Below, piece after piece: positions 1 through 61,218 of a DNA stretch of 61,218 nucleotides. Source of the DNA: Faecalicatena contorta (lineage in GTDB: Bacteria; Bacillota; Clostridia; Lachnospirales; Lachnospiraceae); contig NZ_JAFBIZ010000004.1 of assembly GCF_021531995.1 (NCBI RefSeq), forward strand, positions 1 through 61,218. Reading direction: 5' to 3'. The number at the start of each line of letters is the position of its first letter. The first letter of the stretch is position 1. The notes beneath the pieces are model-generated. The model had not been told where the DNA came from. It saw nothing but the letters and a program-made list of their open reading frames with translations, and did not search any database. The position numbers were made by a program, and so were the translations under genes.

Positions 1-43
1 AAATTATACAATATAAATACCAGAAGTTAAGGGAGGATTTATC

Positions 44-1183
44 ATGAAACACAACAGTATGTTAGCGATGATATTAGCCGGTGGTAGAGGCTCACGTCTT
101 CACGAACTGACAAATAAAGTTGCAAAACCAGCCGTTTCTTATGGCGGCAAATATCGCATTATCGATTTCCCACTCAGTAACTGTGCAAACAGTGGAATTG
201 ATGTCGTTGGTGTACTTACACAGTATGAATCTATTCTTTTAAACAGTTATGTTGCTGCCGGAAGACGTTGGGGACTTGATGCCAAAGATAGCGGTGTATT
301 TGTTCTGCCGCCTCGTGAGAAAGCGGATGTCAATCTGGATGTTTACCGTGGAACTGCAGATGCCATCTCTCAGAATATCGATTTCATCGACTCTTATTCT
401 CCGGAATATATCCTTGTTCTATCCGGAGACCACATCTACAAGATGGACTACGATAAGATGCTGAAAGAGCACAAAGCACAGAATGCGGATGCAACAATCG
501 CTGTAATCGAGGTTCCTATGAAAGAAGCCAGCCGTTTTGGAATCATGAATACCGATGAAGCGGGACAGATCGTAGAGTTCGAAGAGAAGCCTGAGCATCC
601 AAAGAGCAACCTTGCCTCTATGGGGATCTACATATTCAACTGGAAGCTTCTGCGCAAGATGCTGGTTGCCGATATGAAGAATCCGGATTCTAACCACGAC
701 TTTGGAAAGGATATCATTCCTGCCCTTCTGAATGACGGAAGAAAATTATATGCATACAAATTCAAAGGATACTGGAAAGATGTAGGAACCATTGATTCTC
801 TCTGGGAAGCTAATATGGATCTTCTCAACAAGAACAACGAGCTCGACCTGCATGATTCTTCCTGGAAGATCTACACCGAGGATGTAACCTGTCTTCCGCA
901 GTATGTCGGACCAAATGCAAAGATTGACCGTGCATTCATTACACAGGGATGTGTTGTTGACGGAGAGGTAAAGAATTCCGTATTGTTCACCGGCGCAAAG
1001 GTCGGAAAAGACGCTAAGATCATCGACAGCGTCCTGATGCCGGGTGTTGTCGTAGAAGACGGTGCAATTGTAACCCGTGCTCTGGTTGCGGACAATGTAA
1101 AGATCGGGGCAGGTGCTGTAGTCGGAAGTGCAGACAGTGAACATATCGAACTGGTTTCCAAACGCGTAAAGGGGGTAGAATAA
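44..1183 (+). CDS. glgC: Glucose-1-phosphate adenylyltransferase (ADP-glucose pyrophosphorylase)
   Basis: GlgC makes ADP-glucose from glucose-1-phosphate and ATP, the committed step of bacterial glycogen synthesis in the cytoplasm. The 379-residue product has the nucleotidyltransferase signature GGRGSRL at residues 13-19, YRGTADA at about 101-107, SGDH at 127-130 and EEKP at about 180. Its C-terminal third has the hexapeptide character of a left-handed beta helix. Length is normal for Firmicute GlgC. The ATG at 44 follows a strong GGGAGG at 31-36. glgD starts one base after the stop, so the two are co-transcribed and probably form a mixed enzyme. Any promoter lies mostly outside the window. 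Confidence 0.97.
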
Positions 1184-1184
1184 T

Positions 1185-2300
1185 ATGGCAAAAGCATTCG
1201 GAATTGTTAGTTTCGCCGGAAATCATGTGCAGGTGGAAGGAATGCAGGAATACCGTCCGGTAGGAGCCTTCTCCTTCCTGGGACGTTATCGTGTCATTGA
1301 CTTCCCGATCTCTAATATGAGCAACAGTGGAATTGACCACATTCAGGTCTATATAAGAAGAAAACCGCAGTCTCTGACTGCTCATGTCGGCAGTGGACGC
1401 CACTATAACATTAACTCCAAGAGCGGAAGTATCCGGATTCTTTATTCTGATCTCGGAATGAACTTAAGTATCTATAATAACGATATCGCCGCTTATATCG
1501 AAAATATGGAATATATCGAGAAAGAGCGCAGTCCGTATGTAATCATTGCACCAAGCTATATGATCTACACCGCTGATTATAACAAGCTGCTTCAGGCTCA
1601 TATCGATTCCGAAGCAGATATCACATTATTATACCATTCTGTTGATAATGCAAAAGAATCATTTATCAACTGCAATACTTTGAATCTGAATCGCCAGAAA
1701 GGTGTATTATCCATCGAATCCAATCATGGAAGTGCAAAAAACAAAAATATCTTCATGGATACATATGTTATGAAGAAGGAATTGTTTATCGACCTGATCT
1801 ACAAAGCAAAAAAGACATCTTCTGCTTTCACTTTTGCAGATATCGTCAATGCATCATGTGAAGATCTGGATATCCGTGGCATCTCCCACAGAGGCTATTT
1901 TGCAGCGATTCCGGATTTCAAGAGCTACTATGATGCCAACCTTTCACTGATCGATTTCAAGGCAGCTCAGGCTTTATTCGATCCTGACTGGCCGATCTAC
2001 ACAAGAACCAACGACTCCTGCCCGACTCAGTATTTTGAGAGCGCAGATGTAAAAACTTCTGTCGTTTCCAACGGATGCCTTGTTGAAGGATCCATCGAGA
2101 ATTCCGTAATTGGTCGTGGCTGTGTTATCAAAAAAGGTGCTGTGGTTAAAAACAGTGTAATATTACCTGGTGCTCTCATCGGTGAAGATGTGTACATTGA
2201 AAATCAGGTTATTGATAAAAATGCAAAGGTAACACATGCAAAAGAACTGATCTCTGATTCGGAGAAACCGGGTTATGTAAGAAGATACGATGTACTGTAA
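1185..2300 (+). CDS. glgD: GlgD, regulatory/non-canonical subunit of ADP-glucose pyrophosphorylase
   Basis: This 371-residue GlgC paralogue keeps the fold (RVIDFPISN near residue 35, C-terminal hexapeptide repeats). It has lost the N-terminal glycine-rich GGRGSRL signature: the equivalent stretch reads SFAGNHVQVEG. In Geobacillus the GlgD partner is known to raise GlgC activity while being poor alone, so I infer a modulatory subunit. ATG 1185 is preceded by GGGGG inside the end of glgC, and the genes are one base apart, which suggests translational coupling. The unit ends at the strong hairpin at 2315-2370. Confidence 0.95.
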   Translation: MAKAFGIVSFAGNHVQVEGMQEYRPVGAFSFLGRYRVIDFPISNMSNSGIDHIQVYIRRKPQSLTAHVGSGRHYNINSKSGSIRILYSDLGMNLSIYNNDIAAYIENMEYIEKERSPYVIIAPSYMIYTADYNKLLQAHIDSEADITLLYHSVDNAKESFINCNTLNLNRQKGVLSIESNHGSAKNKNIFMDTYVMKKELFIDLIYKAKKTSSAFTFADIVNASCEDLDIRGISHRGYFAAIPDFKSYYDANLSLIDFKAAQALFDPDWPIYTRTNDSCPTQYFESADVKTSVVSNGCLVEGSIENSVIGRGCVIKKGAVVKNSVILPGALIGEDVYIENQVIDKNAKVTHAKELISDSEKPGYVRRYDVL

Positions 2301-2314
2301 ACCATTTTAATAAT

Positions 2315-2370
2315 AACGGGCCGGTACAAAAGTGGCTCTAACCAGATGCCACTTTTGTACCGGCCCGTTT
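2315..2370. terminator. Bidirectional terminator between glgD and the glycosyltransferase gene
   Basis: A perfect 22-bp inverted repeat (arms about 2315-2336 and 2348-2370, loop of about 11 nt) lies between convergent genes. The flanks are AT-rich rather than long pure T runs, but the stem is very stable and the convergent position fits termination from both sides. Confidence 0.85.
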
Positions 2371-2382
2371 ATCTAAAAAACC

Positions 2383-3582
2383 TTATATTCCTTCTCTTAC
2401 AACCTCACATGCAATCGTTTTCCACGAAATATTACTCACATCTGCAGATTTCGTCTCTCCAGCTTCTATGCACTCTTCCAGTACATCTTTGAGTCTGCGT
2501 TCAAATGCCGGAAGTTCATCCAAAACTGGTTCATCTGTATTTTTCATCTCCGGAAGCTGTACATATCTGATATCCGCTCCAGGCACTGTATCTTCCATCC
2601 ACTCCCGGATTCCCGGAATCTCTGTCATGACCACCCGGTCACCACAGGCCAGTGCTTCAATCACCGTCAGCGGAAGTCCTTCAAAAAACGAGGGCAGCAC
2701 AAAGATATCACATGCATTATATACTTTTGCGAGCTCCGGCTGTGTCAGTTTACCAAGGAATTTTACCCTGCACACACAAAGCTTCGACAACTCTACGATC
2801 TCCTGATATTCTTTCTGGTTTCCGGCTCCCCCTGCAAGCAGAACTTCCAGTTCCTCTTCCCGGTACGGCAGTTGGCGCAGCGCTCTCATCAGACTCATGA
2901 CGCCCTTCTTCTCTGCGATCTTACCGGCATATGCAATCCGGATTTTTCCATCCAGACTGCTCTTTTTGGGTCCGTCTGTCCGAAACACCTCACTATTATA
3001 ACCTGTACCAACAACCTGAACCTTCGCAGAATCCAGCCCATAGATCTCAAGGATCTTCACCTTCTGTGCATGTTGAAGCGCATATACCCGGTCCAGTGCA
3101 CAGATTTGTGTACGAATGTATTCTGTTTTCAGACTGTTTTTCTGCATCTGCCTGAGATCTGTATTGTGGCAGAATCCATAAACTCTCCGCCCTGGAAAAT
3201 GCTCCCGGACAATCGCTGTCAGAAGATACAGATGGTGACACAGAATCACATCCGGATCCAACTCTTCCACCGCCTTTTTCAGCACTGTTACAAATGCATT
3301 TTTAAACTGCTCCGTCATTTCGGGGGTCAGATCGCAGTATCTGGTACTGACATATGGCATCTCATCCGACATTCCCACGATCGGATATGGCAGATCCTCC
3401 TGTTCAAAATAAACCGGATAGAATCCCACTCTATCCGGCAATTCGATTGCATCTTCTCTATTGATACCAGCAACAACTGCCTGTTCATGTCCTTCTTCAT
3501 CCATCGCTTTTACAAGCTCTGTAAGATAGATTCCACTTCCTGTGCTGTTGGGTTTCTGCGCAGTAACACTTAATATCTTCAT
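2383..3582 (-). CDS. Glycosyltransferase family 4 protein
   Basis: This is a GT-B fold sugar transferase of the GT4 type. It has an N-terminal MKILSVTA strand followed by TGSGIYLTEL, and a C-terminal donor-binding region with IAYAGKIAEKKGV and the acidic motif FEGLPLTVIEALACG. No signal peptide or membrane segment is visible. The frame extends to 3612, but I place the start at 3582: it gives a typical N-terminus, lies five bases after the dfrA stop, and has purine-rich AAAGAG and GAGAAG just upstream, while the upstream start has no ribosome site. It is the last gene of the hom-to-GT4 unit. Acceptor and sugar are unknown; a role in glycogen, glycolipid or surface glycan cannot be separated from sequence. 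Confidence 0.85.
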   Translation of the reverse strand: MKILSVTAQKPNSTGSGIYLTELVKAMDEEGHEQAVVAGINREDAIELPDRVGFYPVYFEQEDLPYPIVGMSDEMPYVSTRYCDLTPEMTEQFKNAFVTVLKKAVEELDPDVILCHHLYLLTAIVREHFPGRRVYGFCHNTDLRQMQKNSLKTEYIRTQICALDRVYALQHAQKVKILEIYGLDSAKVQVVGTGYNSEVFRTDGPKKSSLDGKIRIAYAGKIAEKKGVMSLMRALRQLPYREEELEVLLAGGAGNQKEYQEIVELSKLCVCRVKFLGKLTQPELAKVYNACDIFVLPSFFEGLPLTVIEALACGDRVVMTEIPGIREWMEDTVPGADIRYVQLPEMKNTDEPVLDELPAFERRLKDVLEECIEAGETKSADVSNISWKTIACEVVREGI

Positions 3583-3587
3583 CTTCT

Positions 3588-4076
3588 CTACACTCTTTCG
3601 TATATCGTACATACATATTCAAGATCAAAATATGTCTGTTCATCACTGATCTTTGTCATCTTCCACTGTGGGTCTTCATCCAGATTCGGAAAATAGGTAT
3701 CTGCATCATATGCATGATCAATCCTTGTCACATAAGCCCTGTGACAATATGGAAGGAGCTGCCTGTAGATACTCTCGCCTCCGATCACAAAGATATCCTC
3801 TGATTCATATTTTTTCAGCTCTTCCATCATCTCTTTTATCGTATGAACGGCAATGACTCCGTTCACGTGATATTCAGGATCAGAAGTCAGTACAATATTC
3901 ACGCGGTTCTTCAGCGGCTGACCGCCCGGAAAGCTTTCCAGTGTCTTTCTACCCATTGCAACTACTTTTCCTGTGGTCTGTTCCCGGAAAAACTTCATAT
4001 CCTGCGGAATACTAACCAGTAATTTATTCTCTTTTCCAATCGCCCAATTTCTGTCTACTGCAACAATCAGATTCAT
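3588..4076 (-). CDS. dfrA: Dihydrofolate reductase
   Basis: Reduces dihydrofolate to tetrahydrofolate with NADPH, regenerating the folate oxidised by thymidylate synthase. The 162-residue chromosomal-type enzyme has WAIGKENKLL at residues 11-20, the likely catalytic acid D26 in IPQDMKFF, the NADPH loop GRKTLESF and FVIGGESIY. Start ATG 4076 has AGGAGGA at 4084-4090. It directly follows thyA (33-nt gap), a common functional pairing in Firmicutes. It is also called folA. Confidence 0.95.
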   Translation of the reverse strand: MNLIVAVDRNWAIGKENKLLVSIPQDMKFFREQTTGKVVAMGRKTLESFPGGQPLKNRVNIVLTSDPEYHVNGVIAVHTIKEMMEELKKYESEDIFVIGGESIYRQLLPYCHRAYVTRIDHAYDADTYFPNLDEDPQWKMTKISDEQTYFDLEYVCTIYERV

Positions 4077-4109
4077 CTTTCTCTCCTCCTGTACTCTGCA
4101 AGATTTCTG

Positions 4110-4958
4110 CTAGATCGCAACCGGTATATCTTTGATCTGTTCATGCGTCACATAATTGATCAACTTCACATCATCTCTGGTAAAATCATAAAAATCCTTT
4201 ACGTCCGGATTCAGCCAGAACTCAGGTGCCGGAAGTGGCTCTCTTCTGATCAGTTTCTCTATCAACGGGACATGTCGATCATAGATATGTGCATCTGCAA
4301 TCACGTGAACGAGCTCTCCAACTTCCATATCACACACTTGTGCCAGCATGTGAAGAAGCACCGCATACTGGCATACATTCCAGTTATTTGCGGCAAGTAC
4401 ATCATTGGATCGCTGATTCAGGATTCCGTTCAATGTCAGTTTTTCATGACCCGTTTTTTTCGTAACATTGAATGTCATGCTGTATGCACACGGATACAGA
4501 TTCATCTCATGCAGATCCTGATGCACATAGATATTCGTCATGATTCTTCGGCTGTAGGGATTATGTTTCAGATCATAGATAACCCTGTCCACCTGGTCAA
4601 ACATTCCTTCTTTATATTGGTGCTTTACTCCCATCTGGTAACCATAGGCTTTTCCGATCGAACCATCCTCATCCGCCCAGCTGTCCCAGATATGGCTGTG
4701 CAGATCATGAATATTATTGGATTTCTGCTGCCAGATCCACAACAGTTCATCCGTACAGCTTTTGATCGCCGTTTTCCGGAGTGTGAGTACCGGAAACTCT
4801 TTTGACAGATCATAGCGATTAACCACTCCAAATTTTTTTATCGTATATGCCGCTGTCCCATCTTCCCAGACCGGACGCACCTTTTCTCCCTGTGTATCCG
4901 TTCCGTTATCAATAATATCTCTGCACATGTCAATAAAGACTCTGTCCGCATAACTCAT
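4110..4958 (-). CDS. thyA: Thymidylate synthase (ThyA, folate-dependent)
   Basis: Methylates dUMP to dTMP using methylene-tetrahydrofolate. The nucleophilic cysteine lies in LYPCAYSMTF (about residue 157) and the substrate-binding motif is QRSNDVLAANNWN. The usual histidine after the catalytic cysteine (PCH) is alanine here. I chose ATG 4958 over ATG 4967 because AAGGAG abuts the upstream ATG but sits about 10 nt before the inner one. Genes on both sides run the same way: marR upstream and dfrA downstream. Confidence 0.94.
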   Translation of the reverse strand: MSYADRVFIDMCRDIIDNGTDTQGEKVRPVWEDGTAAYTIKKFGVVNRYDLSKEFPVLTLRKTAIKSCTDELLWIWQQKSNNIHDLHSHIWDSWADEDGSIGKAYGYQMGVKHQYKEGMFDQVDRVIYDLKHNPYSRRIMTNIYVHQDLHEMNLYPCAYSMTFNVTKKTGHEKLTLNGILNQRSNDVLAANNWNVCQYAVLLHMLAQVCDMEVGELVHVIADAHIYDRHVPLIEKLIRREPLPAPEFWLNPDVKDFYDFTRDDVKLINYVTHEQIKDIPVAI

Positions 4959-5002
4959 ACTTCGCATTCTCCTTTTTTTCTATGTGACTGTGAACTGAAG
5001 CT

Positions 5003-5434
5003 TTATGGATCACTAATATTATACAGGACTCTTTCCAGCATCTTTTCCAGAGCTTCTTTTTCCTTTTTGTTCATTCCCAGAGTCAGATTTTTATCTATCT
5101 TCTTTCTGTCGGCTTCCATGCGTCTCTGAATGTCATAAGCTTTCTCTGTCGGATAGATATTTTTGCATCTTTTATCCTTATTACTTGGAACTGCCAGAAT
5201 GAATCCCTTTTCATCCAGTCTCTTCAAGATTCCTGTGACCGTCGGATTCTTCAGGCACAGTGCCTTTTCAATATCCTTCTGATTCACTTCTTCCTTGCTA
5301 CTGTTGAAAAGATAATCAAGGACTGCACACTGGGAAGCTGTGATACCAAGCTTTCTCAGCCGGTTATTAAAATCTTTTTCATACACATTATTGATCTGCT
5401 TAAACATAAATCCCAGTGTCTGCCGTTCTTTCAT
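5003..5434 (-). CDS. MarR family transcriptional regulator
   Basis: A roughly 143-residue winged-helix regulator. It has the MarR pattern: an N-terminal dimer helix, ITASQCAVLDYLF, the recognition region KNPTVTGILKRLDEKGFI, then the wing PSNKDKRCKNIYPTEKA. Start ATG 5434 has AAGGAGAG five bases upstream, so the in-frame ATG at 5452 is unlikely. It lies 40 nt downstream of a MATE exporter gene in the same direction. That pairing suggests it controls the exporter, perhaps in response to a transported compound; the ligand is unknown. Confidence 0.88.
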   Translation of the reverse strand: MKERQTLGFMFKQINNVYEKDFNNRLRKLGITASQCAVLDYLFNSSKEEVNQKDIEKALCLKNPTVTGILKRLDEKGFILAVPSNKDKRCKNIYPTEKAYDIQRRMEADRKKIDKNLTLGMNKKEKEALEKMLERVLYNISDP

Positions 5435-5474
5435 ATCTCTCCTTCTTTCCATTAATCAGCTTATTCTAACATAT

Positions 5475-6869
5475 TCATCTATCCCGCGCAATCGCATTTT
5501 TTTCCAGCCGTTTCATCACACGCAGCTCACGGACTGCATATCCGATTGCCACTACAGCTGCTGCACCGTCTGCGATCGGGCCTGCATACATCACGCCATC
5601 AATTCCCATAAAAGCAGGGAAGATCAACACCAGTGGAAGCAGAAAGATCACCTGTCTCGTCAGAGATACAACAATTCCAAGTTTTGCCTTTCCGATCGAG
5701 GTGAAGAATCCGGAAGACATCGGCTGGATCCCATTCAGAAACGTCATAAACATAAAAATCCGAAAATATCTTGATGCAAACTGAAAATATTCCTTGCTTC
5801 CCGTTCCAAAAATTCCGACAATCTGCTCCGGGAAAAACTGAAATCCCAGAAAAAACACGACTCCAACCAGAAATGCATACTGAAATGCTGTCGTATATGT
5901 TTTTCTGACTCTGTGATACAGTCCTGCCCCATAGTTAAATCCCCAGATTGGCTGACATCCCTGCGAGATTCCGATTGCAATCGCCATAAAGACCATATTG
6001 ACCTTTGATATCACTCCGACGCACGCCAGCGGAATGTCAGCTCCGTATGCGGAAGCAGCTCCATAATGACGAAGTGTGTTATTCATGGTAATCTGCACAA
6101 CCGCCATCGCGATCTGGTTGATACAGGATGCCATTCCAAGGGACGCTATCATCTTAAATCTTTTCAATCTGGGCCTTAACATTTCCTTTTTCAGATCCAT
6201 TTTTCTGAATCGCAGAAAATACACAATCACCATCACACCAGATATGATCTGGCCGATAACGGTTGCCCATGCCGCACCCTTAATGCCCCAGTGGAACACA
6301 AAGATAAACGTAGGATCCAGAATGGTATTGATCACAGCTCCGGTCAGCATACATACCATAGAATAGGTCGGACTTCTGTCCGCACGGATCATATGATTGC
6401 CGCCCGTTGTCAGAATCAGAAACGGAATACCCAATGCTGTAATTCTCGCATAATCCTGTGCATATGGCAGAACATTTTCAGTTACCCCAAATACATGTAA
6501 AAGCGGGTTTAAAAACAGCAGCACACACACTGCAATTATCATTCCACAGATTACCAGCAGCGATAATCCCGTTCCGATCACTCTGCAGGCATCTTCCCTT
6601 CTTCCTGCTCCCGACTCCAGATTAAAGTTGGAAGCACTTCCGATTCCCAGTAATAGTGCCGTTGCTGTACAGATGATCGAAATAGGGAACGCGATATTGG
6701 TCGCGGCATTGCCCAGCATTCCGACTCCCTGCCCGATAAAGATCTGATCTACGATATTATAAAGAGAACTGACCAGCATACTGATGATTGCAGGAATGGC
6801 AAACTTCGCAATCAGCCGGCCCTCTTCCTCCGTCGCAAGCGGATTCTGATTCTTCTCTGTATTCTCCAT
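5475..6869 (-). CDS. MATE family multidrug efflux transporter
   Basis: A 464-residue integral membrane protein with about 12 predicted hydrophobic segments in two homologous halves. It begins with the MATE hallmark FAIPAIISMLVSSLYNIVDQIFIG. Family members export cationic drugs or metabolites in exchange for sodium or protons. It sits between hom (24-nt gap upstream) and marR. The ribosome site is modest (AAGAGAG). The substrate cannot be predicted. Confidence 0.93.
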   Translation of the reverse strand: MENTEKNQNPLATEEEGRLIAKFAIPAIISMLVSSLYNIVDQIFIGQGVGMLGNAATNIAFPISIICTATALLLGIGSASNFNLESGAGRREDACRVIGTGLSLLVICGMIIAVCVLLFLNPLLHVFGVTENVLPYAQDYARITALGIPFLILTTGGNHMIRADRSPTYSMVCMLTGAVINTILDPTFIFVFHWGIKGAAWATVIGQIISGVMVIVYFLRFRKMDLKKEMLRPRLKRFKMIASLGMASCINQIAMAVVQITMNNTLRHYGAASAYGADIPLACVGVISKVNMVFMAIAIGISQGCQPIWGFNYGAGLYHRVRKTYTTAFQYAFLVGVVFFLGFQFFPEQIVGIFGTGSKEYFQFASRYFRIFMFMTFLNGIQPMSSGFFTSIGKAKLGIVVSLTRQVIFLLPLVLIFPAFMGIDGVMYAGPIADGAAAVVAIGYAVRELRVMKRLEKNAIARDR

Positions 6870-6893
6870 AATTCACACTCTCTTTACAGTTCA

Positions 6894-8180
6894 TTAATAC
6901 TCCCGTATCACGCTGCAGATATCCCGCACGGTATCGAGCTTTTTCAGATATTCCAGCGCGTCCTTCATATGATACTCCTTGACAGTATCTGTTACGATTG
7001 CAAGTTCGGCTGTATCTTCAGCAACTATTTTCTGGATTACCTTGGAAATGCTTACTTTATGCTCTCCAAATACACTTGCAATTGCTGCAAGTACTCCCGG
7101 CTTGTTTTCCACCTGCATACGAAGGAAGAATTTATTTTTCACTTCATCAATCGATTTGATCGGTGTATTACGATAGCAGGTGCAACTGATTCTTCCTGTA
7201 CAGTGATACTGGATATCACGGATCACATCTATAACATCTCCCATCACTGCGCTTGCAGTCGGGAATTCTCCTGCGCCTCTTCCATAGAACATGACATCAT
7301 CTACCGCATCTCCATGTACAAAAACTGCATTAAAAGAATCTCTTACTGATGCCAGCGGATGCTCCTGCGCAATCATCATCGGATATACCGCAACCTCGAT
7401 TCCCCCTTCCGTATTATGTGCAGTTCCCAGAAGCTTGATCACACTTCCGAATTCTTTTGCATAAAAGATATCTCTTGCAGTGATCTTCGTAATTCCTTCT
7501 GTATACACATCCGAAAATGTCACTCTGGAATGAAATGCAATTGAAGCCATGATCGCTACCTTTCTTCCCGCATCAAACCCCTCGATGTCTGCTGTCGGAT
7601 CTGCCTCGGCATATCCGAGCTCAGTGGCTTTTGCAAGTGCCTCTTCAAAATCCATGCCTTCTTCAAACATCTTTGTCAGAATGTAATTGGTCGTACCATT
7701 GACAATACCAATTACTTCATCTATCTCATTTGCTGCCAGACATTGCTTCAGAGGTCGAATAATCGGGATTCCACCTGCGACAGCCGCCTCAAACAAAAAG
7801 TCCACACCATGCTTTTCTGCCGCATCCAGCAGCTCTCTTCCGTATTCCGCCACCAGATCTTTATTGGCAGTAATCACATGTTTGCCTGCATTAAGAGCTT
7901 CCAGGATCCTTGTCCTTGCAGGCTCAATTCCGCCCATAACCTCTATGACGATCCGGATCTCCTCATCCTGTATGATATCATCCCAACAGTCCGTCAAAAG
8001 AGATGGATTCACTCCTTCTCTCTTTTTCTGCATGTTATGTACGAGTATCTTCTTAATCTCCAGCTTTGCACCAGTCTTTCGCTCCATCTCGTCTGCCTGG
8101 CGACAGGTCAGCTTATATACACCACTCCCAACAGTACCCAGTCCTAAAAGCGCCGCCTTTATTACCTTTTCATTTTTCAT
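6894..8180 (-). CDS. hom: Homoserine dehydrogenase
   Basis: Reduces aspartate semialdehyde to homoserine, feeding threonine and methionine synthesis. The 428-residue enzyme has the NAD(P) glycine motif GLGTVGSGV at its N-terminus, a catalytic core with GIVNGTTNYILTKM, and a C-terminal ACT domain starting near VENKPGVLAAIASVF, which suggests threonine feedback control. Start ATG 8180 is preferred: an upstream in-frame ATG at 8216 lies at or before the predicted transcript start, while AAAGGATG precedes 8180. Confidence 0.95.
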   Translation of the reverse strand: MKNEKVIKAALLGLGTVGSGVYKLTCRQADEMERKTGAKLEIKKILVHNMQKKREGVNPSLLTDCWDDIIQDEEIRIVIEVMGGIEPARTRILEALNAGKHVITANKDLVAEYGRELLDAAEKHGVDFLFEAAVAGGIPIIRPLKQCLAANEIDEVIGIVNGTTNYILTKMFEEGMDFEEALAKATELGYAEADPTADIEGFDAGRKVAIMASIAFHSRVTFSDVYTEGITKITARDIFYAKEFGSVIKLLGTAHNTEGGIEVAVYPMMIAQEHPLASVRDSFNAVFVHGDAVDDVMFYGRGAGEFPTASAVMGDVIDVIRDIQYHCTGRISCTCYRNTPIKSIDEVKNKFFLRMQVENKPGVLAAIASVFGEHKVSISKVIQKIVAEDTAELAIVTDTVKEYHMKDALEYLKKLDTVRDICSVIREY

Positions 8181-8223
8181 ATCTGATTCACATCCTTTAA
8201 TTACTATTTTGTCCATAAGAAGA

Positions 8224-8253
8224 AGTATAGCATATTCTGACTGTTCTTTTCAA
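8224..8253 (-). promoter_or_regulatory. Predicted sigma-A promoter of the hom unit
   Basis: Reading on the minus strand, TTGAAA (8248-8253) and TATACT (8224-8229) are separated by 18 bp. It would start transcripts near 8217 and drive hom-MATE-marR-thyA-dfrA-GT4. Confidence 0.75.
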
Positions 8254-8300
8254 ATTATATTGTTAACTCGATAAATTGTTTCAGACAATCCCGGACACGC

Positions 8301-8334
8301 AAAAAAAGAAGCTCTTTAATTAAGAACTTCTTCC
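8301..8334 (-). terminator. Intrinsic terminator of tRNA-Gly
   Basis: Just past the tRNA 3' end, an 11-bp stem (AAGAAGTTCTT paired with AAGAGCTTCTT, one G-U) is followed by seven T residues on the minus strand. Confidence 0.9.
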
Positions 8335-8338
8335 CGAG

Positions 8339-8411
8339 AGCGACAGACGGGACTCGAACCCGCGACCTCCACCTTGGCAAGGTGGCGTACTACCAACTGT
8401 ACTACTATCGC
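8339..8411 (-). tRNA. tRNA-Gly (anticodon GCC)
   Basis: A 73-nt cloverleaf on the minus strand. The acceptor stem GCGATAG pairs with CTGTCGC (one G-U), the D-loop contains AGTTGGTAG, and the anticodon stem-loop CACCTTGCCAAGGTG presents GCC. The T arm is GCGGGTTCGAGTCCCGT and the discriminator is U73, as usual for bacterial tRNA-Gly. CCA is not encoded. It is a stand-alone gene with its own promoter and terminator. Confidence 0.98.
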
Positions 8412-8447
8412 ATTTCTTATTCGTTTGTGTTCCTCAGAACAATAACT

Positions 8448-8476
8448 ACTATACTACAAGACTCTTTCTTTGTCAA
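8448..8476 (-). promoter_or_regulatory. Predicted strong sigma-A promoter of tRNA-Gly
   Basis: On the minus strand, consensus TTGACA (8471-8476) and TATAGT (8448-8453) are separated by exactly 17 bp, about 35 bases before the tRNA. Confidence 0.9.
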
Positions 8477-8501
8477 CAGTTTTTTTAAAGTTTTTTTAAT
8501 C

Positions 8502-8536
8502 TCGAGTCCGGACGGTTTTTACACCACCGGACCCGA
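8502..8536 (-). other. Hairpin downstream of aspS
   Basis: TCGGGTCCGG pairs with CCGGACTCGA (10 bp, one G-U) about 20 bases after the aspS stop. The 3' flank in the aspS direction is A-rich, not U-rich, so it is not a textbook intrinsic terminator. It may protect the mRNA 3' end. Confidence 0.35.
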
Positions 8537-8555
8537 ATCTTGATACATATTTTCT

Positions 8556-10346
8556 TTATTCTTCCTCTGCCACAATCTCAAGCCCAAGTTCTTCCAACTG
8601 TTTTGGATCTACCTTTGTCGGCGCTTCTGTCATCAGATCAGATGCGTCCTTTACCTTCGGGAATGCAATGACATCACGGATACTGTCCTGTTTTGCCATC
8701 AGCATAACCAGACGATCCAGTCCATAAGCAAGTCCTGCATGAGGTGGAACTCCATACTTGAATGCTGTCAGAAGGAATCCAAACTGTTCCTGTGCCTGTT
8801 CCGGTGTAAAGCCAAGCACTTCAAACATTTTACTCTGAATCTCCGGATTAAAGATTCTCACACTTCCTCCGCCGATCTCATTTCCATTCAAAGTGATATC
8901 ATAAGCTTTGGCGCGCACACGTCCCGGATCACTGTCAATATACTGGAGATCCTCTTCCATCGGCATGGTGAACGGATGATGCATGGCAGTGTATCTGTTC
9001 TGCTCCTCACTCCACTCAAGCAGCGGAAATTCTGTGATCCACAGGAATTTATACTCATTTTTATCCAGAAGCTCCATCTGACGCGCCAGCTCCAGACGCA
9101 GTGCCCCCAATACATCCCATACCACTTTATTCTTGTCGGCAGCGAACAGCAGAAGATCGCCGTTCGCTCCATCCATAGCCTGGATCAGCGCCGTCATCTC
9201 TTCTTCGCTCATGAATTTTGCAAAGGAAGATTTCACGGTGCCGTCTTCCTGAATGGCAATATATGCCAGTCCTTTTGCACCATAATCTTTTGCAAAGGAC
9301 ACCAGCTTATCGATCTTCTTACGCGGCATCGCTCCCTGTCCCTTTGCATTGATTCCACGAACCGTTCCTCCGTTTTCAATTGCACCTTTGAACACGGCAA
9401 ATTCACAGTTTTTTACCACCTCTGTCACATTATGAAGTTCCATTCCAAAACGAATATCCGGCTTATCTGATCCATAACGATCCATGGCTTCCTGCCATGT
9501 CATTCTCTGGATCGGAAGAGTGATCTCGATTCCCAGCACTTCCCTGAACAGTTTTGCAAGCAGTCTTTCATTGACATCAATTACATCATCCACATCGACA
9601 AAAGAGAGCTCCATATCGATCTGTGTAAATTCCGGCTGACGGTCTGCTCGCAAGTCTTCATCACGGAAGCACTTTGCAATCTGGAAATACCGGTCATATC
9701 CGGAACACATTAATAACTGCTTAAACAACTGCGGAGACTGTGGCAATGCATAGAAATGCCCCTGATGCACACGGCTTGGCACCAGATAATCTCTTGCTCC
9801 TTCCGGTGTACTTCCGATAAGTACCGGTGTCTCAATCTCCAGAAATCCTTCTTCTGCCAGGAACTGACGAGTCAGTGTTGCCACCTGACTTCTCATCATC
9901 AGGTTTCTCTGAAGATCAGGTCTGCGAAGATCCAGATATCTGTATTTCAGACGAATTTCCTCTTTTGTCTTGGAATTTTCCTCAATCGGGAACGGCGGTG
10001 TCTCGGATTCTGATAATACTCTCAGCTCCTCCGGAATCACCTCAATCTCTCCGGTTGTCAGATTCTCATTCACAGCACCGGAACGTTTTTCTACGGTTCC
10101 CACAACTGCTACTACAAACTCCGCACGAAGCTTTGCAGCCTTTTCAATCAGTGCTGCCTCTGACTTTCCTTCCTCAAACACAACCTGAATGATTCCGGAA
10201 CGGTCTCTGACATCCACAAATACCAGACCGCCTTTATTACGATTTTTCTGTACCCAGCCCATAATGGTGACTTTTTCACCCACATTTGCACTGGACAGTT
10301 CTCCACATCTGTGCGTTCTTTTTAATCCCTGCATTGACTCTGCCAT
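8556..10346 (-). CDS. aspS: Aspartate-tRNA ligase
   Basis: Charges tRNA-Asp. At 596 residues it has the bacterial AspRS layout: an N-terminal OB-fold anticodon-binding domain (GWVQKNRNKGGLVFVDVRDRSG), class II motif 2 (FRDEDLRADRQPEFTQID), the bacterial insertion (GAD-like) domain, and motif 3 near the C-terminus (AGLAYGLDRLVML). ATG 10346 has GAGGAG upstream. It is the last gene of the block from recJ to aspS and follows hisS by 48 nt, a conserved pairing in Firmicutes. Confidence 0.97.
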   Translation of the reverse strand: MAESMQGLKRTHRCGELSSANVGEKVTIMGWVQKNRNKGGLVFVDVRDRSGIIQVVFEEGKSEAALIEKAAKLRAEFVVAVVGTVEKRSGAVNENLTTGEIEVIPEELRVLSESETPPFPIEENSKTKEEIRLKYRYLDLRRPDLQRNLMMRSQVATLTRQFLAEEGFLEIETPVLIGSTPEGARDYLVPSRVHQGHFYALPQSPQLFKQLLMCSGYDRYFQIAKCFRDEDLRADRQPEFTQIDMELSFVDVDDVIDVNERLLAKLFREVLGIEITLPIQRMTWQEAMDRYGSDKPDIRFGMELHNVTEVVKNCEFAVFKGAIENGGTVRGINAKGQGAMPRKKIDKLVSFAKDYGAKGLAYIAIQEDGTVKSSFAKFMSEEEMTALIQAMDGANGDLLLFAADKNKVVWDVLGALRLELARQMELLDKNEYKFLWITEFPLLEWSEEQNRYTAMHHPFTMPMEEDLQYIDSDPGRVRAKAYDITLNGNEIGGGSVRIFNPEIQSKMFEVLGFTPEQAQEQFGFLLTAFKYGVPPHAGLAYGLDRLVMLMAKQDSIRDVIAFPKVKDASDLMTEAPTKVDPKQLEELGLEIVAEEE

Positions 10347-10394
10347 GTCATTTATCTCCTCTTGTTTTCTCAGAATTAAAAAATTCTGATTGAT

Positions 10395-11660
10395 TTATAA
10401 TTCTGCCACTGAATCCGCATAACAATCTACGATCTCTTCATATCCGTCCGTCATCAGCTGTTCCTTCTGGAACTTTTTGTTCTTCTTCATATTCACAATG
10501 AGTACCTGTTTTCCTTCCTCACGGTCTGCTTTTGCCATGCCAAGTACCTTCAGCATGCCCTCTTTCGGCATCTTCTTTTCCAGAAGATATGCTTTTTTCA
10601 TTTTCACACTTGGCACTTCATAACCATTTTCCAGAAGAAGCATTACAATTCTCTCAAATCCGATGGAGAATCCACAGGCAGGTGTATCCTGTCCGGTAAA
10701 CTTGCCGATCATCTTGTCGTAACGACCACCTCCGGCAACAGATCCGCCAAAATCATCCATTGTCACTTCAAAGATCGTTCCGGTATAATAAGATTGACCT
10801 CTGACCAATGTCGGATCAAACTTGATTGTAAATTCACATTCTTTTGCTGCTTCCACACTGGAAATGATCATTTCCATTCCATCTGCAGTCTCATCACTCA
10901 GGAAATCTCCCAGCTTGTCTTTTAAATAGCGGATTCCGGATACATCCGGAGCCACTTCATCAAAGAGATTCAGATAGGTCTCTACATTCTCTTTTGCATA
11001 TCCCATCTCTTCCAGCTCTGCGGCAACCCCTTCAGCTCCAATCTTATCCATCTTATCCAGGATAATGAACACCTCGTCATAATCTTCTGCTTTGAATCCG
11101 CTGTAGGCAGCCATCGCTTTCAGGATATTGCGGTCATTGATACATACTGTAAAATTCCTGAAATTCAGCTTGCCGAGCATTGCAGTCGTCGCCAGGATCA
11201 GTTCAATCTCTGCCAGATTGGACGGCTCACCGAGAATGTCGATATCACACTGCATGAACTGACGAAAGCGCCCTTTCTGCGGACGATCTGCCCGCCACAC
11301 ATTTCCAATCTGAAGGGCCTTAAATGGAGAAGGGAGTTCATTAGAGTGATTTGCATAATATCTCGCAAGCGGTACGGTCAGATCGTAACGAAGTCCTCCG
11401 TCCACCACATCATTTTCCTCTTTTGCTTCCTGTATCTTCAGCTTTTCTCCTCGTTTCAGGATCTTGAAGATCAGCTTTTCATTGTCGCCTCCCTGTTTGC
11501 TGCACAGATTCTCAATATGCTCTACACATGGGGTTTCCATGGATGAAAATCCATACGTTTTATAAGTATCCTTGATCAGCTGGATGACATAATCACGGAT
11601 CTCCATTTCACGGGGAAGCATGTCTTTCATACCGGTAACCGGCTTTTTCTTTAATGCCAT
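10395..11660 (-). CDS. hisS: Histidine-tRNA ligase
   Basis: Charges tRNA-His. The 421-residue class II enzyme has RYDLTVPLARY, motif 2 (GNVWRADRPQKGRFRQFMQCD), the histidine-specific element GGRYDKMIG, and motif 3 (ACGFSIGFERIV). ATG 11660 is preferred over ATG 11666 because GGAGA is seven bases from the former and only one from the latter. The start overlaps the hemZ stop by about 10 bases, implying translational coupling. Confidence 0.96.
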   Translation of the reverse strand: MALKKKPVTGMKDMLPREMEIRDYVIQLIKDTYKTYGFSSMETPCVEHIENLCSKQGGDNEKLIFKILKRGEKLKIQEAKEENDVVDGGLRYDLTVPLARYYANHSNELPSPFKALQIGNVWRADRPQKGRFRQFMQCDIDILGEPSNLAEIELILATTAMLGKLNFRNFTVCINDRNILKAMAAYSGFKAEDYDEVFIILDKMDKIGAEGVAAELEEMGYAKENVETYLNLFDEVAPDVSGIRYLKDKLGDFLSDETADGMEMIISSVEAAKECEFTIKFDPTLVRGQSYYTGTIFEVTMDDFGGSVAGGGRYDKMIGKFTGQDTPACGFSIGFERIVMLLLENGYEVPSVKMKKAYLLEKKMPKEGMLKVLGMAKADREEGKQVLIVNMKKNKKFQKEQLMTDGYEEIVDCYADSVAEL

Positions 11661-13105
11661 AACCATTCTCCTTTTCGTTCTATCATCTCATCGATACGGA
11701 CAATATAAGCATCGATTGCTTTTACATTTTCCACCCGGATCAGACGTGTTGTCTTCTTTTTCTTACTGCCCGGCACCGGAACCGGATTCTTCAGAACCAG
11801 CTTGGTCGAAGCTCCCGCTCCCGCGGCAATAATGGATTGTTTTTCCTCCATAATTAGTATATTGTATATTCCCGCTTTGTCAACCTTTGCATAACCAACA
11901 TTTTCGAAATTTCCGGCAATATTTTTCTGGCGATACAGATAATACGGGTATAATTCCATCTTTTTGGCGGCTTTCTGAGCCGCTTCGATCATACCGGACA
12001 GCGTTTCATTCATCTTTCCGGTGTCCCGATTCAGATCCTTCATCTCCATCTTTGCAGCCCGTTTGATCGCCAGTGAATGCACCGTCAGGCTGTCCGGAGA
12101 AAGCAAAGTGATCTGTTCCAGCGTATCTTCCATGTCCCGGATCTCTTCTCCCGGAAGTCCGGCGATAATATCCATATTAATGTTATCAAATCCCACTTCG
12201 CGTGCCAGTGCATAGGCCTCTTTGATCTGCTCTACCGTATGCCTTCTTCCAATCACATCCAGCGTTTTCTGCTGCATACTCTGAGGATTGATCGAAATCC
12301 TTGTGACCTGATGCCTTTTTATGACCTGCAGCTTCTCTTCCGTAATGCTGTCGGGGCGCCCGGCCTCGACCGTATACTCCAGAAGATATTCTCTTGAAAA
12401 ATTCGTATCGATGCAGGAAAGGAGACGTTCCAGCTGTTCTGCGTCAAGCGTGGTAGGCGTTCCTCCCCCGATGTATATGGTATTGAGTTTTTTCTCTCTG
12501 GAGCGCTCTGCAATAAAACGAAGTTCTCTGCAGAGAGCCTCCAGATAATCCTCCACTCGATGCTTCCAAGCCTCCAGTGATCCGGAACTGAAGGAACAGT
12601 ACGTACACACCGTCGGACAGAACGGAATTCCCACATACAGACTATACCCTTCTTCATAATCCAGGCGATCCAGGAGCTGTTTTTCCCGGTTTGCAATCTC
12701 CCATGCAAGATGAGCCTTGTCTTGTCGCACCCGGAATTCCTCTGTAAACCAGGGGATAAAATCTTCTTCTTTTCTGCCTGTTTCCAGCTCCTGCATCGCA
12801 ATCTTGGTTGGTCTGACCCCGGTCAGGATTCCCCACGCAAGTTCCCGTCCCGTTTTTTCTTTCAGCAGATCATACAGCTGAATATCAATCTGGTATTTTT
12901 TTTCTCTTTCATCTGCCGTGGCACAGATCTGCTCTTCTTTGATCTGCAGTACCTCTTCTTCCTGCTCCTCTGGCAGCTTTACCGTTACATAATTAGAGGC
13001 TTTTTCCTCCGTCTGACAGGATATCTCCTCAGACGGATAAAAAGCCTTCATCATATGATACGTATTATAAGTATAAGCTTCACTTTTACATATAATCTGA
13101 ATCAT
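11651..13105 (-). CDS. hemZ: HemZ-type coproporphyrinogen dehydrogenase (radical SAM)
   Basis: A radical SAM enzyme of the HemN/HemZ family. The iron-sulfur ligands are C163, C167 and C170 in PFCPTVCTYC. The SAM-binding glycine motif YIGGGTPTTL follows, and the N-terminal region of about 150 residues is specific to HemZ. Family members are annotated as oxygen-independent coproporphyrinogen III oxidases. No other haem gene is present here, so the physiological reaction is uncertain; HemW-like haem chaperone activity is an alternative for this superfamily. GGAGAAG precedes ATG 13105. Confidence 0.88.
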   Translation of the reverse strand: MIQIICKSEAYTYNTYHMMKAFYPSEEISCQTEEKASNYVTVKLPEEQEEEVLQIKEEQICATADEREKKYQIDIQLYDLLKEKTGRELAWGILTGVRPTKIAMQELETGRKEEDFIPWFTEEFRVRQDKAHLAWEIANREKQLLDRLDYEEGYSLYVGIPFCPTVCTYCSFSSGSLEAWKHRVEDYLEALCRELRFIAERSREKKLNTIYIGGGTPTTLDAEQLERLLSCIDTNFSREYLLEYTVEAGRPDSITEEKLQVIKRHQVTRISINPQSMQQKTLDVIGRRHTVEQIKEAYALAREVGFDNINMDIIAGLPGEEIRDMEDTLEQITLLSPDSLTVHSLAIKRAAKMEMKDLNRDTGKMNETLSGMIEAAQKAAKKMELYPYYLYRQKNIAGNFENVGYAKVDKAGIYNILIMEEKQSIIAAGAGASTKLVLKNPVPVPGSKKKKTTRLIRVENVKAIDAYIVRIDEMIERKGEWLWH

Positions 13106-13148
13106 CTTTCTTCTCCATTCTGACAGTCAGGCAAACACTTCGTACTCC

Positions 13149-13769
13149 CTATACATAAGGATTATGGGTCTTTTCATAACCAATCGTGGTCTCTCCCATA
13201 TGTCCCGGATACACATGTGTCTCTTCCGGCAGCACCAGAAGCTTATCACGCACAGAATGAATCAGATCAGAAGTACTGCTGTTCGGGAAGTCCGTACGTC
13301 CGACAGACATCTGAAACAGTGTATCTCCGCTGAAAAGTACATTTTCCTCTGCTATATAATAACAGCAGCCTCCTTTGGTGTGTCCCGGAGTATGAATCAC
13401 CTGAAACCTGTAACCGGCAATCGAAAGCGTCTGCCCTCCTCTGATATACTGTGCCCTGGAAAATGTATATCCCGCTGTATAAGTAGCAGATTGATTCAAT
13501 CCCGGATCGTTCATCGCATCCTCGTCATCCTCATGTACATAAACCGGAACCTTGAATTCATTTAAAAACTTATCGATCCCCATCATATGGTCAAAATGTC
13601 CATGTGTAAGAAGAATTGCCTCTATCTGATATCCCTCTTCCTTAATGTGATTCATCAGATATTTCGGACAATCCGCCGGATCAATAACAACAGTCTGTCT
13701 GGTTTCTTCATTGATCACCAGATAACAATTGGTACTGATTATTCCTGTAACAAATCTCTCAATCTTCAT
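13149..13769 (-). CDS. MBL-fold hydrolase, glyoxalase II-like
   Basis: A 206-residue metallo-beta-lactamase fold protein. The metal site is visible: HGHFDH at residues 56-61, a second histidine in VIHTPGHTKG, then FSGDTLF and a C-terminal PGHMGETTIG. This arrangement matches small YcbL/glyoxalase II-like hydrolases of thioesters, but the substrate is not known. It starts seven bases after the relA stop, so it is probably co-transcribed with relA. Confidence 0.88.
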   Translation of the reverse strand: MKIERFVTGIISTNCYLVINEETRQTVVIDPADCPKYLMNHIKEEGYQIEAILLTHGHFDHMMGIDKFLNEFKVPVYVHEDDEDAMNDPGLNQSATYTAGYTFSRAQYIRGGQTLSIAGYRFQVIHTPGHTKGGCCYYIAEENVLFSGDTLFQMSVGRTDFPNSSTSDLIHSVRDKLLVLPEETHVYPGHMGETTIGYEKTHNPYV

Positions 13770-13776
13770 ATCCGCT

Positions 13777-16122
13777 CTAACCTGTCGTCCTTTCTATTTC
13801 TATGATTCCTTCAATCTGCCGAAGCTTCTTGATCACTTTAGACAGTTCTTCTCTTCCGTGAACGATAAATCCGGTTTCTATCGTCGCTGTTCCCTGCTTA
13901 CTGGTTCGAACATTCATGGATTTGACATCTACATCTTCTGCCGTAAAGATCTTTGAGATCTCCATCAGCATTCCCTGTCTGTCATAAGCATACATCTTAA
14001 TCTCTGCCAGATACTGACCCACATTCTGATCTGCCACATCATTTTCCCACTCAATCTCAATCAGACGCGCCCGCTCTGCCTCAGTCAGATGGATCATATT
14101 CACACAGTCCGTACGATGAATGGAAAGACCTCTTCCTCTGGTCACAAATCCTACGATCTCGTCACCCGGGACCGGACTGCAGCACCTGGAGAAACGGACT
14201 GCCATATCATCGATTCCTTTTACGACAATTCCGCTCTTTGACTTGGCAATGTGTACCTTATTTCTGGCTGCCTCTGCGACTCTCTCCAGTACAACTTCAT
14301 TCGTAAGCTCCTGCTTATGTTCCTTACTGTACTCCTCCATCAGGCGGTTCACTACCTGACCTTCCTTCAGACCGCCATGTCCGATGGCTGCCAGTACAGC
14401 ATCCCAATCCTTGAATCCATATTTTCTCTGGACAACCTCCTGATACTTTGGATTCATAATATCACTCGGATTGATTGATTTTGCCTTACAGTAGGCAGCA
14501 ATCATATCTTTTCCTTTTATGATATTATCTTCCTTAAATTCCTTTTTAAACCATTGATTGATTTTATTCTTTGCCTGTGTACTCTTTACAATATTCAGCC
14601 AGTCACGGCTTGGTCCCTTGGAATTCTGAGATGTCAGAATCTCGATTCTGTCTCCGTTCTGGATCTTATAATCAATATTTACCAGCTTTCCATTGACTCT
14701 GGCACCAACCATCTTATTACCGACCGCACTGTGAATCGCATATGCAAAATCAATCGGAGTAGATCCGTTCGGAAGATTTTTTACATCCCCCTGCGGAGTA
14801 AAACAGTATACATCTTCTGCAAACAGATCCAGGTCTCCTTTGATCAGATTCAGAAATTCCCGGTTATCTGACATATCTCTCTGCCATTCCAGAATCTGAC
14901 GAAGCCAGCTTAACTTCTCTTCTTCCTGCGCTTCCACACTCTTCTTACCATCATTGGATTCTTTGTATTTCCAGTGTGCCGCAATACCATATTCCGCTGT
15001 CTTATGCATTTCTTCTGTACGGATCTGGATCTCAAACGGCTGTCCTACCGAACTCATCAGTGTTGTATGAAGGGACTGATACATATTCGGCTTCGGCATG
15101 GCAATATAATCCTTGAATCTTCCCGGAATCGGCGTATACATCTCGTGGATCACACCCAGAGCCGCATAGCAGTCTTTCACAGAATCCACGATGATCCGCA
15201 CAGCAAACAGATCATAGATCTGATCCACCGTTTTGTCCTGATTGACCATCTTCTTATAGATACTGAAGAAATGTTTGACACGCCCATTCACTTCTGCTTT
15301 GATATTGGCATTTTTCATGTGTGTTGACACTTCTTCAACAATCTGCTGAACAAACTCTTCCCGTTCCGTTTTCCTTGCATTGATCTGACTGACCAGATCA
15401 AAAAACACTTCCGGCTGAGAATACTTCAGTGCAAGATCATCCAGCTCTGTCTTGATCTTGGATATACCGAGCCTCTGTGCGATCGGTGCATAGATATCCA
15501 TCGTCTCTTTCGCCTTTTCCTTCTGCTTTGCAGGCGTCATGAACTGCAGCGTACGCATGTTATGCAGACGGTCTGCAAGCTTGATAATAATAACACGGAT
15601 ATCCTTTGCCATCGCAAGAAACATCTTTCTTAAGTTTTCTGCCTGTACATCTAATTTATCGGAAGAATATGACAATCTTCCCAGCTTGGTAACGCCGTCT
15701 ACAAGCAGCGCCACCTCTTCTCCAAATTCCCTCTTTATCTCATCTTCAGTAACCTCTGTATCTTCCACAACGTCATGAAGCATGCCTGAAGCAATCGTCT
15801 CTTTGTCCATCTCAAGATCTGCCAGAATGATCGCAACCCAGAGCGGATGTACAATATACGGCTCTCCGGACTTTCTTCTCTGATCTCCGTGGGCCTTGGA
15901 AGCAAGTTCATACGCTTTCTCAATCATTGTAACATCGGTCGATGGATGATACTTACGGATACGGGCAATTAACATGTCATACAGACGATCTGGATTCTCA
16001 TAATCATTCTTATCTTTTACTGCATGACCATCCACTACTTCAAGTCCCTTTGCATTGTCTTTCGTCAGAGCCTCCGGTGCAATACGGTCATCCAGCGATT
16101 CATAAGTCGTTACCTTTGACAT
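13777..16122 (-). CDS. relA: Bifunctional (p)ppGpp synthetase/hydrolase (Rel)
   Basis: Stringent response enzyme of 781 residues. The HD hydrolase domain is intact (HP at 92-93, HDVVED at 116-121). The synthetase domain carries RFKDYIAMPKPN, the RXKD form typical of bifunctional enzymes. TGS (VYCFTPQGDVKNLPNGSTPIDFAYAIH), zinc-finger/helical (RCCSPVPGD) and C-terminal ACT domains follow. Both activities are therefore predicted. Order apt-relA-MBL is common in Clostridia. A GGAAGGAGG site precedes ATG 16122. Confidence 0.97.
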   Translation of the reverse strand: MSKVTTYESLDDRIAPEALTKDNAKGLEVVDGHAVKDKNDYENPDRLYDMLIARIRKYHPSTDVTMIEKAYELASKAHGDQRRKSGEPYIVHPLWVAIILADLEMDKETIASGMLHDVVEDTEVTEDEIKREFGEEVALLVDGVTKLGRLSYSSDKLDVQAENLRKMFLAMAKDIRVIIIKLADRLHNMRTLQFMTPAKQKEKAKETMDIYAPIAQRLGISKIKTELDDLALKYSQPEVFFDLVSQINARKTEREEFVQQIVEEVSTHMKNANIKAEVNGRVKHFFSIYKKMVNQDKTVDQIYDLFAVRIIVDSVKDCYAALGVIHEMYTPIPGRFKDYIAMPKPNMYQSLHTTLMSSVGQPFEIQIRTEEMHKTAEYGIAAHWKYKESNDGKKSVEAQEEEKLSWLRQILEWQRDMSDNREFLNLIKGDLDLFAEDVYCFTPQGDVKNLPNGSTPIDFAYAIHSAVGNKMVGARVNGKLVNIDYKIQNGDRIEILTSQNSKGPSRDWLNIVKSTQAKNKINQWFKKEFKEDNIIKGKDMIAAYCKAKSINPSDIMNPKYQEVVQRKYGFKDWDAVLAAIGHGGLKEGQVVNRLMEEYSKEHKQELTNEVVLERVAEAARNKVHIAKSKSGIVVKGIDDMAVRFSRCCSPVPGDEIVGFVTRGRGLSIHRTDCVNMIHLTEAERARLIEIEWENDVADQNVGQYLAEIKMYAYDRQGMLMEISKIFTAEDVDVKSMNVRTSKQGTATIETGFIVHGREELSKVIKKLRQIEGIIEIERTTG

Positions 16123-16158
16123 ATTAATGCCTCCTTCCCTTCTAAATTTTCTTTTCTT

Positions 16159-16683
16159 TTATTTCCCCGGATAGATGATCACAGAATCCACATCGTATCC
16201 CTGAAGTCTTTCTCTTCCCTTTAATCCTGCAAGTTCCATGAGGAAAACCGTTTTTACAACCTCTCCTCCCAGTCCTTCGATCAGCTTCACCATAGCCTCG
16301 TTGGTTCCGCCTGTAGCAATCAGGTCGTCAATGATAACAACCTTCTGTCCCGGCTTGATCGCGTCACGGTGCATCTCAATCTCCGCCGTACCATATTCCA
16401 GTTCATATCGAATTGAAACCGTTTCACACGGAAGTTTTCCTTTTTTTCTGATTGGTATAAATGGTTTGTGCAGATTATACGCGATCGGAACGCCAAAAAT
16501 GAATCCTCTTGATTCCGGTCCGACGATCACATCAAAGTCAACATCCTTAAGTTTTTCCTGCATCAGATCGATGGCCAGTGCCAGTCCGTCTGCATCCTGC
16601 AGAACGCTGGTTACATCTCTGAATATAATTCCCGGTTCAGGAAAATCCGGAATACTTCTCACATATTCTTCTATCGGTTTCAT
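16159..16683 (-). CDS. apt: Adenine phosphoribosyltransferase
   Basis: Salvages adenine to AMP using PRPP. The 174-residue protein has FRDVTSVL, VGPESRGFIFG and the PRPP-binding motif VVIIDDLIATGGT at residues 115-127. It lies upstream of relA with a 36-nt gap and has its own predicted promoter, so apt-relA may be transcribed independently of recJ. Confidence 0.96.
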   Translation of the reverse strand: MKPIEEYVRSIPDFPEPGIIFRDVTSVLQDADGLALAIDLMQEKLKDVDFDVIVGPESRGFIFGVPIAYNLHKPFIPIRKKGKLPCETVSIRYELEYGTAEIEMHRDAIKPGQKVVIIDDLIATGGTNEAMVKLIEGLGGEVVKTVFLMELAGLKGRERLQGYDVDSVIIYPGK

Positions 16684-16716
16684 GATAATCTCTCCATTCT
16701 ATTAAAATACTTATTT

Positions 16717-16745
16717 AGTATAGCATTACTTCCTGTAATTTTCAA
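16717..16745 (-). promoter_or_regulatory. Predicted sigma-A promoter of apt-relA
   Basis: On the minus strand, TTGAAA (16740-16745) and TATACT (16717-16722) are separated by 17 bp in the recJ-apt gap. Confidence 0.75.
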
Positions 16746-16769
16746 ATTATTCTGCATAATTCTACACGT

Positions 16770-18530
16770 TTATCGATAATGTGTAATGACAATCTGCGGT
16801 GTGACTCTTCCGCGATATTCATTGATATCCGGGTAAAATGTTACTGATACAGACATTCCGCCATCTTTTCCATTTAAAAATGAATGTACAGCAGGCTTCC
16901 CATACTTCTGTTCCAGATATTCCAAAAACTCTTCCACACCACGAAACAAAAGTGCCTCCATTGTCGTATAGGTTGTATCTCTTACCTGCATCTTCAGAAC
17001 GTTTTTGTTTCTGCCCAGAATCCGTCCGCTTAGAAGCTCTACATTTCTTGCCGCAAAAACCGGCTTTGTATTCCCTTTTCCAAACGGTTCCAGAAGCGAC
17101 AGTTCCTGTACCAGAGATTCACTGACACAGGAAAAGGGAAGTTCCATATCGATCGTTACTTTTTCCATCAGATCTTCCGGTGTCATGACACAATTTTCAT
17201 TCAACATAAGACGAAGCTTCTCTACATTATTTCTTTCCAGTGATATCCCGGCTGCCAGCTTATGTCCCCCGAATCTTAACAATAATTCTTTACATCTGCT
17301 CAGTTCCTCATACATATTGTATGCATCAATCGATCTGCCTGAACCTTTGACTGCACACTCCGAATCTGTAAGAACAAGTACCGGACGATAATAGGTTTCT
17401 CTGATTCTGCCGGCTACAATTCCCGCAAGGCTCTCATGACAATCCGGGAGATAGATGACCAGCACTCGATCCGCAAGCATCCCGGTTGCCTCCACCTGAT
17501 GCTTTGCCTTTTCTACCGCCACATCCGTCAGATCTTTTCTGCTGTCATTCAGCGCTTTCAGATCTCCCGCAAGAATATCCGCTTCCTTTTTTCCCGCTGC
17601 ACGCAGAAGCCTAAGTGTTCTCTTCGCCGTGTCCAGCCGCCCGCCGGCATTCATGCACGGTCCCAACACGAAACCGATATGATAGGCATTCAGTCGTTCT
17701 TTTTCCACACCAGTACATTCGATCAGCGCATTCAGCCCGTAGCTGTGTGTTCGCCGCAGCATCTGAAGACCTTCTTTTACAAAGATCCGGTTCTCATCCT
17801 CCAGATCCATCACATCTCCGACTGTAGCAATCGCCACATTCTCAATCAGGTAATCCAGATCACTGGCATCCGCCCCCATAGCCTCTGTCAATGCTTCCAC
17901 TACTTTATAGGCAATAGCGGCGCCACACAGACCTTTGTATGGATACGCACATCCCGGCTGCTTTGGATCGATCACCGCGTCAGCCGGAGGAAGAAGATAT
18001 ACCTTTTGACCAGTTTCTTCCGCATACGGAACCTCATGATGATCTGTCACGATAATCGTCATACCGAGACGTTTTCCATATGCAATCTCTTCTGCTGCCG
18101 CAATTCCATTATCACAGGTAACCAGTGTATCAATTCCATCCCGATATGCCCGCTCAATCAGATCCACATTCAATCCATATCCATCTGTGATGCGGTCCGG
18201 AATATCGCTGTCTGCAACAGCACCTGCTTTTTCCAGTCCTTCCAGGAGAATATACGTTGCATTTACCCCATCGATATCATAATCGCCAATGATGCGGATC
18301 CGTTTTCCATCTGCTATTTTTTCCCTCAGAATATCAATCGCTTTGCCCATATCTTTCATCAGCATACCGTCGTACAGATCCACGATTGTACCGTTCAGAT
18401 ATCGTTCAATGGCTGCATCTCCAATGACATCTCTGTTACGGATCAGGCATGCGAGTCTTGGACTGATTCCATATTTTTTTCCGATTCTTTCAAAATCCGC
18501 ACCTTTCCTCAGAAGTGTCCACCGTTCCAT
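16770..18530 (-). CDS. recJ: Single-stranded-DNA-specific exonuclease RecJ
   Basis: A 5'-3' ssDNA exonuclease used in recombination and mismatch repair. DHH-family metal motifs are present: GDYDIDG at residues 82-88 and TDHHE around 162-166. A DHHA1-like segment with GGHKLAAG follows, then an OB-like C-terminal domain. At 586 residues it is near the usual bacterial core length but lacks the longer C-terminal extension of Bacillus RecJ. It follows the terminator after secDF. Confidence 0.93.
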   Translation of the reverse strand: MERWTLLRKGADFERIGKKYGISPRLACLIRNRDVIGDAAIERYLNGTIVDLYDGMLMKDMGKAIDILREKIADGKRIRIIGDYDIDGVNATYILLEGLEKAGAVADSDIPDRITDGYGLNVDLIERAYRDGIDTLVTCDNGIAAAEEIAYGKRLGMTIIVTDHHEVPYAEETGQKVYLLPPADAVIDPKQPGCAYPYKGLCGAAIAYKVVEALTEAMGADASDLDYLIENVAIATVGDVMDLEDENRIFVKEGLQMLRRTHSYGLNALIECTGVEKERLNAYHIGFVLGPCMNAGGRLDTAKRTLRLLRAAGKKEADILAGDLKALNDSRKDLTDVAVEKAKHQVEATGMLADRVLVIYLPDCHESLAGIVAGRIRETYYRPVLVLTDSECAVKGSGRSIDAYNMYEELSRCKELLLRFGGHKLAAGISLERNNVEKLRLMLNENCVMTPEDLMEKVTIDMELPFSCVSESLVQELSLLEPFGKGNTKPVFAARNVELLSGRILGRNKNVLKMQVRDTTYTTMEALLFRGVEEFLEYLEQKYGKPAVHSFLNGKDGGMSVSVTFYPDINEYRGRVTPQIVITHYR

Positions 18531-18550
18531 TTTCTTCTCTCCCTGTATCG

Positions 18551-18589
18551 AAAAAGCAGCCGTGCCTCATCAATAGTCACAGCCGCTTT
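18551..18589 (-). terminator. Terminator between secDF and recJ
   Basis: A 12-bp stem with two G-U pairs (AAAGCGGCTGTG with CACGGCTGCTTT) is followed by a five-T run on the minus strand. It separates the scfA-scfB-secDF unit from recJ. Confidence 0.8.
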
Positions 18590-18609
18590 CTTTCCTTTTC
18601 ATTTTATTC

Positions 18610-20778
18610 CTACTTTTTATTATTGCCTTTTACAGCCGGCTTCTTACCGATCTTTACCTTCATTACATACCACAGTGCACCTGTAATACATACAGAAGAA
18701 TATCCGCCGCATATGATACCTGCCATCAGCGGTGCTGCAAATTCACGAATAGAGCTTACTCCCATGATAAACAGTATCGCTACCATGACAAATGTTGTCA
18801 GTGAAGTATAGATACTTCTTGTAAGGGTCTGGGTAATACTCTTATTCACCACTTCTGCAAGATCTGTTGTCTTCGTCTGGTAATGAAGTTCCTCACGGAT
18901 ACGGTCAAAGATAACGATGGTTGCATTGATGGAGTAACCAACGATCGTCAGCATACATGCGATAAATGTATTACCAACTGAGATTCTCGTCACTGCATAG
19001 AATGCCAGTACCACCAATACATCATGAAGCAATGCTGTAACTGCACTCGTTGCAAAACGCACATCTTTGAAACGGAACCAGATATACAGAAGCATAAAAA
19101 TCGTTGCTATGATCACTGCGACAACTGCATCCTGACGCATCTCATTACTGATCGTAGAACTGATATTCTCCGCTGTTATCGTAGATTCATCTACTCCAAA
19201 GTTTTCTGCCAGTGCCTGATTCAGTGCTTCACGCTGATCCAGTTCCAGTGTCACTGTTTTAATGATCACCTGGTTGGAACCAGCCACCTTCTGTGTCTGT
19301 ACATTATGATCTCCTGTCACTTCTTCTACAACAGGAACGATCTCCTGATCGATCTCATCAATTGTGTAATCTTTATCAAATTCTACCGTCGTAGAGGTAC
19401 CGCCCTTGAAGTCCAGACCATAAGCAAGTGCTCCGTTTCCTCTGGAGGAATTTACACCCATCACTGCAAATCCGATCAAAATGATCGCCAGTGATACTGC
19501 AAAGAACACATGTTTCTTCCCAAGGAAATTGACCGGTGTTCTTTCTTTTTTCGGACGATAGTACAGTTTCTCACTCTTTAAGCCGATTCCATAGAACGCA
19601 AATACGATCAGACGTGTAATCACCAGTGCAGTGAACATGGATACGATAATACCGATTGCCAGTGTCTGTGCAAAGCCCTTTACCGTACCTGAACCCTTGA
19701 ACCAGAGTACCGCTGCCGCGATCAGGGTCGTAACATTACCGTCAACGATCGCAGACATTGCTTTCTGGAAGCCGGTCTTCAGAGAATTCTTGACGCTCTT
19801 TCCCTTCGTCATCTCTTCACGTACACGCGCAAAGATGATAACATTCGCATCAACCGCCATACCGATACTCAGGATGATACCTGCAATACCAGGAAGTGTC
19901 AGCGTGATATTAAATGCATTCAATATCAGTAACACAATCTCTGTATAAATAATCAGGGCAAGACTGGATGCCAGACCCGGGAGATAATATACCCAGATCA
20001 TAAACAGGAATATGATGATCAGACCGATCACACCTGCTTTTAAGCTGGTACTGACTGCCTGTTCGCCTAGCTGCGCTCCGACTACATTGGAACGTAACTC
20101 TTCCAGTTCCAGTTTCAGACCACCAATACGGATCGTAGAAGCCAGAGCATCCGCCTCTTCATAAGTAAAATCTCCGGTAATATAAGCCTGTCCGCCGGTA
20201 ATTGCCTGCTGTACGACCGGGCTGCTGATGACTTCGCCGTCATAGATAATGGAAATCTGATTTCCGACATTCGCTTCTGTCGCCTCTGCAAACTTTTCTG
20301 TTCCCTCTTCATTCAGATTCAGTTCTACAGAATATTCCTTATTTCCCATATCATCCTCACCGGATTTTGCTGACGCACTCTTTACATCAGAACCGGTAAG
20401 CACTGTCTCTCCGTCCTGTGTCTGGAATTCCAGAGATCCCGGTTTTCCAAGTTCATCTAGAATCGTATTTGCATCTGTTACACCCGGTATCTCAATATTG
20501 ATACGGTCTTTTCCTTCCTGATATACGCTGGACTCATTGCTGTACTGTTCCACACGCTTCTGGAGTTTGTAGATCGTGTCACTCATCTCTTCTTCCGTCG
20601 GATTGTCATCCTTTACCTGGTAAGTGATACTGACACCACCTGCCAGATCCAGTCCCAGTTTGATATTTTTCATCGCACCGGTTCCTGTTTTACCGAATCC
20701 CACCAGAACTGTAAATCCCATGAGTGCAATCAGGATTCCAGTCAGAACAAGACTCAGTATACTTTTTCCTTTTTTCAT
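18610..20778 (-). CDS. secDF: Fused protein-export membrane protein SecDF
   Basis: SecD and SecF, proton-driven partners of SecYEG, are fused in one 722-residue chain, as in many Firmicutes. The SecD half (to about residue 400) has one N-terminal membrane segment, the large external P1-type domain and a five-segment bundle with GMAVDANVIIFARVREE. The SecF half has its own first segment and GYSINATIVIFDRIREE. It follows the SCIFF maturase gene by 34 nt; this neighbourhood is conserved in Clostridia, but a functional link has not been proven. Confidence 0.96.
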   Translation of the reverse strand: MKKGKSILSLVLTGILIALMGFTVLVGFGKTGTGAMKNIKLGLDLAGGVSITYQVKDDNPTEEEMSDTIYKLQKRVEQYSNESSVYQEGKDRINIEIPGVTDANTILDELGKPGSLEFQTQDGETVLTGSDVKSASAKSGEDDMGNKEYSVELNLNEEGTEKFAEATEANVGNQISIIYDGEVISSPVVQQAITGGQAYITGDFTYEEADALASTIRIGGLKLELEELRSNVVGAQLGEQAVSTSLKAGVIGLIIIFLFMIWVYYLPGLASSLALIIYTEIVLLILNAFNITLTLPGIAGIILSIGMAVDANVIIFARVREEMTKGKSVKNSLKTGFQKAMSAIVDGNVTTLIAAAVLWFKGSGTVKGFAQTLAIGIIVSMFTALVITRLIVFAFYGIGLKSEKLYYRPKKERTPVNFLGKKHVFFAVSLAIILIGFAVMGVNSSRGNGALAYGLDFKGGTSTTVEFDKDYTIDEIDQEIVPVVEEVTGDHNVQTQKVAGSNQVIIKTVTLELDQREALNQALAENFGVDESTITAENISSTISNEMRQDAVVAVIIATIFMLLYIWFRFKDVRFATSAVTALLHDVLVVLAFYAVTRISVGNTFIACMLTIVGYSINATIVIFDRIREELHYQTKTTDLAEVVNKSITQTLTRSIYTSLTTFVMVAILFIMGVSSIREFAAPLMAGIICGGYSSVCITGALWYVMKVKIGKKPAVKGNNKK

Positions 20779-20812
20779 CTTTTACTTCCTTTCTGCCTTT
20801 ATGATTGGTATA

Positions 20813-22204
20813 TTACTCTGCAAGCGCAGCTTTTATCATAATCGCACATTCCACACGCTTCCGCTGCATTTCACAGCCGATCTCATATGTATCGTGGATT
20901 GTTCCATGGAAATTATAGGAATTGGCCATGCATCCGCCGCTGCAGTAGAACTTGGCAAAACAGTTTCTGCAGTTTTCTTTGGAATATACATTGCAGCTTC
21001 TGAAATCGTCTGCAATCCCGGGTCTTACAATACCGTCATCTACATTTCCCATCAGGAAATCTTCCTGCCCGACAAACTGATGACACGGATACAGATCTCC
21101 CCACGGAGTCACTGCCAGATACTCTGTTCCGGAACCACACCCTGACAGTCTCTTGGCAACACAGGGCCCACCGTTTAAGTCTATCATAAAATGGAAGAAA
21201 TTAAAACCTTTTCCTTCTTTTTCACGTTCAATCATGATCTTGGCAAGCTTGTCATACTCTTCCATGATCTGCGGAAGGTCTTCCCTGCGGATTGCGTACG
21301 GATCACTTTCGTCTCCGACCACCGGTTCGATGGACATCTGTTTGAACCCAAGATCTGCAAAATGCAGGATGTCATTGGAAAAGTCCAGATTATTTCTGGT
21401 AAATGTTCCGCGGATGTAATACTTCTCCTGATTGCGACTGTCCGCCAGTTTCTGGAACTTCGGTACAATCAGGTCATAGCTTCCTTTTCCATTTCGGAAC
21501 GGACGCATCTGATCATTGATTTCTTTTCTTCCGTCGAGACTTAAAACTACATTATCCATCTCTTTATTGATAAATTCCTGAATCTCATCATTCAGCAATA
21601 CGCCGTTCGTCGTAACCGTGAACCGGAAGTGCTTATCATGAATCTTCTCCTGCTCTCTTCCATATGCCACCAGGTCTTTTACCACCTGCCAGTTCATCAG
21701 AGGCTCTCCTCCAAAGAAATCCACTTCCAGATTATGCCGGTTACCGGAATTTTCAATCAGAAAGTCCAGCGCTTTCTTTCCGACCTCATAGCTCATCAGC
21801 GCACGTCTTCCATGGTACTCGCCTTCTTCCGCAAAGCAGTACTTACATGCAAGATTACAGTCATGGGCAATATGAAGACAGAGTGCTTTTACAACCGTTT
21901 TCCTCTGTTTCACAATATCAACCATACATTCATATGTATCTTTTACAAACAGCTGTCCGCCTTCTGTCAGCTCAATCACATCTGCCAGCGCATCCCGGAT
22001 CTCATCCACTTCATAGGTCTGTCCCAGTTCTGCATTCAGCTTTTCAAGTACTTCCGGCTGCTTCAAAGATTCCGCCGTCGGTTCCTCCTCAGGCGTGTTT
22101 AACTTCTCTATCACGTCATAACATACATCATCTACTACATGGACAGATCCACTATAGACATCCATGATTATATTATATCCATTATTACGATACTGGTGTA
22201 TCAA
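20813..22204 (-). CDS. scfB: SCIFF peptide maturase (radical SAM/SPASM, thioether-forming)
   Basis: A radical SAM enzyme that installs cysteine thioether crosslinks in the SCIFF precursor encoded just upstream (known for CteB and other ScfB enzymes). The cluster motif is CNLACKYC (cysteines near 116, 120 and 123), followed by FFGGEPLMN. The SPASM cysteines include CGSG and CRNCFAKFYCSGGC. The N-terminal part resembles a peptide-binding RRE-like segment (HVVDDVCYDVIEKL). I place the start at TTG 22204: GAAGGGAG lies 10 nt upstream and the protein then begins as typical family members do. An in-frame ATG at 22282 has no ribosome site. Confidence 0.93.
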   Translation of the reverse strand: MIHQYRNNGYNIIMDVYSGSVHVVDDVCYDVIEKLNTPEEEPTAESLKQPEVLEKLNAELGQTYEVDEIRDALADVIELTEGGQLFVKDTYECMVDIVKQRKTVVKALCLHIAHDCNLACKYCFAEEGEYHGRRALMSYEVGKKALDFLIENSGNRHNLEVDFFGGEPLMNWQVVKDLVAYGREQEKIHDKHFRFTVTTNGVLLNDEIQEFINKEMDNVVLSLDGRKEINDQMRPFRNGKGSYDLIVPKFQKLADSRNQEKYYIRGTFTRNNLDFSNDILHFADLGFKQMSIEPVVGDESDPYAIRREDLPQIMEEYDKLAKIMIEREKEGKGFNFFHFMIDLNGGPCVAKRLSGCGSGTEYLAVTPWGDLYPCHQFVGQEDFLMGNVDDGIVRPGIADDFRSCNVYSKENCRNCFAKFYCSGGCMANSYNFHGTIHDTYEIGCEMQRKRVECAIMIKAALAE

Positions 22205-22245
22205 GGCTGTTGTTCTCCCTTCTATAAATCCATGGACAACAAGAA

Positions 22246-22268
22246 ACAGCGACCCATAAGACCGCTGT
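22246..22268 (-). other. Intercistronic hairpin between scfA and scfB
   Basis: On the minus strand ACAGCG and CGCTGT form a 6-bp stem with an 11-nt loop, followed by a U-rich stretch (UUUCUUGUU). It lies between the precursor and maturase genes, where a partial terminator would leave more precursor than enzyme mRNA. Attenuation is inferred. Confidence 0.45.
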
Positions 22269-22293
22269 CCCGAGTATTCCATATGGTTTTAAA

Positions 22294-22434
22294 TTATTTG
22301 TTGTGTTCGCAAGTCTGGTTTCCTACTGTACAGGAAGTCTTACATGCTGACTGGCAGGATGTCTGACATTCGCCGCATCCGCTCTTTTTCAGATTACTGT
22401 TCATGGGTTTGTTCAATGATTTCACATGTTTCAT
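22294..22434 (-). CDS. scfA: SCIFF ribosomal peptide precursor (six cysteines in forty-five residues)
   Basis: A 46-codon gene, easily missed because of its size. The predicted peptide begins MKHVKSLNKPMNSN and has exactly six cysteines at positions 20, 23, 27, 31, 35 and 42, with TSC and ACKTSC spacing, ending EHNK. This is the signature of the SCIFF family (TIGR03973), found across Clostridia with a dedicated maturase. AAGGAGGG lies nine bases before ATG 22434, and a near-consensus promoter is just upstream. The maturase gene follows. The biological role of the mature thioether peptide is unknown; no dedicated protease or exporter gene is seen, although secDF is next in line. Confidence 0.95.
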   Translation of the reverse strand: MKHVKSLNKPMNSNLKKSGCGECQTSCQSACKTSCTVGNQTCEHNK

Positions 22435-22470
22435 GACCGTATCCCTCCTTACCTTTGCTTAACTTATGCT

Positions 22471-22499
22471 ATTATAACATCTTGGTAATATTTTCGCAA
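22471..22499 (-). promoter_or_regulatory. Predicted sigma-A promoter of scfA-scfB-secDF
   Basis: On the minus strand, TTGCGA (22494-22499) and TATAAT (22471-22476) are spaced 17 bp, with TG one base before the -10 (extended -10). Confidence 0.85.
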
Positions 22500-22548
22500 T
22501 CCTTTTATATTGCCTGTGAAAGATTTGTGTTTCGTAACTCCCTCCGTT

Positions 22549-22923
22549 TCAAGATATCATTCCTCCGATCATACCGCCTCCTGCACAGAGAATCAGAGTC
22601 GTCACTATGCCGGTTCCGCTTCCTTTCAGTGTGTGATATACTCCAAGCGTAATCAGAAGCAGAAGAGCAAAATAGCTGATTCCTATCCCCAGCCCCCAGA
22701 GGAATCTTCTGGTTCCGGCAAGCTTGCCGATCGCGATTCCTCCAATCAGCGTCGACACCACATAGATTGCAGTAACAGCCGCCTGAATGATTCCTTCATT
22801 TAATTCCAGTTTATACAAAGCCATTGCAAGCACGAGCAGCAGTATTCCTGTAATCACATAGGCAACCAGAAGCGACTTAAGCACCCACATCACTTTGGAA
22901 TCTTTTTGCATTCTTCTATTCAT
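22549..22923 (-). CDS. TIGR04086-type small membrane protein
   Basis: A 124-residue protein with four predicted membrane segments (about residues 13-35, 47-67, 72-95 and 103-124) and many glycines (LIGGIAIGKLAG, GGGMIGGMI). It matches my recollection of the TIGR04086/YrzE-like family found next to SCIFF and secD genes in Clostridia. Its function is unknown. AAGGAGGG precedes ATG 22923, and it lies 53 nt after spoVT, so it may be co-transcribed with it. Confidence 0.75.
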   Translation of the reverse strand: MNRRMQKDSKVMWVLKSLLVAYVITGILLLVLAMALYKLELNEGIIQAAVTAIYVVSTLIGGIAIGKLAGTRRFLWGLGIGISYFALLLLITLGVYHTLKGSGTGIVTTLILCAGGGMIGGMIS

Positions 22924-22976
22924 CCCATCCCTCCTTGTCTATCACAGGTTATGATGAGAGAATTCAATTTATTCCT

Positions 22977-23525
22977 CTATTGTTCCATCTGCCTTCCCAG
23001 AAAAGCAGCGGCACAGGATGCCATCTTCTGTTCTGTTTCGGTCAGTTTCTTCTTCTCTTCTTTCGACAGAAGAATTACACCTCCAATCACATCTCCTTCG
23101 CAGATGATCGGACAGATCACTTCATATACATATGCTTCCCCTGACACATCTGTAAGCGGAACATATTTTTTCTCGCCGTATGTTGCCGCCATCGATTTTC
23201 GCTCCTCCAGAAGTTTCTCAAGCGCTCTGCTGATATACTGATCCTGCAGCTCTTTCCTGCCATTTCCGGAGGCTGCTATGATCTGATCCATATCACAGAC
23301 ACACACCAGACATCCAACCGTCTGAGACAGACTTTCTGCATATTGTCTGGCAAATGTAGACAATTCTCCAATCGGAGAATATTTTTTCAGGATGATCTCA
23401 CCTTCCCGATCTGTAAAGATTTCCAGCGGATCCCCCTCCCGGATCCTTAATGTTCGCCTGATCTCCTTTGGGATGACCACCCGACCAAGATCATCGATTC
23501 TTCTCACGATGCCTGTAGCTTTCAT
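22977..23525 (-). CDS. spoVT: Stage V sporulation protein T (AbrB/SpoVT-type regulator)
   Basis: A forespore transcription factor acting with sigma-G. Residues 1-50 form the swapped-hairpin AbrB DNA-binding domain (GIVRRIDDLGRVVIPKEIRRTLRI). Residues 55-180 form a GAF-like domain, the SpoVT layout, and 182 residues is the expected length. The frame extends upstream to 23639, but ATG 23525 has GGAGG at the right distance and gives the family N-terminus. Its ribosome site lies in a long hairpin and a sigma-G-like promoter overlaps that hairpin (separate entries). Confidence 0.94.
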   Translation of the reverse strand: MKATGIVRRIDDLGRVVIPKEIRRTLRIREGDPLEIFTDREGEIILKKYSPIGELSTFARQYAESLSQTVGCLVCVCDMDQIIAASGNGRKELQDQYISRALEKLLEERKSMAATYGEKKYVPLTDVSGEAYVYEVICPIICEGDVIGGVILLSKEEKKKLTETEQKMASCAAAFLGRQMEQ

Positions 23526-23534
23526 AATAAAAAT

Positions 23535-23598
23535 CCTCCATTTGCAGTACTTTTTTACTTTACTTTCCGTTTCTGGAAATAGTATCTGTAAATGGAGG
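23535..23598 (-). promoter_or_regulatory. Hairpin hiding the spoVT ribosome binding site / read-through terminator
   Basis: On the minus strand, CCTCCATTT (23590-23598) is complementary to AAATGGAGG (23535-23543), which contains the spoVT Shine-Dalgarno. The pairing continues for about 17 bp with one bulge and a loop of about 29 nt. The 3' arm is followed by ATTTTTATT, so the same element could terminate transcripts arriving from the upstream reductase gene. Confidence 0.65.
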
Positions 23599-23609
23599 TT
23601 TTTTATACC
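23580..23609 (-). promoter_or_regulatory. Possible sigma-G promoter of spoVT
   Basis: On the minus strand, GGTATA (23604-23609) and GATACTA (23580-23586) are spaced 17 bp, resembling the sigma-G pattern (GNATR and CATACTA). spoVT is sigma-G dependent in Bacillus. The start point would fall after the left hairpin arm, releasing the ribosome site. Confidence 0.5.
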
Positions 23610-23645
23610 TGTTTCTTCCGGGTCAGAATACAATCTCACTCTTTC

Positions 23646-24677
23646 TCACCGAGTTACAGATACTTTCCCTTCCAAAACCGCTTTATAGTCTTCATAATTT
23701 CTGCGAAGCATTTCCGGAGGATTCAATCCATATGGACATCTGCTGGCACATGCTCCACAATTAATACAATTTTCAATTTTCTTCATATTCTCCTGCCATG
23801 CTTCTCCCAGAAAAGTCTGCAACGAAGATCTTCTAAGCAACAGTGACATTCTGGCACAGTTGTTAATCGGAATTCCCGCCGGGCATGGAAGACAATATCC
23901 ACATCCTCTGCAAAAATCCCCGCTCAGTTCCCGGATATCCTTCTCTATCACGGCCTTCATTTCCTCATCCATTACCGGCGGATGATTCATATAGGAAATG
24001 AATTCCCGAAGTTCACTTTCCCTTTGGATTCCCCAAACCGGAACAACATGATCGTATTGTTCCTGAAAAGCATATGCTGACTTTGCATTATTGATCACAC
24101 CTCCGGCAAGAGCTTTCATTGCAATAAATCCAATATCCGCTTTTTTGCAGGCTTCCACAATCTCCATATCTTTTTCCGACACAAGATAACAGAAAGGAAA
24201 CTGAAGTACCTCATACAGCCCAGATGCAATCACTTCTTCAGCAACTGGTATTTTATGGCTGGATATTCCAATATGTTTGATCTTTCCCTGTGCTTTTGCT
24301 TCCAACGCCGCCTCATACAAGCCGGTTCCGTCTCCCGGCTTTGGACAAAACGGAGGATTATGGAACTGGTAAATATCAATGTAATCCGTCTGCAGCCTTT
24401 CCAGTGACGAATCCAGATCCTTCCAGAAATCCTCTGCATTCTTTGCAGGAGTTTTTGTCGCTATGTATACGTTGTTCCTTACTTTGGACAAAACTCTTCC
24501 CAACTTTACTTCGCTGTCCGAATAAGTTTTTCCGGTATCATAGAAATTAATTCCCGCATCATAGGCCATCCACAAAAGCTTTTCCGCAGCCTCATCACTG
24601 ATTCTCTGAATCGGAAGTCCCCCAAACCCGGTTTTGTTCACAATAATTCCTGTTGATCCTAATCTTACTTTTCCCAT
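23646..24677 (-). CDS. Aldo/keto reductase with C-terminal ferredoxin domain
   Basis: Residues 1 to about 250 form an AKR-type barrel: LGSTGIIVNKTGFGGLPIQ, the catalytic aspartate and tyrosine in FYDTGKTYSDSE, a lysine in IATKTP and a histidine in IYQFHNPP. The C-terminus carries cysteine motifs CRGCGYCLPCPAG and CINCGACASRCPYG, as in bacterial-type 4Fe-4S clusters. Such fusions occur widely in anaerobes and the substrate is unknown. ATG 24677 follows GGGG by seven bases; the frame continues upstream to a TTG that overlaps the -10, so that start is rejected. Confidence 0.9.
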   Translation of the reverse strand: MGKVRLGSTGIIVNKTGFGGLPIQRISDEAAEKLLWMAYDAGINFYDTGKTYSDSEVKLGRVLSKVRNNVYIATKTPAKNAEDFWKDLDSSLERLQTDYIDIYQFHNPPFCPKPGDGTGLYEAALEAKAQGKIKHIGISSHKIPVAEEVIASGLYEVLQFPFCYLVSEKDMEIVEACKKADIGFIAMKALAGGVINNAKSAYAFQEQYDHVVPVWGIQRESELREFISYMNHPPVMDEEMKAVIEKDIRELSGDFCRGCGYCLPCPAGIPINNCARMSLLLRRSSLQTFLGEAWQENMKKIENCINCGACASRCPYGLNPPEMLRRNYEDYKAVLEGKVSVTR

Positions 24678-24701
24678 CCTTTTTCCCCTTTTGTTTTTTT
24701 C

Positions 24702-24730
24702 ATTATACAAAAAGAAGCCACTGAAGTCAA
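24702..24730 (-). promoter_or_regulatory. Predicted sigma-A promoter of the aldo/keto reductase gene
   Basis: On the minus strand, TTGACT (24725-24730) and TATAAT (24702-24707) are spaced 17 bp, immediately before the reductase ribosome site. Confidence 0.85.
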
Positions 24731-24758
24731 AGCATCCTTAATCTTCTATAATGTTTTT

Positions 24759-25610
24759 CTACACAACGATCCGTATGCTGATATAATTGTTACCATCCAC
24801 TTTGTCTGTACATACGAAGATATCTCCTTTATACTTCTGAATCAACATTTTTGCATTGTATAATCCCAGCCCGTGTTTCCCCGCATCACTTTTCGTCGAA
24901 TATCCTTTTTCAAAAAAGCGGTTGATCTCACCGACTTTTTCTTCATCGATCTGGTTCTTTATGGAAAATACCAGTCGGTCATGTTCGGAATCTATCTCCA
25001 TCATGACCTGATTCTTTGCTTCTGTGCATGCCTCATAAGCATTATCTACCAGTGTTCCGACAATCTCGATCAAGTGATGCTCTGAGATACCGGAGATAAT
25101 CTCCAGGCTCTTTACTTCCACCTCTGTTTTTACATAAAAAGGCGCCCGCACGATCTTACTGTATAGAAATCCGGCAAGCACTTTGTCACTGATCCGAAGG
25201 AGCGGAAGATATTGCCTGCTTTCATCATCTCTGACTACTTCCGTGATATATTCCGACTGTCTTGCTACCAATTCTTCATAGTTGTCCACCGTCAGATGCA
25301 TATTCAATATGGCATTCATATGATTATCAAATTCATGCTGCTTGATACGGATCTCCTTAACCAGTTCTTCCAGTGGCTGGATATAGTGCTGATACAGCTT
25401 GAGCTCTGCCTCCTGTTTCAACATGAGCATATAAGTCTTTCGCCAGTCTGCAATCCCCCAGAGAACCACAACAACCATCAGCAGAAACATAAGGAAGATC
25501 CGATAATCAAATGTTCTGCTGATCAGAAAATCTACAACCAGATATACGGACACCAGAAGTGCCAGCACACAAAAGATTCGATATAAAAACTTTCTTACCC
25601 ACTCAATCAC
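24759..25610 (-). CDS. GHKL-type sensor histidine kinase
   Basis: A 283-residue kinase of the AgrC/GHKL class. Two hydrophobic segments cover about residues 8-55 with almost no external loop, so sensing within or at the membrane is likely. A coiled stretch leads to the histidine motif RIKQHEFDNH (H near residue 92). Then come the N box GTLVDNAYEA and the ATP lid HGLGLYNAK. GTG 25610 is the likely start: GGGAGG lies seven bases upstream and the gene overlaps the end of the response regulator by eight bases. The unit appears to begin with the regulator. No peptide or exporter gene is adjacent. Confidence 0.88.
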   Translation of the reverse strand: MIEWVRKFLYRIFCVLALLVSVYLVVDFLISRTFDYRIFLMFLLMVVVVLWGIADWRKTYMLMLKQEAELKLYQHYIQPLEELVKEIRIKQHEFDNHMNAILNMHLTVDNYEELVARQSEYITEVVRDDESRQYLPLLRISDKVLAGFLYSKIVRAPFYVKTEVEVKSLEIISGISEHHLIEIVGTLVDNAYEACTEAKNQVMMEIDSEHDRLVFSIKNQIDEEKVGEINRFFEKGYSTKSDAGKHGLGLYNAKMLIQKYKGDIFVCTDKVDGNNYISIRIVV

Positions 25611-26325
25611 TGACAAGCCTCCCGATCTCTGACTTATACGTCACACCTATCTCCACAACATCCTTACAGTCCTTCAACTTTATCACACGGTTCACCGTAT
25701 CAAAGTACTCCACCTCTCTTCGGTTGACCACAAACATCCGATGACACTGGAGAAACATATCCTCTGGAATCTTCGAAAGAATCTGCTTCAGACTGATATA
25801 CGGAATATCCCAGTTTCCGTTTTTCATATGGATCCGTATTCCCCTTGGGATTGCTTCTATATATCGGATATTATCACATTTCACCTGATAGTTGACTCCA
25901 TCCTTCCTGACATGGATGACCGGAGGATCCTCCTGTTTTTCCTTATCCAGCACTTTACGAACCACTTCCTTCACCTGCTCCGGACAAAACGGCTTCATAA
26001 TATACTGATAACAGTGCAGTTCACGGTAAGCCTGCATCTCCATAGCACCGATCGCAGTCACCATCACGATCGGAGTAAACGTATACCGAAACTGTTCCCG
26101 GACTTCTCTTGCGAAGAGAATCCCTCCGATATCCTCCCGGTCTGCCCCTCCAAGATTCACGTCCAGCAGGAACAGACCATATCGGATCTCTGACTTCAGA
26201 AGATGTTTTGCCTCCGCATAAGAGGAGGCAGTATGTACGCGTATCTCTTCCGAATAATCTGTTAACATCTTTTCCAGAGCCTCTCTGGAATTCTGATCGT
26301 CCTCCAGAAGTAACACATGTACCAT
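25603..26325 (-). CDS. LytTR-family response regulator
   Basis: A 240-residue regulator. The receiver domain begins VHVLLLEDDQ, with phospho-acceptor D55 in LFLLDVNLGG and the conserved lysine in YIMKPF. The C-terminal LytTR DNA-binding domain contains IRYIEAIPRGIRIH and FLQCHRMFVVNRREVEYF. ATG 26325 has GGGGGAGG upstream. It is paired with the GHKL kinase downstream, the AgrA/AgrC-like arrangement. LytTR regulators usually bind paired direct repeats; no obvious target was recognised beside it. Confidence 0.9.
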   Translation of the reverse strand: MVHVLLLEDDQNSREALEKMLTDYSEEIRVHTASSYAEAKHLLKSEIRYGLFLLDVNLGGADREDIGGILFAREVREQFRYTFTPIVMVTAIGAMEMQAYRELHCYQYIMKPFCPEQVKEVVRKVLDKEKQEDPPVIHVRKDGVNYQVKCDNIRYIEAIPRGIRIHMKNGNWDIPYISLKQILSKIPEDMFLQCHRMFVVNRREVEYFDTVNRVIKLKDCKDVVEIGVTYKSEIGRLVSD

Positions 26326-26392
26326 CAGACCTCCCCCTCTCTGATTCTGGAATTCTGAATACGATTCTGTCCAATAATCCAATGATCATTCT

Positions 26393-27322
26393 CTATTCAG
26401 CGATGATTTCTTTTGCACTCTTTGCCAGGCCTGCCAGACTCTGAATCTCTGATGGAATAATGATCTTGGTCGCCTGTCCGTCAGCCGCCTTTTCAAATGC
26501 TTCCAGACTCTTCATTGTAAGAACTGCCTCATCTGCACCGGCCTCTTTCAGGAACCGGATACCATCTGCATTGGCCTTTTGCACTTTCAGGATTGCCTCT
26601 GCCTCACCTTCTGCTTCACGGATCATAGCTTCCTTTTTCGCCTCTGCGCGGAGAATCGCTGCCTGTTTTTCTGCTTCTGCATCCAGAATCGCCGATTCCT
26701 TTTGTCCTTCTGCAACCAGAATTGTAGATTTTTTCTCACCTTCCGCACGCAGGATTGCTTCTCTTCGTTCACGTTCCGCCTTCATCTGTTTCTCCATTGC
26801 ATCCTGGATCGCTGACGGAGGAATGATATTCTTGAGCTCTACTCGATTGACCTTGATTCCCCATGGATCCGTCGCCTCATCCAATGAAGCACGCATCTTG
26901 GTATTGATCGTCTCCCTGGAGGTCAATGTCTGATCCAGCTCCAGATCACCGATGATATTACGAAGAGTTGTTGCCGTCAGGTTTTCAATCGCCATGATTG
27001 GATTCGCAACCCCGTAACAGAACATCTTCGGATCTGTGATCTGATAGAATACAACCGTGTCTATCCGCATGGTTACGTTATCTTTTGTAATTACCGGCTG
27101 CGGTGCAAAGTCTACTACCTGCTCTTTTAAGTCCACTTTTCTCGCCACTCTGTCAATGATCGGCACCTTAAAATGAAGTCCTGTATTCCAGGTTGCCTGA
27201 TATGCACCCAGACGTTCCACAACCATCGCTCTTGCCTGCGGTACGATCTTGATACATGAAATCAATAACAACATAATAATAATTACAAGAATGATCAATA
27301 CTACTAATCCAACACTCAACAT
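26393..27322 (-). CDS. SPFH/band 7 membrane protein (paraslipin, QmcA-like)
   Basis: A 309-residue protein with one N-terminal membrane segment (residues 2-24), the SPFH core (VPQARAMVVERLGAYQATW, YQITDPKMFCYGV, LRNIIGDLELDQTLTSRE) and a long alanine/glutamate-rich coiled coil at 185-250. It assembles in the membrane and is associated with functional microdomains in other bacteria. It follows the NfeD gene by three bases and its ribosome site overlaps the nfeD stop, a classic NfeD-SPFH operon. Confidence 0.92.
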   Translation of the reverse strand: MLSVGLVVLIILVIIIMLLLISCIKIVPQARAMVVERLGAYQATWNTGLHFKVPIIDRVARKVDLKEQVVDFAPQPVITKDNVTMRIDTVVFYQITDPKMFCYGVANPIMAIENLTATTLRNIIGDLELDQTLTSRETINTKMRASLDEATDPWGIKVNRVELKNIIPPSAIQDAMEKQMKAERERREAILRAEGEKKSTILVAEGQKESAILDAEAEKQAAILRAEAKKEAMIREAEGEAEAILKVQKANADGIRFLKEAGADEAVLTMKSLEAFEKAADGQATKIIIPSEIQSLAGLAKSAKEIIAE

Positions 27323-27325
27323 AAG

Positions 27326-27784
27326 CTACTCCTCCTCATACTTTTTTACAATTAATTTGACTCCTGAAATGTTTACTACTTTTGCCAGTGTCTCCGGCTC
27401 CAGAATCTCATCGTCATCCTCTGCTCTCACCGTCCACTCCTGACCATTTACCACCGCCATTCCTGTCTGATGAAGATTATCCACCTTCTCCGCAATACGG
27501 ATCGTCTTACCTATGATTCCCTCATAATTCGTCTTTTCCCGCTGTGAATTAATGAACTTCACTGCAAACGGCCTTGTAAACCACAAAAGCACGAATGTCA
27601 CAACAAAGAACGCGACGATCTGCCATATGAGGGGCACATTCAGCACACTCAGAAGAAGTGCGATCAGGGCACCTCCTGCTGCCCAGATACTGGTCAGCCC
27701 CACCGTAATGATCTCAACAAGCAGGAGCAGGATCAGAAGAACCAGCCAGATAACCGTCATATAAGCATCCTGTATCATTGCCAT
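27326..27784 (-). CDS. NfeD-like membrane protein
   Basis: A 152-residue NfeD short form: three membrane segments in residues 8-75 (IWLVLLILLLLVEIIT, WAAGGALIALLL, IWQIVAFFVVTFVLLWF), then a C-terminal OB-fold domain (GKTIRIAEKVDNL, VNGQEWTVRAED). It lacks the ClpP-like protease domain of long NfeD. It works with the SPFH partner encoded next. ATG 27784 is chosen because the frame's upstream start at 27844 lies in the predicted promoter. Confidence 0.9.
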   Translation of the reverse strand: MAMIQDAYMTVIWLVLLILLLLVEIITVGLTSIWAAGGALIALLLSVLNVPLIWQIVAFFVVTFVLLWFTRPFAVKFINSQREKTNYEGIIGKTIRIAEKVDNLHQTGMAVVNGQEWTVRAEDDDEILEPETLAKVVNISGVKLIVKKYEEE

Positions 27785-27815
27785 AAGCTCTTCACTTCCT
27801 TTCTTGATTGTCCTC

Positions 27816-27844
27816 ATCTTAACAAAGTTTCCTTTTTTCGACAA
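27816..27844 (-). promoter_or_regulatory. Predicted promoter of nfeD-SPFH
   Basis: On the minus strand, TTGTCG (27839-27844) and TAAGAT (27816-27821) are spaced 17 bp, with an extended -10 TG one base upstream. Confidence 0.7.
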
Positions 27845-27957
27845 TACATTTTGAGTGAATGAAGCGATTTCATGTTTGAATGTCAGATCGATTGGGACTG
27901 GATATTTGATGCATATTTTTGTATAATAGCATCAGACAATGATAGGAGGAATGAATC

Positions 27958-28404
27958 ATGAGTAAAATTGAAGAAGTTCGTGCCGACATGGTCAAAGCCA
28001 TGAAAGCCGGCGACAAAGAAACCAAAGAAACATTATCCATGCTGCTTGCAGCCCTTAAGAATAAAGCCATTGATAAACGCTCTGACTTAACGCCCGAGGA
28101 AGAAACACAGGTAATCCTAAAGGAAATCAAGCAGACAAAAGAGACACTGGATATGACTCCTGCAGACCGCACCGAGATCATTGAAGAATGCAGCAAACGT
28201 CTGGCTGTTTTAGAGCAATATGCTCCGAAGATGATGGACGAGGCCGAGATCAAAGAAGTGGTTGCTTCTGTTCTTGCTGAGATGGGACTGGACGCGCCAA
28301 CCGCAAAAGACAAAGGAAAGATTATGAAAAACCTGATGCCGAAAGTAAAGGGAAAAGCCGACGGCAAGCTGGTCAATGATATTGTATCCACATTTATGAA
28401 ATAA
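27958..28404 (+). CDS. yqeY: GatB/YqeY domain protein
   Basis: A 148-residue YqeY-family protein: SKIEEVRADMVKAMKAGDKE at the N-terminus, LTPEEETQVILKEIKQ, then EIKEVVASVLAEMG and a C-terminal KGKIMKNLMPKVKGKADG. It resembles the tail domain of the GatB amidotransferase subunit. It is usually found alone near rpsU or dnaG, and its role is not settled. TAGGAGGAA precedes ATG 27958. A TATAAT at 27922-27927 is the probable -10, although no good -35 is visible. A minus-strand open frame across the same region is a shadow. Confidence 0.92.
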   Translation: MSKIEEVRADMVKAMKAGDKETKETLSMLLAALKNKAIDKRSDLTPEEETQVILKEIKQTKETLDMTPADRTEIIEECSKRLAVLEQYAPKMMDEAEIKEVVASVLAEMGLDAPTAKDKGKIMKNLMPKVKGKADGKLVNDIVSTFMK

Positions 28405-28410
28405 TATCCC

Positions 28411-28478
28411 AGACCTTGAAATCTTAACACGGAGAAAAATATATATTTCGTTTCGTGTTAAATTTTCAAGGTCTTTTT
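28411..28478 (+). terminator. Terminator of yqeY
   Basis: An 11-bp stem AGACCTTGAAA/TTTCAAGGTCT encloses an inner 7-bp stem TAACACG/CGTGTTA and is followed by TTTTTC. Confidence 0.88.
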
Positions 28479-28552
28479 CATTCTCGCAACAGTCTTCTTC
28501 ATACACCACATACTCATCTGTATTGTTATCCTCATTGAGCACCTTTTGCTGT

Positions 28553-28604
28553 AAAAAAAGGAAAAACGGCCACCAATCCCATGTTTACTGGTCTTATGAC
28601 CGTT
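28553..28604 (-). terminator. Terminator downstream of the alpha-galactosidase relic
   Basis: On the minus strand, AACGGTCA pairs with TGGCCGTT (8 bp, one G-U), followed by TTTTCCTTTTTTT. It survives although the gene it served is broken. Confidence 0.7.
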
Positions 28605-28631
28605 TATCACTTTTTATTGCAATCTATGATT

Positions 28632-29284
28632 TTAATAGAGTAACTCCTGCTTTGCTTTCAGCACATAGATCCGTGATTCAAAATCGGTACACGGAACCAA
28701 CTCCCCAGTAATCTCCCCTGAAGTCGCATCTGAAGTGATCAGCCCAAGATTCATCAGTTCGTCGCCATAATGTTCTGTATGACTGAACTCATTTTCATAT
28801 ACCACATCCGTACGCAGTCCCTGAAGCTTCACTCTTCTGTAAGGCATATTCACCCCGTTTAATACACGGTACCAGCCAACCAGTGCCGTGTTCCGATCTT
28901 CACTGACCACCATCCATACTGTTTCATTGCTTTCAAATGGACTTACCAGCCGGTAAAATGTTCCACATATTGAAAATCACTGATTCTGCTTCCGTTCTCC
29001 TGAAGGATCTCTACCGCAGGATGCCGATAATCCGTCGTTCCGTATACCGGATATTCCTGTCGGATATGCTCCAGCGAGAAGGTACGGTCACCCTCAAAGA
29101 CATAAGAAGTCATTGGTCTTGGAGCTTTTTCAACCAGATAAGAAAAATCACTCTTATCATGAATCCGTTTTCCAAAATACAGTTGTCCCAGATGCCCGTT
29201 TTCCAACACGCACATCACATAACTGATCTGCTCATTGTACAGGTGAAATGTCTTAGTTTCCTCATGAAAAATAATAGCTGCCAT
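28632..29284 (-). pseudogene. Alpha-galactosidase (GH36) remnant with large internal deletion and frameshift
   Basis: Two adjacent minus-strand frames match the two ends of one GH36 enzyme. The first (29284-28943, about 113 residues, GGGAGG ribosome site) has the N-terminal sandwich motifs GHLGQLYFGKRI, EHIRQEYPVYGTTDYRHPA and SRISDFQY. The second, open through 28632, reads GTFYRLVSPFESNE, WMVVSEDRN, ALVGWYRVLNGVN and ends ESRIYVLKAKQELLY, typical of the C-terminus. The catalytic barrel, about 500 residues in the family, is missing, and the ends join out of frame near 28960-28975. Both ends are otherwise well preserved, pointing to recent loss. No function is expected. Confidence 0.85.
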
Positions 29285-29335
29285 TGTCTTCCTCCCTCTA
29301 CTCATATGCAATTTCTGAAAATCAGCCTGCTATGA

Positions 29336-29375
29336 TAAAAAGAACCCGGGGTACTCACATAAGCTCCTCGGGTTC
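29336..29375 (-). terminator. Terminator of the PrsA-like lipoprotein gene
   Basis: On the minus strand, GAACCCG (29369-29375) pairs with CGGGTTC (29342-29348), followed by TTTTTATC. Confidence 0.8.
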
Positions 29376-29402
29376 CGTTTTGTCATCATATCATAACGCT
29401 TC

Positions 29403-30425
29403 TTAATCTTCCGTTGTAGTCTCTGACTCTTCCTGCCTGAATGTAACGCTCAGTTTCTGGAAATCTACCTTTTTCCATACGTTTTTGTTTACTTTGATCT
29501 CTTCTTTTTCTTTCAGTTCTGTGCAGGTATCATTAAACAGTTCGGTCTGTCTTTCGCTGATGATGGACTCCTTCTTCTGATCCGTTGCGTCTCTGTCCAG
29601 AAGAGAAGTAAGCTTTACTACATAACACGCACTGTCTGTCTCAATGATATCAGAGACATCACCTTCCGCCATCTGATCAGCCGCTTCGATCACTTCTGTT
29701 GCAGGACTGGTAGATTCGGAATCAAATGTCGCTGTCTGTGCTTCATATCCCTGGTCTGTAACATAAGTATCAAAATCTTCCGCTGTCTTAGCACCCTCGG
29801 CAAATGCTTCAGCCTGTTCTTTCACAGAAGCTTTTTCATCATCAGACAGCTCTGTCTGTCCGTCCTCTGCCAGATAAGAAAATTCTACGTATTCCATGCT
29901 CTTCTGTGCAGCTTCCTCATCGCTCACCTCTGTGTCCACCTCTGCCTGAATCGCATTACGCATCTTATTCTCGATCGTCATCAACGTCATGACTCTCTCT
30001 ACCGTTTCCTTCGAGCCTGACACCTTCTCCTTATCTGCATCTTCATTGGCCTCATCAAATGTCTTTGCTGCATTTTCTATCGCCGTTTTTTCCTCGTCAG
30101 AAAGTGTCACATCATACGCATCCATATTCTTTTCCAGGACGATCATCGTCTCCAGTTCTTCCAGAACGGATTCTTTGATGGACTCTTCGTAGGTCTTTCC
30201 GTCTTCCACCTCTGTCGTCCACATATCATCTCCGCCCATATAAGCTGCGTAATAAGTCTCATACATCGCCTGTGTATATCTTGCATAGAAGTTTGCAACT
30301 CCTGCAGTGATCTTCTGATCTCCGACAGTTGCCACCACATCATCTTCCTTTAAAGATCCACATCCGGTCAGGGATGTCACTGCCAGCATTCCCGTCAATG
30401 CAAGCGTCAATACTTTCTTTTTCAT
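29403..30425 (-). CDS. PrsA/SurA-like foldase lipoprotein
   Basis: A 340-residue exported protein. A basic start and hydrophobic segment end in lipobox LTGC (residues 19-22), so C22 should be lipidated on the outer face of the membrane. A SurA-N-like helical region follows (VVATVGDQKITAGVANFYARY), then a parvulin-like middle (AEAFAEGAKTAEDFDTYVTDQGYE, DVSDIIETDSACYVVKL). It probably assists folding of secreted proteins; isomerase activity is uncertain because the domain is divergent. The gene follows mfd and has its own promoter. Confidence 0.88.
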   Translation of the reverse strand: MKKKVLTLALTGMLAVTSLTGCGSLKEDDVVATVGDQKITAGVANFYARYTQAMYETYYAAYMGGDDMWTTEVEDGKTYEESIKESVLEELETMIVLEKNMDAYDVTLSDEEKTAIENAAKTFDEANEDADKEKVSGSKETVERVMTLMTIENKMRNAIQAEVDTEVSDEEAAQKSMEYVEFSYLAEDGQTELSDDEKASVKEQAEAFAEGAKTAEDFDTYVTDQGYEAQTATFDSESTSPATEVIEAADQMAEGDVSDIIETDSACYVVKLTSLLDRDATDQKKESIISERQTELFNDTCTELKEKEEIKVNKNVWKKVDFQKLSVTFRQEESETTTED

Positions 30426-30457
30426 GCCTCTGCATACCCTCCTTAGTATCGTTAACC

Positions 30458-30487
30458 ATTATATTATAGCCTTTTTTTAAGGTTCAA
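30458..30487 (-). promoter_or_regulatory. Predicted promoter of the PrsA-like gene
   Basis: On the minus strand, TTGAAC (30482-30487, inside the end of mfd) and TATAAT (30458-30463) are spaced 18 bp. A second overlapping TATAAT lies at 30463-30468. Confidence 0.65.
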
Positions 30488-33400
30488 TCAATCCTTTAAT
30501 TCCATTTAACACTTTTTTCACGATTTCCAGGACGTCTGTGTTCTTCTCCTTTTTGCTGCGTCTCTTTTTCTCATATACAAAGCAAGGACTTCCCGTCTCA
30601 GCTTTAAAACAGAGTTCTCCTTTGAAATCGCTGATCAGACGCGGGATACGTTCCGGATGAACTTTTGCCTTTTCATACATAGTAAATGTATACGTATCTC
30701 CTTTTTGTTCCACAGCCGTTACATAAACACTGTGTGCCTGTGCCTTTAAAGCCGCAACTGCAAGAAGAGTCTCCACTTTCCTCGGGATATCTCCGAAACG
30801 ATCAATCAGCTCTTCTGTCATGTCTTCCATCTCCTCCTGATTCTCAATCGCTGCAATTCTCTTGTAGATATCCAGCTTCTGATACTCATTTGGTATATAG
30901 GAATCGGGAATATATGCATCCACATTCAGATCCATTGTCGTATGATACGTTTCCTCTTCTTCCGTCTCCCCCTTCAGATGCTTGACTGCTTCATTGAGCA
31001 TCTTACAGTAGAGATCATATCCGACTGCTTCCATATGACCGTGCTGTTCAGCTCCCAGAAGGTTTCCCGCACCCCGGATCTCAAGATCCCGCATGGCAAT
31101 CTTGAACCCGGAACCAAGATCCGTAAATTCCCGGATGGCAGCCAGACGCTTCTCCGCCACCTCTTTCAGAAGCTTGTCTCTGCGGTACAGCAAGAATGCA
31201 TATGCCATGCGATTGGATCTGCCTACTCTTCCCCTGAGCTGATAAAGCTGGGATAACCCCAGGCGGTCCGCATCATGAATGATCATGGTGTTAACATTGG
31301 AGATATCAAGACCGGTCTCGATAATCGTCGTCGATACCAGTACATCAATCTCCCCGTTAATAAAGTCATACATGATCCTCTCCAGTTCATGCTCCCGCAT
31401 CTGTCCATGTGCATATTCTACCATCACATCCGGCACCAGCTTCTGCACATGTGCAGTTACTTCTGCAATATCTTCCACACGATTATAAACGTAATATACC
31501 TGTCCCTGCCTTGCACATTCGCGCTCAATGGCTTCCCGGACCATCTCATCATTATATTCCATGACATACGTCTGAATCGGCATTCGATCATTCGGAGCTT
31601 CCTCCAGAACACTCATATCCCGGATACCAATCAGGCTCATATGCAGCGTTCTCGGAATCGGCGTTGCGGTCAGCGTCAGTACATCCACATTTTCCTTCAG
31701 TTTTTTGATCTTCTCTTTGTGCTGAACACCAAACCGCTGCTCTTCATCAATGATCAGAAGTCCCAGATCTTTGAACTTCAGATCGTCACTCAATACACGA
31801 TGAGTACCGATCACAATATCAACCAGTCCGCGCTTTGTATCCTCAATCGTTTTTTTCTGCTGGGCCGCTGTCCGGAATCTGCACATCAGATCCACCCGAA
31901 CCGGAAAATCCTTCATTCGCTGTAAAAATGTATTGTAATGCTGCTGTGCCAGAATCGTTGTCGGGACCAGATAAACCACCTGTTTGTTTTCCTGCACTGC
32001 TTTAAATGCGGCACGAATCGCAACCTCTGTCTTACCAAATCCTACATCCCCGCAGATCAGACGATCCATGATCTTTCGGCTCTGCATATCCCGCTTCACA
32101 GCATCGATTGCCAGCATCTGGTCTTCCGTCTCATCAAACGGAAACATCTCTTCAAACTCTTTCTGCCAGACAGTATCTTCCCCATATACATACCCCTGCT
32201 TCTCCTGCCTTGCCGCATACAGCTGAACCAGATCCTTCGCAATCTCCCGGACAGCTCCCCGGACTCTTGTCTTGGTTTTTGTCCATTCCTGTGTCCCAAG
32301 CCTGTTCAGCTTCGGCTTCTTTGCATCTGCACTCGCATACTTCTGGATCATATCAAGCTGGGTTGCGGGAATATACAGATTCCCCCCCTGTGCATAAGAG
32401 ATCTTCATGTAGTCCTTTGCGATCTTGTCAACTACGATTTTTTCAATTCCCTGATAGACTCCGATTCCATGACTCTCATGAACCACATAATCTCCCGGCT
32501 TCAGTTCCGAAAAGCTCTGGATTTTTCTTCCTTCATAGACCTTTCGCTTTTTCTTCTTCCTGCTCTTTCCGAAGATATCCGTCTCTGAAATCACAGTAAA
32601 CTTGATCATCGGGTATTCATAGCCTTCTGCAATATATCCATATGCCGTCATGATCTCTCCCGGCTGCACCTCGCGATCCATATCATCACTGTAATAGCTG
32701 CTTAAGTTATAATCTCTCAAATCCTCTGCCAGACGTCTGGCTCTTGTCCTGGATCCGGACAGCAGAATGACCCGGTACCCGTTTCTCTTCAGCCGCTTAA
32801 GATCCTGTGTCAGCATCTCAAAACTGTTGTTATAGGGATTCACATTTTTAGACTGAATATGAATGGTATTCCGTACTTCCAGCCCTTTACAACGCATGTC
32901 CAGAGAAAAAAAGCCCACACTGCTGTAAACATTCATCTTCTTCAGGATCTCCTCCGTCAGATAAAGTCTGGCTTCCGCATTCGTCATCTCATATCCGTTT
33001 TCAATCCTTTTTTTCTGTGCCTCCATGAACTCTTCTTCCACGCCCTGACCTTTTTCAATCAGGCGCACCGGCTCATCCAGAAAGAGAAGCGTCTGCTCCT
33101 TTGGAAAATAATCCAGAAAGGACACCCCTCTTTCTTCCTCCTTCGGGAATTCGACAGCCGGACAGATGGCAATCTCCGAAAGGTTCTCGATTGATCTCTG
33201 CGTTTCTACATCAAATGTCCGGATAGAATCCACCTCATCTCCCCACAGTTCAATCCTTACAGGCTGTTCCTCCGTAAGGGGATACACATCCAGAATTCCT
33301 CCCCGGACAGCAAACTGACCCGGACCTTCAATCTGGACTTCTCTGTCGTATCCGATTCCTGTAAGCCTCTCTGCCATCTTATCAAGGCTGATCGTGCTGT

Positions 33401-33824
33401 CTCCCTGAATCCGTATGATACGATTTTCAATCACTTCTTTTGGAAGAAGCGAATCCATAAACGCATCAAAACTGGTGACTACGGTCATCTCTTCCCCGGT
33501 CGTAACTGCCTGTATGACTTCCATTCTTTTTCTCACCAGTTCTTTGCTTCGAATATCCGCCTGATAAAATAACAGATCCTTTGCCGGATACAAATACGTG
33601 TTCGGATCCAGAAAACGGTATTCTTCATACACCTGCCGGGCCTTTGATTCACTGGAACAGGCGATGACTTTATATTTACAGCCATCGCTCAGCGCATACA
33701 TCATATGAGATTTCTGGGAATTCACGCATCCGCAGACACGCAGCATTCCCGATACTTCTGTTTTATTTTTGCAGAGTTCTTCAAACTCCGCCAAATCACT
33801 CAATGGCCTGATCAGAGCTTGCAT
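30477..33824 (-). CDS. mfd: Transcription-repair coupling factor
   Basis: Mfd removes stalled RNA polymerase and recruits UvrA. The 1115-residue chain has an N-terminal UvrB-like module, the CarD-like RNA polymerase interaction domain (LKPGDYVVHESHGIGVYQGIEKI), a translocase with Walker A (CGDVGFGKTEVA), the DEEQ box (LLIIDEEQRFGVQ), TATPIPRTLHMSL and QLRGRVGRS, and the C-terminal regulatory domain. ATG 33824 lies two bases after the pth stop, with its AAGGAGG inside pth. Confidence 0.98.
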   Translation of the reverse strand: MQALIRPLSDLAEFEELCKNKTEVSGMLRVCGCVNSQKSHMMYALSDGCKYKVIACSSESKARQVYEEYRFLDPNTYLYPAKDLLFYQADIRSKELVRKRMEVIQAVTTGEEMTVVTSFDAFMDSLLPKEVIENRIIRIQGDSTISLDKMAERLTGIGYDREVQIEGPGQFAVRGGILDVYPLTEEQPVRIELWGDEVDSIRTFDVETQRSIENLSEIAICPAVEFPKEEERGVSFLDYFPKEQTLLFLDEPVRLIEKGQGVEEEFMEAQKKRIENGYEMTNAEARLYLTEEILKKMNVYSSVGFFSLDMRCKGLEVRNTIHIQSKNVNPYNNSFEMLTQDLKRLKRNGYRVILLSGSRTRARRLAEDLRDYNLSSYYSDDMDREVQPGEIMTAYGYIAEGYEYPMIKFTVISETDIFGKSRKKKKRKVYEGRKIQSFSELKPGDYVVHESHGIGVYQGIEKIVVDKIAKDYMKISYAQGGNLYIPATQLDMIQKYASADAKKPKLNRLGTQEWTKTKTRVRGAVREIAKDLVQLYAARQEKQGYVYGEDTVWQKEFEEMFPFDETEDQMLAIDAVKRDMQSRKIMDRLICGDVGFGKTEVAIRAAFKAVQENKQVVYLVPTTILAQQHYNTFLQRMKDFPVRVDLMCRFRTAAQQKKTIEDTKRGLVDIVIGTHRVLSDDLKFKDLGLLIIDEEQRFGVQHKEKIKKLKENVDVLTLTATPIPRTLHMSLIGIRDMSVLEEAPNDRMPIQTYVMEYNDEMVREAIERECARQGQVYYVYNRVEDIAEVTAHVQKLVPDVMVEYAHGQMREHELERIMYDFINGEIDVLVSTTIIETGLDISNVNTMIIHDADRLGLSQLYQLRGRVGRSNRMAYAFLLYRRDKLLKEVAEKRLAAIREFTDLGSGFKIAMRDLEIRGAGNLLGAEQHGHMEAVGYDLYCKMLNEAVKHLKGETEEEETYHTTMDLNVDAYIPDSYIPNEYQKLDIYKRIAAIENQEEMEDMTEELIDRFGDIPRKVETLLAVAALKAQAHSVYVTAVEQKGDTYTFTMYEKAKVHPERIPRLISDFKGELCFKAETGSPCFVYEKKRRSKKEKNTDVLEIVKKVLNGIKGLIEP

Positions 33825-33826
33825 AA

Positions 33827-34411
33827 TTATGCCTCCTTAGGCTTTACTTTCCTGTTATATTGATTCATGGCAGCCTCGGTCTCTCCACTCAGAAGCATGG
33901 ACACCGCGTCCGCTGCTTTCTGGTATCCTTTCTCCATCTGCTCTTTTTCTTCTTTTGAAAAATGTCCGAGCACATAATCTGCAAGATCATATTTTCCTGG
34001 TTTTTCTCCAACACCGACCTTGATTCTCAAAAATACATCCGTTCCCAGTTCCGAAAGAATACTCTTGATTCCATTATGTCCCCCCGCACTGCCTTTTTTC
34101 CGAATGCGAATCTGTCCTACGCCCAGACTGACATCATCGTAAATAACGATCAGTTCACTTTCTTCATCCACTTTGTAATAATCCACCAGTGACCTGATAC
34201 TCTCTCCACTCAGATTCATATAGGTCTGCGGCTTGACAAGAATCACCTTATAACCTTCGATCATACCTTTTCCGATCAACGCACGGCTTTTCCTGGTATC
34301 CACAGATATATTATATCGTTCAGCCAGTGTATCTATGACATCAAATCCCACATTGTGTCTCGTTCCCTCGTATTGTAACGTTGGATTCCCAAGTCCTGCA
34401 ATAATAAACAT
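33827..34411 (-). CDS. pth: Peptidyl-tRNA hydrolase
   Basis: Recycles peptidyl-tRNA released from ribosomes. The 194-residue protein shows FIIAGLGNP, the catalytic histidine H19 in GTRHNVGFD, PQTYMNLSGESI and VIYDDVSLGVG with the conserved aspartate. ATG 34411 is chosen: the frame's earlier GTG (34420) abuts GGAGA and would give an atypical N-terminus. The pth-mfd order is conserved in Firmicutes. Confidence 0.97.
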   Translation of the reverse strand: MFIIAGLGNPTLQYEGTRHNVGFDVIDTLAERYNISVDTRKSRALIGKGMIEGYKVILVKPQTYMNLSGESIRSLVDYYKVDEESELIVIYDDVSLGVGQIRIRKKGSAGGHNGIKSILSELGTDVFLRIKVGVGEKPGKYDLADYVLGHFSKEEKEQMEKGYQKAADAVSMLLSGETEAAMNQYNRKVKPKEA

Positions 34412-34441
34412 ATCTCTCACTCTCCGTTTCTTTCCTTTACC

Positions 34442-34470
34442 ATTCTACAAGAAGCATGCCGATTTGTCAC
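34442..34470 (-). promoter_or_regulatory. Predicted promoter of pth-mfd
   Basis: On the minus strand, GTGACA (34465-34470) and TAGAAT (34442-34447) are spaced 17 bp. An 8-bp inverted repeat (GCATGCCG at 34454-34461, CGGCATGC at 34513-34520) overlaps the spacer and the divergent promoter region. Confidence 0.6.
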
Positions 34471-34518
34471 GCAAAATAATCCGGCGGCATTTCCTTCCGG
34501 AGTTTTCCTTTCCGGCAT

Positions 34519-34547
34519 GCATAATCTGCACTTTATTTTCATACATT
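34519..34547 (+). promoter_or_regulatory. Predicted sigma-E-type sporulation promoter
   Basis: GCATAAT (34519-34525) and CATACATT (34540-34547) are spaced 14 bp. This closely matches the Bacillus sigma-E pattern (KMATATT, 14 bp, CATACANT), about 45 bases before the downstream gene. Confidence 0.6.
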
Positions 34548-34590
34548 ATATAGAACAAAACTATCTTGGAAAGTACAGGAGGTCTCTGCT

Positions 34591-35025
34591 ATGAGTTCCA
34601 GAACAAAAATCGTCGTGCTGCATATGAAAGAAATCATCTACACAATAGTCTTTGTAATTCTTGCAATTCTATTGATCCTGCTTTTGATATTTATGTTTTC
34701 GCCCGGCAAAAAATCAGCCGCCGATACAGATGTCAGATACACACCAGGCGTCTACACTTCCACGCTTACCTTGAACAACACAGCTCTTGAAGTAGAAGTT
34801 ACTGTAGACGAATCTCACATCAATTCCATTCGGTTCGCCAATCTGGATGATACCATTACAACTATGTATCCGCTGATACAGCCGACAATTGAAGATCTTG
34901 CCGAACAGATCTATCAGACACAGTCTCTGGAAAATATCCAATATGACGAAGAGACTCCCTATACCTCCCAGATCATTATAAATGCCATACAGGAAGCATT
35001 GAAAAAAGCCGAAACTACCAGGTAG
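34591..35025 (+). CDS. Small membrane-anchored protein with degenerate FMN-binding-like domain
   Basis: A 144-residue protein. One membrane helix spans about residues 14-38 and an external domain follows. That domain (YTPGVYTSTLTLNNTALEVEVTVDESHINSIRF, ending TPYTSQIIINAIQEALKKA) has the shape of an FMN_bind domain. It lacks the usual SGAT flavin-attachment motif, so flavin binding is doubtful. AGGAGG precedes the ATG. It stands alone, convergent with its minus-strand neighbour, behind a sigma-E-like promoter. A mother-cell role in sporulation is inferred, not shown. Confidence 0.7.
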   Translation: MSSRTKIVVLHMKEIIYTIVFVILAILLILLLIFMFSPGKKSAADTDVRYTPGVYTSTLTLNNTALEVEVTVDESHINSIRFANLDDTITTMYPLIQPTIEDLAEQIYQTQSLENIQYDEETPYTSQIIINAIQEALKKAETTR

Positions 35026-35040
35026 TTACGGCTTTTCTTC
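35005..35040 (+). terminator. Terminator overlapping the end of the FMN-binding-like gene
   Basis: AAAGCCGAAACTACC pairs with GGTAGTTACGGCTTT (14 paired bases with one A-A mismatch), followed by TCTTCTGTTTTG. The stem overlaps the stop codon. Confidence 0.8.
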
Positions 35041-35052
35041 TGTTTTGTTTCA

Positions 35053-35316
35053 CTATCCTTCCACAATCAGATATCTTCCGTCAGGAAGCGCAAACACTTC
35101 TGCAGCCTCTTCCATCTCTTCAGCAGACATTCCTTCCACATCCATTCCCTCTTCTTCCAGGAATTCTCTGACTTCACTGATACTGTCAACAACAACAGCC
35201 ATACAGTCCTCCAGAAATGCTTCCGCCTCTTCCAACGTCCCTGCTACAGGTTCATCAAAAAGCTGTCCCTGATTTTTAAGAAACGTTTTCAGACATTCCT
35301 CATCATACTCATACAT
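35053..35316 (-). CDS. Conserved acidic protein of unknown function
   Basis: An 87-residue, strongly acidic protein starting MYEYDEECLKTFLKNQGQLF and ending ALPDGRYLIVEG. It is rich in glutamate with no membrane segment or cysteine motif. I recall similar proteins in Lachnospiraceae but no known function. GGGAGG lies 10 nt before ATG 35316. It follows the HAD phosphatase gene by 28 nt, so it is probably co-transcribed. Confidence 0.75.
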   Translation of the reverse strand: MYEYDEECLKTFLKNQGQLFDEPVAGTLEEAEAFLEDCMAVVVDSISEVREFLEEEGMDVEGMSAEEMEEAAEVFALPDGRYLIVEG

Positions 35317-35344
35317 GATTCTCTCGCCTCCCTTTCGATAGATT

Positions 35345-35992
35345 TTAAACAAACTGCAGCAATTCTTCCGGACGTCCGATCATCTCCTGCGCCCCTGCAG
35401 CTTCTAACGTTTCCCGATCACGAAATCCCCACAATACCCCGATCGTCTTTACCCTGGCATTACGCCCTGTCTTAATATCTACCTCGGAATCTCCTACATA
35501 CAGGCACTCTTCCTTTGTAACATGCATCTGATCCAGCAGACAGTATATCCCATCCGGCTCCGGCTTTCTGGCAATGCCTTCTTTTTGCCCCTGTGCATAA
35601 TCAAAAGTATCCTCTCCGAATATTTCCCGAACTACTTTTACGGTCTGCCGATCCGGCTTATTCGATAATACCGCCAGTTTCACACCTCTCTCCTTCAGTG
35701 CAGCCAACATCTGACAGACGCCTTCATAAGGTGTTACATGATATGTACAATTTGCATCAAATATGCGTCCATATATCTCCATACCTTCATCCAGACGCAG
35801 CCCCTGCGGATCTCCTGACACACGAAGCGCCTGGTTGATCAGGTATCTGGCTCCGTTTCCCACAAAGCTTCTGCACTGCTCCCGGGTGATCTCCGTAAGT
35901 CCCATCTCACGAAGCGTTGCATTCACAGAATAATGCATAGAATCCAATGTATCAGTTAATGTTCCATCGAGATCAAATATACAAGCTTTCAT
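35345..35992 (-). CDS. HAD-family phosphatase (phosphoglycolate phosphatase-like)
   Basis: A 215-residue haloacid dehalogenase enzyme. The nucleophile motif is FDLDGTLTDT (D7, D9), motif II VLSNKPD, motif III lysine in ARKPEPDG, and motif IV VGDSEVDIKTG. A helical cap lies between motifs I and II. It resembles Gph/PGPase proteins but substrate cannot be assigned. AGGAGGA before ATG 35992 sets the start, so the frame's upstream extension to 36055 is rejected. Confidence 0.88.
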   Translation of the reverse strand: MKACIFDLDGTLTDTLDSMHYSVNATLREMGLTEITREQCRSFVGNGARYLINQALRVSGDPQGLRLDEGMEIYGRIFDANCTYHVTPYEGVCQMLAALKERGVKLAVLSNKPDRQTVKVVREIFGEDTFDYAQGQKEGIARKPEPDGIYCLLDQMHVTKEECLYVGDSEVDIKTGRNARVKTIGVLWGFRDRETLEAAGAQEMIGRPEELLQFV

Positions 35993-36084
35993 AACACACA
36001 ATCCTCCTGCACATATCATAGTATGCAGCAGATAAAATTGCAAGTATAAATACATCTGTTTTAAAACGCATTTTCCTGTAATAA

Positions 36085-36142
36085 AAGAATTCCGAAGTCA
36101 TGCCCCGATAAAACATTTTTCTGCACAACCCCGGAATCCGGA
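36085..36142 (-). terminator. Possible terminator of sigG
   Basis: On the minus strand, GGATTCCG and CGGAATTC form a 6-7 bp stem around a long loop, followed by TTTTATT. The loop is longer than usual. Confidence 0.4.
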
Positions 36143-36154
36143 TATGAACCACTG

Positions 36155-36934
36155 CTATGATACCAGATACTGACGCATCGTTTTTAATGCATTTTTTTCA
36201 AGCCGGCTTACCTGCGCCTGCGATATATGAATCTCATCGGCCACTTCCATCTGTGTCTTCCCTTCAAAAAAACGAAGTGTGATGATATACTTTTCTCTCT
36301 CTCCAAGATGATCCATCGCTGCCTGAAGCGACAGATCTTCCACCCATTTTTCCTCCTTATTCTTATTATCACTCAACTGATCCATCACATAGAGTGCATC
36401 ACCGCCATCATTATATACCGGCTCCTGAAGGCTCATCGGTACCTGTATGGCATCCAGGGCAAATACAATATCTTCCTTTGAGATTCCAATCTCTTCTGCA
36501 ATCTCCTGAACAGTAGGTTCCCGCAGGTTCCTGCGAATATAATTCTCCTTTGCATAGATTGCTTTATACGCAGTATCTCTTAAAGATCTGCTGACGCGAA
36601 TCGAATTATTATCCCTCATGTATCTGCGGATCTCACCGATAATCATGGGTACCGCATACGTAGAAAATTTTACGTCCAGCTCCGTGTTAAAATTATTAAT
36701 TGCCTTGATCAGACCGATACATCCGATCTGGAACAGATCATCCGGGTTCTCATTATTGCCGCCAAACCTTTTGATCACGCTCAGTACCAATCTGAGATTT
36801 CCCTTGATATACTCTTCCTTGGCTTTCTGATCCCCTTTCTTTATACGCGCAAACAAAGCTTCCTTCTCCTCTTCTTTCAGGATTGGAAGCTTTGCCGTAT
36901 TTACACCACATATTTCAACTTTTCCCTGTGCCAT
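36155..36934 (-). CDS. sigG: RNA polymerase sigma factor SigG (late forespore)
   Basis: A 259-residue sigma-70 family factor of the SigF/SigG group. Region 2 contains [44 protein letters not shown] split across short blocks, region 3 NYIRRNLREPTVQEIAEEIG, and region 4.2 ISQAQVSRLEKNALKTMRQYL. The N-terminal KVEICGVNTAKLPIL is typical of SigG and separates it from SigF. It follows a beta-CASP nuclease gene and, further up, sigE-spoIIGA. AGGAGGG precedes ATG 36934. A 6-9-6 inverted repeat (CTAGAT...ATCTAG, 36951-36971) sits just before the ribosome site. Confidence 0.95.
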   Translation of the reverse strand: MAQGKVEICGVNTAKLPILKEEEKEALFARIKKGDQKAKEEYIKGNLRLVLSVIKRFGGNNENPDDLFQIGCIGLIKAINNFNTELDVKFSTYAVPMIIGEIRRYMRDNNSIRVSRSLRDTAYKAIYAKENYIRRNLREPTVQEIAEEIGISKEDIVFALDAIQVPMSLQEPVYNDGGDALYVMDQLSDNKNKEEKWVEDLSLQAAMDHLGEREKYIITLRFFEGKTQMEVADEIHISQAQVSRLEKNALKTMRQYLVS

Positions 36935-37056
36935 AATTCAAACCCTCCTGCTAGATGAATAATAAATCTAGTAAAATGATTCTCCATATGGCTTTTTGTT
37001 ATTCTGTCAGACAGGAAAATTTTAAAAGTTTTACTCCTTGACAAATTCTGTCACCT

Positions 37057-38667
37057 TTAACTGCGATCCCATTTATCCGCCAGATTCTGGATCTGAGTCT
37101 CAAATTTTGCCATATCCTTATTGGAAAGGCCTTCGTTTTTATAGACTACATCCAGCAGACGTTTTGCTGCCGCAACCAGACGGTTAAATGCACTCGCAGC
37201 TCTCGCTCTTGAAGGTTTCTCCGCCGCCTTTTTCGGAACCCTGATTCCCTCACTTATGACCTCATTTGTCACAAGATCAATACATCCTCCGGAATATGGA
37301 GCAAACGTCCTGCATCCATACTTTTCATGCACAAGTCCTGAGAAATGATCTGTAACCGTGTCTTCTCCATGTACAACAATGACTCTCTGCGGTACCGTCT
37401 CGAATCCTCCGAGCCAGTTCAGAAGTCCATTCATATCCGCATGACCACTGATGCCCTTTAATACTTCAATATGCGCATTTACCGTAATATTCTCTCCAAA
37501 GAGTTTGACACTTTCCGCACCTTCGATGAGTTTTCGTCCAAGCGTTCCCACCGCCTGATACCCCACGAAGCAGACCGTACATTCTTTTCTCCACAGATTA
37601 TGCTTCAGATGATGGCGGATACGTCCCGCCTCACACATTCCCGATGCAGACAAGATCACCTTCGGTTTCTCATTGAAATTGATCATCTTGGATTCTTCAC
37701 TGGTAATCGTTGTCTTAAGTCCCTGGAACAAAAGCGGATTGATTCCCTGCTCCACCAGTGCCATAGCCTCTTCATCAAAGCAGGATTTTACGTTTTTATT
37801 AAATACATTCGTAGCTTCAATCGCAAGTGGACTGTCTACATATACTTCGAATCCCGGATACTCCGGAATCAGATTTTTCTCTTTGATCTCCCGGATAAAA
37901 TACAGGATTTCCTGTGTACGTCCTACTGCAAAGGAAGGGATCACAACATTACCTCCTCTGGCGAATGTTTCCCGCAAAATTCTCGTAAATTCTCCTACAT
38001 AATCCGGTATGTCTTCCCCATGCGTCCGGTCTCCGTATGTAGACTCAATCACCACATAATCCGCTTCTTTTACCGGCTGCGGATCCCGTATGATCGGTTG
38101 ATTCGTATTACCGACATCTCCGGAAAAAACAATCTTTCTGGTTACATTCTCTTCCGTTACCCATACTTCAATACTGGACGATCCCAGAAGATGACCCATA
38201 TCATTGAAACGAACTTCTATTCCTTCTGTAAGAACAATCTTCTGGTTGTAATCGATCGGAGCAAGCAGTCTGATTGCTGCATCCGCATCTGCAACCGTGT
38301 AGAGAGGCTCATATTCCGGTTCCCCGCTTCTTTTTGCCTTCCGGTTCCGCCACTCCGCTTCAAATTCCTGAATATGGGCACTGTCTCGCAACATGATATT
38401 GCAGAGATCGGACGTAGCAAACGTCGTTACAATCTCCCCTTTAAATCCCTGTTTGCACAACAGAGGAATATTACCGGAATGATCAATATGGGCATGAGTA
38501 AGAAGAATATAATCAATCTCACCTGCCTTCACCGGCAACTCCTGATTCTCATACAGATCTGGTCCCTGCTCCATTCCACAATCAATCAGAATATTCCTGC
38601 CGCAGGCTTCCAGCAGATGACAGCTTCCCGTCACCTCATGGGCCGCTCCAAAAAAGCCAAGTCTCAT
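37057..38667 (-). CDS. Beta-CASP metallo-beta-lactamase RNA-processing enzyme
   Basis: A 536-residue MBL/beta-CASP protein. The metal site is HAHIDH (residues 58-63). Also present are MGHLLGSSS, FSGDVGN, the beta-CASP blocks VIPSFAVGRTQE and SASGMCEAGRIRHHL, and a late histidine in ISGHADMNGL. It resembles bacterial YSH1/CPSF-like exonucleases rather than RNase J. The C-terminal 60 residues are basic and helical. It lies between sigE and sigG, 48 nt after sigE, so it is likely co-expressed in sporulation, which is unusual for a housekeeping RNase (inference). Confidence 0.9.
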   Translation of the reverse strand: MRLGFFGAAHEVTGSCHLLEACGRNILIDCGMEQGPDLYENQELPVKAGEIDYILLTHAHIDHSGNIPLLCKQGFKGEIVTTFATSDLCNIMLRDSAHIQEFEAEWRNRKAKRSGEPEYEPLYTVADADAAIRLLAPIDYNQKIVLTEGIEVRFNDMGHLLGSSSIEVWVTEENVTRKIVFSGDVGNTNQPIIRDPQPVKEADYVVIESTYGDRTHGEDIPDYVGEFTRILRETFARGGNVVIPSFAVGRTQEILYFIREIKEKNLIPEYPGFEVYVDSPLAIEATNVFNKNVKSCFDEEAMALVEQGINPLLFQGLKTTITSEESKMINFNEKPKVILSASGMCEAGRIRHHLKHNLWRKECTVCFVGYQAVGTLGRKLIEGAESVKLFGENITVNAHIEVLKGISGHADMNGLLNWLGGFETVPQRVIVVHGEDTVTDHFSGLVHEKYGCRTFAPYSGGCIDLVTNEVISEGIRVPKKAAEKPSRARAASAFNRLVAAAKRLLDVVYKNEGLSNKDMAKFETQIQNLADKWDRS

Positions 38668-38715
38668 ATACCCAACCCCTTTTTCTTTTATTGTAACACC
38701 TTTTCATGGGACTGG

Positions 38716-39456
38716 CTATGAATATTTTACCATCTCTCTTCTTAATCTCTGCATGATCTTTTTTTCCAGTCTGGATATGTATGACTGCGAGATTCCAAGC
38801 ATATCCGCCACTTCTTTCTGTGTTTTTTCTTCCCCGTCCTGCGTACCAAGACCAAATCTCATCTGAATGATCGTCCGTTCTCTTCCGGAAAGATGATTGA
38901 CTGCTTTTAACAGAACCCTTCTTTCTGCCTCATGCTCGAGGTCACGGTAGATTGTATCTTCATCCGTTCCCAGGATATCCGACAGAAGCAGTTCATTCCC
39001 ATCCCAGTCGACATTCAGCGGTTCATCAATCGACACTTCCATCTTTGTTTTATTATTCCTTCTAAGATACATCAGAATCTCATTTTCAATACATCTGGAG
39101 GCATATGTTGCAAGCTTGATATTCTTCTCCGGATTAAACGTATTAATTGCTTTTATTAATCCAATCGTGCCTATAGAAATCAGATCCTCCACGCCAACAC
39201 TGGTATTATCAAACTTTTTCGCAATATATACCACAAGCCGCAGATTATGTTCTATCAGAAGCTTTCTTGCTCCATCACTCTCTCCGGTTCCAAGACTTTG
39301 AATTGCTTCTGCCTCCTCCTCTGCATCCAGAGGAGCCGGAAGTATATCCGACCCTCCGATATAATGCACATCTTTTCTGTCTGAGAATAACAGGGTCCGA
39401 ATATCCGGAATCATTTTCAGTTTAAATTGATGTGGTACTGCTACCTTTATTACCAT
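38716..39456 (-). CDS. sigE: RNA polymerase sigma factor SigE (mother cell, pro-form)
   Basis: A 246-residue sporulation sigma factor. The first about 30 residues form a pro-sequence ending before [12 protein letters not shown], where SpoIIGA is expected to cut. Region 2 has [31 protein letters not shown] and [15 protein letters not shown], and region 4.2 has [23 protein letters not shown] 39456 has AGGAGGAG inside spoIIGA, and the two genes overlap by 35 bases, indicating coupled translation of protease and substrate. Confidence 0.97.
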
Positions 39457-40252
39457 AATTTACTCCTCCTATCAAAACATCAGGATTCAGAATCATCTGA
39501 AACTCTTCTCCCGTCAGGCCATTTTCGCACACAGCCGTCATCGGCCCGAAGACTTCTTTCTTTTCTCCCGTACATATGACTGTCATCTTATCCAGGATAA
39601 CCGTCGGCATAACTCCCTGTGTTTTCCCGATTGAATGGTACGGAATGTAGCGTAGCGTTTCCGGCACCAGATTGCCTAATAATCTCCCTGCCGTCTTTTT
39701 GTCCAATATACTGACCGCTTTTCCGGTCACCGGATCCGTCAGACTGTTTCCCGTATCGATCAGTGCTTCCACTGCACAGCTTTTCCCTCCATAATACAGA
39801 ATTACTTTACATCTGTTGTTTGTTCTCTGCCCCAGTCTGAGAATCAGCTCCCAGATTCCCGATGCCGTGTAATATCCTGCAACCGCCAGTAAAAAGAACA
39901 GGCTGCCGGTACGGACATATTGCTGAAAAAACTGCAAGATCCCGCCAGTAAGAAATCCACTTATGTAAAGTATGATCCACCCCTTAAACAGTTTTCTTCC
40001 CCACGGAATTCCAAGTCCCGTTTTTATCATTGCAATACTTACCGGTCCATGAAAAAGCACCAGCTTTACAAATGGCTCCTGAATCGGAAGCACAATCACA
40101 AAGCAAGTGAGTGCAGCTCCTGTCAATGCGCCTGCATAGACACGTATATATGCAGCATTACACCACAATATATTTCTGGTGATCATTAACAGAATCGCAT
40201 CCATTGTGAAATTCACCGCAAAAAACACATCTATATACAATTCATAGTACAC
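39422..40252 (-). CDS. spoIIGA: Sigma-E processing peptidase SpoIIGA
   Basis: A membrane aspartic protease that activates pro-SigE after septation. Five hydrophobic segments fill residues 5-140, followed by a cytoplasmic protease domain with the catalytic motif [12 protein letters not shown] (aspartate near residue 166) and [14 protein letters not shown] 40252 is chosen as the start: AAGG lies six bases upstream and the N-terminus then reads as family members do ([14 protein letters not shown]). An earlier in-frame TTG at 40300 overlaps the promoter region. Confidence 0.93.
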
Positions 40253-40309
40253 ATCAGGCCTTCTTTCTCTCTGAGTACACGAAATCGATTTGGTTCTCAA
40301 GCAAGATTA

Positions 40310-40374
40310 ATTATACGAGAAGGAGAAAAAAGATTTTGTCAGACGGTGGACGTCAATTTGATTTTCGTTCGACA
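40310..40374 (-). promoter_or_regulatory. Spo0A-type promoter of spoIIGA-sigE with 21-bp spacer and 0A boxes
   Basis: On the minus strand, CTGACA (40337-40342) and TATAAT (40310-40315) are spaced 21 bp, as in the Bacillus spoIIG promoter (22 bp). A perfect 0A box TGTCGAA (complement 40368-40374) lies upstream, and TGACAAA (one mismatch, 40335-40341) overlaps the -35. Confidence 0.7.
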
Positions 40375-40380
40375 GTTCTC

Positions 40381-40544
40381 GGGAAACACAAGATATAGAT
40401 GAAAAAGAAATGATTTTATGAACTAAACACGAAAAGAGATACAAGACTTTGTATGAAAAAAAGGTCAAAAAGAAAGAATATTATGGAAAACGAAAGAAAT
40501 ATATGGGGAATCATGTCAAAATCACGCTGATGATAAAGATATGT
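40381..40544. other. Non-coding stretch with no recognised feature
   Basis: Between the spoIIGA promoter and the ftsZ terminator the plus strand is purine- and lysine-codon-rich. I see no gene with a ribosome site, no RNA fold and no repeat beyond a short TACAA/TTGTA inverted repeat. Confidence 0.5.
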
Positions 40545-40577
40545 GATAAAAACCCGGCACACACATCGTGTACCGGG
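40545..40577 (-). terminator. Terminator of ftsZ and the dcw cluster
   Basis: On the minus strand, CCCGGTACAC pairs with GTGTGCCGGG (one internal mismatch), followed by TTTTTATC. Confidence 0.88.
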
Positions 40578-40603
40578 ATTCATAACAAAATAGATATAAG
40601 ATA

Positions 40604-41854
40604 TTATTTCTTGAAGAAATCCGGAATCTTAATAGACTGTTCTTTTACTTTGCTGGTTGGTGTTCTTGGAGTCTCCAGTGTTGGAGTTGTCCCACCTACC
40701 GGTCTTCTCACTGTCGGACCATTTGAGTTATCCTTTGCAGCTGTTCCAAAATCCATTCTTGGAGCGGTCTGTGGCTGTGCCTGATGTACCGGTCTTTCAT
40801 AGCTCTGTGCATGTGCGCTTGTTGTATGCGTTGCTGCATGTGGCATTGCTGATGATCTTGCCGGATTTTCCAGTCTTGATTTCAGCTTTGATGCACTGCC
40901 GCCAACATTATGAAGTCCTGTTGCGATAACAGTAATCGTTGCCTCATCAGCTCTGGAATCATCATACATTGCGCCGAAGATAATATTTGCATCTTCTCCT
41001 GCAAGTTCCTGTACATACTCTGCTGCATCAGAAGCATCCATCAGTGTAATATCACCGGATACATTAATAATTACATGAGACGCACCTGCAATCGTAGTTT
41101 CCAAAAGCGGGCTGGCAACCGCCTGCTTAACAGCCTCCAGTGCCTTATCATCGCCGCGGCCCTGTCCAATACCGATATGCGCAATTCCTTTATCTGTCAT
41201 AACAGTCTGTACATCAGCAAAGTCAAGGTTGATCAGTGAAGGTACATTAATCAGGTCTGTAATACCCTGAATACCCTGCTGTAATACTTCATCTGCTTTC
41301 TTCAGTGCTTCCGGCATTGTTGTACGCCTGTCCACAACCTCAAGCAATTTATCATTCGGAATAACAATCAGTGTATCAACACTCTCTTTTAATTTTTCAA
41401 TTCCTGCGAGAGCATTATTCATACGTGTTTTAGATTCGAAACGGAAAGGCTTTGTAACAACACCAACCGTCAGTGCTCCCTGTTCCTTCGCAATACGTGC
41501 TACTACAGGAGTTGCTCCTGTACCTGTTCCACCGCCCATACCGCAGGTAACAAATACCATATCCGCACCCTTAAGAGCTGCTGATACCTCTTCTGCACTT
41601 TCTTCTGCTGCCTTTTCTCCAATCTCTGGTCTTGCTCCGGCACCCAATCCTTTTGTAATCTTATCACCGATCTGCATAAGAGTCGGTGCTTTACACAATT
41701 GAAGTGCCTGCTTATCTGTATTAATTGCAATAAATTCAACACCGGCAATCTGTTCGTCGATCATGCGGTTTACAGCATTATTACCGCCTCCGCCAACTCC
41801 AACAACAATAATCTTTGCCGCTGCTTCTGACTCGTTTGTTTTAATTTCTAGCAA
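40604..41854 (-). CDS. ftsZ: Cell division protein FtsZ
   Basis: The tubulin-like GTPase that forms the division ring. The 416-residue protein has the signature GGGTGTG at residues 107-113, the T7 synergy loop NLDFADV, a variable linker rich in alanine, histidine and proline, and the conserved C-terminal peptide [10 protein letters not shown] that binds membrane tethers. Start is TTG 41854, six bases after GGAGGAG; no better ATG is nearby. It is the last gene of the cluster, with its own promoter and terminator. No ftsA gene is adjacent. Confidence 0.98.
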
Positions 41855-41943
41855 GGGTTTCTCCTCCTTTGTTATCCTTATTATATATTATACATCCCAT
41901 AGATAAAGCAAATGAGATGAACTCAGTTTGCTATATATAGTAT

Positions 41944-41972
41944 ATAATAAAGACTTTTGTATAAAATATCAA
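41944..41972 (-). promoter_or_regulatory. Predicted internal promoter of ftsZ
   Basis: On the minus strand, TTGATA (41967-41972) and TATTAT (41944-41949) are spaced 17 bp in the ftsQ-ftsZ gap. Additional TATAAT sequences closer to the gene lack good -35 partners. Confidence 0.6.
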
Positions 41973-41991
41973 TAGAATTTCTCCATTTTTC

Positions 41992-42732
41992 TTATTTTTC
42001 TTCTGAAATATCATCCTGACTTTCTTCCACGTCAAATGTAATCGTTGATCCATTCTCCGAATAGTCTTCCAGATGCAGTGTTCCCTCTCTGTCTCCCAGC
42101 TTTTCGAGGATCGGTTTGATCTGAGCGACCTGCTCAGATGACACGGAATTTCCGAGGCTGACCCGCACTTTCCCGATTTCAAGAAAGATCTGATTCCCCT
42201 CACAGACAATCTGTACCTGGCCCAGTTCATATTTTTTTATTTCTTTTGACGTCTGCAGAATTTCTTCAAAAATACCAGAATCTTCACACTCAAGTGTCTG
42301 GTAAAGCTTCACATTTTTCATCTTGAGTCCGGTAATAGACGGAAGACCTTCTGTCAGACTGTCCGACTCATCTACTACCAGACCCGTCTTATCAAAATAG
42401 AAATACCGGTCTCCGTCCTTTACATACCCCACGATTGGTTTTTCCTCCACCTTAATCTGAAGCGTCCACGGATTCTTCATACTTACTTTCATACTTTCCA
42501 GACAGGGAAGCTTTTCCCCATAGCCAAGCGCATACTTCGCAGTCACATAGATCGTATTAAATGATCCCTTATCCTTTTTGATCACGTCCGCAATTTCCTG
42601 ATCCGTACAGTATTCATTTCCGCTGACCTTGATTCCCTGAAGATAAAAAAGAACCAGGATCCCGACCGTGAGTATGGCAACTGCAAGGATTATCACGACC
42701 AAAGCATATAAACGATGTGTTTTTTTCTTCAT
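41992..42732 (-). CDS. ftsQ: Cell division protein FtsQ/DivIB
   Basis: A 246-residue bitopic division protein: a short cytoplasmic basic N-terminus, one membrane helix (about residues 9-30), then a POTRA domain (IKVSGNEYCTDQEIADVIKKD) and a beta domain (FYFDKTGLVVDESDSL, PSITGLK). It joins FtsL and FtsB to activate septal wall synthesis. It follows the SEDS gene by 19 nt. The C-terminus is acidic (EESQDDISEE). Confidence 0.9.
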   Translation of the reverse strand: MKKKTHRLYALVVIILAVAILTVGILVLFYLQGIKVSGNEYCTDQEIADVIKKDKGSFNTIYVTAKYALGYGEKLPCLESMKVSMKNPWTLQIKVEEKPIVGYVKDGDRYFYFDKTGLVVDESDSLTEGLPSITGLKMKNVKLYQTLECEDSGIFEEILQTSKEIKKYELGQVQIVCEGNQIFLEIGKVRVSLGNSVSSEQVAQIKPILEKLGDREGTLHLEDYSENGSTITFDVEESQDDISEEK

Positions 42733-42751
42733 TGTATCTACTCCCTTTTCT

Positions 42752-43834
42752 CTATTTTACCAAAGATGACACACTCAGGACAAGCCCCATTTCTATCAGA
42801 AGAAAAACCGCTGACGTTCCTCCATAGCTGATAAAGGGAAGTGTAATTCCGGTATTGGGAATGGTATTCGTTACGACTGCAATATTCAGGATCACCTGTA
42901 TCATCATGTGTCCCATCGCTCCAGCCGCAAGCAGTGCTCCAAACAGATCCACCGCATGCGTTGCAATGACAAAAAATCTCCAGATCAGGATCAGGAAGAG
43001 GAGCAAAATCACACAGGCACCTACATATCCCAACTCTTCACAAATGATTGAAAATATCATATCATTCTGTGCTTCCGGAACAAATCCAAGCTTCTGAATG
43101 CTCTTTCCAAGTCCCTTTCCGAATAAACCACCGGATCCTATCGCATATAGTCCCTGCAGTGTCTGATATCCTTTTTCATATTTTTCCGGATTCCGCCATA
43201 CAGCAAGCCGTTCCAGCCGATAGCTCTCCATTGCTAAAAATATAGCCATGAATCCTGCACCAAACGCTGCCATCACCAGAAACTGTCCATATCTGGGACT
43301 GGCAGCAAAGATCAGTATTACCGCAATTCCCAGAATTATGATTGCCGTACTCAAATTACTTGCTCCTACCAGAGCAGCAATCGGAAGGATCATCACAATA
43401 ATCTTGAGCATAACCCTCATCTTCCCGATCTGTTCTACATTTTTCGTTATTACATGAGCAAGGAACAGAATCACAGCCACTTTTGCAAATTCCGAAGGCT
43501 GAAAAGAAAACGGGCCCAAAGACAGCCATCTTTTGGACCCATTATACTCATCTCCAATAAACAACACTGCCACCGACAGCAGTATCGCAGTAAAATATCC
43601 CAGGACAGCCACATGTTTCCAGATGTGATAATCCATCCCGGCAACCACAAGCATACCCGCAATTCCCAAAAATGTCGCAAACATCTGCTTTTTCAGATAA
43701 TAGAAGGAGTCCTGAAACTTCACTTCTCCGTTGTACGCACTTGTACTATACAGAATGACGAGACCTGTGATTATGATCATAAACAATACAGCCAGAAGCG
43801 TATAATCATACCTTTTCTTTCTCGATTGTGCCAA
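42752..43834 (-). CDS. ftsW: SEDS glycosyltransferase FtsW/SpoVE
   Basis: A 360-residue multi-pass lipid II polymerase with about ten membrane segments. SEDS motifs include VILYSTSAYN, NGSKRWLSLGPFSFQPSEFAKVA, GGLFGKGLGKSIQKLGFVPEAQND and TGITLPFISYGGTSA. It should pair with a class B PBP. The dcw position after murD is where Bacillus has spoVE, so it could be the division FtsW, the sporulation SpoVE, or serve both; a paralogue lies at 53339-54520. Confidence 0.9.
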   Translation of the reverse strand: MAQSRKKRYDYTLLAVLFMIIITGLVILYSTSAYNGEVKFQDSFYYLKKQMFATFLGIAGMLVVAGMDYHIWKHVAVLGYFTAILLSVAVLFIGDEYNGSKRWLSLGPFSFQPSEFAKVAVILFLAHVITKNVEQIGKMRVMLKIIVMILPIAALVGASNLSTAIIILGIAVILIFAASPRYGQFLVMAAFGAGFMAIFLAMESYRLERLAVWRNPEKYEKGYQTLQGLYAIGSGGLFGKGLGKSIQKLGFVPEAQNDMIFSIICEELGYVGACVILLLFLILIWRFFVIATHAVDLFGALLAAGAMGHMMIQVILNIAVVTNTIPNTGITLPFISYGGTSAVFLLIEMGLVLSVSSLVK

Positions 43835-43847
43835 TCTGTGCCACTCC

Positions 43848-45203
43848 TTATAAGGAATTTACAATCTCTTTAAATCTCTTTCCACGTACTTCATAGTTTG
43901 GAAACATTCCCCAACTTGCACAGGCAGGAGAAAGCAGAACAGCTTCACCGGGTTCTGCCAGCTTTGCTGCCGTAAGCACTGCTTCTTCAAAAGTATCTGC
44001 AAAAATATAATCCTGAAATCCACATTTTTCTGCGTCTGCAGCTATCTTTTCTCTGGTCGCACCCAAAAGAATCAATTTTCTTACTTTTCCATCAAAACTG
44101 TTGATCCATTCCGTGTATTCAGATCCTTTATCATATCCGCCGCCAATCAGTATCGTTGACCGATTCATCGCCTGGATTCCCTTGATTGCAGCATCCGGAT
44201 TGGTTCCTTTGGAATCATTATAATATACAACACCTTTTTTCTCTGTAACATACTCTATCCGGTGTTCTACTCCTTTGAATTCCCTGACACTTCTGCTGAT
44301 CACATCCATCGGTACTCCGTATACTGCAGCCATGGCAGCTGCAGCCATTACATTTTCATGATTATGCGTCCCGAGTATCTGCAGTTCATCCACATGACAG
44401 ATTTTTGCTTCTGTTCCTTCATAATGATATACGATATTGCCGTCTTCGAGATAAATTCCCTCTTCTAGTTTACGCTGACTGCTGAAATATAGAACCTTTG
44501 CTTTCACATTCTTTCCAAACTCTCTCGTCAGTTCATCCTCATAATTCAGGATACAGTAATCTTCCTCTGTCTGATTTTCAGCAATCTTCTTCTTCGCATT
44601 CACATATGCTTCCATCGTATGATGACGATTCAGATGATCTGGTGTAAAATTCAGAATTGCGCTTACTCTTGGTCTGAAATCTACGATACTCTCCAGCTGA
44701 AAACTGCTCATCTCAGCCACAGTGATCGTCTCCTCTGTCATCTCAGCCACAACTGTTGTATATGGTGTTCCGATGTTGCCGACCACAAAGACATTATCCT
44801 GATAATTTTTCATGATTTCTCCAAGAAGAGAAGTTGTTGTTGTCTTTCCGTTGGTCCCGGTAATTGCAAGGACATCACCTTTTCCAAACTGATAAGCAAG
44901 TTCCACTTCGCCAATCACCTGTACCCCACGTCTTCTCATCTCGTCAATCACCGGAAGATCAGTCGGAACCCCCGGACTTAAGATGGTAATATCAAGAACG
45001 TCCAGAAGTGCTTCCGGAAAAGCACCAATAACAATCTGCGCCTTGCTGTCTTTCCCAATCTGTTCACGAATCTTATCTTCTGTCAGCTTTTCGTTTCCAT
45101 CATAAAGCACAACATCTGCTCCATGCTGCTCCAGGATCTTTCCAGCTCCGATTCCGCTGATTCCAAGACCAAATACAAGTACTTTCTTCTCTGTTACTTC
45201 CAT
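43848..45203 (-). CDS. murD: UDP-N-acetylmuramoylalanine-D-glutamate ligase
   Basis: Adds D-glutamate to UDP-MurNAc-alanine. The 451-residue Mur ligase has an N-terminal Rossmann domain (VLVFGLGISGIGAG), the ATP loop AITGTNGKTTTTSLLG, a middle EMSSFQLE and LNFTPDHLNRH, and a C-terminal domain with YNDSKGTNPDA and LLSPACASWGMFPNYEVRG. It lies 10 nt after mraY and 13 nt before ftsW, consistent with one operon. Confidence 0.97.
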   Translation of the reverse strand: MEVTEKKVLVFGLGISGIGAGKILEQHGADVVLYDGNEKLTEDKIREQIGKDSKAQIVIGAFPEALLDVLDITILSPGVPTDLPVIDEMRRRGVQVIGEVELAYQFGKGDVLAITGTNGKTTTTSLLGEIMKNYQDNVFVVGNIGTPYTTVVAEMTEETITVAEMSSFQLESIVDFRPRVSAILNFTPDHLNRHHTMEAYVNAKKKIAENQTEEDYCILNYEDELTREFGKNVKAKVLYFSSQRKLEEGIYLEDGNIVYHYEGTEAKICHVDELQILGTHNHENVMAAAAMAAVYGVPMDVISRSVREFKGVEHRIEYVTEKKGVVYYNDSKGTNPDAAIKGIQAMNRSTILIGGGYDKGSEYTEWINSFDGKVRKLILLGATREKIAADAEKCGFQDYIFADTFEEAVLTAAKLAEPGEAVLLSPACASWGMFPNYEVRGKRFKEIVNSL

Positions 45204-45212
45204 AATCTCCTC

Positions 45213-46169
45213 CTACATAGCCATCAATGCGATCAGGCACAGAATGGCCGTAATAATCGAAAACACCGCCACAACTCTTGTTTCAGACCAGCCACATAAC
45301 TCAAAGTGATGATGGATCGGCGCCATCTTAAAGAAACGTTTGCCGCCTGTCTTTTTAAAATATGTGACCTGTATCATGACAGATAACACTTCCACCAGAT
45401 AAATAAGTCCTACGATTACAATAAAGATCGGCATCTGCAGCATATATGCCGCTGATGCGACAAATCCTCCCAGTGCCAGAGATCCAGTATCTCCCATAAA
45501 TACGCTGGCCGGATACACATTAAACAGCAAAAATCCAAGAAGTGCTCCGACAACAGCACATGTAATCGGGGTGATTCCGCTGTTCGTTCCGATTGCAACT
45601 ACAGTAAAGAATGTTGCCACCAACACCGTAACACTGGATGCAAGACCATCCAGTCCATCCGTAAAATTCACACCATTTACTGTTCCGATCACTACAATGA
45701 ACATCAATGGAATTGCAAGCCATCCGATATCAAGATATTTCCCTCCCGTAAATGGAATCAGCATTGCAAGGGAAACGGTTGAATAGCGCACCATATAAAA
45801 TGCAAATATCGCTGTAACTACGATCTGAAGTGCCATCTTCTGCTTTGGATACAATCCGTCTGAGCGTTTCATCACGACTTTCAGATAATCATCCAGAAAT
45901 CCGATCAACCCAAATCCCAGTGTCATAAAAAGAATCGGAATGATCTGGGGATAATTTCTTATATAAATCACAGATGTGATCACTACTGCAAGAAGAATGA
46001 TCACTCCACCCATTGTTGGGGTTCCTGCTTTTTTCAAATGAGACTGTACTCCCTCAACTCTCTCCGTCTGTCCCATCTTAAGTTTTCTGAGTACCGGAAT
46101 GATCAACGGCCCCATTGCCGCACTCAGTACAAATGCGATCAGTACCGGAATAAATATTGTGTAATCCAT
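45213..46169 (-). CDS. mraY: Phospho-N-acetylmuramoyl-pentapeptide transferase
   Basis: Makes lipid I by transferring phospho-MurNAc-pentapeptide to undecaprenyl phosphate. A 318-residue protein with about ten membrane segments. It has GTPTMGGV, the catalytic aspartates in GFLDDYLKV and NGVNFTDGLDGLA, VFMGDTGSLALGG, and PIHHHFELCGWSE near the C-terminus. The upstream gene is spoVD (65-nt gap). Confidence 0.97.
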   Translation of the reverse strand: MDYTIFIPVLIAFVLSAAMGPLIIPVLRKLKMGQTERVEGVQSHLKKAGTPTMGGVIILLAVVITSVIYIRNYPQIIPILFMTLGFGLIGFLDDYLKVVMKRSDGLYPKQKMALQIVVTAIFAFYMVRYSTVSLAMLIPFTGGKYLDIGWLAIPLMFIVVIGTVNGVNFTDGLDGLASSVTVLVATFFTVVAIGTNSGITPITCAVVGALLGFLLFNVYPASVFMGDTGSLALGGFVASAAYMLQMPIFIVIVGLIYLVEVLSVMIQVTYFKKTGGKRFFKMAPIHHHFELCGWSETRVVAVFSIITAILCLIALMAM

Positions 46170-46234
46170 AACCCACCTCTTCGCTTCTTTTGTTAATCAG
46201 TTATTTCCTAACTTTACCTAGTATACTGCATTTC

Positions 46235-47956
46235 TTATTCTTTTTCAATGCCAAGATACGGTAATATGTTTTCAAAAATATTACCGATCACAGGCGCCGC
46301 GATCGTTCCTCCATAATATACTCCCTGCGGATTATAGATCACACACATGCCCAGAATCTGAGGATCGTCTGCCGGAGCAAAGCCAATAAAAGACGAAATA
46401 TACTTGTTTGCACTTCTCGGAAGTGTCTGTGATGTAGCCGTCTTACCTCCGATCCGATACCCTTCCACATACGCATTCTTTCCTGACCCTTCCGCAACAA
46501 CACTTTCCAGCAGCATTCTCATGGTTGCAGATGTTTCTTCCGACACTATGTTATTGTTTTCTTCATATTCAAATTTCTTTATTTCCTCTCCATCTTTTTT
46601 TAATACCCGAACTCCCAAATGAGGTGTCACACGCCGTCCTCCATTGATCAGAGAACTTACCGTTGTTGCCAGCTGAATCGGCGTAATCTGAAAAGACTGC
46701 CCAAAACTCATGGTAGCAAGCTCCACAAGTCCGATATTCTCTTTTTGGTGCATAATGGTTCCGGCTTCGCCCGGAAGATCAACTCCTGTCAGACTCATCA
46801 GTCCAAACTGCTGAAAATATTTATAGAAATCATCTGCACCGAGTCTGAGTCCGACATCTATAAACACCGGATTACAGGAATTCTGTATCCCCTGAATGAA
46901 TGTCTCCGTGCCGTGCCCTCCAACCTTGTGACATCGAATCTTGCGATCTTCCACCACCCGGTATCCCGGGCAGGAAAATGTATCGTCCAGCTTTACAGCA
47001 CCTTCTTCCAGCCCGGCAGATGCAGTAATGATCTTAAATGTAGATCCCGGCTCGTAAGTATCATTAATACATCCATTTCTCCACATCTGATTCAGCGCTT
47101 CCTGTTTTTCTTCTTCAGACATATTCTGTTCATCCTGTGTACTCAACTCAAACGGTGTATTCAGATTAAACTCAGGAACATTCACCATCGCAAGAATCTC
47201 CCCATTCTGCGGATTCATCAGTATGATAGCCACTTTATCTGCCTGCTTTTCTTCCATTACTTTTTCTGCCATCTGCTGAGCATACATCTGTATATTTGCA
47301 TCCATACTGATCTGCAGCGTATTTCCTGCCACTGGTTCTACTCTGTCTTCTGCCACTCCTTCGAGTTCCACTCCTCTGGCGTCAGTTGTCGTAAGGATCG
47401 TTCCATTAATCCCCTTCAGATACTCCTCATACTTTACCTCCAGCCCGATAATTCCCTGATTATCACCACCCGTGAAGCCTAAAACTCTGGATGCCAGTTC
47501 ATCATACGGATAATATCTCTTAAAGTCTTCATCCACCTTGACTCCGTCCAGTTCCATATTACGGATTGCATCTCCTGTTTCCTTATCTACATTTGTTTTG
47601 ATCCTCTCCATCGAGGATACTTTTTCCACACGTTTGCGGACCGTTTCTTCATCCATATCCAGTGCAGAAGCCAGCTTTTTGATTACATTCTCCGGGTCTT
47701 TCACCTGACTGTGAATCACAGAGATTGTACAGACGGTGCGATTGGTCGCAAGTATCTTTCCGTTGCAATCAATGATCTCTCCTCTGGCGGCCTTAATCTC
47801 CCGTTCCCTTTCATGAAGCGCTTCTGCTTTTTTCTGATAATAATCCGCTTTGCAGATCATAAGATAAGCCAGCCTTCCCATGAGCCCAAGAATAAGGAAC
47901 ATCGCTGCGGCAAATACAACCAGAATTTTCTTCTTATTATATGTTTTGTTTTTCAC
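46235..47956 (-). CDS. spoVD: Class B penicillin-binding protein, SpoVD-like
   Basis: A bitopic transpeptidase of about 573 residues: an N-terminal membrane helix, a dimerisation/pedestal domain (RGEIIDCNGKILATN) and a transpeptidase domain. Its motifs are EPGSTFK (active serine near residue 305), NSCN, and GGKTATSQ, where the third motif has alanine instead of the usual glycine (KTG). No PASTA domain is present. The frame opens at GTG 47971, but GTG 47956 is preferred because GTGAGG lies nine bases upstream. A terminator-like hairpin covers this ribosome site. SpoVD rather than FtsI is inferred from order and the separating hairpin. Confidence 0.82.
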   Translation of the reverse strand: MKNKTYNKKKILVVFAAAMFLILGLMGRLAYLMICKADYYQKKAEALHEREREIKAARGEIIDCNGKILATNRTVCTISVIHSQVKDPENVIKKLASALDMDEETVRKRVEKVSSMERIKTNVDKETGDAIRNMELDGVKVDEDFKRYYPYDELASRVLGFTGGDNQGIIGLEVKYEEYLKGINGTILTTTDARGVELEGVAEDRVEPVAGNTLQISMDANIQMYAQQMAEKVMEEKQADKVAIILMNPQNGEILAMVNVPEFNLNTPFELSTQDEQNMSEEEKQEALNQMWRNGCINDTYEPGSTFKIITASAGLEEGAVKLDDTFSCPGYRVVEDRKIRCHKVGGHGTETFIQGIQNSCNPVFIDVGLRLGADDFYKYFQQFGLMSLTGVDLPGEAGTIMHQKENIGLVELATMSFGQSFQITPIQLATTVSSLINGGRRVTPHLGVRVLKKDGEEIKKFEYEENNNIVSEETSATMRMLLESVVAEGSGKNAYVEGYRIGGKTATSQTLPRSANKYISSFIGFAPADDPQILGMCVIYNPQGVYYGGTIAAPVIGNIFENILPYLGIEKE

Positions 47957-48011
47957 AAACAAAAACCTCACAAAAGCTGTTTTTATAACTTATTACTGCT
48001 TTTGCAAGGTT
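47951..48011 (-). promoter_or_regulatory. Terminator/RBS-occluding hairpin between the two PBP genes
   Basis: On the minus strand, AACCTTGCAAAAGC (47998-48011) pairs with GCTTTTGTGAGGTT (47964-47977): 14 bp with two G-U pairs and a 20-nt loop, followed by TTTGTTTG. The right arm contains GTGAGG, the presumed ribosome site of the downstream PBP, so the hairpin could stop transcription and also block translation. Confidence 0.65.
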
Positions 48012-48029
48012 ATTCTGATTAATATTGAC

Positions 48030-49889
48030 TTATTCCTGCACCTGATCAGTATCATCCGTTGTCATTTTTTCAATCCCAAGATACGGGAATATCTCTGACA
48101 TGATACCGGATGCCATTTCTGTCGCATAGGAACTGGATGCCTGCTCTGCAACATTCGGTTCATCGATTACAACATATACAACCACCTGTGGATTTTCCTG
48201 CGGAGCATATCCGATAAAGGATACCAGATACTTTCCATTTCCTCGCGGAAGTTTTTCTGCCGTACCTGTTTTTCCTCCGATGTCATATCCTTCCACTCCC
48301 GCAGAAGCCCCTGTACCTTCCTCTACAACTCCAAGCATATAATCTTTGATAATCTCACTGGTTTCTTCCGAAATTGTTTTCTTTAATAAGACAGGATCTT
48401 TATTCTCTGTTACATTTCCATTTTCATCCTGTATCTGTTTGACCACATGCGGTTTATAATAATTTCCTCCATTAATCAAGGAACAGAATGATGCCGCAAG
48501 CTGTGTCATTGTCACATTAAAATTCTGTCCGAACGCATTCGTCGCAAGACTGGCCGCATCCATGTTTTCCGGTGTATACAAAAGACCTTCTGTACTTCCT
48601 TCTCCAGGAAGATCAATTCCCGTATACTCTCCAAATCCAAACAGTTTCTGATAACGGCAAAATTCTTCTGCCCCGAGGCTGGCTCCGATCTGCATCAATG
48701 CTACGTTACATGAATTTTCCAGAGACTGTTTCAACGTCTCCGGCCCATGCCCTGAGCGGTTGCTGCAATGAATGTCATGGTCCCCAACATGCATAACACC
48801 ACCGCACACATAATTTTCATTCCCGGTAAGAACTCCGGTCTCCAGACCTGCCGCAATTGTAAAAGGCTTAAACGTTGATCCCGGTTCGTAGGTATTGCTG
48901 ACACAGAAGTTGTTCCACAGTTCATTCAGTGCATTTACTTTTTCTTCGTCTGTCATCTGCTCCAGCTCTTCTTCCAAATAGTAAGCCGACAGATCTCTTG
49001 GGTTGTTCAGATCATAATTCGGATATGATGCTTCCGCCAGTATCTCTCCATTTTGAGGATTCATAACAATTACTGCCGTATTTTTACTTCCCTCACCTTT
49101 TGAGGCCTCATTCTTATGTGCCTCATTAAATGCCAGAATATATTTTTCAACAATGCTCTGCACCTGAAGATCAATCGTTGACACAACAGTGCTTCCGTTA
49201 TCCGGTTCTTTCACTGTACGCTCAAATGTAGAACTTTCATCCAGATAACCGTATTCTCTTCCATCTGTTCCATTCAGAATGGAATTATAAGAAGCCTCTA
49301 TTCCGTTGCTTCCTACATTTCCATCTACCGTAAATCCTATTACATCACTTGCAAGCGTGTTATACGGATATTTTCTCACATAATCTTCTTCCAGCCAGAT
49401 TCCTTTTACGTCTGGATAATTCTTGTCATCCGCCTCTATCTTTTCAAACTTCTGTGCGGTATCATAATCAACTCCCTTTTTCAGAACACTGTATCTGCTT
49501 GATGGCTTATCCTCCATCAGCTTACGGACATCTTCTTCAGCGATTTCAAAGCAATCCGTCAGTACCTGAATCGTTGGTTCGATATAATCCTCATCGCTCA
49601 GCATCACTTTTACATCCAGGACAACGTTGTAGACTCTTTCGCTGGTTGCAATCTTAGTCCCGTTGCGATCAACAATATCTCCTCGTTTATACGGAATGAT
49701 CCGATTATTATACTGTTGTTGATCCAATACTACTTTCGTATATTTTTCTCCACTCGATGCGTTGATATATGTAATTCTTCCCACCAGAAAAACAAAAGCC
49801 AGTACTATTCCCATAAAGAGCAATACCAGCTTTTTCTGCATGAATTTTGATATCTTTTTCTTAAACGGATTCTTTTTTTGTCTTGCCAT
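48030..49889 (-). CDS. Class B penicillin-binding protein, FtsI/Pbp2B-like
   Basis: A 619-residue septal-type transpeptidase: a lysine-rich cytoplasmic N-terminus, a membrane helix near residues 19-42, a pedestal domain starting RGDIVDRNGTKIATSERVYNVV (two blocks), and a transpeptidase domain with EPGSTFKPF, NSCN and the canonical GGKTGTAEK. No PASTA repeat follows. It immediately follows ftsL (9-nt gap), the normal place for the division PBP, so it is the best candidate for FtsI. Confidence 0.88.
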   Translation of the reverse strand: MARQKKNPFKKKISKFMQKKLVLLFMGIVLAFVFLVGRITYINASSGEKYTKVVLDQQQYNNRIIPYKRGDIVDRNGTKIATSERVYNVVLDVKVMLSDEDYIEPTIQVLTDCFEIAEEDVRKLMEDKPSSRYSVLKKGVDYDTAQKFEKIEADDKNYPDVKGIWLEEDYVRKYPYNTLASDVIGFTVDGNVGSNGIEASYNSILNGTDGREYGYLDESSTFERTVKEPDNGSTVVSTIDLQVQSIVEKYILAFNEAHKNEASKGEGSKNTAVIVMNPQNGEILAEASYPNYDLNNPRDLSAYYLEEELEQMTDEEKVNALNELWNNFCVSNTYEPGSTFKPFTIAAGLETGVLTGNENYVCGGVMHVGDHDIHCSNRSGHGPETLKQSLENSCNVALMQIGASLGAEEFCRYQKLFGFGEYTGIDLPGEGSTEGLLYTPENMDAASLATNAFGQNFNVTMTQLAASFCSLINGGNYYKPHVVKQIQDENGNVTENKDPVLLKKTISEETSEIIKDYMLGVVEEGTGASAGVEGYDIGGKTGTAEKLPRGNGKYLVSFIGYAPQENPQVVVYVVIDEPNVAEQASSSYATEMASGIMSEIFPYLGIEKMTTDDTDQVQE

Positions 49890-49897
49890 AATTTCTC

Positions 49898-50449
49898 CTA
49901 CTTTTTATTCTTGTCTGACTGAGCAAGCACACCGTCTTCCGGAATATCCTCATACTGTTTTACATAATCAGTCGCAGGATCTTCATATTCTATAATCTGC
50001 TCAGGAGAAGCATATACCATACCAAGTTCTCCCTCTGCTTTTTCTCTTACCTCTTCCAGATTCACCGAATCCATTACCGCATTGTACCTGGTCGTATTCT
50101 CTTCCTTCAGATTGGCCAGTTCTTCCTGCATTGCCGTAATACGCTTCGACCGGCTGGTGATGCTGGACTGAAGCTTTACATAATGTACACATACGATCAG
50201 CGCGAGCACAGCTGCAACTGCAAGAAACACTACATATGTGCGATTCATGATAAGAGCCTGTTTTCGATTTCTGCGTACCTGACTGCTTACTTGCTTCTTA
50301 GGTCTTGCGGGTGACTCATGACGACGCGGTGCATGCTCCGGCTGTGTTGCAACATTTCCATACTGATATGCCTGTCTTCCTGTATAAGTTTCAGCACTTC
50401 TGCTTCTATACTGCTGTCTGCTGCGTGAATAATTCTGTCCTGCTGCCAT
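49898..50449 (-). CDS. ftsL: FtsL-like cell division protein
   Basis: A 183-residue bitopic protein: a long basic, glutamine- and arginine-rich cytoplasmic tail (about 70 residues), a membrane helix (about residues 71-92), then a coiled coil (SKRITAMQEELANLKEEN) and an acidic end. Topology, length and place between rsmH and the PBP gene identify FtsL despite low sequence conservation. ATG 50449 with AAGGGG eight bases upstream is preferred to GTG 50458, which abuts that site. Confidence 0.82.
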   Translation of the reverse strand: MAAGQNYSRSRQQYRSRSAETYTGRQAYQYGNVATQPEHAPRRHESPARPKKQVSSQVRRNRKQALIMNRTYVVFLAVAAVLALIVCVHYVKLQSSITSRSKRITAMQEELANLKEENTTRYNAVMDSVNLEEVREKAEGELGMVYASPEQIIEYEDPATDYVKQYEDIPEDGVLAQSDKNKK

Positions 50450-50484
50450 ATGCGCCACCCCTTTCTATCATTTTTCAACCCATT

Positions 50485-51420
50485 CTAACAGCGCTCAAAT
50501 ATACGTAATTTGGCACTTTTTGAACGACTATTATTTTCCATTTCTTCTGCTCCTGGCAGAATAGGCTTTCTGGTAACAATACTCCCCTTGGACACTTTCC
50601 CACATACACATACGGGAAAGTCCGGCGGACAGATACATGGATTCTCATTTTTCTTAAATGCACTCTTTACGATTCTGTCCTCCAGCGAATGGAATGTGAT
50701 AATACACAACCTTCCACCCGGATTCAATATGTCTATCATATCATCCAATGAATCCCTCAGAACATCCAACTCCCTGTTCAATTCAATACGGATAGCCTGG
50801 AATGTCCGTTTTGCCGGATGCCCAGACTTTTTCTGATACTTCATTGGTATTGAGGCCCTGATAATCTCTGTCAGCTGGCCTGTAGTCTCGATTGGTCTCT
50901 TACCGCGTTCCGTCACAATATGCTTTGCAATATTTTTTGCAAATTTGTCCTCGCCATAGTCTCTGATTACGCGGTAGAGATCCATCTCTGAGTAGTCATT
51001 GACGATGTCCCTGGCTGTCATTTTCTGACGTGTATCCATCCGCATATCCAGAGGTGCATCTTCGCGATAGGAAAATCCACGTTCTGCCGTATCTAACTGA
51101 TAAGATGATACGCCCAGATCAAGGATGATTCCGTCGACCCTGTCAATTCCTAATTCCCGGAGCCTTGACTTCATATCACAATAGTTGCTCCTGACTATTG
51201 TAACCTTCTCCCCGAAGTCTTTTAAGCGGTCGCCTGCCGCCTCGATTGCGGCTGCGTCCTGGTCTATTCCTACAATACTCCCCTTGTCACTGAGGCGCCT
51301 GCACACTTCATAAGCATGTCCGCCTCCACCAAGCGTGCCATCTACATAGATGCCATCCGGCCTGATGTTTAATCCATCAATTGTTTCATTCAGTAATACT
51401 GACTTGTGTTCGAATCCCAT
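50485..51420 (-). CDS. rsmH: 16S rRNA (cytosine-1402-N4)-methyltransferase
   Basis: RsmH (MraW) methylates C1402 in the decoding centre of 16S rRNA. The 311-residue protein has [10 protein letters not shown], the SAM-binding [36 protein letters not shown] and the C-terminal [12 protein letters not shown] and RSKSAKLRI. It is 12 nt after mraZ, the standard dcw opening. Confidence 0.97.
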
Positions 51421-51431
51421 ATCTTCTCCCT

Positions 51432-51872
51432 CTAGATACTGAATCCACTCGCTTCCATATCAGATGCAATATCTTCTATGTTAAGTTCCACTTCAGCATT
51501 CTTCTCTTCCCATCTTGCCTTGTCCCAGATCTCGGCACGCTTCCCCATACCGATAAATACGACTTCTTTGTCCAGATGTGCAAATTCCCTTAAAACAGAA
51601 GGAATCAATGTTCTCCCTTGCTTATCAAGGTCACCGTCTGTAGCACTTCCCTGGAAAAAGTATGCAAGAGCACGGGCTTTTTTATCCGTGGTGGTTGGTA
51701 AGGCGTTCAGTTTTGCTTCGAAGGTGTTCCACTCGTTTTCCGGATATACATAAAGGCAATTCTCCATTCCTTTTGTTATGACGAAATTCTCCCCTAGATC
51801 GTCACGGAACTTTGCAGGAATGATAAGTCTTCCCTTTGCGTCAATATTATGACTGTACTCTCCTTTCAACAT
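51432..51872 (-). CDS. mraZ: Transcriptional regulator MraZ
   Basis: A 146-residue DNA-binding protein with two AbrB-like repeats, each holding the conserved core: [13 protein letters not shown] near residue 12 and [13 protein letters not shown] near 85. It assembles into rings and binds repeated boxes in its own promoter, controlling the dcw cluster. ATG 51872 is preferred over GTG 51881 because GAGGGTG lies six bases before it. The first gene of the cluster; its operator array is described separately. Confidence 0.96.
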
Positions 51873-51898
51873 TGAACTCACCCTCTTTCAGCGGTCTT

Positions 51899-51955
51899 CC
51901 ACTTTCTTGCCACTTTGCTCCACTTCTCACCACTTTCTACCACTTGAAACCATTG
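51899..51955 (-). promoter_or_regulatory. MraZ box array (five exact boxes plus one degenerate)
   Basis: On the minus strand, AAGTGG occurs five times, with complements starting at 51899, 51910, 51920, 51930 and 51940; spacing is 10-11 bp. A sixth degenerate CAATGG lies at 51950. The boxes cover the predicted start site and leader, matching known MraZ operators, which repeat with one helical turn. Confidence 0.85.
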
Positions 51956-51980
51956 TAAACTACTTTTTTATCGTTTTCAA
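51952..51980 (-). promoter_or_regulatory. Predicted sigma-A promoter of mraZ and the dcw cluster
   Basis: On the minus strand, TTGAAA (51975-51980) and TACAAT (51952-51957) are spaced 17 bp. The start point near 51945 falls inside the MraZ boxes. Confidence 0.85.
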
Positions 51981-52003
51981 GCCCTTTTTATAAAAATTGG
52001 CAC

Positions 52004-52031
52004 AAAAAAAGAACCTTGCATTGCAAGATTC
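52004..52031 (-). terminator. Terminator upstream of the dcw cluster
   Basis: On the minus strand, GAATCTTGC and GCAAGGTTC form a 9-bp stem (one G-U) with loop AAT and a seven-T tail. It ends the unit carrying the 85-residue membrane protein. Confidence 0.9.
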
Positions 52032-52057
52032 TTTTTCATTCTTATTATACTTTTCTT

Positions 52058-52315
52058 TTATTCTCCATCTGCCAATTCAAGTTCAGAAAGACTCTGACTC
52101 AATTCATCAAGTGCGGAATAATCAATTGCCACTTCTTCTTTCGGCTTCTTTGCCTGATATGACGAAAATGCGGAATATCCGAATCCTCCCACCAGCGCAA
52201 CAGCAACCAAGGCGATCACACAACGACTTACCAGCTTCTGAATTCTGGCTTTTTTCATAATTTGCTTACGATTTGCTTTTTCTTTCTTATATCTGTCAAC
52301 TTTTTCCTGACTCAT
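52058..52315 (-). CDS. Small single-pass membrane protein of unknown function
   Basis: An 85-residue protein with a lysine-rich N-terminal 30 residues, one membrane helix (about residues 31-50, CVIALVAVALVGGFGYSAF) and an acidic external tail (SALDELSQSLSELELADGE). No family is recognised. AAGGAG precedes ATG 52315. It lies between a DegV gene and the dcw terminator. Charge pattern predicts the C-terminus outside. Confidence 0.75.
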   Translation of the reverse strand: MSQEKVDRYKKEKANRKQIMKKARIQKLVSRCVIALVAVALVGGFGYSAFSSYQAKKPKEEVAIDYSALDELSQSLSELELADGE

Positions 52316-52371
52316 AATATCCGGCTCCTTCTGTTCAATAACTAAAAGTTATTTTATCACAACTGCAGAAA

Positions 52372-53211
52372 TTATACAACCACAATTATGCCTCCATCTG
52401 CCGCATACATACTGCTGATCCCGGCTGTGTCAAGGATGACCACATCCTTGAACACTGCTTTTGAAGCCAGCATCTCTTTGACTGCTTCTGCCCTCTCTCT
52501 GCAGTTACAGTGCGCTATCGCAAGAATCTTCTTCTCAGACTCTTTCAGATCGCTTACGATTTCATCCACCATTTTCACCAGTGCTTTTTTTATGCCACGC
52601 GCCTGAGAAAGCTGACGGATAGTTCCTTCCGGTGTTGCTCCCATGACCGGTTTGATATTCAATGCTGTTGCAACAACTGCTTTCAGCCCCTTTAATCTGC
52701 CGTTTTTCTTAAGAATATCCAGTGTCTCCAGTACAAAATATGTATTCTGGGAAGCAATATATGCTTCTACCGTATCAATCACTTCCTGGAAACTCATTCC
52801 GGCATCTTCACATTCTGCGATCTTCATGGCAATCAGCGTTTCCCCCACAGATGCCGATCTGGAATTAAATATATAGATATCTTTTTCTCCGTATTCTTCA
52901 TGATACAGATTCTTTCCCAGCACAGCACTATTATAAGAACCGCTCAGCTCTGCTGACAATGTCACCGCATATACATGCTCTGCATCACAATGATAGCCTT
53001 CCATATATCTCTCAGGTGACGGACAGGAAGACTTCGGACATTCCTCACATTCCGTAACTCTTCTCAAAAAGTCAGCCTGGTCAAATGTTTCATCATCTAT
53101 AATATGGTGTCCGCCAACTTCAATTGACAGGGACGCCGTTTCAAAACATCTAGACGACTTCATCCCGTCTGTCAGTTCTCCACAACTGTCTACGATAATC
53201 TTATACTTCAT
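52372..53211 (-). CDS. DegV family fatty-acid-binding protein
   Basis: A 279-residue DegV protein: KYKIIVDSCGELTD at the start, CPKSSCPSPERYMEGY, VTLSAELSGSYNSA (fatty-acid contact motif), NSRSASVGE, LDILKKNGRLKGLKAVVATALNIKPVM and a C-terminal lobe. DegV/FakB proteins present fatty acids to the kinase FakA for phospholipid synthesis; no fakA is in this window. ATG 53211 with GGGAGGAAG is the start; the frame's extension to 53241 has no support. The leader contains nested inverted repeats (GATAC/GTATC and CAACAA/TTGTTG). Confidence 0.9.
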   Translation of the reverse strand: MKYKIIVDSCGELTDGMKSSRCFETASLSIEVGGHHIIDDETFDQADFLRRVTECEECPKSSCPSPERYMEGYHCDAEHVYAVTLSAELSGSYNSAVLGKNLYHEEYGEKDIYIFNSRSASVGETLIAMKIAECEDAGMSFQEVIDTVEAYIASQNTYFVLETLDILKKNGRLKGLKAVVATALNIKPVMGATPEGTIRQLSQARGIKKALVKMVDEIVSDLKESEKKILAIAHCNCRERAEAVKEMLASKAVFKDVVILDTAGISSMYAADGGIIVVV

Positions 53212-53338
53212 GTTCTTCCTCCCGATACATATTATCAACAATTTTATTTGTTGTTTTTAGTATCTATTTTATCTGGTTTTTAAAACTATATCCATATTAC
53301 CATATTTATCTGGAAAAAGAAAGACTTGTATAAAATTC

Positions 53339-54520
53339 TCATTCAGCAATTTTTATTTTTCTGGATACCCCCAGTGCAATTCCCATTTCTGCCATCAAAA
53401 ACAGTACCGATGTACCTCCGTAACTGATAAACGGAAGCGTAATTCCTGTTGTCGGGATCAGATTAATTACAACCATCACATTCAGAATCACCTGCAGTGC
53501 AATATGTCCGAATATACCTGACACAACCAGTGATCCGTACAGATCCGGTGCATTCTGAGCTATGAATAACAGCCTGTACAACAACATGCCAAAAAGTACC
53601 AGCACAATGATTGCACCAAACACGCCCAGTTCCTCACATATAATAGAAAGAATCATATCATTCTGCACTTCCGGGATAATCATCTTCTGCGCACTGTTAC
53701 CAAGCCCTTTTCCCAAAAATCCTCCGGAACCGATCGCATACAGTGCCTGCATGATCTGATACCCTCCATCAGATGCATATTTTTCCGGATCCAGCCACAC
53801 AAGGATTCTTCGAAGGCGGAAATTACCACTGGTTTCCATCGCCATTCCCAGGAGTCTTGCCCCCACAATTGCGGCTGTCACCCCGGTCACAGCCAGTATC
53901 ACAAGCAGTTTGGTCTTCGGATGAACAACGAATATCATGATACAGGTTATTCCCATTACAATAATTGCAGTACTAAGATTATCTGTCAGGAACAGAACGC
54001 AGGCAGCGGAAAATCCTCCCCACATCACCACTCTTGCCATTCCCTGCAAAGTTGTTATTTCCTTTCCCATTGTACAGATCAGTATCGGAATAAACAGAAT
54101 CACCGCAATCTTTGCAATCTCGGAAGGTTGAAGCTGTTGGTCAAACGGAAGCCTGATCCATCTCTTTGCTCCATTTACCTCTTTTCCCAGAGGTGTCTTT
54201 ACGAGCAGCATCAGGAAAATTGATATATAATAGATTCCTTTTGCCCATTTTATGTAATAATGATAATCTATTTTTGCAACAATAAACATGCCTGCAAATC
54301 CGGCAACACAGAAGACAATCTGCCTTTTAAAATAGTGCATACTGTCTCCATAGTTGACCATTGCACTGTAAGCACTGGTGCTGTACAGCATAACCAGCCC
54401 GAAGCACACAAGACAGATCAGCACAGCAAGAAGACTGTAATCAAAAAAACGTATCTTTCCTGTTCCCGAACGTTTTACATTTGTTTTTTCATTGTTATTT
54501 GTTCTCTGGTTTTTCGCCAT
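53339..54520 (-). CDS. SEDS family FtsW/SpoVE/RodA paralogue
   Basis: A 393-residue multi-pass protein similar to the SEDS protein encoded at 42752-43834. It shares MLYSTSAYS, NGAKRWIRLPFDQQLQPSEIAKIA, SGGFLGKGLGNSAQKMIIPEVQND and TGITLPFISYGGTSV. The N-terminal about 25 residues are charged and asparagine-rich. It is a second peptidoglycan polymerase, either FtsW or SpoVE depending on which role the dcw copy has; RodA is less likely. ATG 54520 follows GGGAG by 10 nt; the long upstream frame start at 54592 lies in the promoter. Confidence 0.85.
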   Translation of the reverse strand: MAKNQRTNNNEKTNVKRSGTGKIRFFDYSLLAVLICLVCFGLVMLYSTSAYSAMVNYGDSMHYFKRQIVFCVAGFAGMFIVAKIDYHYYIKWAKGIYYISIFLMLLVKTPLGKEVNGAKRWIRLPFDQQLQPSEIAKIAVILFIPILICTMGKEITTLQGMARVVMWGGFSAACVLFLTDNLSTAIIVMGITCIMIFVVHPKTKLLVILAVTGVTAAIVGARLLGMAMETSGNFRLRRILVWLDPEKYASDGGYQIMQALYAIGSGGFLGKGLGNSAQKMIIPEVQNDMILSIICEELGVFGAIIVLVLFGMLLYRLLFIAQNAPDLYGSLVVSGIFGHIALQVILNVMVVINLIPTTGITLPFISYGGTSVLFLMAEMGIALGVSRKIKIAE

Positions 54521-54550
54521 ATTAATTACACTCCCATCTAATTCGTATCT

Positions 54551-54579
54551 ATTATACTCATATATCTCCGCAAAAACAA
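54551..54579 (-). promoter_or_regulatory. Predicted promoter of the second SEDS gene
   Basis: On the minus strand, TTGTTT (54574-54579) and TATAAT (54551-54556) are spaced 17 bp. Confidence 0.7.
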
Positions 54580-54586
54580 CCATCTC

Positions 54587-54605
54587 ATTCACAACTTATG
54601 TGAAT
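54587..54605. promoter_or_regulatory. Palindromic operator-like site between the SEDS gene and cotJA
   Basis: ATTCACA and TGTGAAT are perfect 7-bp arms around ACTTA. The site lies just upstream of the SEDS promoter -35 and over the -35 region of the cotJ promoter. The binding protein is unknown. Confidence 0.45.
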
Positions 54606-54616
54606 TTCCATACTAT
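54588..54616 (+). promoter_or_regulatory. Possible sigma-E promoter of cotJABC
   Basis: CATACTAT (54609-54616) fits the sigma-E -10, and TTCACAA 14 bp upstream is a weak -35. cotJ is sigma-E dependent in Bacillus, which supports the call. Confidence 0.55.
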
Positions 54617-54650
54617 AATATTGCAAAGAATATTGAAAGGAGACGCAAAA

Positions 54651-54923
54651 ATGCCTGCATATTGTTATTCCACACCCGACTATACGCATCGCGGCAGCGG
54701 TCATTCAAGATCCTCCATGCCGCCGCGTTCTTCTGCTCCCGCCACTCCCTGCTGTAAAGAACAGACTGCTTCCGATACGCTGAAATCTCTTCCGCTTGCT
54801 ATGGCATACATTCCCTGGCAGCAATGGCGTTCATTATATGAGGCAGAAAAAGGATTCTTCCTTGGAACTATATTCGCAGAACTGAATATGCCATTTAAAG
54901 GGAAAGGGGGATGCTGTCGATGA
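54651..54923 (+). CDS. cotJA: Spore coat protein CotJA
   Basis: A 90-residue spore coat-associated protein. The N-terminal half is low complexity (serine, proline, paired cysteines); the conserved CotJA core is LPLAMAYIPWQQWRSLYEAEKGFFLGTIF, split here as LPLAMAYIPWQQW and YEAEKGFFLGTIFAELNMPF. AAAGGAG precedes ATG 54651. The stop overlaps the cotJB start in an ATGA, so the genes are translationally coupled. Confidence 0.92.
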   Translation: MPAYCYSTPDYTHRGSGHSRSSMPPRSSAPATPCCKEQTASDTLKSLPLAMAYIPWQQWRSLYEAEKGFFLGTIFAELNMPFKGKGGCCR

Positions 54924-55189
54924 ACGAAAAAAAGCCCTGCCGCAAAGAACTGCTGGACTGGATCAATATTGTAAGCTTTGCTGTTGACGATACAAAACTG
55001 TTTCTTGATACCCACCCCTGTGATCAGGATGCCCTGGAATACTTTCATGAATTCAAATGCCAGCGTATTCAGGCGCTAAATGAATATGCAAAATACTATG
55101 GTCCACTTACACTGGATACTGCCGACAGCCAGACAGAACGCTGGAACTGGATCAATGAGCCATGGCCATGGCAGGAAGGAGGATGCTAA
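54920..55189 (+). CDS. cotJB: Spore coat protein CotJB
   Basis: An 89-residue coat protein: LLDWINIVSFAVDDTKLFLDTHP at the start (two blocks), ALEYFHEF, LNEYAKYYGPLTLD, and a tryptophan-rich end WNWINEPWPWQ. ATG 54920 forms the four-base ATGA overlap with cotJA and has GGGGG about nine bases upstream; an earlier ATG at 54911 abuts that site. It works with CotJA and CotJC in the inner coat. Confidence 0.93.
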   Translation: MNEKKPCRKELLDWINIVSFAVDDTKLFLDTHPCDQDALEYFHEFKCQRIQALNEYAKYYGPLTLDTADSQTERWNWINEPWPWQEGGC

Positions 55190-55192
55190 TCA

Positions 55193-55798
55193 ATGTGGAA
55201 TTATGAAAAACGTCTGCAATATCCAGTAAAAATTACACAGACCAATCCCCGGATTGCTCAGGTCATTATTACGCAATTTGGAGGTCCGGATGGTGAACTC
55301 GCCGCTTCCATGAGATATCTGGCACAGAGATATACCATGCCTTATCGGGAGGTTACCGGGGTACTCACGGATATCGGAACAGAAGAACTCGCCCACATGG
55401 AGATCATCTGTGCCATCGTCCATCAGCTGACCAGAAATCTGTCCCCGGAGGAGATTGAAAAATCTGGTTTTGACAAATATTATGTCGATCATACTCTGGC
55501 ACTCTGGCCTCAATCTGCCGGCGGCACTCCATGGACCGCTACTTACTTTCAATCCAAAGGAGATCCCATTACCGATCTCCATGAAGATATGGCAGCCGAA
55601 CAAAAAGCCCGGACTACTTATGACAACATCCTTCGTCTGGTAAAAGATCCTGAGATCTGCGACCCCATCCGTTTTCTTCGTCAACGGGAAATCGTTCACT
55701 ACCAGCGTTTCGGTGAAAGCCTGAGAATTGTCCAGGATCATCTTGACAGCAAGAACTTCTACGCAATCAATCCGGAATTCGACCCAAACTGTAAGTAA
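55193..55798 (+). CDS. cotJC: Spore coat protein CotJC (manganese catalase-like)
   Basis: A 201-residue ferritin-like protein related to manganese catalase. It has GELAASMRYLAQRY, EELAHMEII with the metal-binding glutamate/histidine pair, DMAAEQKARTTYDNIL and FLRQREIVHYQRFGE with a second ExxH. It probably protects the spore from peroxide or serves structurally. It starts three bases after cotJB behind AAGGAGG. The operon ends at the hairpin at 55804-55843. Confidence 0.95.
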   Translation: MWNYEKRLQYPVKITQTNPRIAQVIITQFGGPDGELAASMRYLAQRYTMPYREVTGVLTDIGTEELAHMEIICAIVHQLTRNLSPEEIEKSGFDKYYVDHTLALWPQSAGGTPWTATYFQSKGDPITDLHEDMAAEQKARTTYDNILRLVKDPEICDPIRFLRQREIVHYQRFGESLRIVQDHLDSKNFYAINPEFDPNCK

Positions 55799-55803
55799 AA
55801 AAA

Positions 55804-55843
55804 ACAGTCGATTCATAACAAAAACTCGTTATGAATCGACTGT
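55804..55843. terminator. Bidirectional terminator between cotJC and the zinc-ribbon gene
   Basis: A perfect 16-bp inverted repeat (ACAGTCGATTCATAAC and complement, 8-nt loop). The minus-strand exit has eight T residues; the plus-strand exit has TGTTTTA. Confidence 0.93.
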
Positions 55844-55850
55844 CAATGTT

Positions 55851-56276
55851 TTATCTCAACAACATGAATGCGATCAGAGCAGCTACCACAACAATTGCAA
55901 TTGCAAGAATAATGATCGGTGCTTTTGACATTCCCGGCTCGTCATCATCATCATAATCATCATCGATGTCATCATAAAGATCGTCCTCATACTCTTCTTT
56001 ACGTTTCGGCTTCGGCACCGGTTTTGCCTTTTTCTTCTTTCTGTCATCTTCTACAGAAAGGAGCTCGTCATACGCATCGCGCATTTCTTTCTCACGCTTT
56101 TCCCGTACTTTCTTTGGCGGTATGTTAGAATATTTCTTTTCTTCTTCTTCAGTGCTCTCTGTCTTCTTCTGAGCCTTCTGAGGCATTTTAAATTTCTTTT
56201 TACAGTTATAGCATAACAGATAATTCGGATCTTTCTTTCCCGGCCGTAATTCCTGACCACATATTGGACATTTCAT
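55851..56276 (-). CDS. Zinc-ribbon protein with acidic linker and C-terminal membrane anchor
   Basis: A 141-residue protein in three parts. Residues 1-26 form a zinc ribbon (CPICGQ and CYNCKK). Residues 30-115 are highly charged, basic and glutamate-rich, then an aspartate/tyrosine run (DDLYDDIDDDYDDDDE). Residues 119-140 are a membrane helix ending LLR. It should be tail-anchored with the ribbon in the cytoplasm. No specific family is recognised, although zinc-ribbon membrane proteins of this shape are common in Clostridia. GAGGAGGG precedes ATG 56276. Confidence 0.78.
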   Translation of the reverse strand: MKCPICGQELRPGKKDPNYLLCYNCKKKFKMPQKAQKKTESTEEEEKKYSNIPPKKVREKREKEMRDAYDELLSVEDDRKKKKAKPVPKPKRKEEYEDDLYDDIDDDYDDDDEPGMSKAPIIILAIAIVVVAALIAFMLLR

Positions 56277-56294
56277 CAGAACCTGTCCCTCCTC

Positions 56295-56346
56295 ACAATG
56301 TAATAATTTCGCTGACTATGCTGTATCCAGCATCCACATACATTGT
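56295..56346 (-). other. Nested inverted repeats in the zinc-ribbon gene leader
   Basis: Outer arms ACAATGTA (56295-56302) and TACATTGT (56339-56346) enclose ATGCTG/CAGCAT (56318-56323, 56328-56333). The outer left arm lies just before the ribosome site. It may be an operator or an mRNA fold. Confidence 0.45.
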
Positions 56347-56347
56347 A

Positions 56348-56376
56348 ATTATACTACAACCAGATACAAATATCAA
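56348..56376 (-). promoter_or_regulatory. Predicted sigma-A promoter of the zinc-ribbon gene
   Basis: On the minus strand, TTGATA (56371-56376) and TATAAT (56348-56353) are spaced 17 bp, within the htrA downstream region. Confidence 0.8.
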
Positions 56377-56403
56377 AAAAACTTTACATATTTTGAAAAA
56401 ATT

Positions 56404-57681
56404 TTACCTCTGTTGTTCTCCCAGTGTCACTTCAACATCCTTCTTATCATACTCGCCATTTTTTCCCGGTATCTGTATCGTCAGAGTAACCTTTTCTCCT
56501 ATTCTGTAGTACTGAAGCTGTTCCTGCAAAGCCTCCATACTGTCAACTGTTGTTCCATTAATGGCAGTGATGACAGACCCTTTTGTCAAACCGGCTTTTT
56601 CTGCACCTGTTCCTGAAAGCACTTCTGATATATATACACCCGTCGGCATATTATACATCTGAGCACTGTCATCTGTAACATCGACTCCCTTAATTCCGAT
56701 ATATCCTCTTTCTTCTTCTGCTACTTTCGTCTTTGTTTCCTGATTCATCAGATTTGTGATGATATCACTCGCATCAGAAATCGGGATTGCATATCCGATA
56801 CCTTCTACCTGTTCCTGTGCTATTTTCGCAGAGTTGATACCGATCACTTCTCCGTTTGCATTCAACAGAGCACCGCCACTGTTTCCAGGATTGATCGCTG
56901 CATCAGTCTGAATAAGCTCACCGTCATAGCTTTCAATGGAACGATTCGTTGCAGAGATAATTCCGGTTGTCACAGACTGCCCATATCCCAGTGCATTTCC
57001 GATTGCGATTGCGGGTTCTCCTACCTGAAGTTCTGTAGAATCTCCCAAAGTTGCCACCGCAATTTTATCCATGGTAGAATCCTTGACGTTCTTCAGAGGA
57101 ACTGCTACAACTGCCAGATCCTTATCCGGATTGGTTCCTTTGATATTCGCTTCTACACTTTCTTCATCTATAAAAGATACTGTAAGTGTATCACTACCCT
57201 CTACTACATGGTTGTTGGTCACAATCAGCAATTCGTCATCATTCTGTCCAATGATAATACCGGAGCCGGCACTCTCACTTTGCTGTTCCTGAATCCCGCC
57301 AAAGAAACTCTGCACCTGCTGAACACTCATACTGGTAATCGATACAACTGACGGCATTGTATTGCTCACAATTTGTGCAATGTCCGTCGTTACAGTCGTA
57401 CCGGAAGAAGTCGTCAGCTTTGTGCTGTTCGCAGTTGTGGTTGTCTTTGCCTCTTTGTCACTTGCACCGGAAGTTGTCTCTTTTCCAGTAATCTTATCTG
57501 CAATGATATTGCTTGTCTGAAATGCTGCACTGGCAACCAGCCCAAAGATCAGTCCAAGACATGCAGCCTGTACCCATCTCGGTACTTTTCTTTTCTTTTT
57601 CTCTTCCGTTGGTTCTTCATAATTCATATTCTGACCTGAAGATTCCTGATCTGATGTATAGTAACTATATTGATTTTCCAT
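56404..57681 (-). CDS. htrA: HtrA/DegP-like serine protease with PDZ domain
   Basis: A membrane-anchored quality-control protease of 425 residues: an acidic cytoplasmic tail, a membrane helix near residues 36-58, a threonine/serine-rich linker, then a trypsin-like domain. The catalytic triad is visible as NNHVV (His), DKDLAVV (Asp) and GNSGGALL (Ser). One PDZ domain follows (GYIGIKGVDVTDD, AEKAGLTKGSVITAINGTTVDSMEAL). ATG 57681 is chosen with AAAGGGGT seven bases upstream. Tandem 11-bp repeats before the gene suggest control by an OmpR-type regulator such as CssR. Confidence 0.94.
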   Translation of the reverse strand: MENQYSYYTSDQESSGQNMNYEEPTEEKKKRKVPRWVQAACLGLIFGLVASAAFQTSNIIADKITGKETTSGASDKEAKTTTTANSTKLTTSSGTTVTTDIAQIVSNTMPSVVSITSMSVQQVQSFFGGIQEQQSESAGSGIIIGQNDDELLIVTNNHVVEGSDTLTVSFIDEESVEANIKGTNPDKDLAVVAVPLKNVKDSTMDKIAVATLGDSTELQVGEPAIAIGNALGYGQSVTTGIISATNRSIESYDGELIQTDAAINPGNSGGALLNANGEVIGINSAKIAQEQVEGIGYAIPISDASDIITNLMNQETKTKVAEEERGYIGIKGVDVTDDSAQMYNMPTGVYISEVLSGTGAEKAGLTKGSVITAINGTTVDSMEALQEQLQYYRIGEKVTLTIQIPGKNGEYDKKDVEVTLGEQQR

Positions 57682-57728
57682 ATCTATGACCCCTTTCATC
57701 TTTCTATGTTTGTAGTGTACCGCGAAAT

Positions 57729-57750
57729 TGTGATGAAAGTGTGATGAAAA
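57729..57750 (-). promoter_or_regulatory. Tandem 11-bp repeats upstream of htrA
   Basis: TGTGATGAAAG (57729-57739) is followed directly by TGTGATGAAAA (57740-57750) on the plus strand, about 50-70 bases before htrA. One helical turn spacing is typical of OmpR/PhoB-family binding sites. Confidence 0.6.
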
Positions 57751-57776
57751 TGCAGAAATTAGGTGAAGAAAAAGAG

Positions 57777-58472
57777 TTATTTATATGTTTTCAGTTCTTC
57801 TCCGATATCGCTTCTGAACTGTTCCCATGCTTCCTCATTTTCGACAAAATATTTCGGACAATTTTTTCCTGTCACATCATAATGCCTGATTACATCCGTC
57901 TCTTTCAGATCAAACTTCAGACACAGCCATGCGCACAGTTCAACCATCGATTCATAGGTTTTATCATTGAATTTTCCTGTTACATCCGGATGACAGCATT
58001 CGATTGATACCGTATCATTGTTACGACCATTAGATGCATATGCCACCTCCCAGGTCGGAACGCACTGGATAATTTCTCCCTCCAGACCTATCACAAAATT
58101 ACTGCTTACTTTCGTCTCATGTGTGTCTTTCAGACTTTCAAAATAATCTCTGTTATTCATTGCCGTCGCTCCGGGATTGGCCGTATAATGTACCACGACT
58201 CCAGTAATTTTTCCCGTCTCAATTCCCGGTCTTGAATAAGGATTCGTTGTCAGGAGATGAACCTCTATCTCCGGGCGATACCGCTCAATAGCATCTCCTT
58301 CATTTTCTGTATACTGGGCAGCAAATGTCTCTGATTTCACCAGTTTTACCACAACAGCCACAACCGTCAGAAGCAGAAGTATCATTATACCGATCCGCAT
58401 ATTTCTCTGATAAATCCTCTTTTTCCTGGACTTTGATATTTTTTTGCGGTTTGTTTGTTTCTTTTTTCTCAT
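57777..58472 (-). CDS. N-acetylmuramoyl-L-alanine amidase (Amidase_2), membrane-anchored
   Basis: A 231-residue protein with a very basic N-terminus (residues 1-25), a membrane helix (about 27-46) and an external zinc amidase domain. Metal ligands are suggested by VVVHYTANPG, IECCHPDVTGKF and RHYDVTGKNCPKYF. The enzyme should cut the MurNAc-alanine bond of peptidoglycan. No cell-wall-binding domain is present. It lies upstream of htrA in the same direction, with the repeat element between them. GGAGAG precedes ATG 58472. Confidence 0.9.
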   Translation of the reverse strand: MRKKKQTNRKKISKSRKKRIYQRNMRIGIMILLLLTVVAVVVKLVKSETFAAQYTENEGDAIERYRPEIEVHLLTTNPYSRPGIETGKITGVVVHYTANPGATAMNNRDYFESLKDTHETKVSSNFVIGLEGEIIQCVPTWEVAYASNGRNNDTVSIECCHPDVTGKFNDKTYESMVELCAWLCLKFDLKETDVIRHYDVTGKNCPKYFVENEEAWEQFRSDIGEELKTYK

Positions 58473-58558
58473 GTAAACTCTCCATTCAATTATCTGTTCT
58501 TATCCTAACACATACAGTCTGATAATTTTATGAAAAGTTACTTATGATTTTCTGAAGA

Positions 58559-59584
58559 TCAGACAAACTTGTACACCGTTGTCGTCTCATATCTCTCTCC
58601 GTTTTTCAGCACCGGCCCTTCAAAATTCTCTTTGTGAATCGCATCCGGAAAATACTGTGTTTCAAAACATGCACCGCTTCTTTTCCCGTATACCGCTCCA
58701 TCTTTTCCTTTCTCATTCTCCAGAAAATTGCCGGTATAGAACTGCATTCCCGGAAGATCTGTATATACTTCCATTGATATGCCAGTCTGTTTTGAATCCA
58801 TAGCAGCTACCATGCGGAACCCTGTTCCATCAAGCACCCAGTTGTGATCGTACCCTTTACCGAATATCAAAGCTTCATACTCTTCTTCCACATCTCTGCC
58901 GATTGGCTTTTTCTTCCTGAAATCCATTGGAGTCCCGTCTACCGATACAATTTTTCCCGTCGGAATTGACTCTTCATCTGCTTCTGTATATGCCCCGGCA
59001 CAGATCATTACCTCCTGATCCAGAACAGAACCCGAATCATGGCCGGACAGATTAAAATAGCTGTGGTTTGTAAGATTGATGATTGTATCCTGATCCGAAA
59101 CAGCCTCATAATGAATCTTTAACTCCTGCTCTTCCGTCAGTTCATAAGATACCTGAATCTTCAGATTTCCCGGAAATCCCTGATCTCCATCCGGACTCAA
59201 AAGAGAAAATACCACTTTTGTATCATCTTCCTGTTCTGTTTTCCACTTTCTTTTATTGTAATAATCAATCCCTCCATGGAGCGTATTCTGATTATCATTC
59301 TTTGTCAGCCGATATTCTCTGCCGTTCAATTCAAAACCAGCGCCACCAATACGATTTGCAACGCGTCCAACCGTCGCACCGAAGTGGACGCCTCCCTGTT
59401 CGTATCCTTCCACAGTATCATATCCCAGCACAACATCCCGCAGAATATTATCCCGATCCGGAACCAGTATCTTTACCAGAGTCGCTCCAAAATCAGATAC
59501 AACGACTTCCATCCCTTTCTTATTTTTCAGCGAATAACAGTTCACTTTCTCTCCTTTTGCCGTTTGATCAACGTTACAGATCAT
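58559..59584 (-). CDS. galM: Aldose 1-epimerase (mutarotase)
   Basis: Interconverts alpha and beta anomers of galactose or glucose. The 341-residue protein has NKKGMEVVVSDFGATLVKI, GRVANRIGGAGFELNG, the catalytic histidine region LTNHSYFNLSG, YDHNWVLDG, and the C-terminal SGACFETQYFPDAIH with the catalytic glutamate. No other Leloir gene is adjacent. GGAGGAAG precedes ATG 59584. Confidence 0.95.
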   Translation of the reverse strand: MICNVDQTAKGEKVNCYSLKNKKGMEVVVSDFGATLVKILVPDRDNILRDVVLGYDTVEGYEQGGVHFGATVGRVANRIGGAGFELNGREYRLTKNDNQNTLHGGIDYYNKRKWKTEQEDDTKVVFSLLSPDGDQGFPGNLKIQVSYELTEEQELKIHYEAVSDQDTIINLTNHSYFNLSGHDSGSVLDQEVMICAGAYTEADEESIPTGKIVSVDGTPMDFRKKKPIGRDVEEEYEALIFGKGYDHNWVLDGTGFRMVAAMDSKQTGISMEVYTDLPGMQFYTGNFLENEKGKDGAVYGKRSGACFETQYFPDAIHKENFEGPVLKNGERYETTTVYKFV

Positions 59585-59610
59585 AATTCTCTTCCTCCTT
59601 CATATTACAG

Positions 59611-59640
59611 ATTATCATCACAGAACTTCGTTTTACGCAA
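59611..59640 (-). promoter_or_regulatory. Possible promoter of galM
   Basis: On the minus strand, TTGCGT (59635-59640) and GATAAT (59611-59616) are spaced 18 bp. The -35 abuts the T run of the guaB terminator. Confidence 0.5.
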
Positions 59641-59710
59641 AAAGACCGGGGACTGTTGCAAAATATATTGTATATCCATGATGATATCTCTATATTTTGC
59701 AATGGTTCCC
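59641..59710 (-). terminator. Terminator of guaB
   Basis: On the minus strand, TTGCAAAATATA (59691-59702) pairs perfectly with TATATTTTGCAA (59656-59667). The stem extends outward through a CA/CA bulge to GGGA and TCCC, and then TTTTT. Confidence 0.88.
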
Positions 59711-59726
59711 AGCCTGTTTTTAAACC

Positions 59727-61211
<1,485 letters not shown>

Positions 61212-61218
61212 TTAATAT

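Follow-up and report, generated by a model that had tools for sequence, protein, structure and literature searches.

The window, the whole 61,218-nucleotide stretch of Faecalicatena contorta DNA that was analysed, carries an adjacent SCIFF precursor gene (scfA) and maturase gene (scfB). As a member of a known family, the locus is ordinary and well conserved; the initial annotation, which proposed a complete SCIFF locus here, is correct, and the finding is unsurprising. Both products score far above the curated equivalog cut-offs (TIGR03973 and TIGR03974), and the whole genome contains a single above-cut-off copy of each. Taken as a whole, this is probably a chromosomal housekeeping-type SCIFF ranthipeptide locus in which scfB is attenuated, ScfB cross-links ScfA and the product is a signalling-type peptide. 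To the known family we add, modestly, a hairpin between the two genes, genomes that keep the pair without SecD and a clade with Gly at residue 36. The features are listed in Table 1.

Table 1. Features of the SCIFF locus and its surroundings (window positions)
Feature	Position	Strand	Evidence
TIGR04086-family membrane protein, upstream of scfA	22549..22923	(-)	TIGR04086, 88.6 bits, cut-off 30
Sigma-A-type promoter of scfA, TTGCGA-17-TATAAT, extended -10 TG	22471..22499	(-)	Consensus scan
scfA, 46-aa SCIFF precursor	22294..22434	(-)	TIGR03973, 76.4 bits; six Cys by direct reading
Terminator-like hairpin with T-rich tail, between scfA and scfB	22243..22271	(-)	13 pairs, 6 GC; folding z -3.8
scfB, radical SAM/SPASM SCIFF maturase, TTG start, 463 aa	20813..22204	(-)	TIGR03974, 812 bits; phmmer to CteB
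secDF, fused Sec accessory subunits, next gene 3' of scfB	18610..20778	(-)	TIGR01129 and TIGR00966 above cut-off
recJ-apt-relA, remainder of conserved block	13777..18530	(-)	ORFs and order in related loci
recJ (presumed)	16770-18530	(-)	ORF; order repeated in related loci
apt (presumed)	16159-16683	(-)	ORF; order repeated in related loci
relA (presumed)	13777-16122	(-)	ORF; order repeated in related loci

The scfA reading frame (22434 to 22294, MKHVKSLNKPMNSNLKKSGCGECQTSCQSACKTSCTVGNQTCEHNK) has 46 codons and a stop; the interval first annotated, 22204-22434, has the starts of scfA and scfB as its two ends. Direct reading of the translation places exactly six cysteines at 20, 23, 27, 31, 35 and 42, as had been claimed, in a Cys-rich core (20-42, GCGECQTSCQSACKTSCTVGNQTCE) that follows a leader of roughly residues 1-19. 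The peptide contains no Asp. It matches NCBIfam TIGR03973 over the entire profile (1-43 of 43; 76.4 bits, E 1.2e-21, cut-off 50) and a profile search of 14 control genomes gave no TIGR03973 match, so the reading frame is not a chance one. A SCIFF precursor is characterised by six Cys, conserved in their spacing, within about 45 residues; the spacing seen here is common to nearly all of 92 loci, and the core is the standard SCIFF core, almost invariant throughout the class. Compared with most relatives, the leader is shorter by one residue and has divergent residues, which accounts for the score of the window peptide lying below those of other family members.

ScfB matches TIGR03974 with 812.3 bits (cut-off 425) and aligns over its full length with CteB (5WGG/5WHY; phmmer 597 bits, residues 1-459). 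The radical SAM CX3CX2C motif is CNLACKYC at 116-123, and Cys 348, 356, 374, 412, 415, 421, 425 and 444 align with the SPASM cysteines of CteB, in agreement with the annotated radical SAM/SPASM maturase next to the precursor. The N-terminal region aligns in sequence with that of CteB, whose structure includes an RRE (PMC8172795). The gene starts at TTG 22204, one residue ahead of the beginning of the TIGR03974 profile, with AGAAGGGAG upstream of it. ATG 22282, the first ATG of the mechanical open reading frame, was rejected as the start because the profile begins one residue past the TTG and because the extra codons would overlap the hairpin. Start codons other than ATG are found in 44 of 85 scfB genes.

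Among characterised systems, CteA-CteB (thermocellin, Clostridium thermocellum) and Tte1186a-Tte1186 have the equivalog families and the type of Cys-rich core in common with the window pair, which differs from them in its shorter, divergent leader, belongs to another genus and has a predicted cross-link. Freyrasin (PapA-PapB, Paenibacillus) is a ranthipeptide made with a related radical SAM/SPASM enzyme; ScfB reaches 281 bits against rSAM_PapB but falls below the cut-off of 340, and freyrasin has six Cys-Asp links (PMC8172795), whereas ScfA has no Asp with which to form them. ScfB also matches the not_ScfB orphan maturases (NF040492) at 582 bits, below the cut-off of 855, and unlike these it is paired with a genuine ScfA.

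In a sample of 120 genomes from the same family, 113 have TIGR03973 above cut-off, as do 163 of 196 genomes of the class; among good genomes the counts are 96 of 101 and 140 of 159. These figures bear out the statement that SCIFF is nearly universal in Clostridia. The five good family genomes and 19 good class genomes that have no SCIFF indicate that it is not strictly essential. ScfB is present in every ScfA-positive genome checked for both (the match in G290 is split over two contig pieces), even when the genes are unlinked, as they are in families f6 and f59 (L074 (G123), G003; L073 (G169), G190, G122, G146). ScfA-like peptides are also encoded in nine faecal records that are titled 'Bacteriophage sp.' and carry no annotation (MT835472.1 and eight more); the DNA in these contigs is probably bacterial.

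The scfA promoter matches the consensus at 10 of 12 positions, lies 36 bases ahead of the ATG and is followed by the ribosome site GGAGGG. It is retained in both congeners (L062, L063) and in L102, and a promoter score of at least 10 occurs upstream of scfA in 53% of the 92 loci as compared to 3% of shuffles, in line with the near-consensus promoter first annotated. Family profiles likewise confirm the upstream TIGR04086-type protein, which occupies the equivalent place in many loci as a conserved neighbour, and secDF as the next gene. The statement that secDF are the only downstream genes was too narrow, since co-directional genes continue past secDF; from sequence knowledge we take these to be recJ, apt and relA. 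The conserved block is tgt-yajC-TIGR04086-scfA-scfB-secDF-recJ-apt-relA. The order scfA-scfB-secDF, whose conservation the initial annotation had put forward as a check, holds in 29 of the 31 Thr36-type loci from the same family, often with recJ-apt-relA next, and secD lies downstream in 12 of 21 Thr36 loci from the rest of the class (hand count; a few loci end at contig ends). Clustering of the neighbours over 60 loci returned recurrent TIGR04086 and secDF together with genes that we presume, again from sequence knowledge, to be tgt, yajC, queA, ruvAB, recJ, apt and relA. No peptidase or ABC exporter recurs among the clustered neighbours of these 60 loci, and the reported lack of a dedicated protease or exporter holds. 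An AgrC/AgrA-like (LytTR) two-component pair is located about 2.3 kb upstream of scfA (window 24759-26382). A link to SCIFF was rejected, as just one congener among 60 related loci keeps the pair.

The position of the thioether in CteA differs between studies: from Cys32, it is formed onto Thr37 in vitro or onto Thr34 in E. coli (PMC8326336, PMC8172795). These residues correspond to Cys31, Thr36 and Thr33 in the window peptide. Thr33 is invariant in 93 copies of the core, and residue 36 is Gly in nine, Ala in one and otherwise Thr. With the Gly36 form as the search seed, 80 loci were returned, all with Thr33, Cys31 and Gly36; as this set was selected for Gly36, its informative part is the constancy of Thr33 and Cys31 only. 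In the ScfB tree all Gly36 partners fall in one group (support 97-99), so the substitution probably arose once, in an ancestor, and was retained in lineages that include Oscillospiraceae, Anaerovoracaceae and Peptoniphilaceae. Because glycine lacks both a beta and a gamma carbon, a non-alpha link to residue 36 is impossible in this clade. The Gly36 clade and the invariant Thr33 would favour Thr33 (the Cys-Thr34 model of CteA) over Cys-Thr37, at least in that clade; for the window peptide the alignment favours the Thr33 site, short of proof. Two unusual copies were also seen. In L104 (G310:C100:26764-27024) two complete SCIFF units, both of the Gly36 type, are fused in tandem in one reading frame of 90 aa with 12 Cys in two cores. 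L117 (G209:C27:12555-12680) is a second SCIFF copy in which the fourth Cys, the thioether donor, is replaced by Ser and Thr36 by Ala; it has its own ScfB, branching beside the Gly36 clade, and a normal copy (L118) is present in the same genome.

The 13-pair hairpin between scfA and scfB was absent from the first description of the locus. A comparison of the scfA-scfB gap with shuffles in 82 distinct loci gave z below -2 in 77 (mean -4.5). A hairpin with a T tail was scored by a rule of our own, devised once the folds of the first set were known and applied unchanged to the second. It is found in 68 of the 82 first-set gaps, the window included, as compared to 8 of 86 control stretches upstream, 4 of 86 inside scfB and 4 of 29 after scfB; the difference from the upstream control has p about 1e-23, a value that overstates certainty as related loci are not independent. 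The second set (80 loci, GTDB contigs) has it in 55 of 71 gaps, with 3% of shuffles, 12 of 78 upstream stretches and 22 of 77 stretches after scfB as controls, so that control stretches carry it at 4-29% over both sets. A recurrent CAGCG...CGCTG stem in the family loci carries compensatory substitutions, one pair having gone from G-C to A-T and another from A-T to G-C, and the pairs that flank it are formed in 113 of 132 cells (shuffle mean 95, maximum 107). An Rfam scan of the whole window matched only a tRNA; the hairpin therefore belongs to no known RNA family.

We infer from these folds that the hairpin would act as a leaky intrinsic terminator, setting the precursor:maturase ratio by keeping scfA mRNA plentiful and scfB mRNA scarce. 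The TTG start here and the non-ATG scfB starts elsewhere would act in the same direction. RiPP loci are well known to use attenuators between the precursor gene and the enzyme gene; a narrow literature search, with most subscription journals beyond reach, returned no description of one for SCIFF. The terminator step has a rival, in which the hairpin stabilises the mRNA 3' end or marks a processing site. Poor T tracts in some hairpins, including the broken tract of the window (TTTCTTGTTGT), would fit that role, but most hairpins have T-rich tails, and the counts of 68/82 and 55/71 require one; we regard stabilisation or processing as unlikely, though a serious competitor to termination. More broadly, we propose with not quite even confidence that a conserved attenuator hairpin sets peptide:enzyme stoichiometry across Clostridia, and that ScfB enzymes of a separate clade mature a Gly36 form without the Thr37 acceptor, pointing to Cys32-Thr34 as the functional link.

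The conserved neighbourhood could also be explained if SCIFF were functionally tied to the Sec accessory machinery, being exported by SecDF/YajC or modulating it. scfAB does lie between yajC/TIGR04086 and secDF in many lineages, and in f6 scfA alone stays beside secDF with scfB elsewhere. Good genomes that have no SCIFF also more often have no clear SecD (E <= 1e-30; 3 of 5 in the family, 8 of 19 in the class, tallied by hand), but this association (Fisher p 0.006 and p 0.03, respectively) is weak and uncorrected for ancestry. Against such a tie, scfAB persists in about 30 good genomes that have no clear SecD (7 of 96 SCIFF-positive family genomes and 24 of 140 class genomes). These include closed or near-closed genomes (G091, G031); a gap in the assembly may account for some of the SecD absences, as scfA lies close to the end of a contig in G006 and G073. 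L067 and L092 keep scfAB although secDF is gone from between scfB and recJ, the Gly36 clade has secD within 3 kb in only 1 of 80 loci, and L127 (G107) has yajC-TIGR04086-secD with no scfAB in the usual place. SecDF is therefore not obligatory for the retention of SCIFF. We reject an obligate Sec linkage, and the Sec-linked handling raised by the initial annotation is unsupported as a requirement; a functional tie of any kind seems improbable. Less probable still, and in our judgement very unlikely indeed, is that SCIFF is a bacteriocin, as it is counted in some genome-mining papers. In favour of that assignment, the chemistry is that of a RiPP. Bacteriocin cores, unlike that of ScfA, are not near-invariant. 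The ScfA core is near-identical across clostridial families, leaving no target selectivity; no exporter or protease cluster recurs nearby; and no SCIFF was found on ordinary plasmids, the sole match in the plasmid collection being a 2.6-Mb record. An antiSMASH-based survey does group SCIFF with bacteriocin classes, noting limited evidence of activity (PMC13289728), but PMC8326336 likewise argues against an antimicrobial role. We reject the bacteriocin assignment on core conservation and genomic context.

The role was initially given as unknown, which is out of date: as reported in PMC8102284 and PMC8326336, when the genes for the SCIFF precursor and its maturase were disrupted in C. beijerinckii, sporulation genes went down and agr went up (Chen et al. 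2020), linking SCIFF ranthipeptides to quorum sensing and sporulation, and a review places SCIFF under quorum sensing (PMC8326336). A single study, of two clostridia, is the source of the quorum-sensing claim. SCIFF is also present in Faecalibacterium and Anaerococcus, which are non-sporeformers, and this suggests a role wider than sporulation.

In the mechanism we propose for the window locus, the strong promoter would drive plentiful short scfA transcripts, most of them ending at the hairpin downstream of the gene, and leaky read-through together with the weak TTG start would yield a smaller amount of ScfB. The RRE-like N-terminal domain of ScfB would bind the ScfA leader, and the radical-SAM cluster and two SPASM clusters would cross-link Cys31, the fourth Cys, to a nearby Thr. 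The acceptor is most likely Thr33, and the predicted product is a non-alpha thioether. Probably the mature peptide has a conserved physiological or signalling role and is not a bacteriocin. Support from cross-link chemistry and from the knockout comes from the literature (PMC8326336, PMC8172795, PMC8102284).

The locus itself is one more member of a family present in most Clostridia, and the comparison is more useful than the locus. The persistence of SCIFF without SecDF weakens the Sec-linked idea. The widespread putative attenuator is testable in any clostridium with RNA 3'-end data, and the natural variants (Gly36, Ala36, the copy without the fourth Cys and the fused double copy) are useful for settling the disputed cross-link position.
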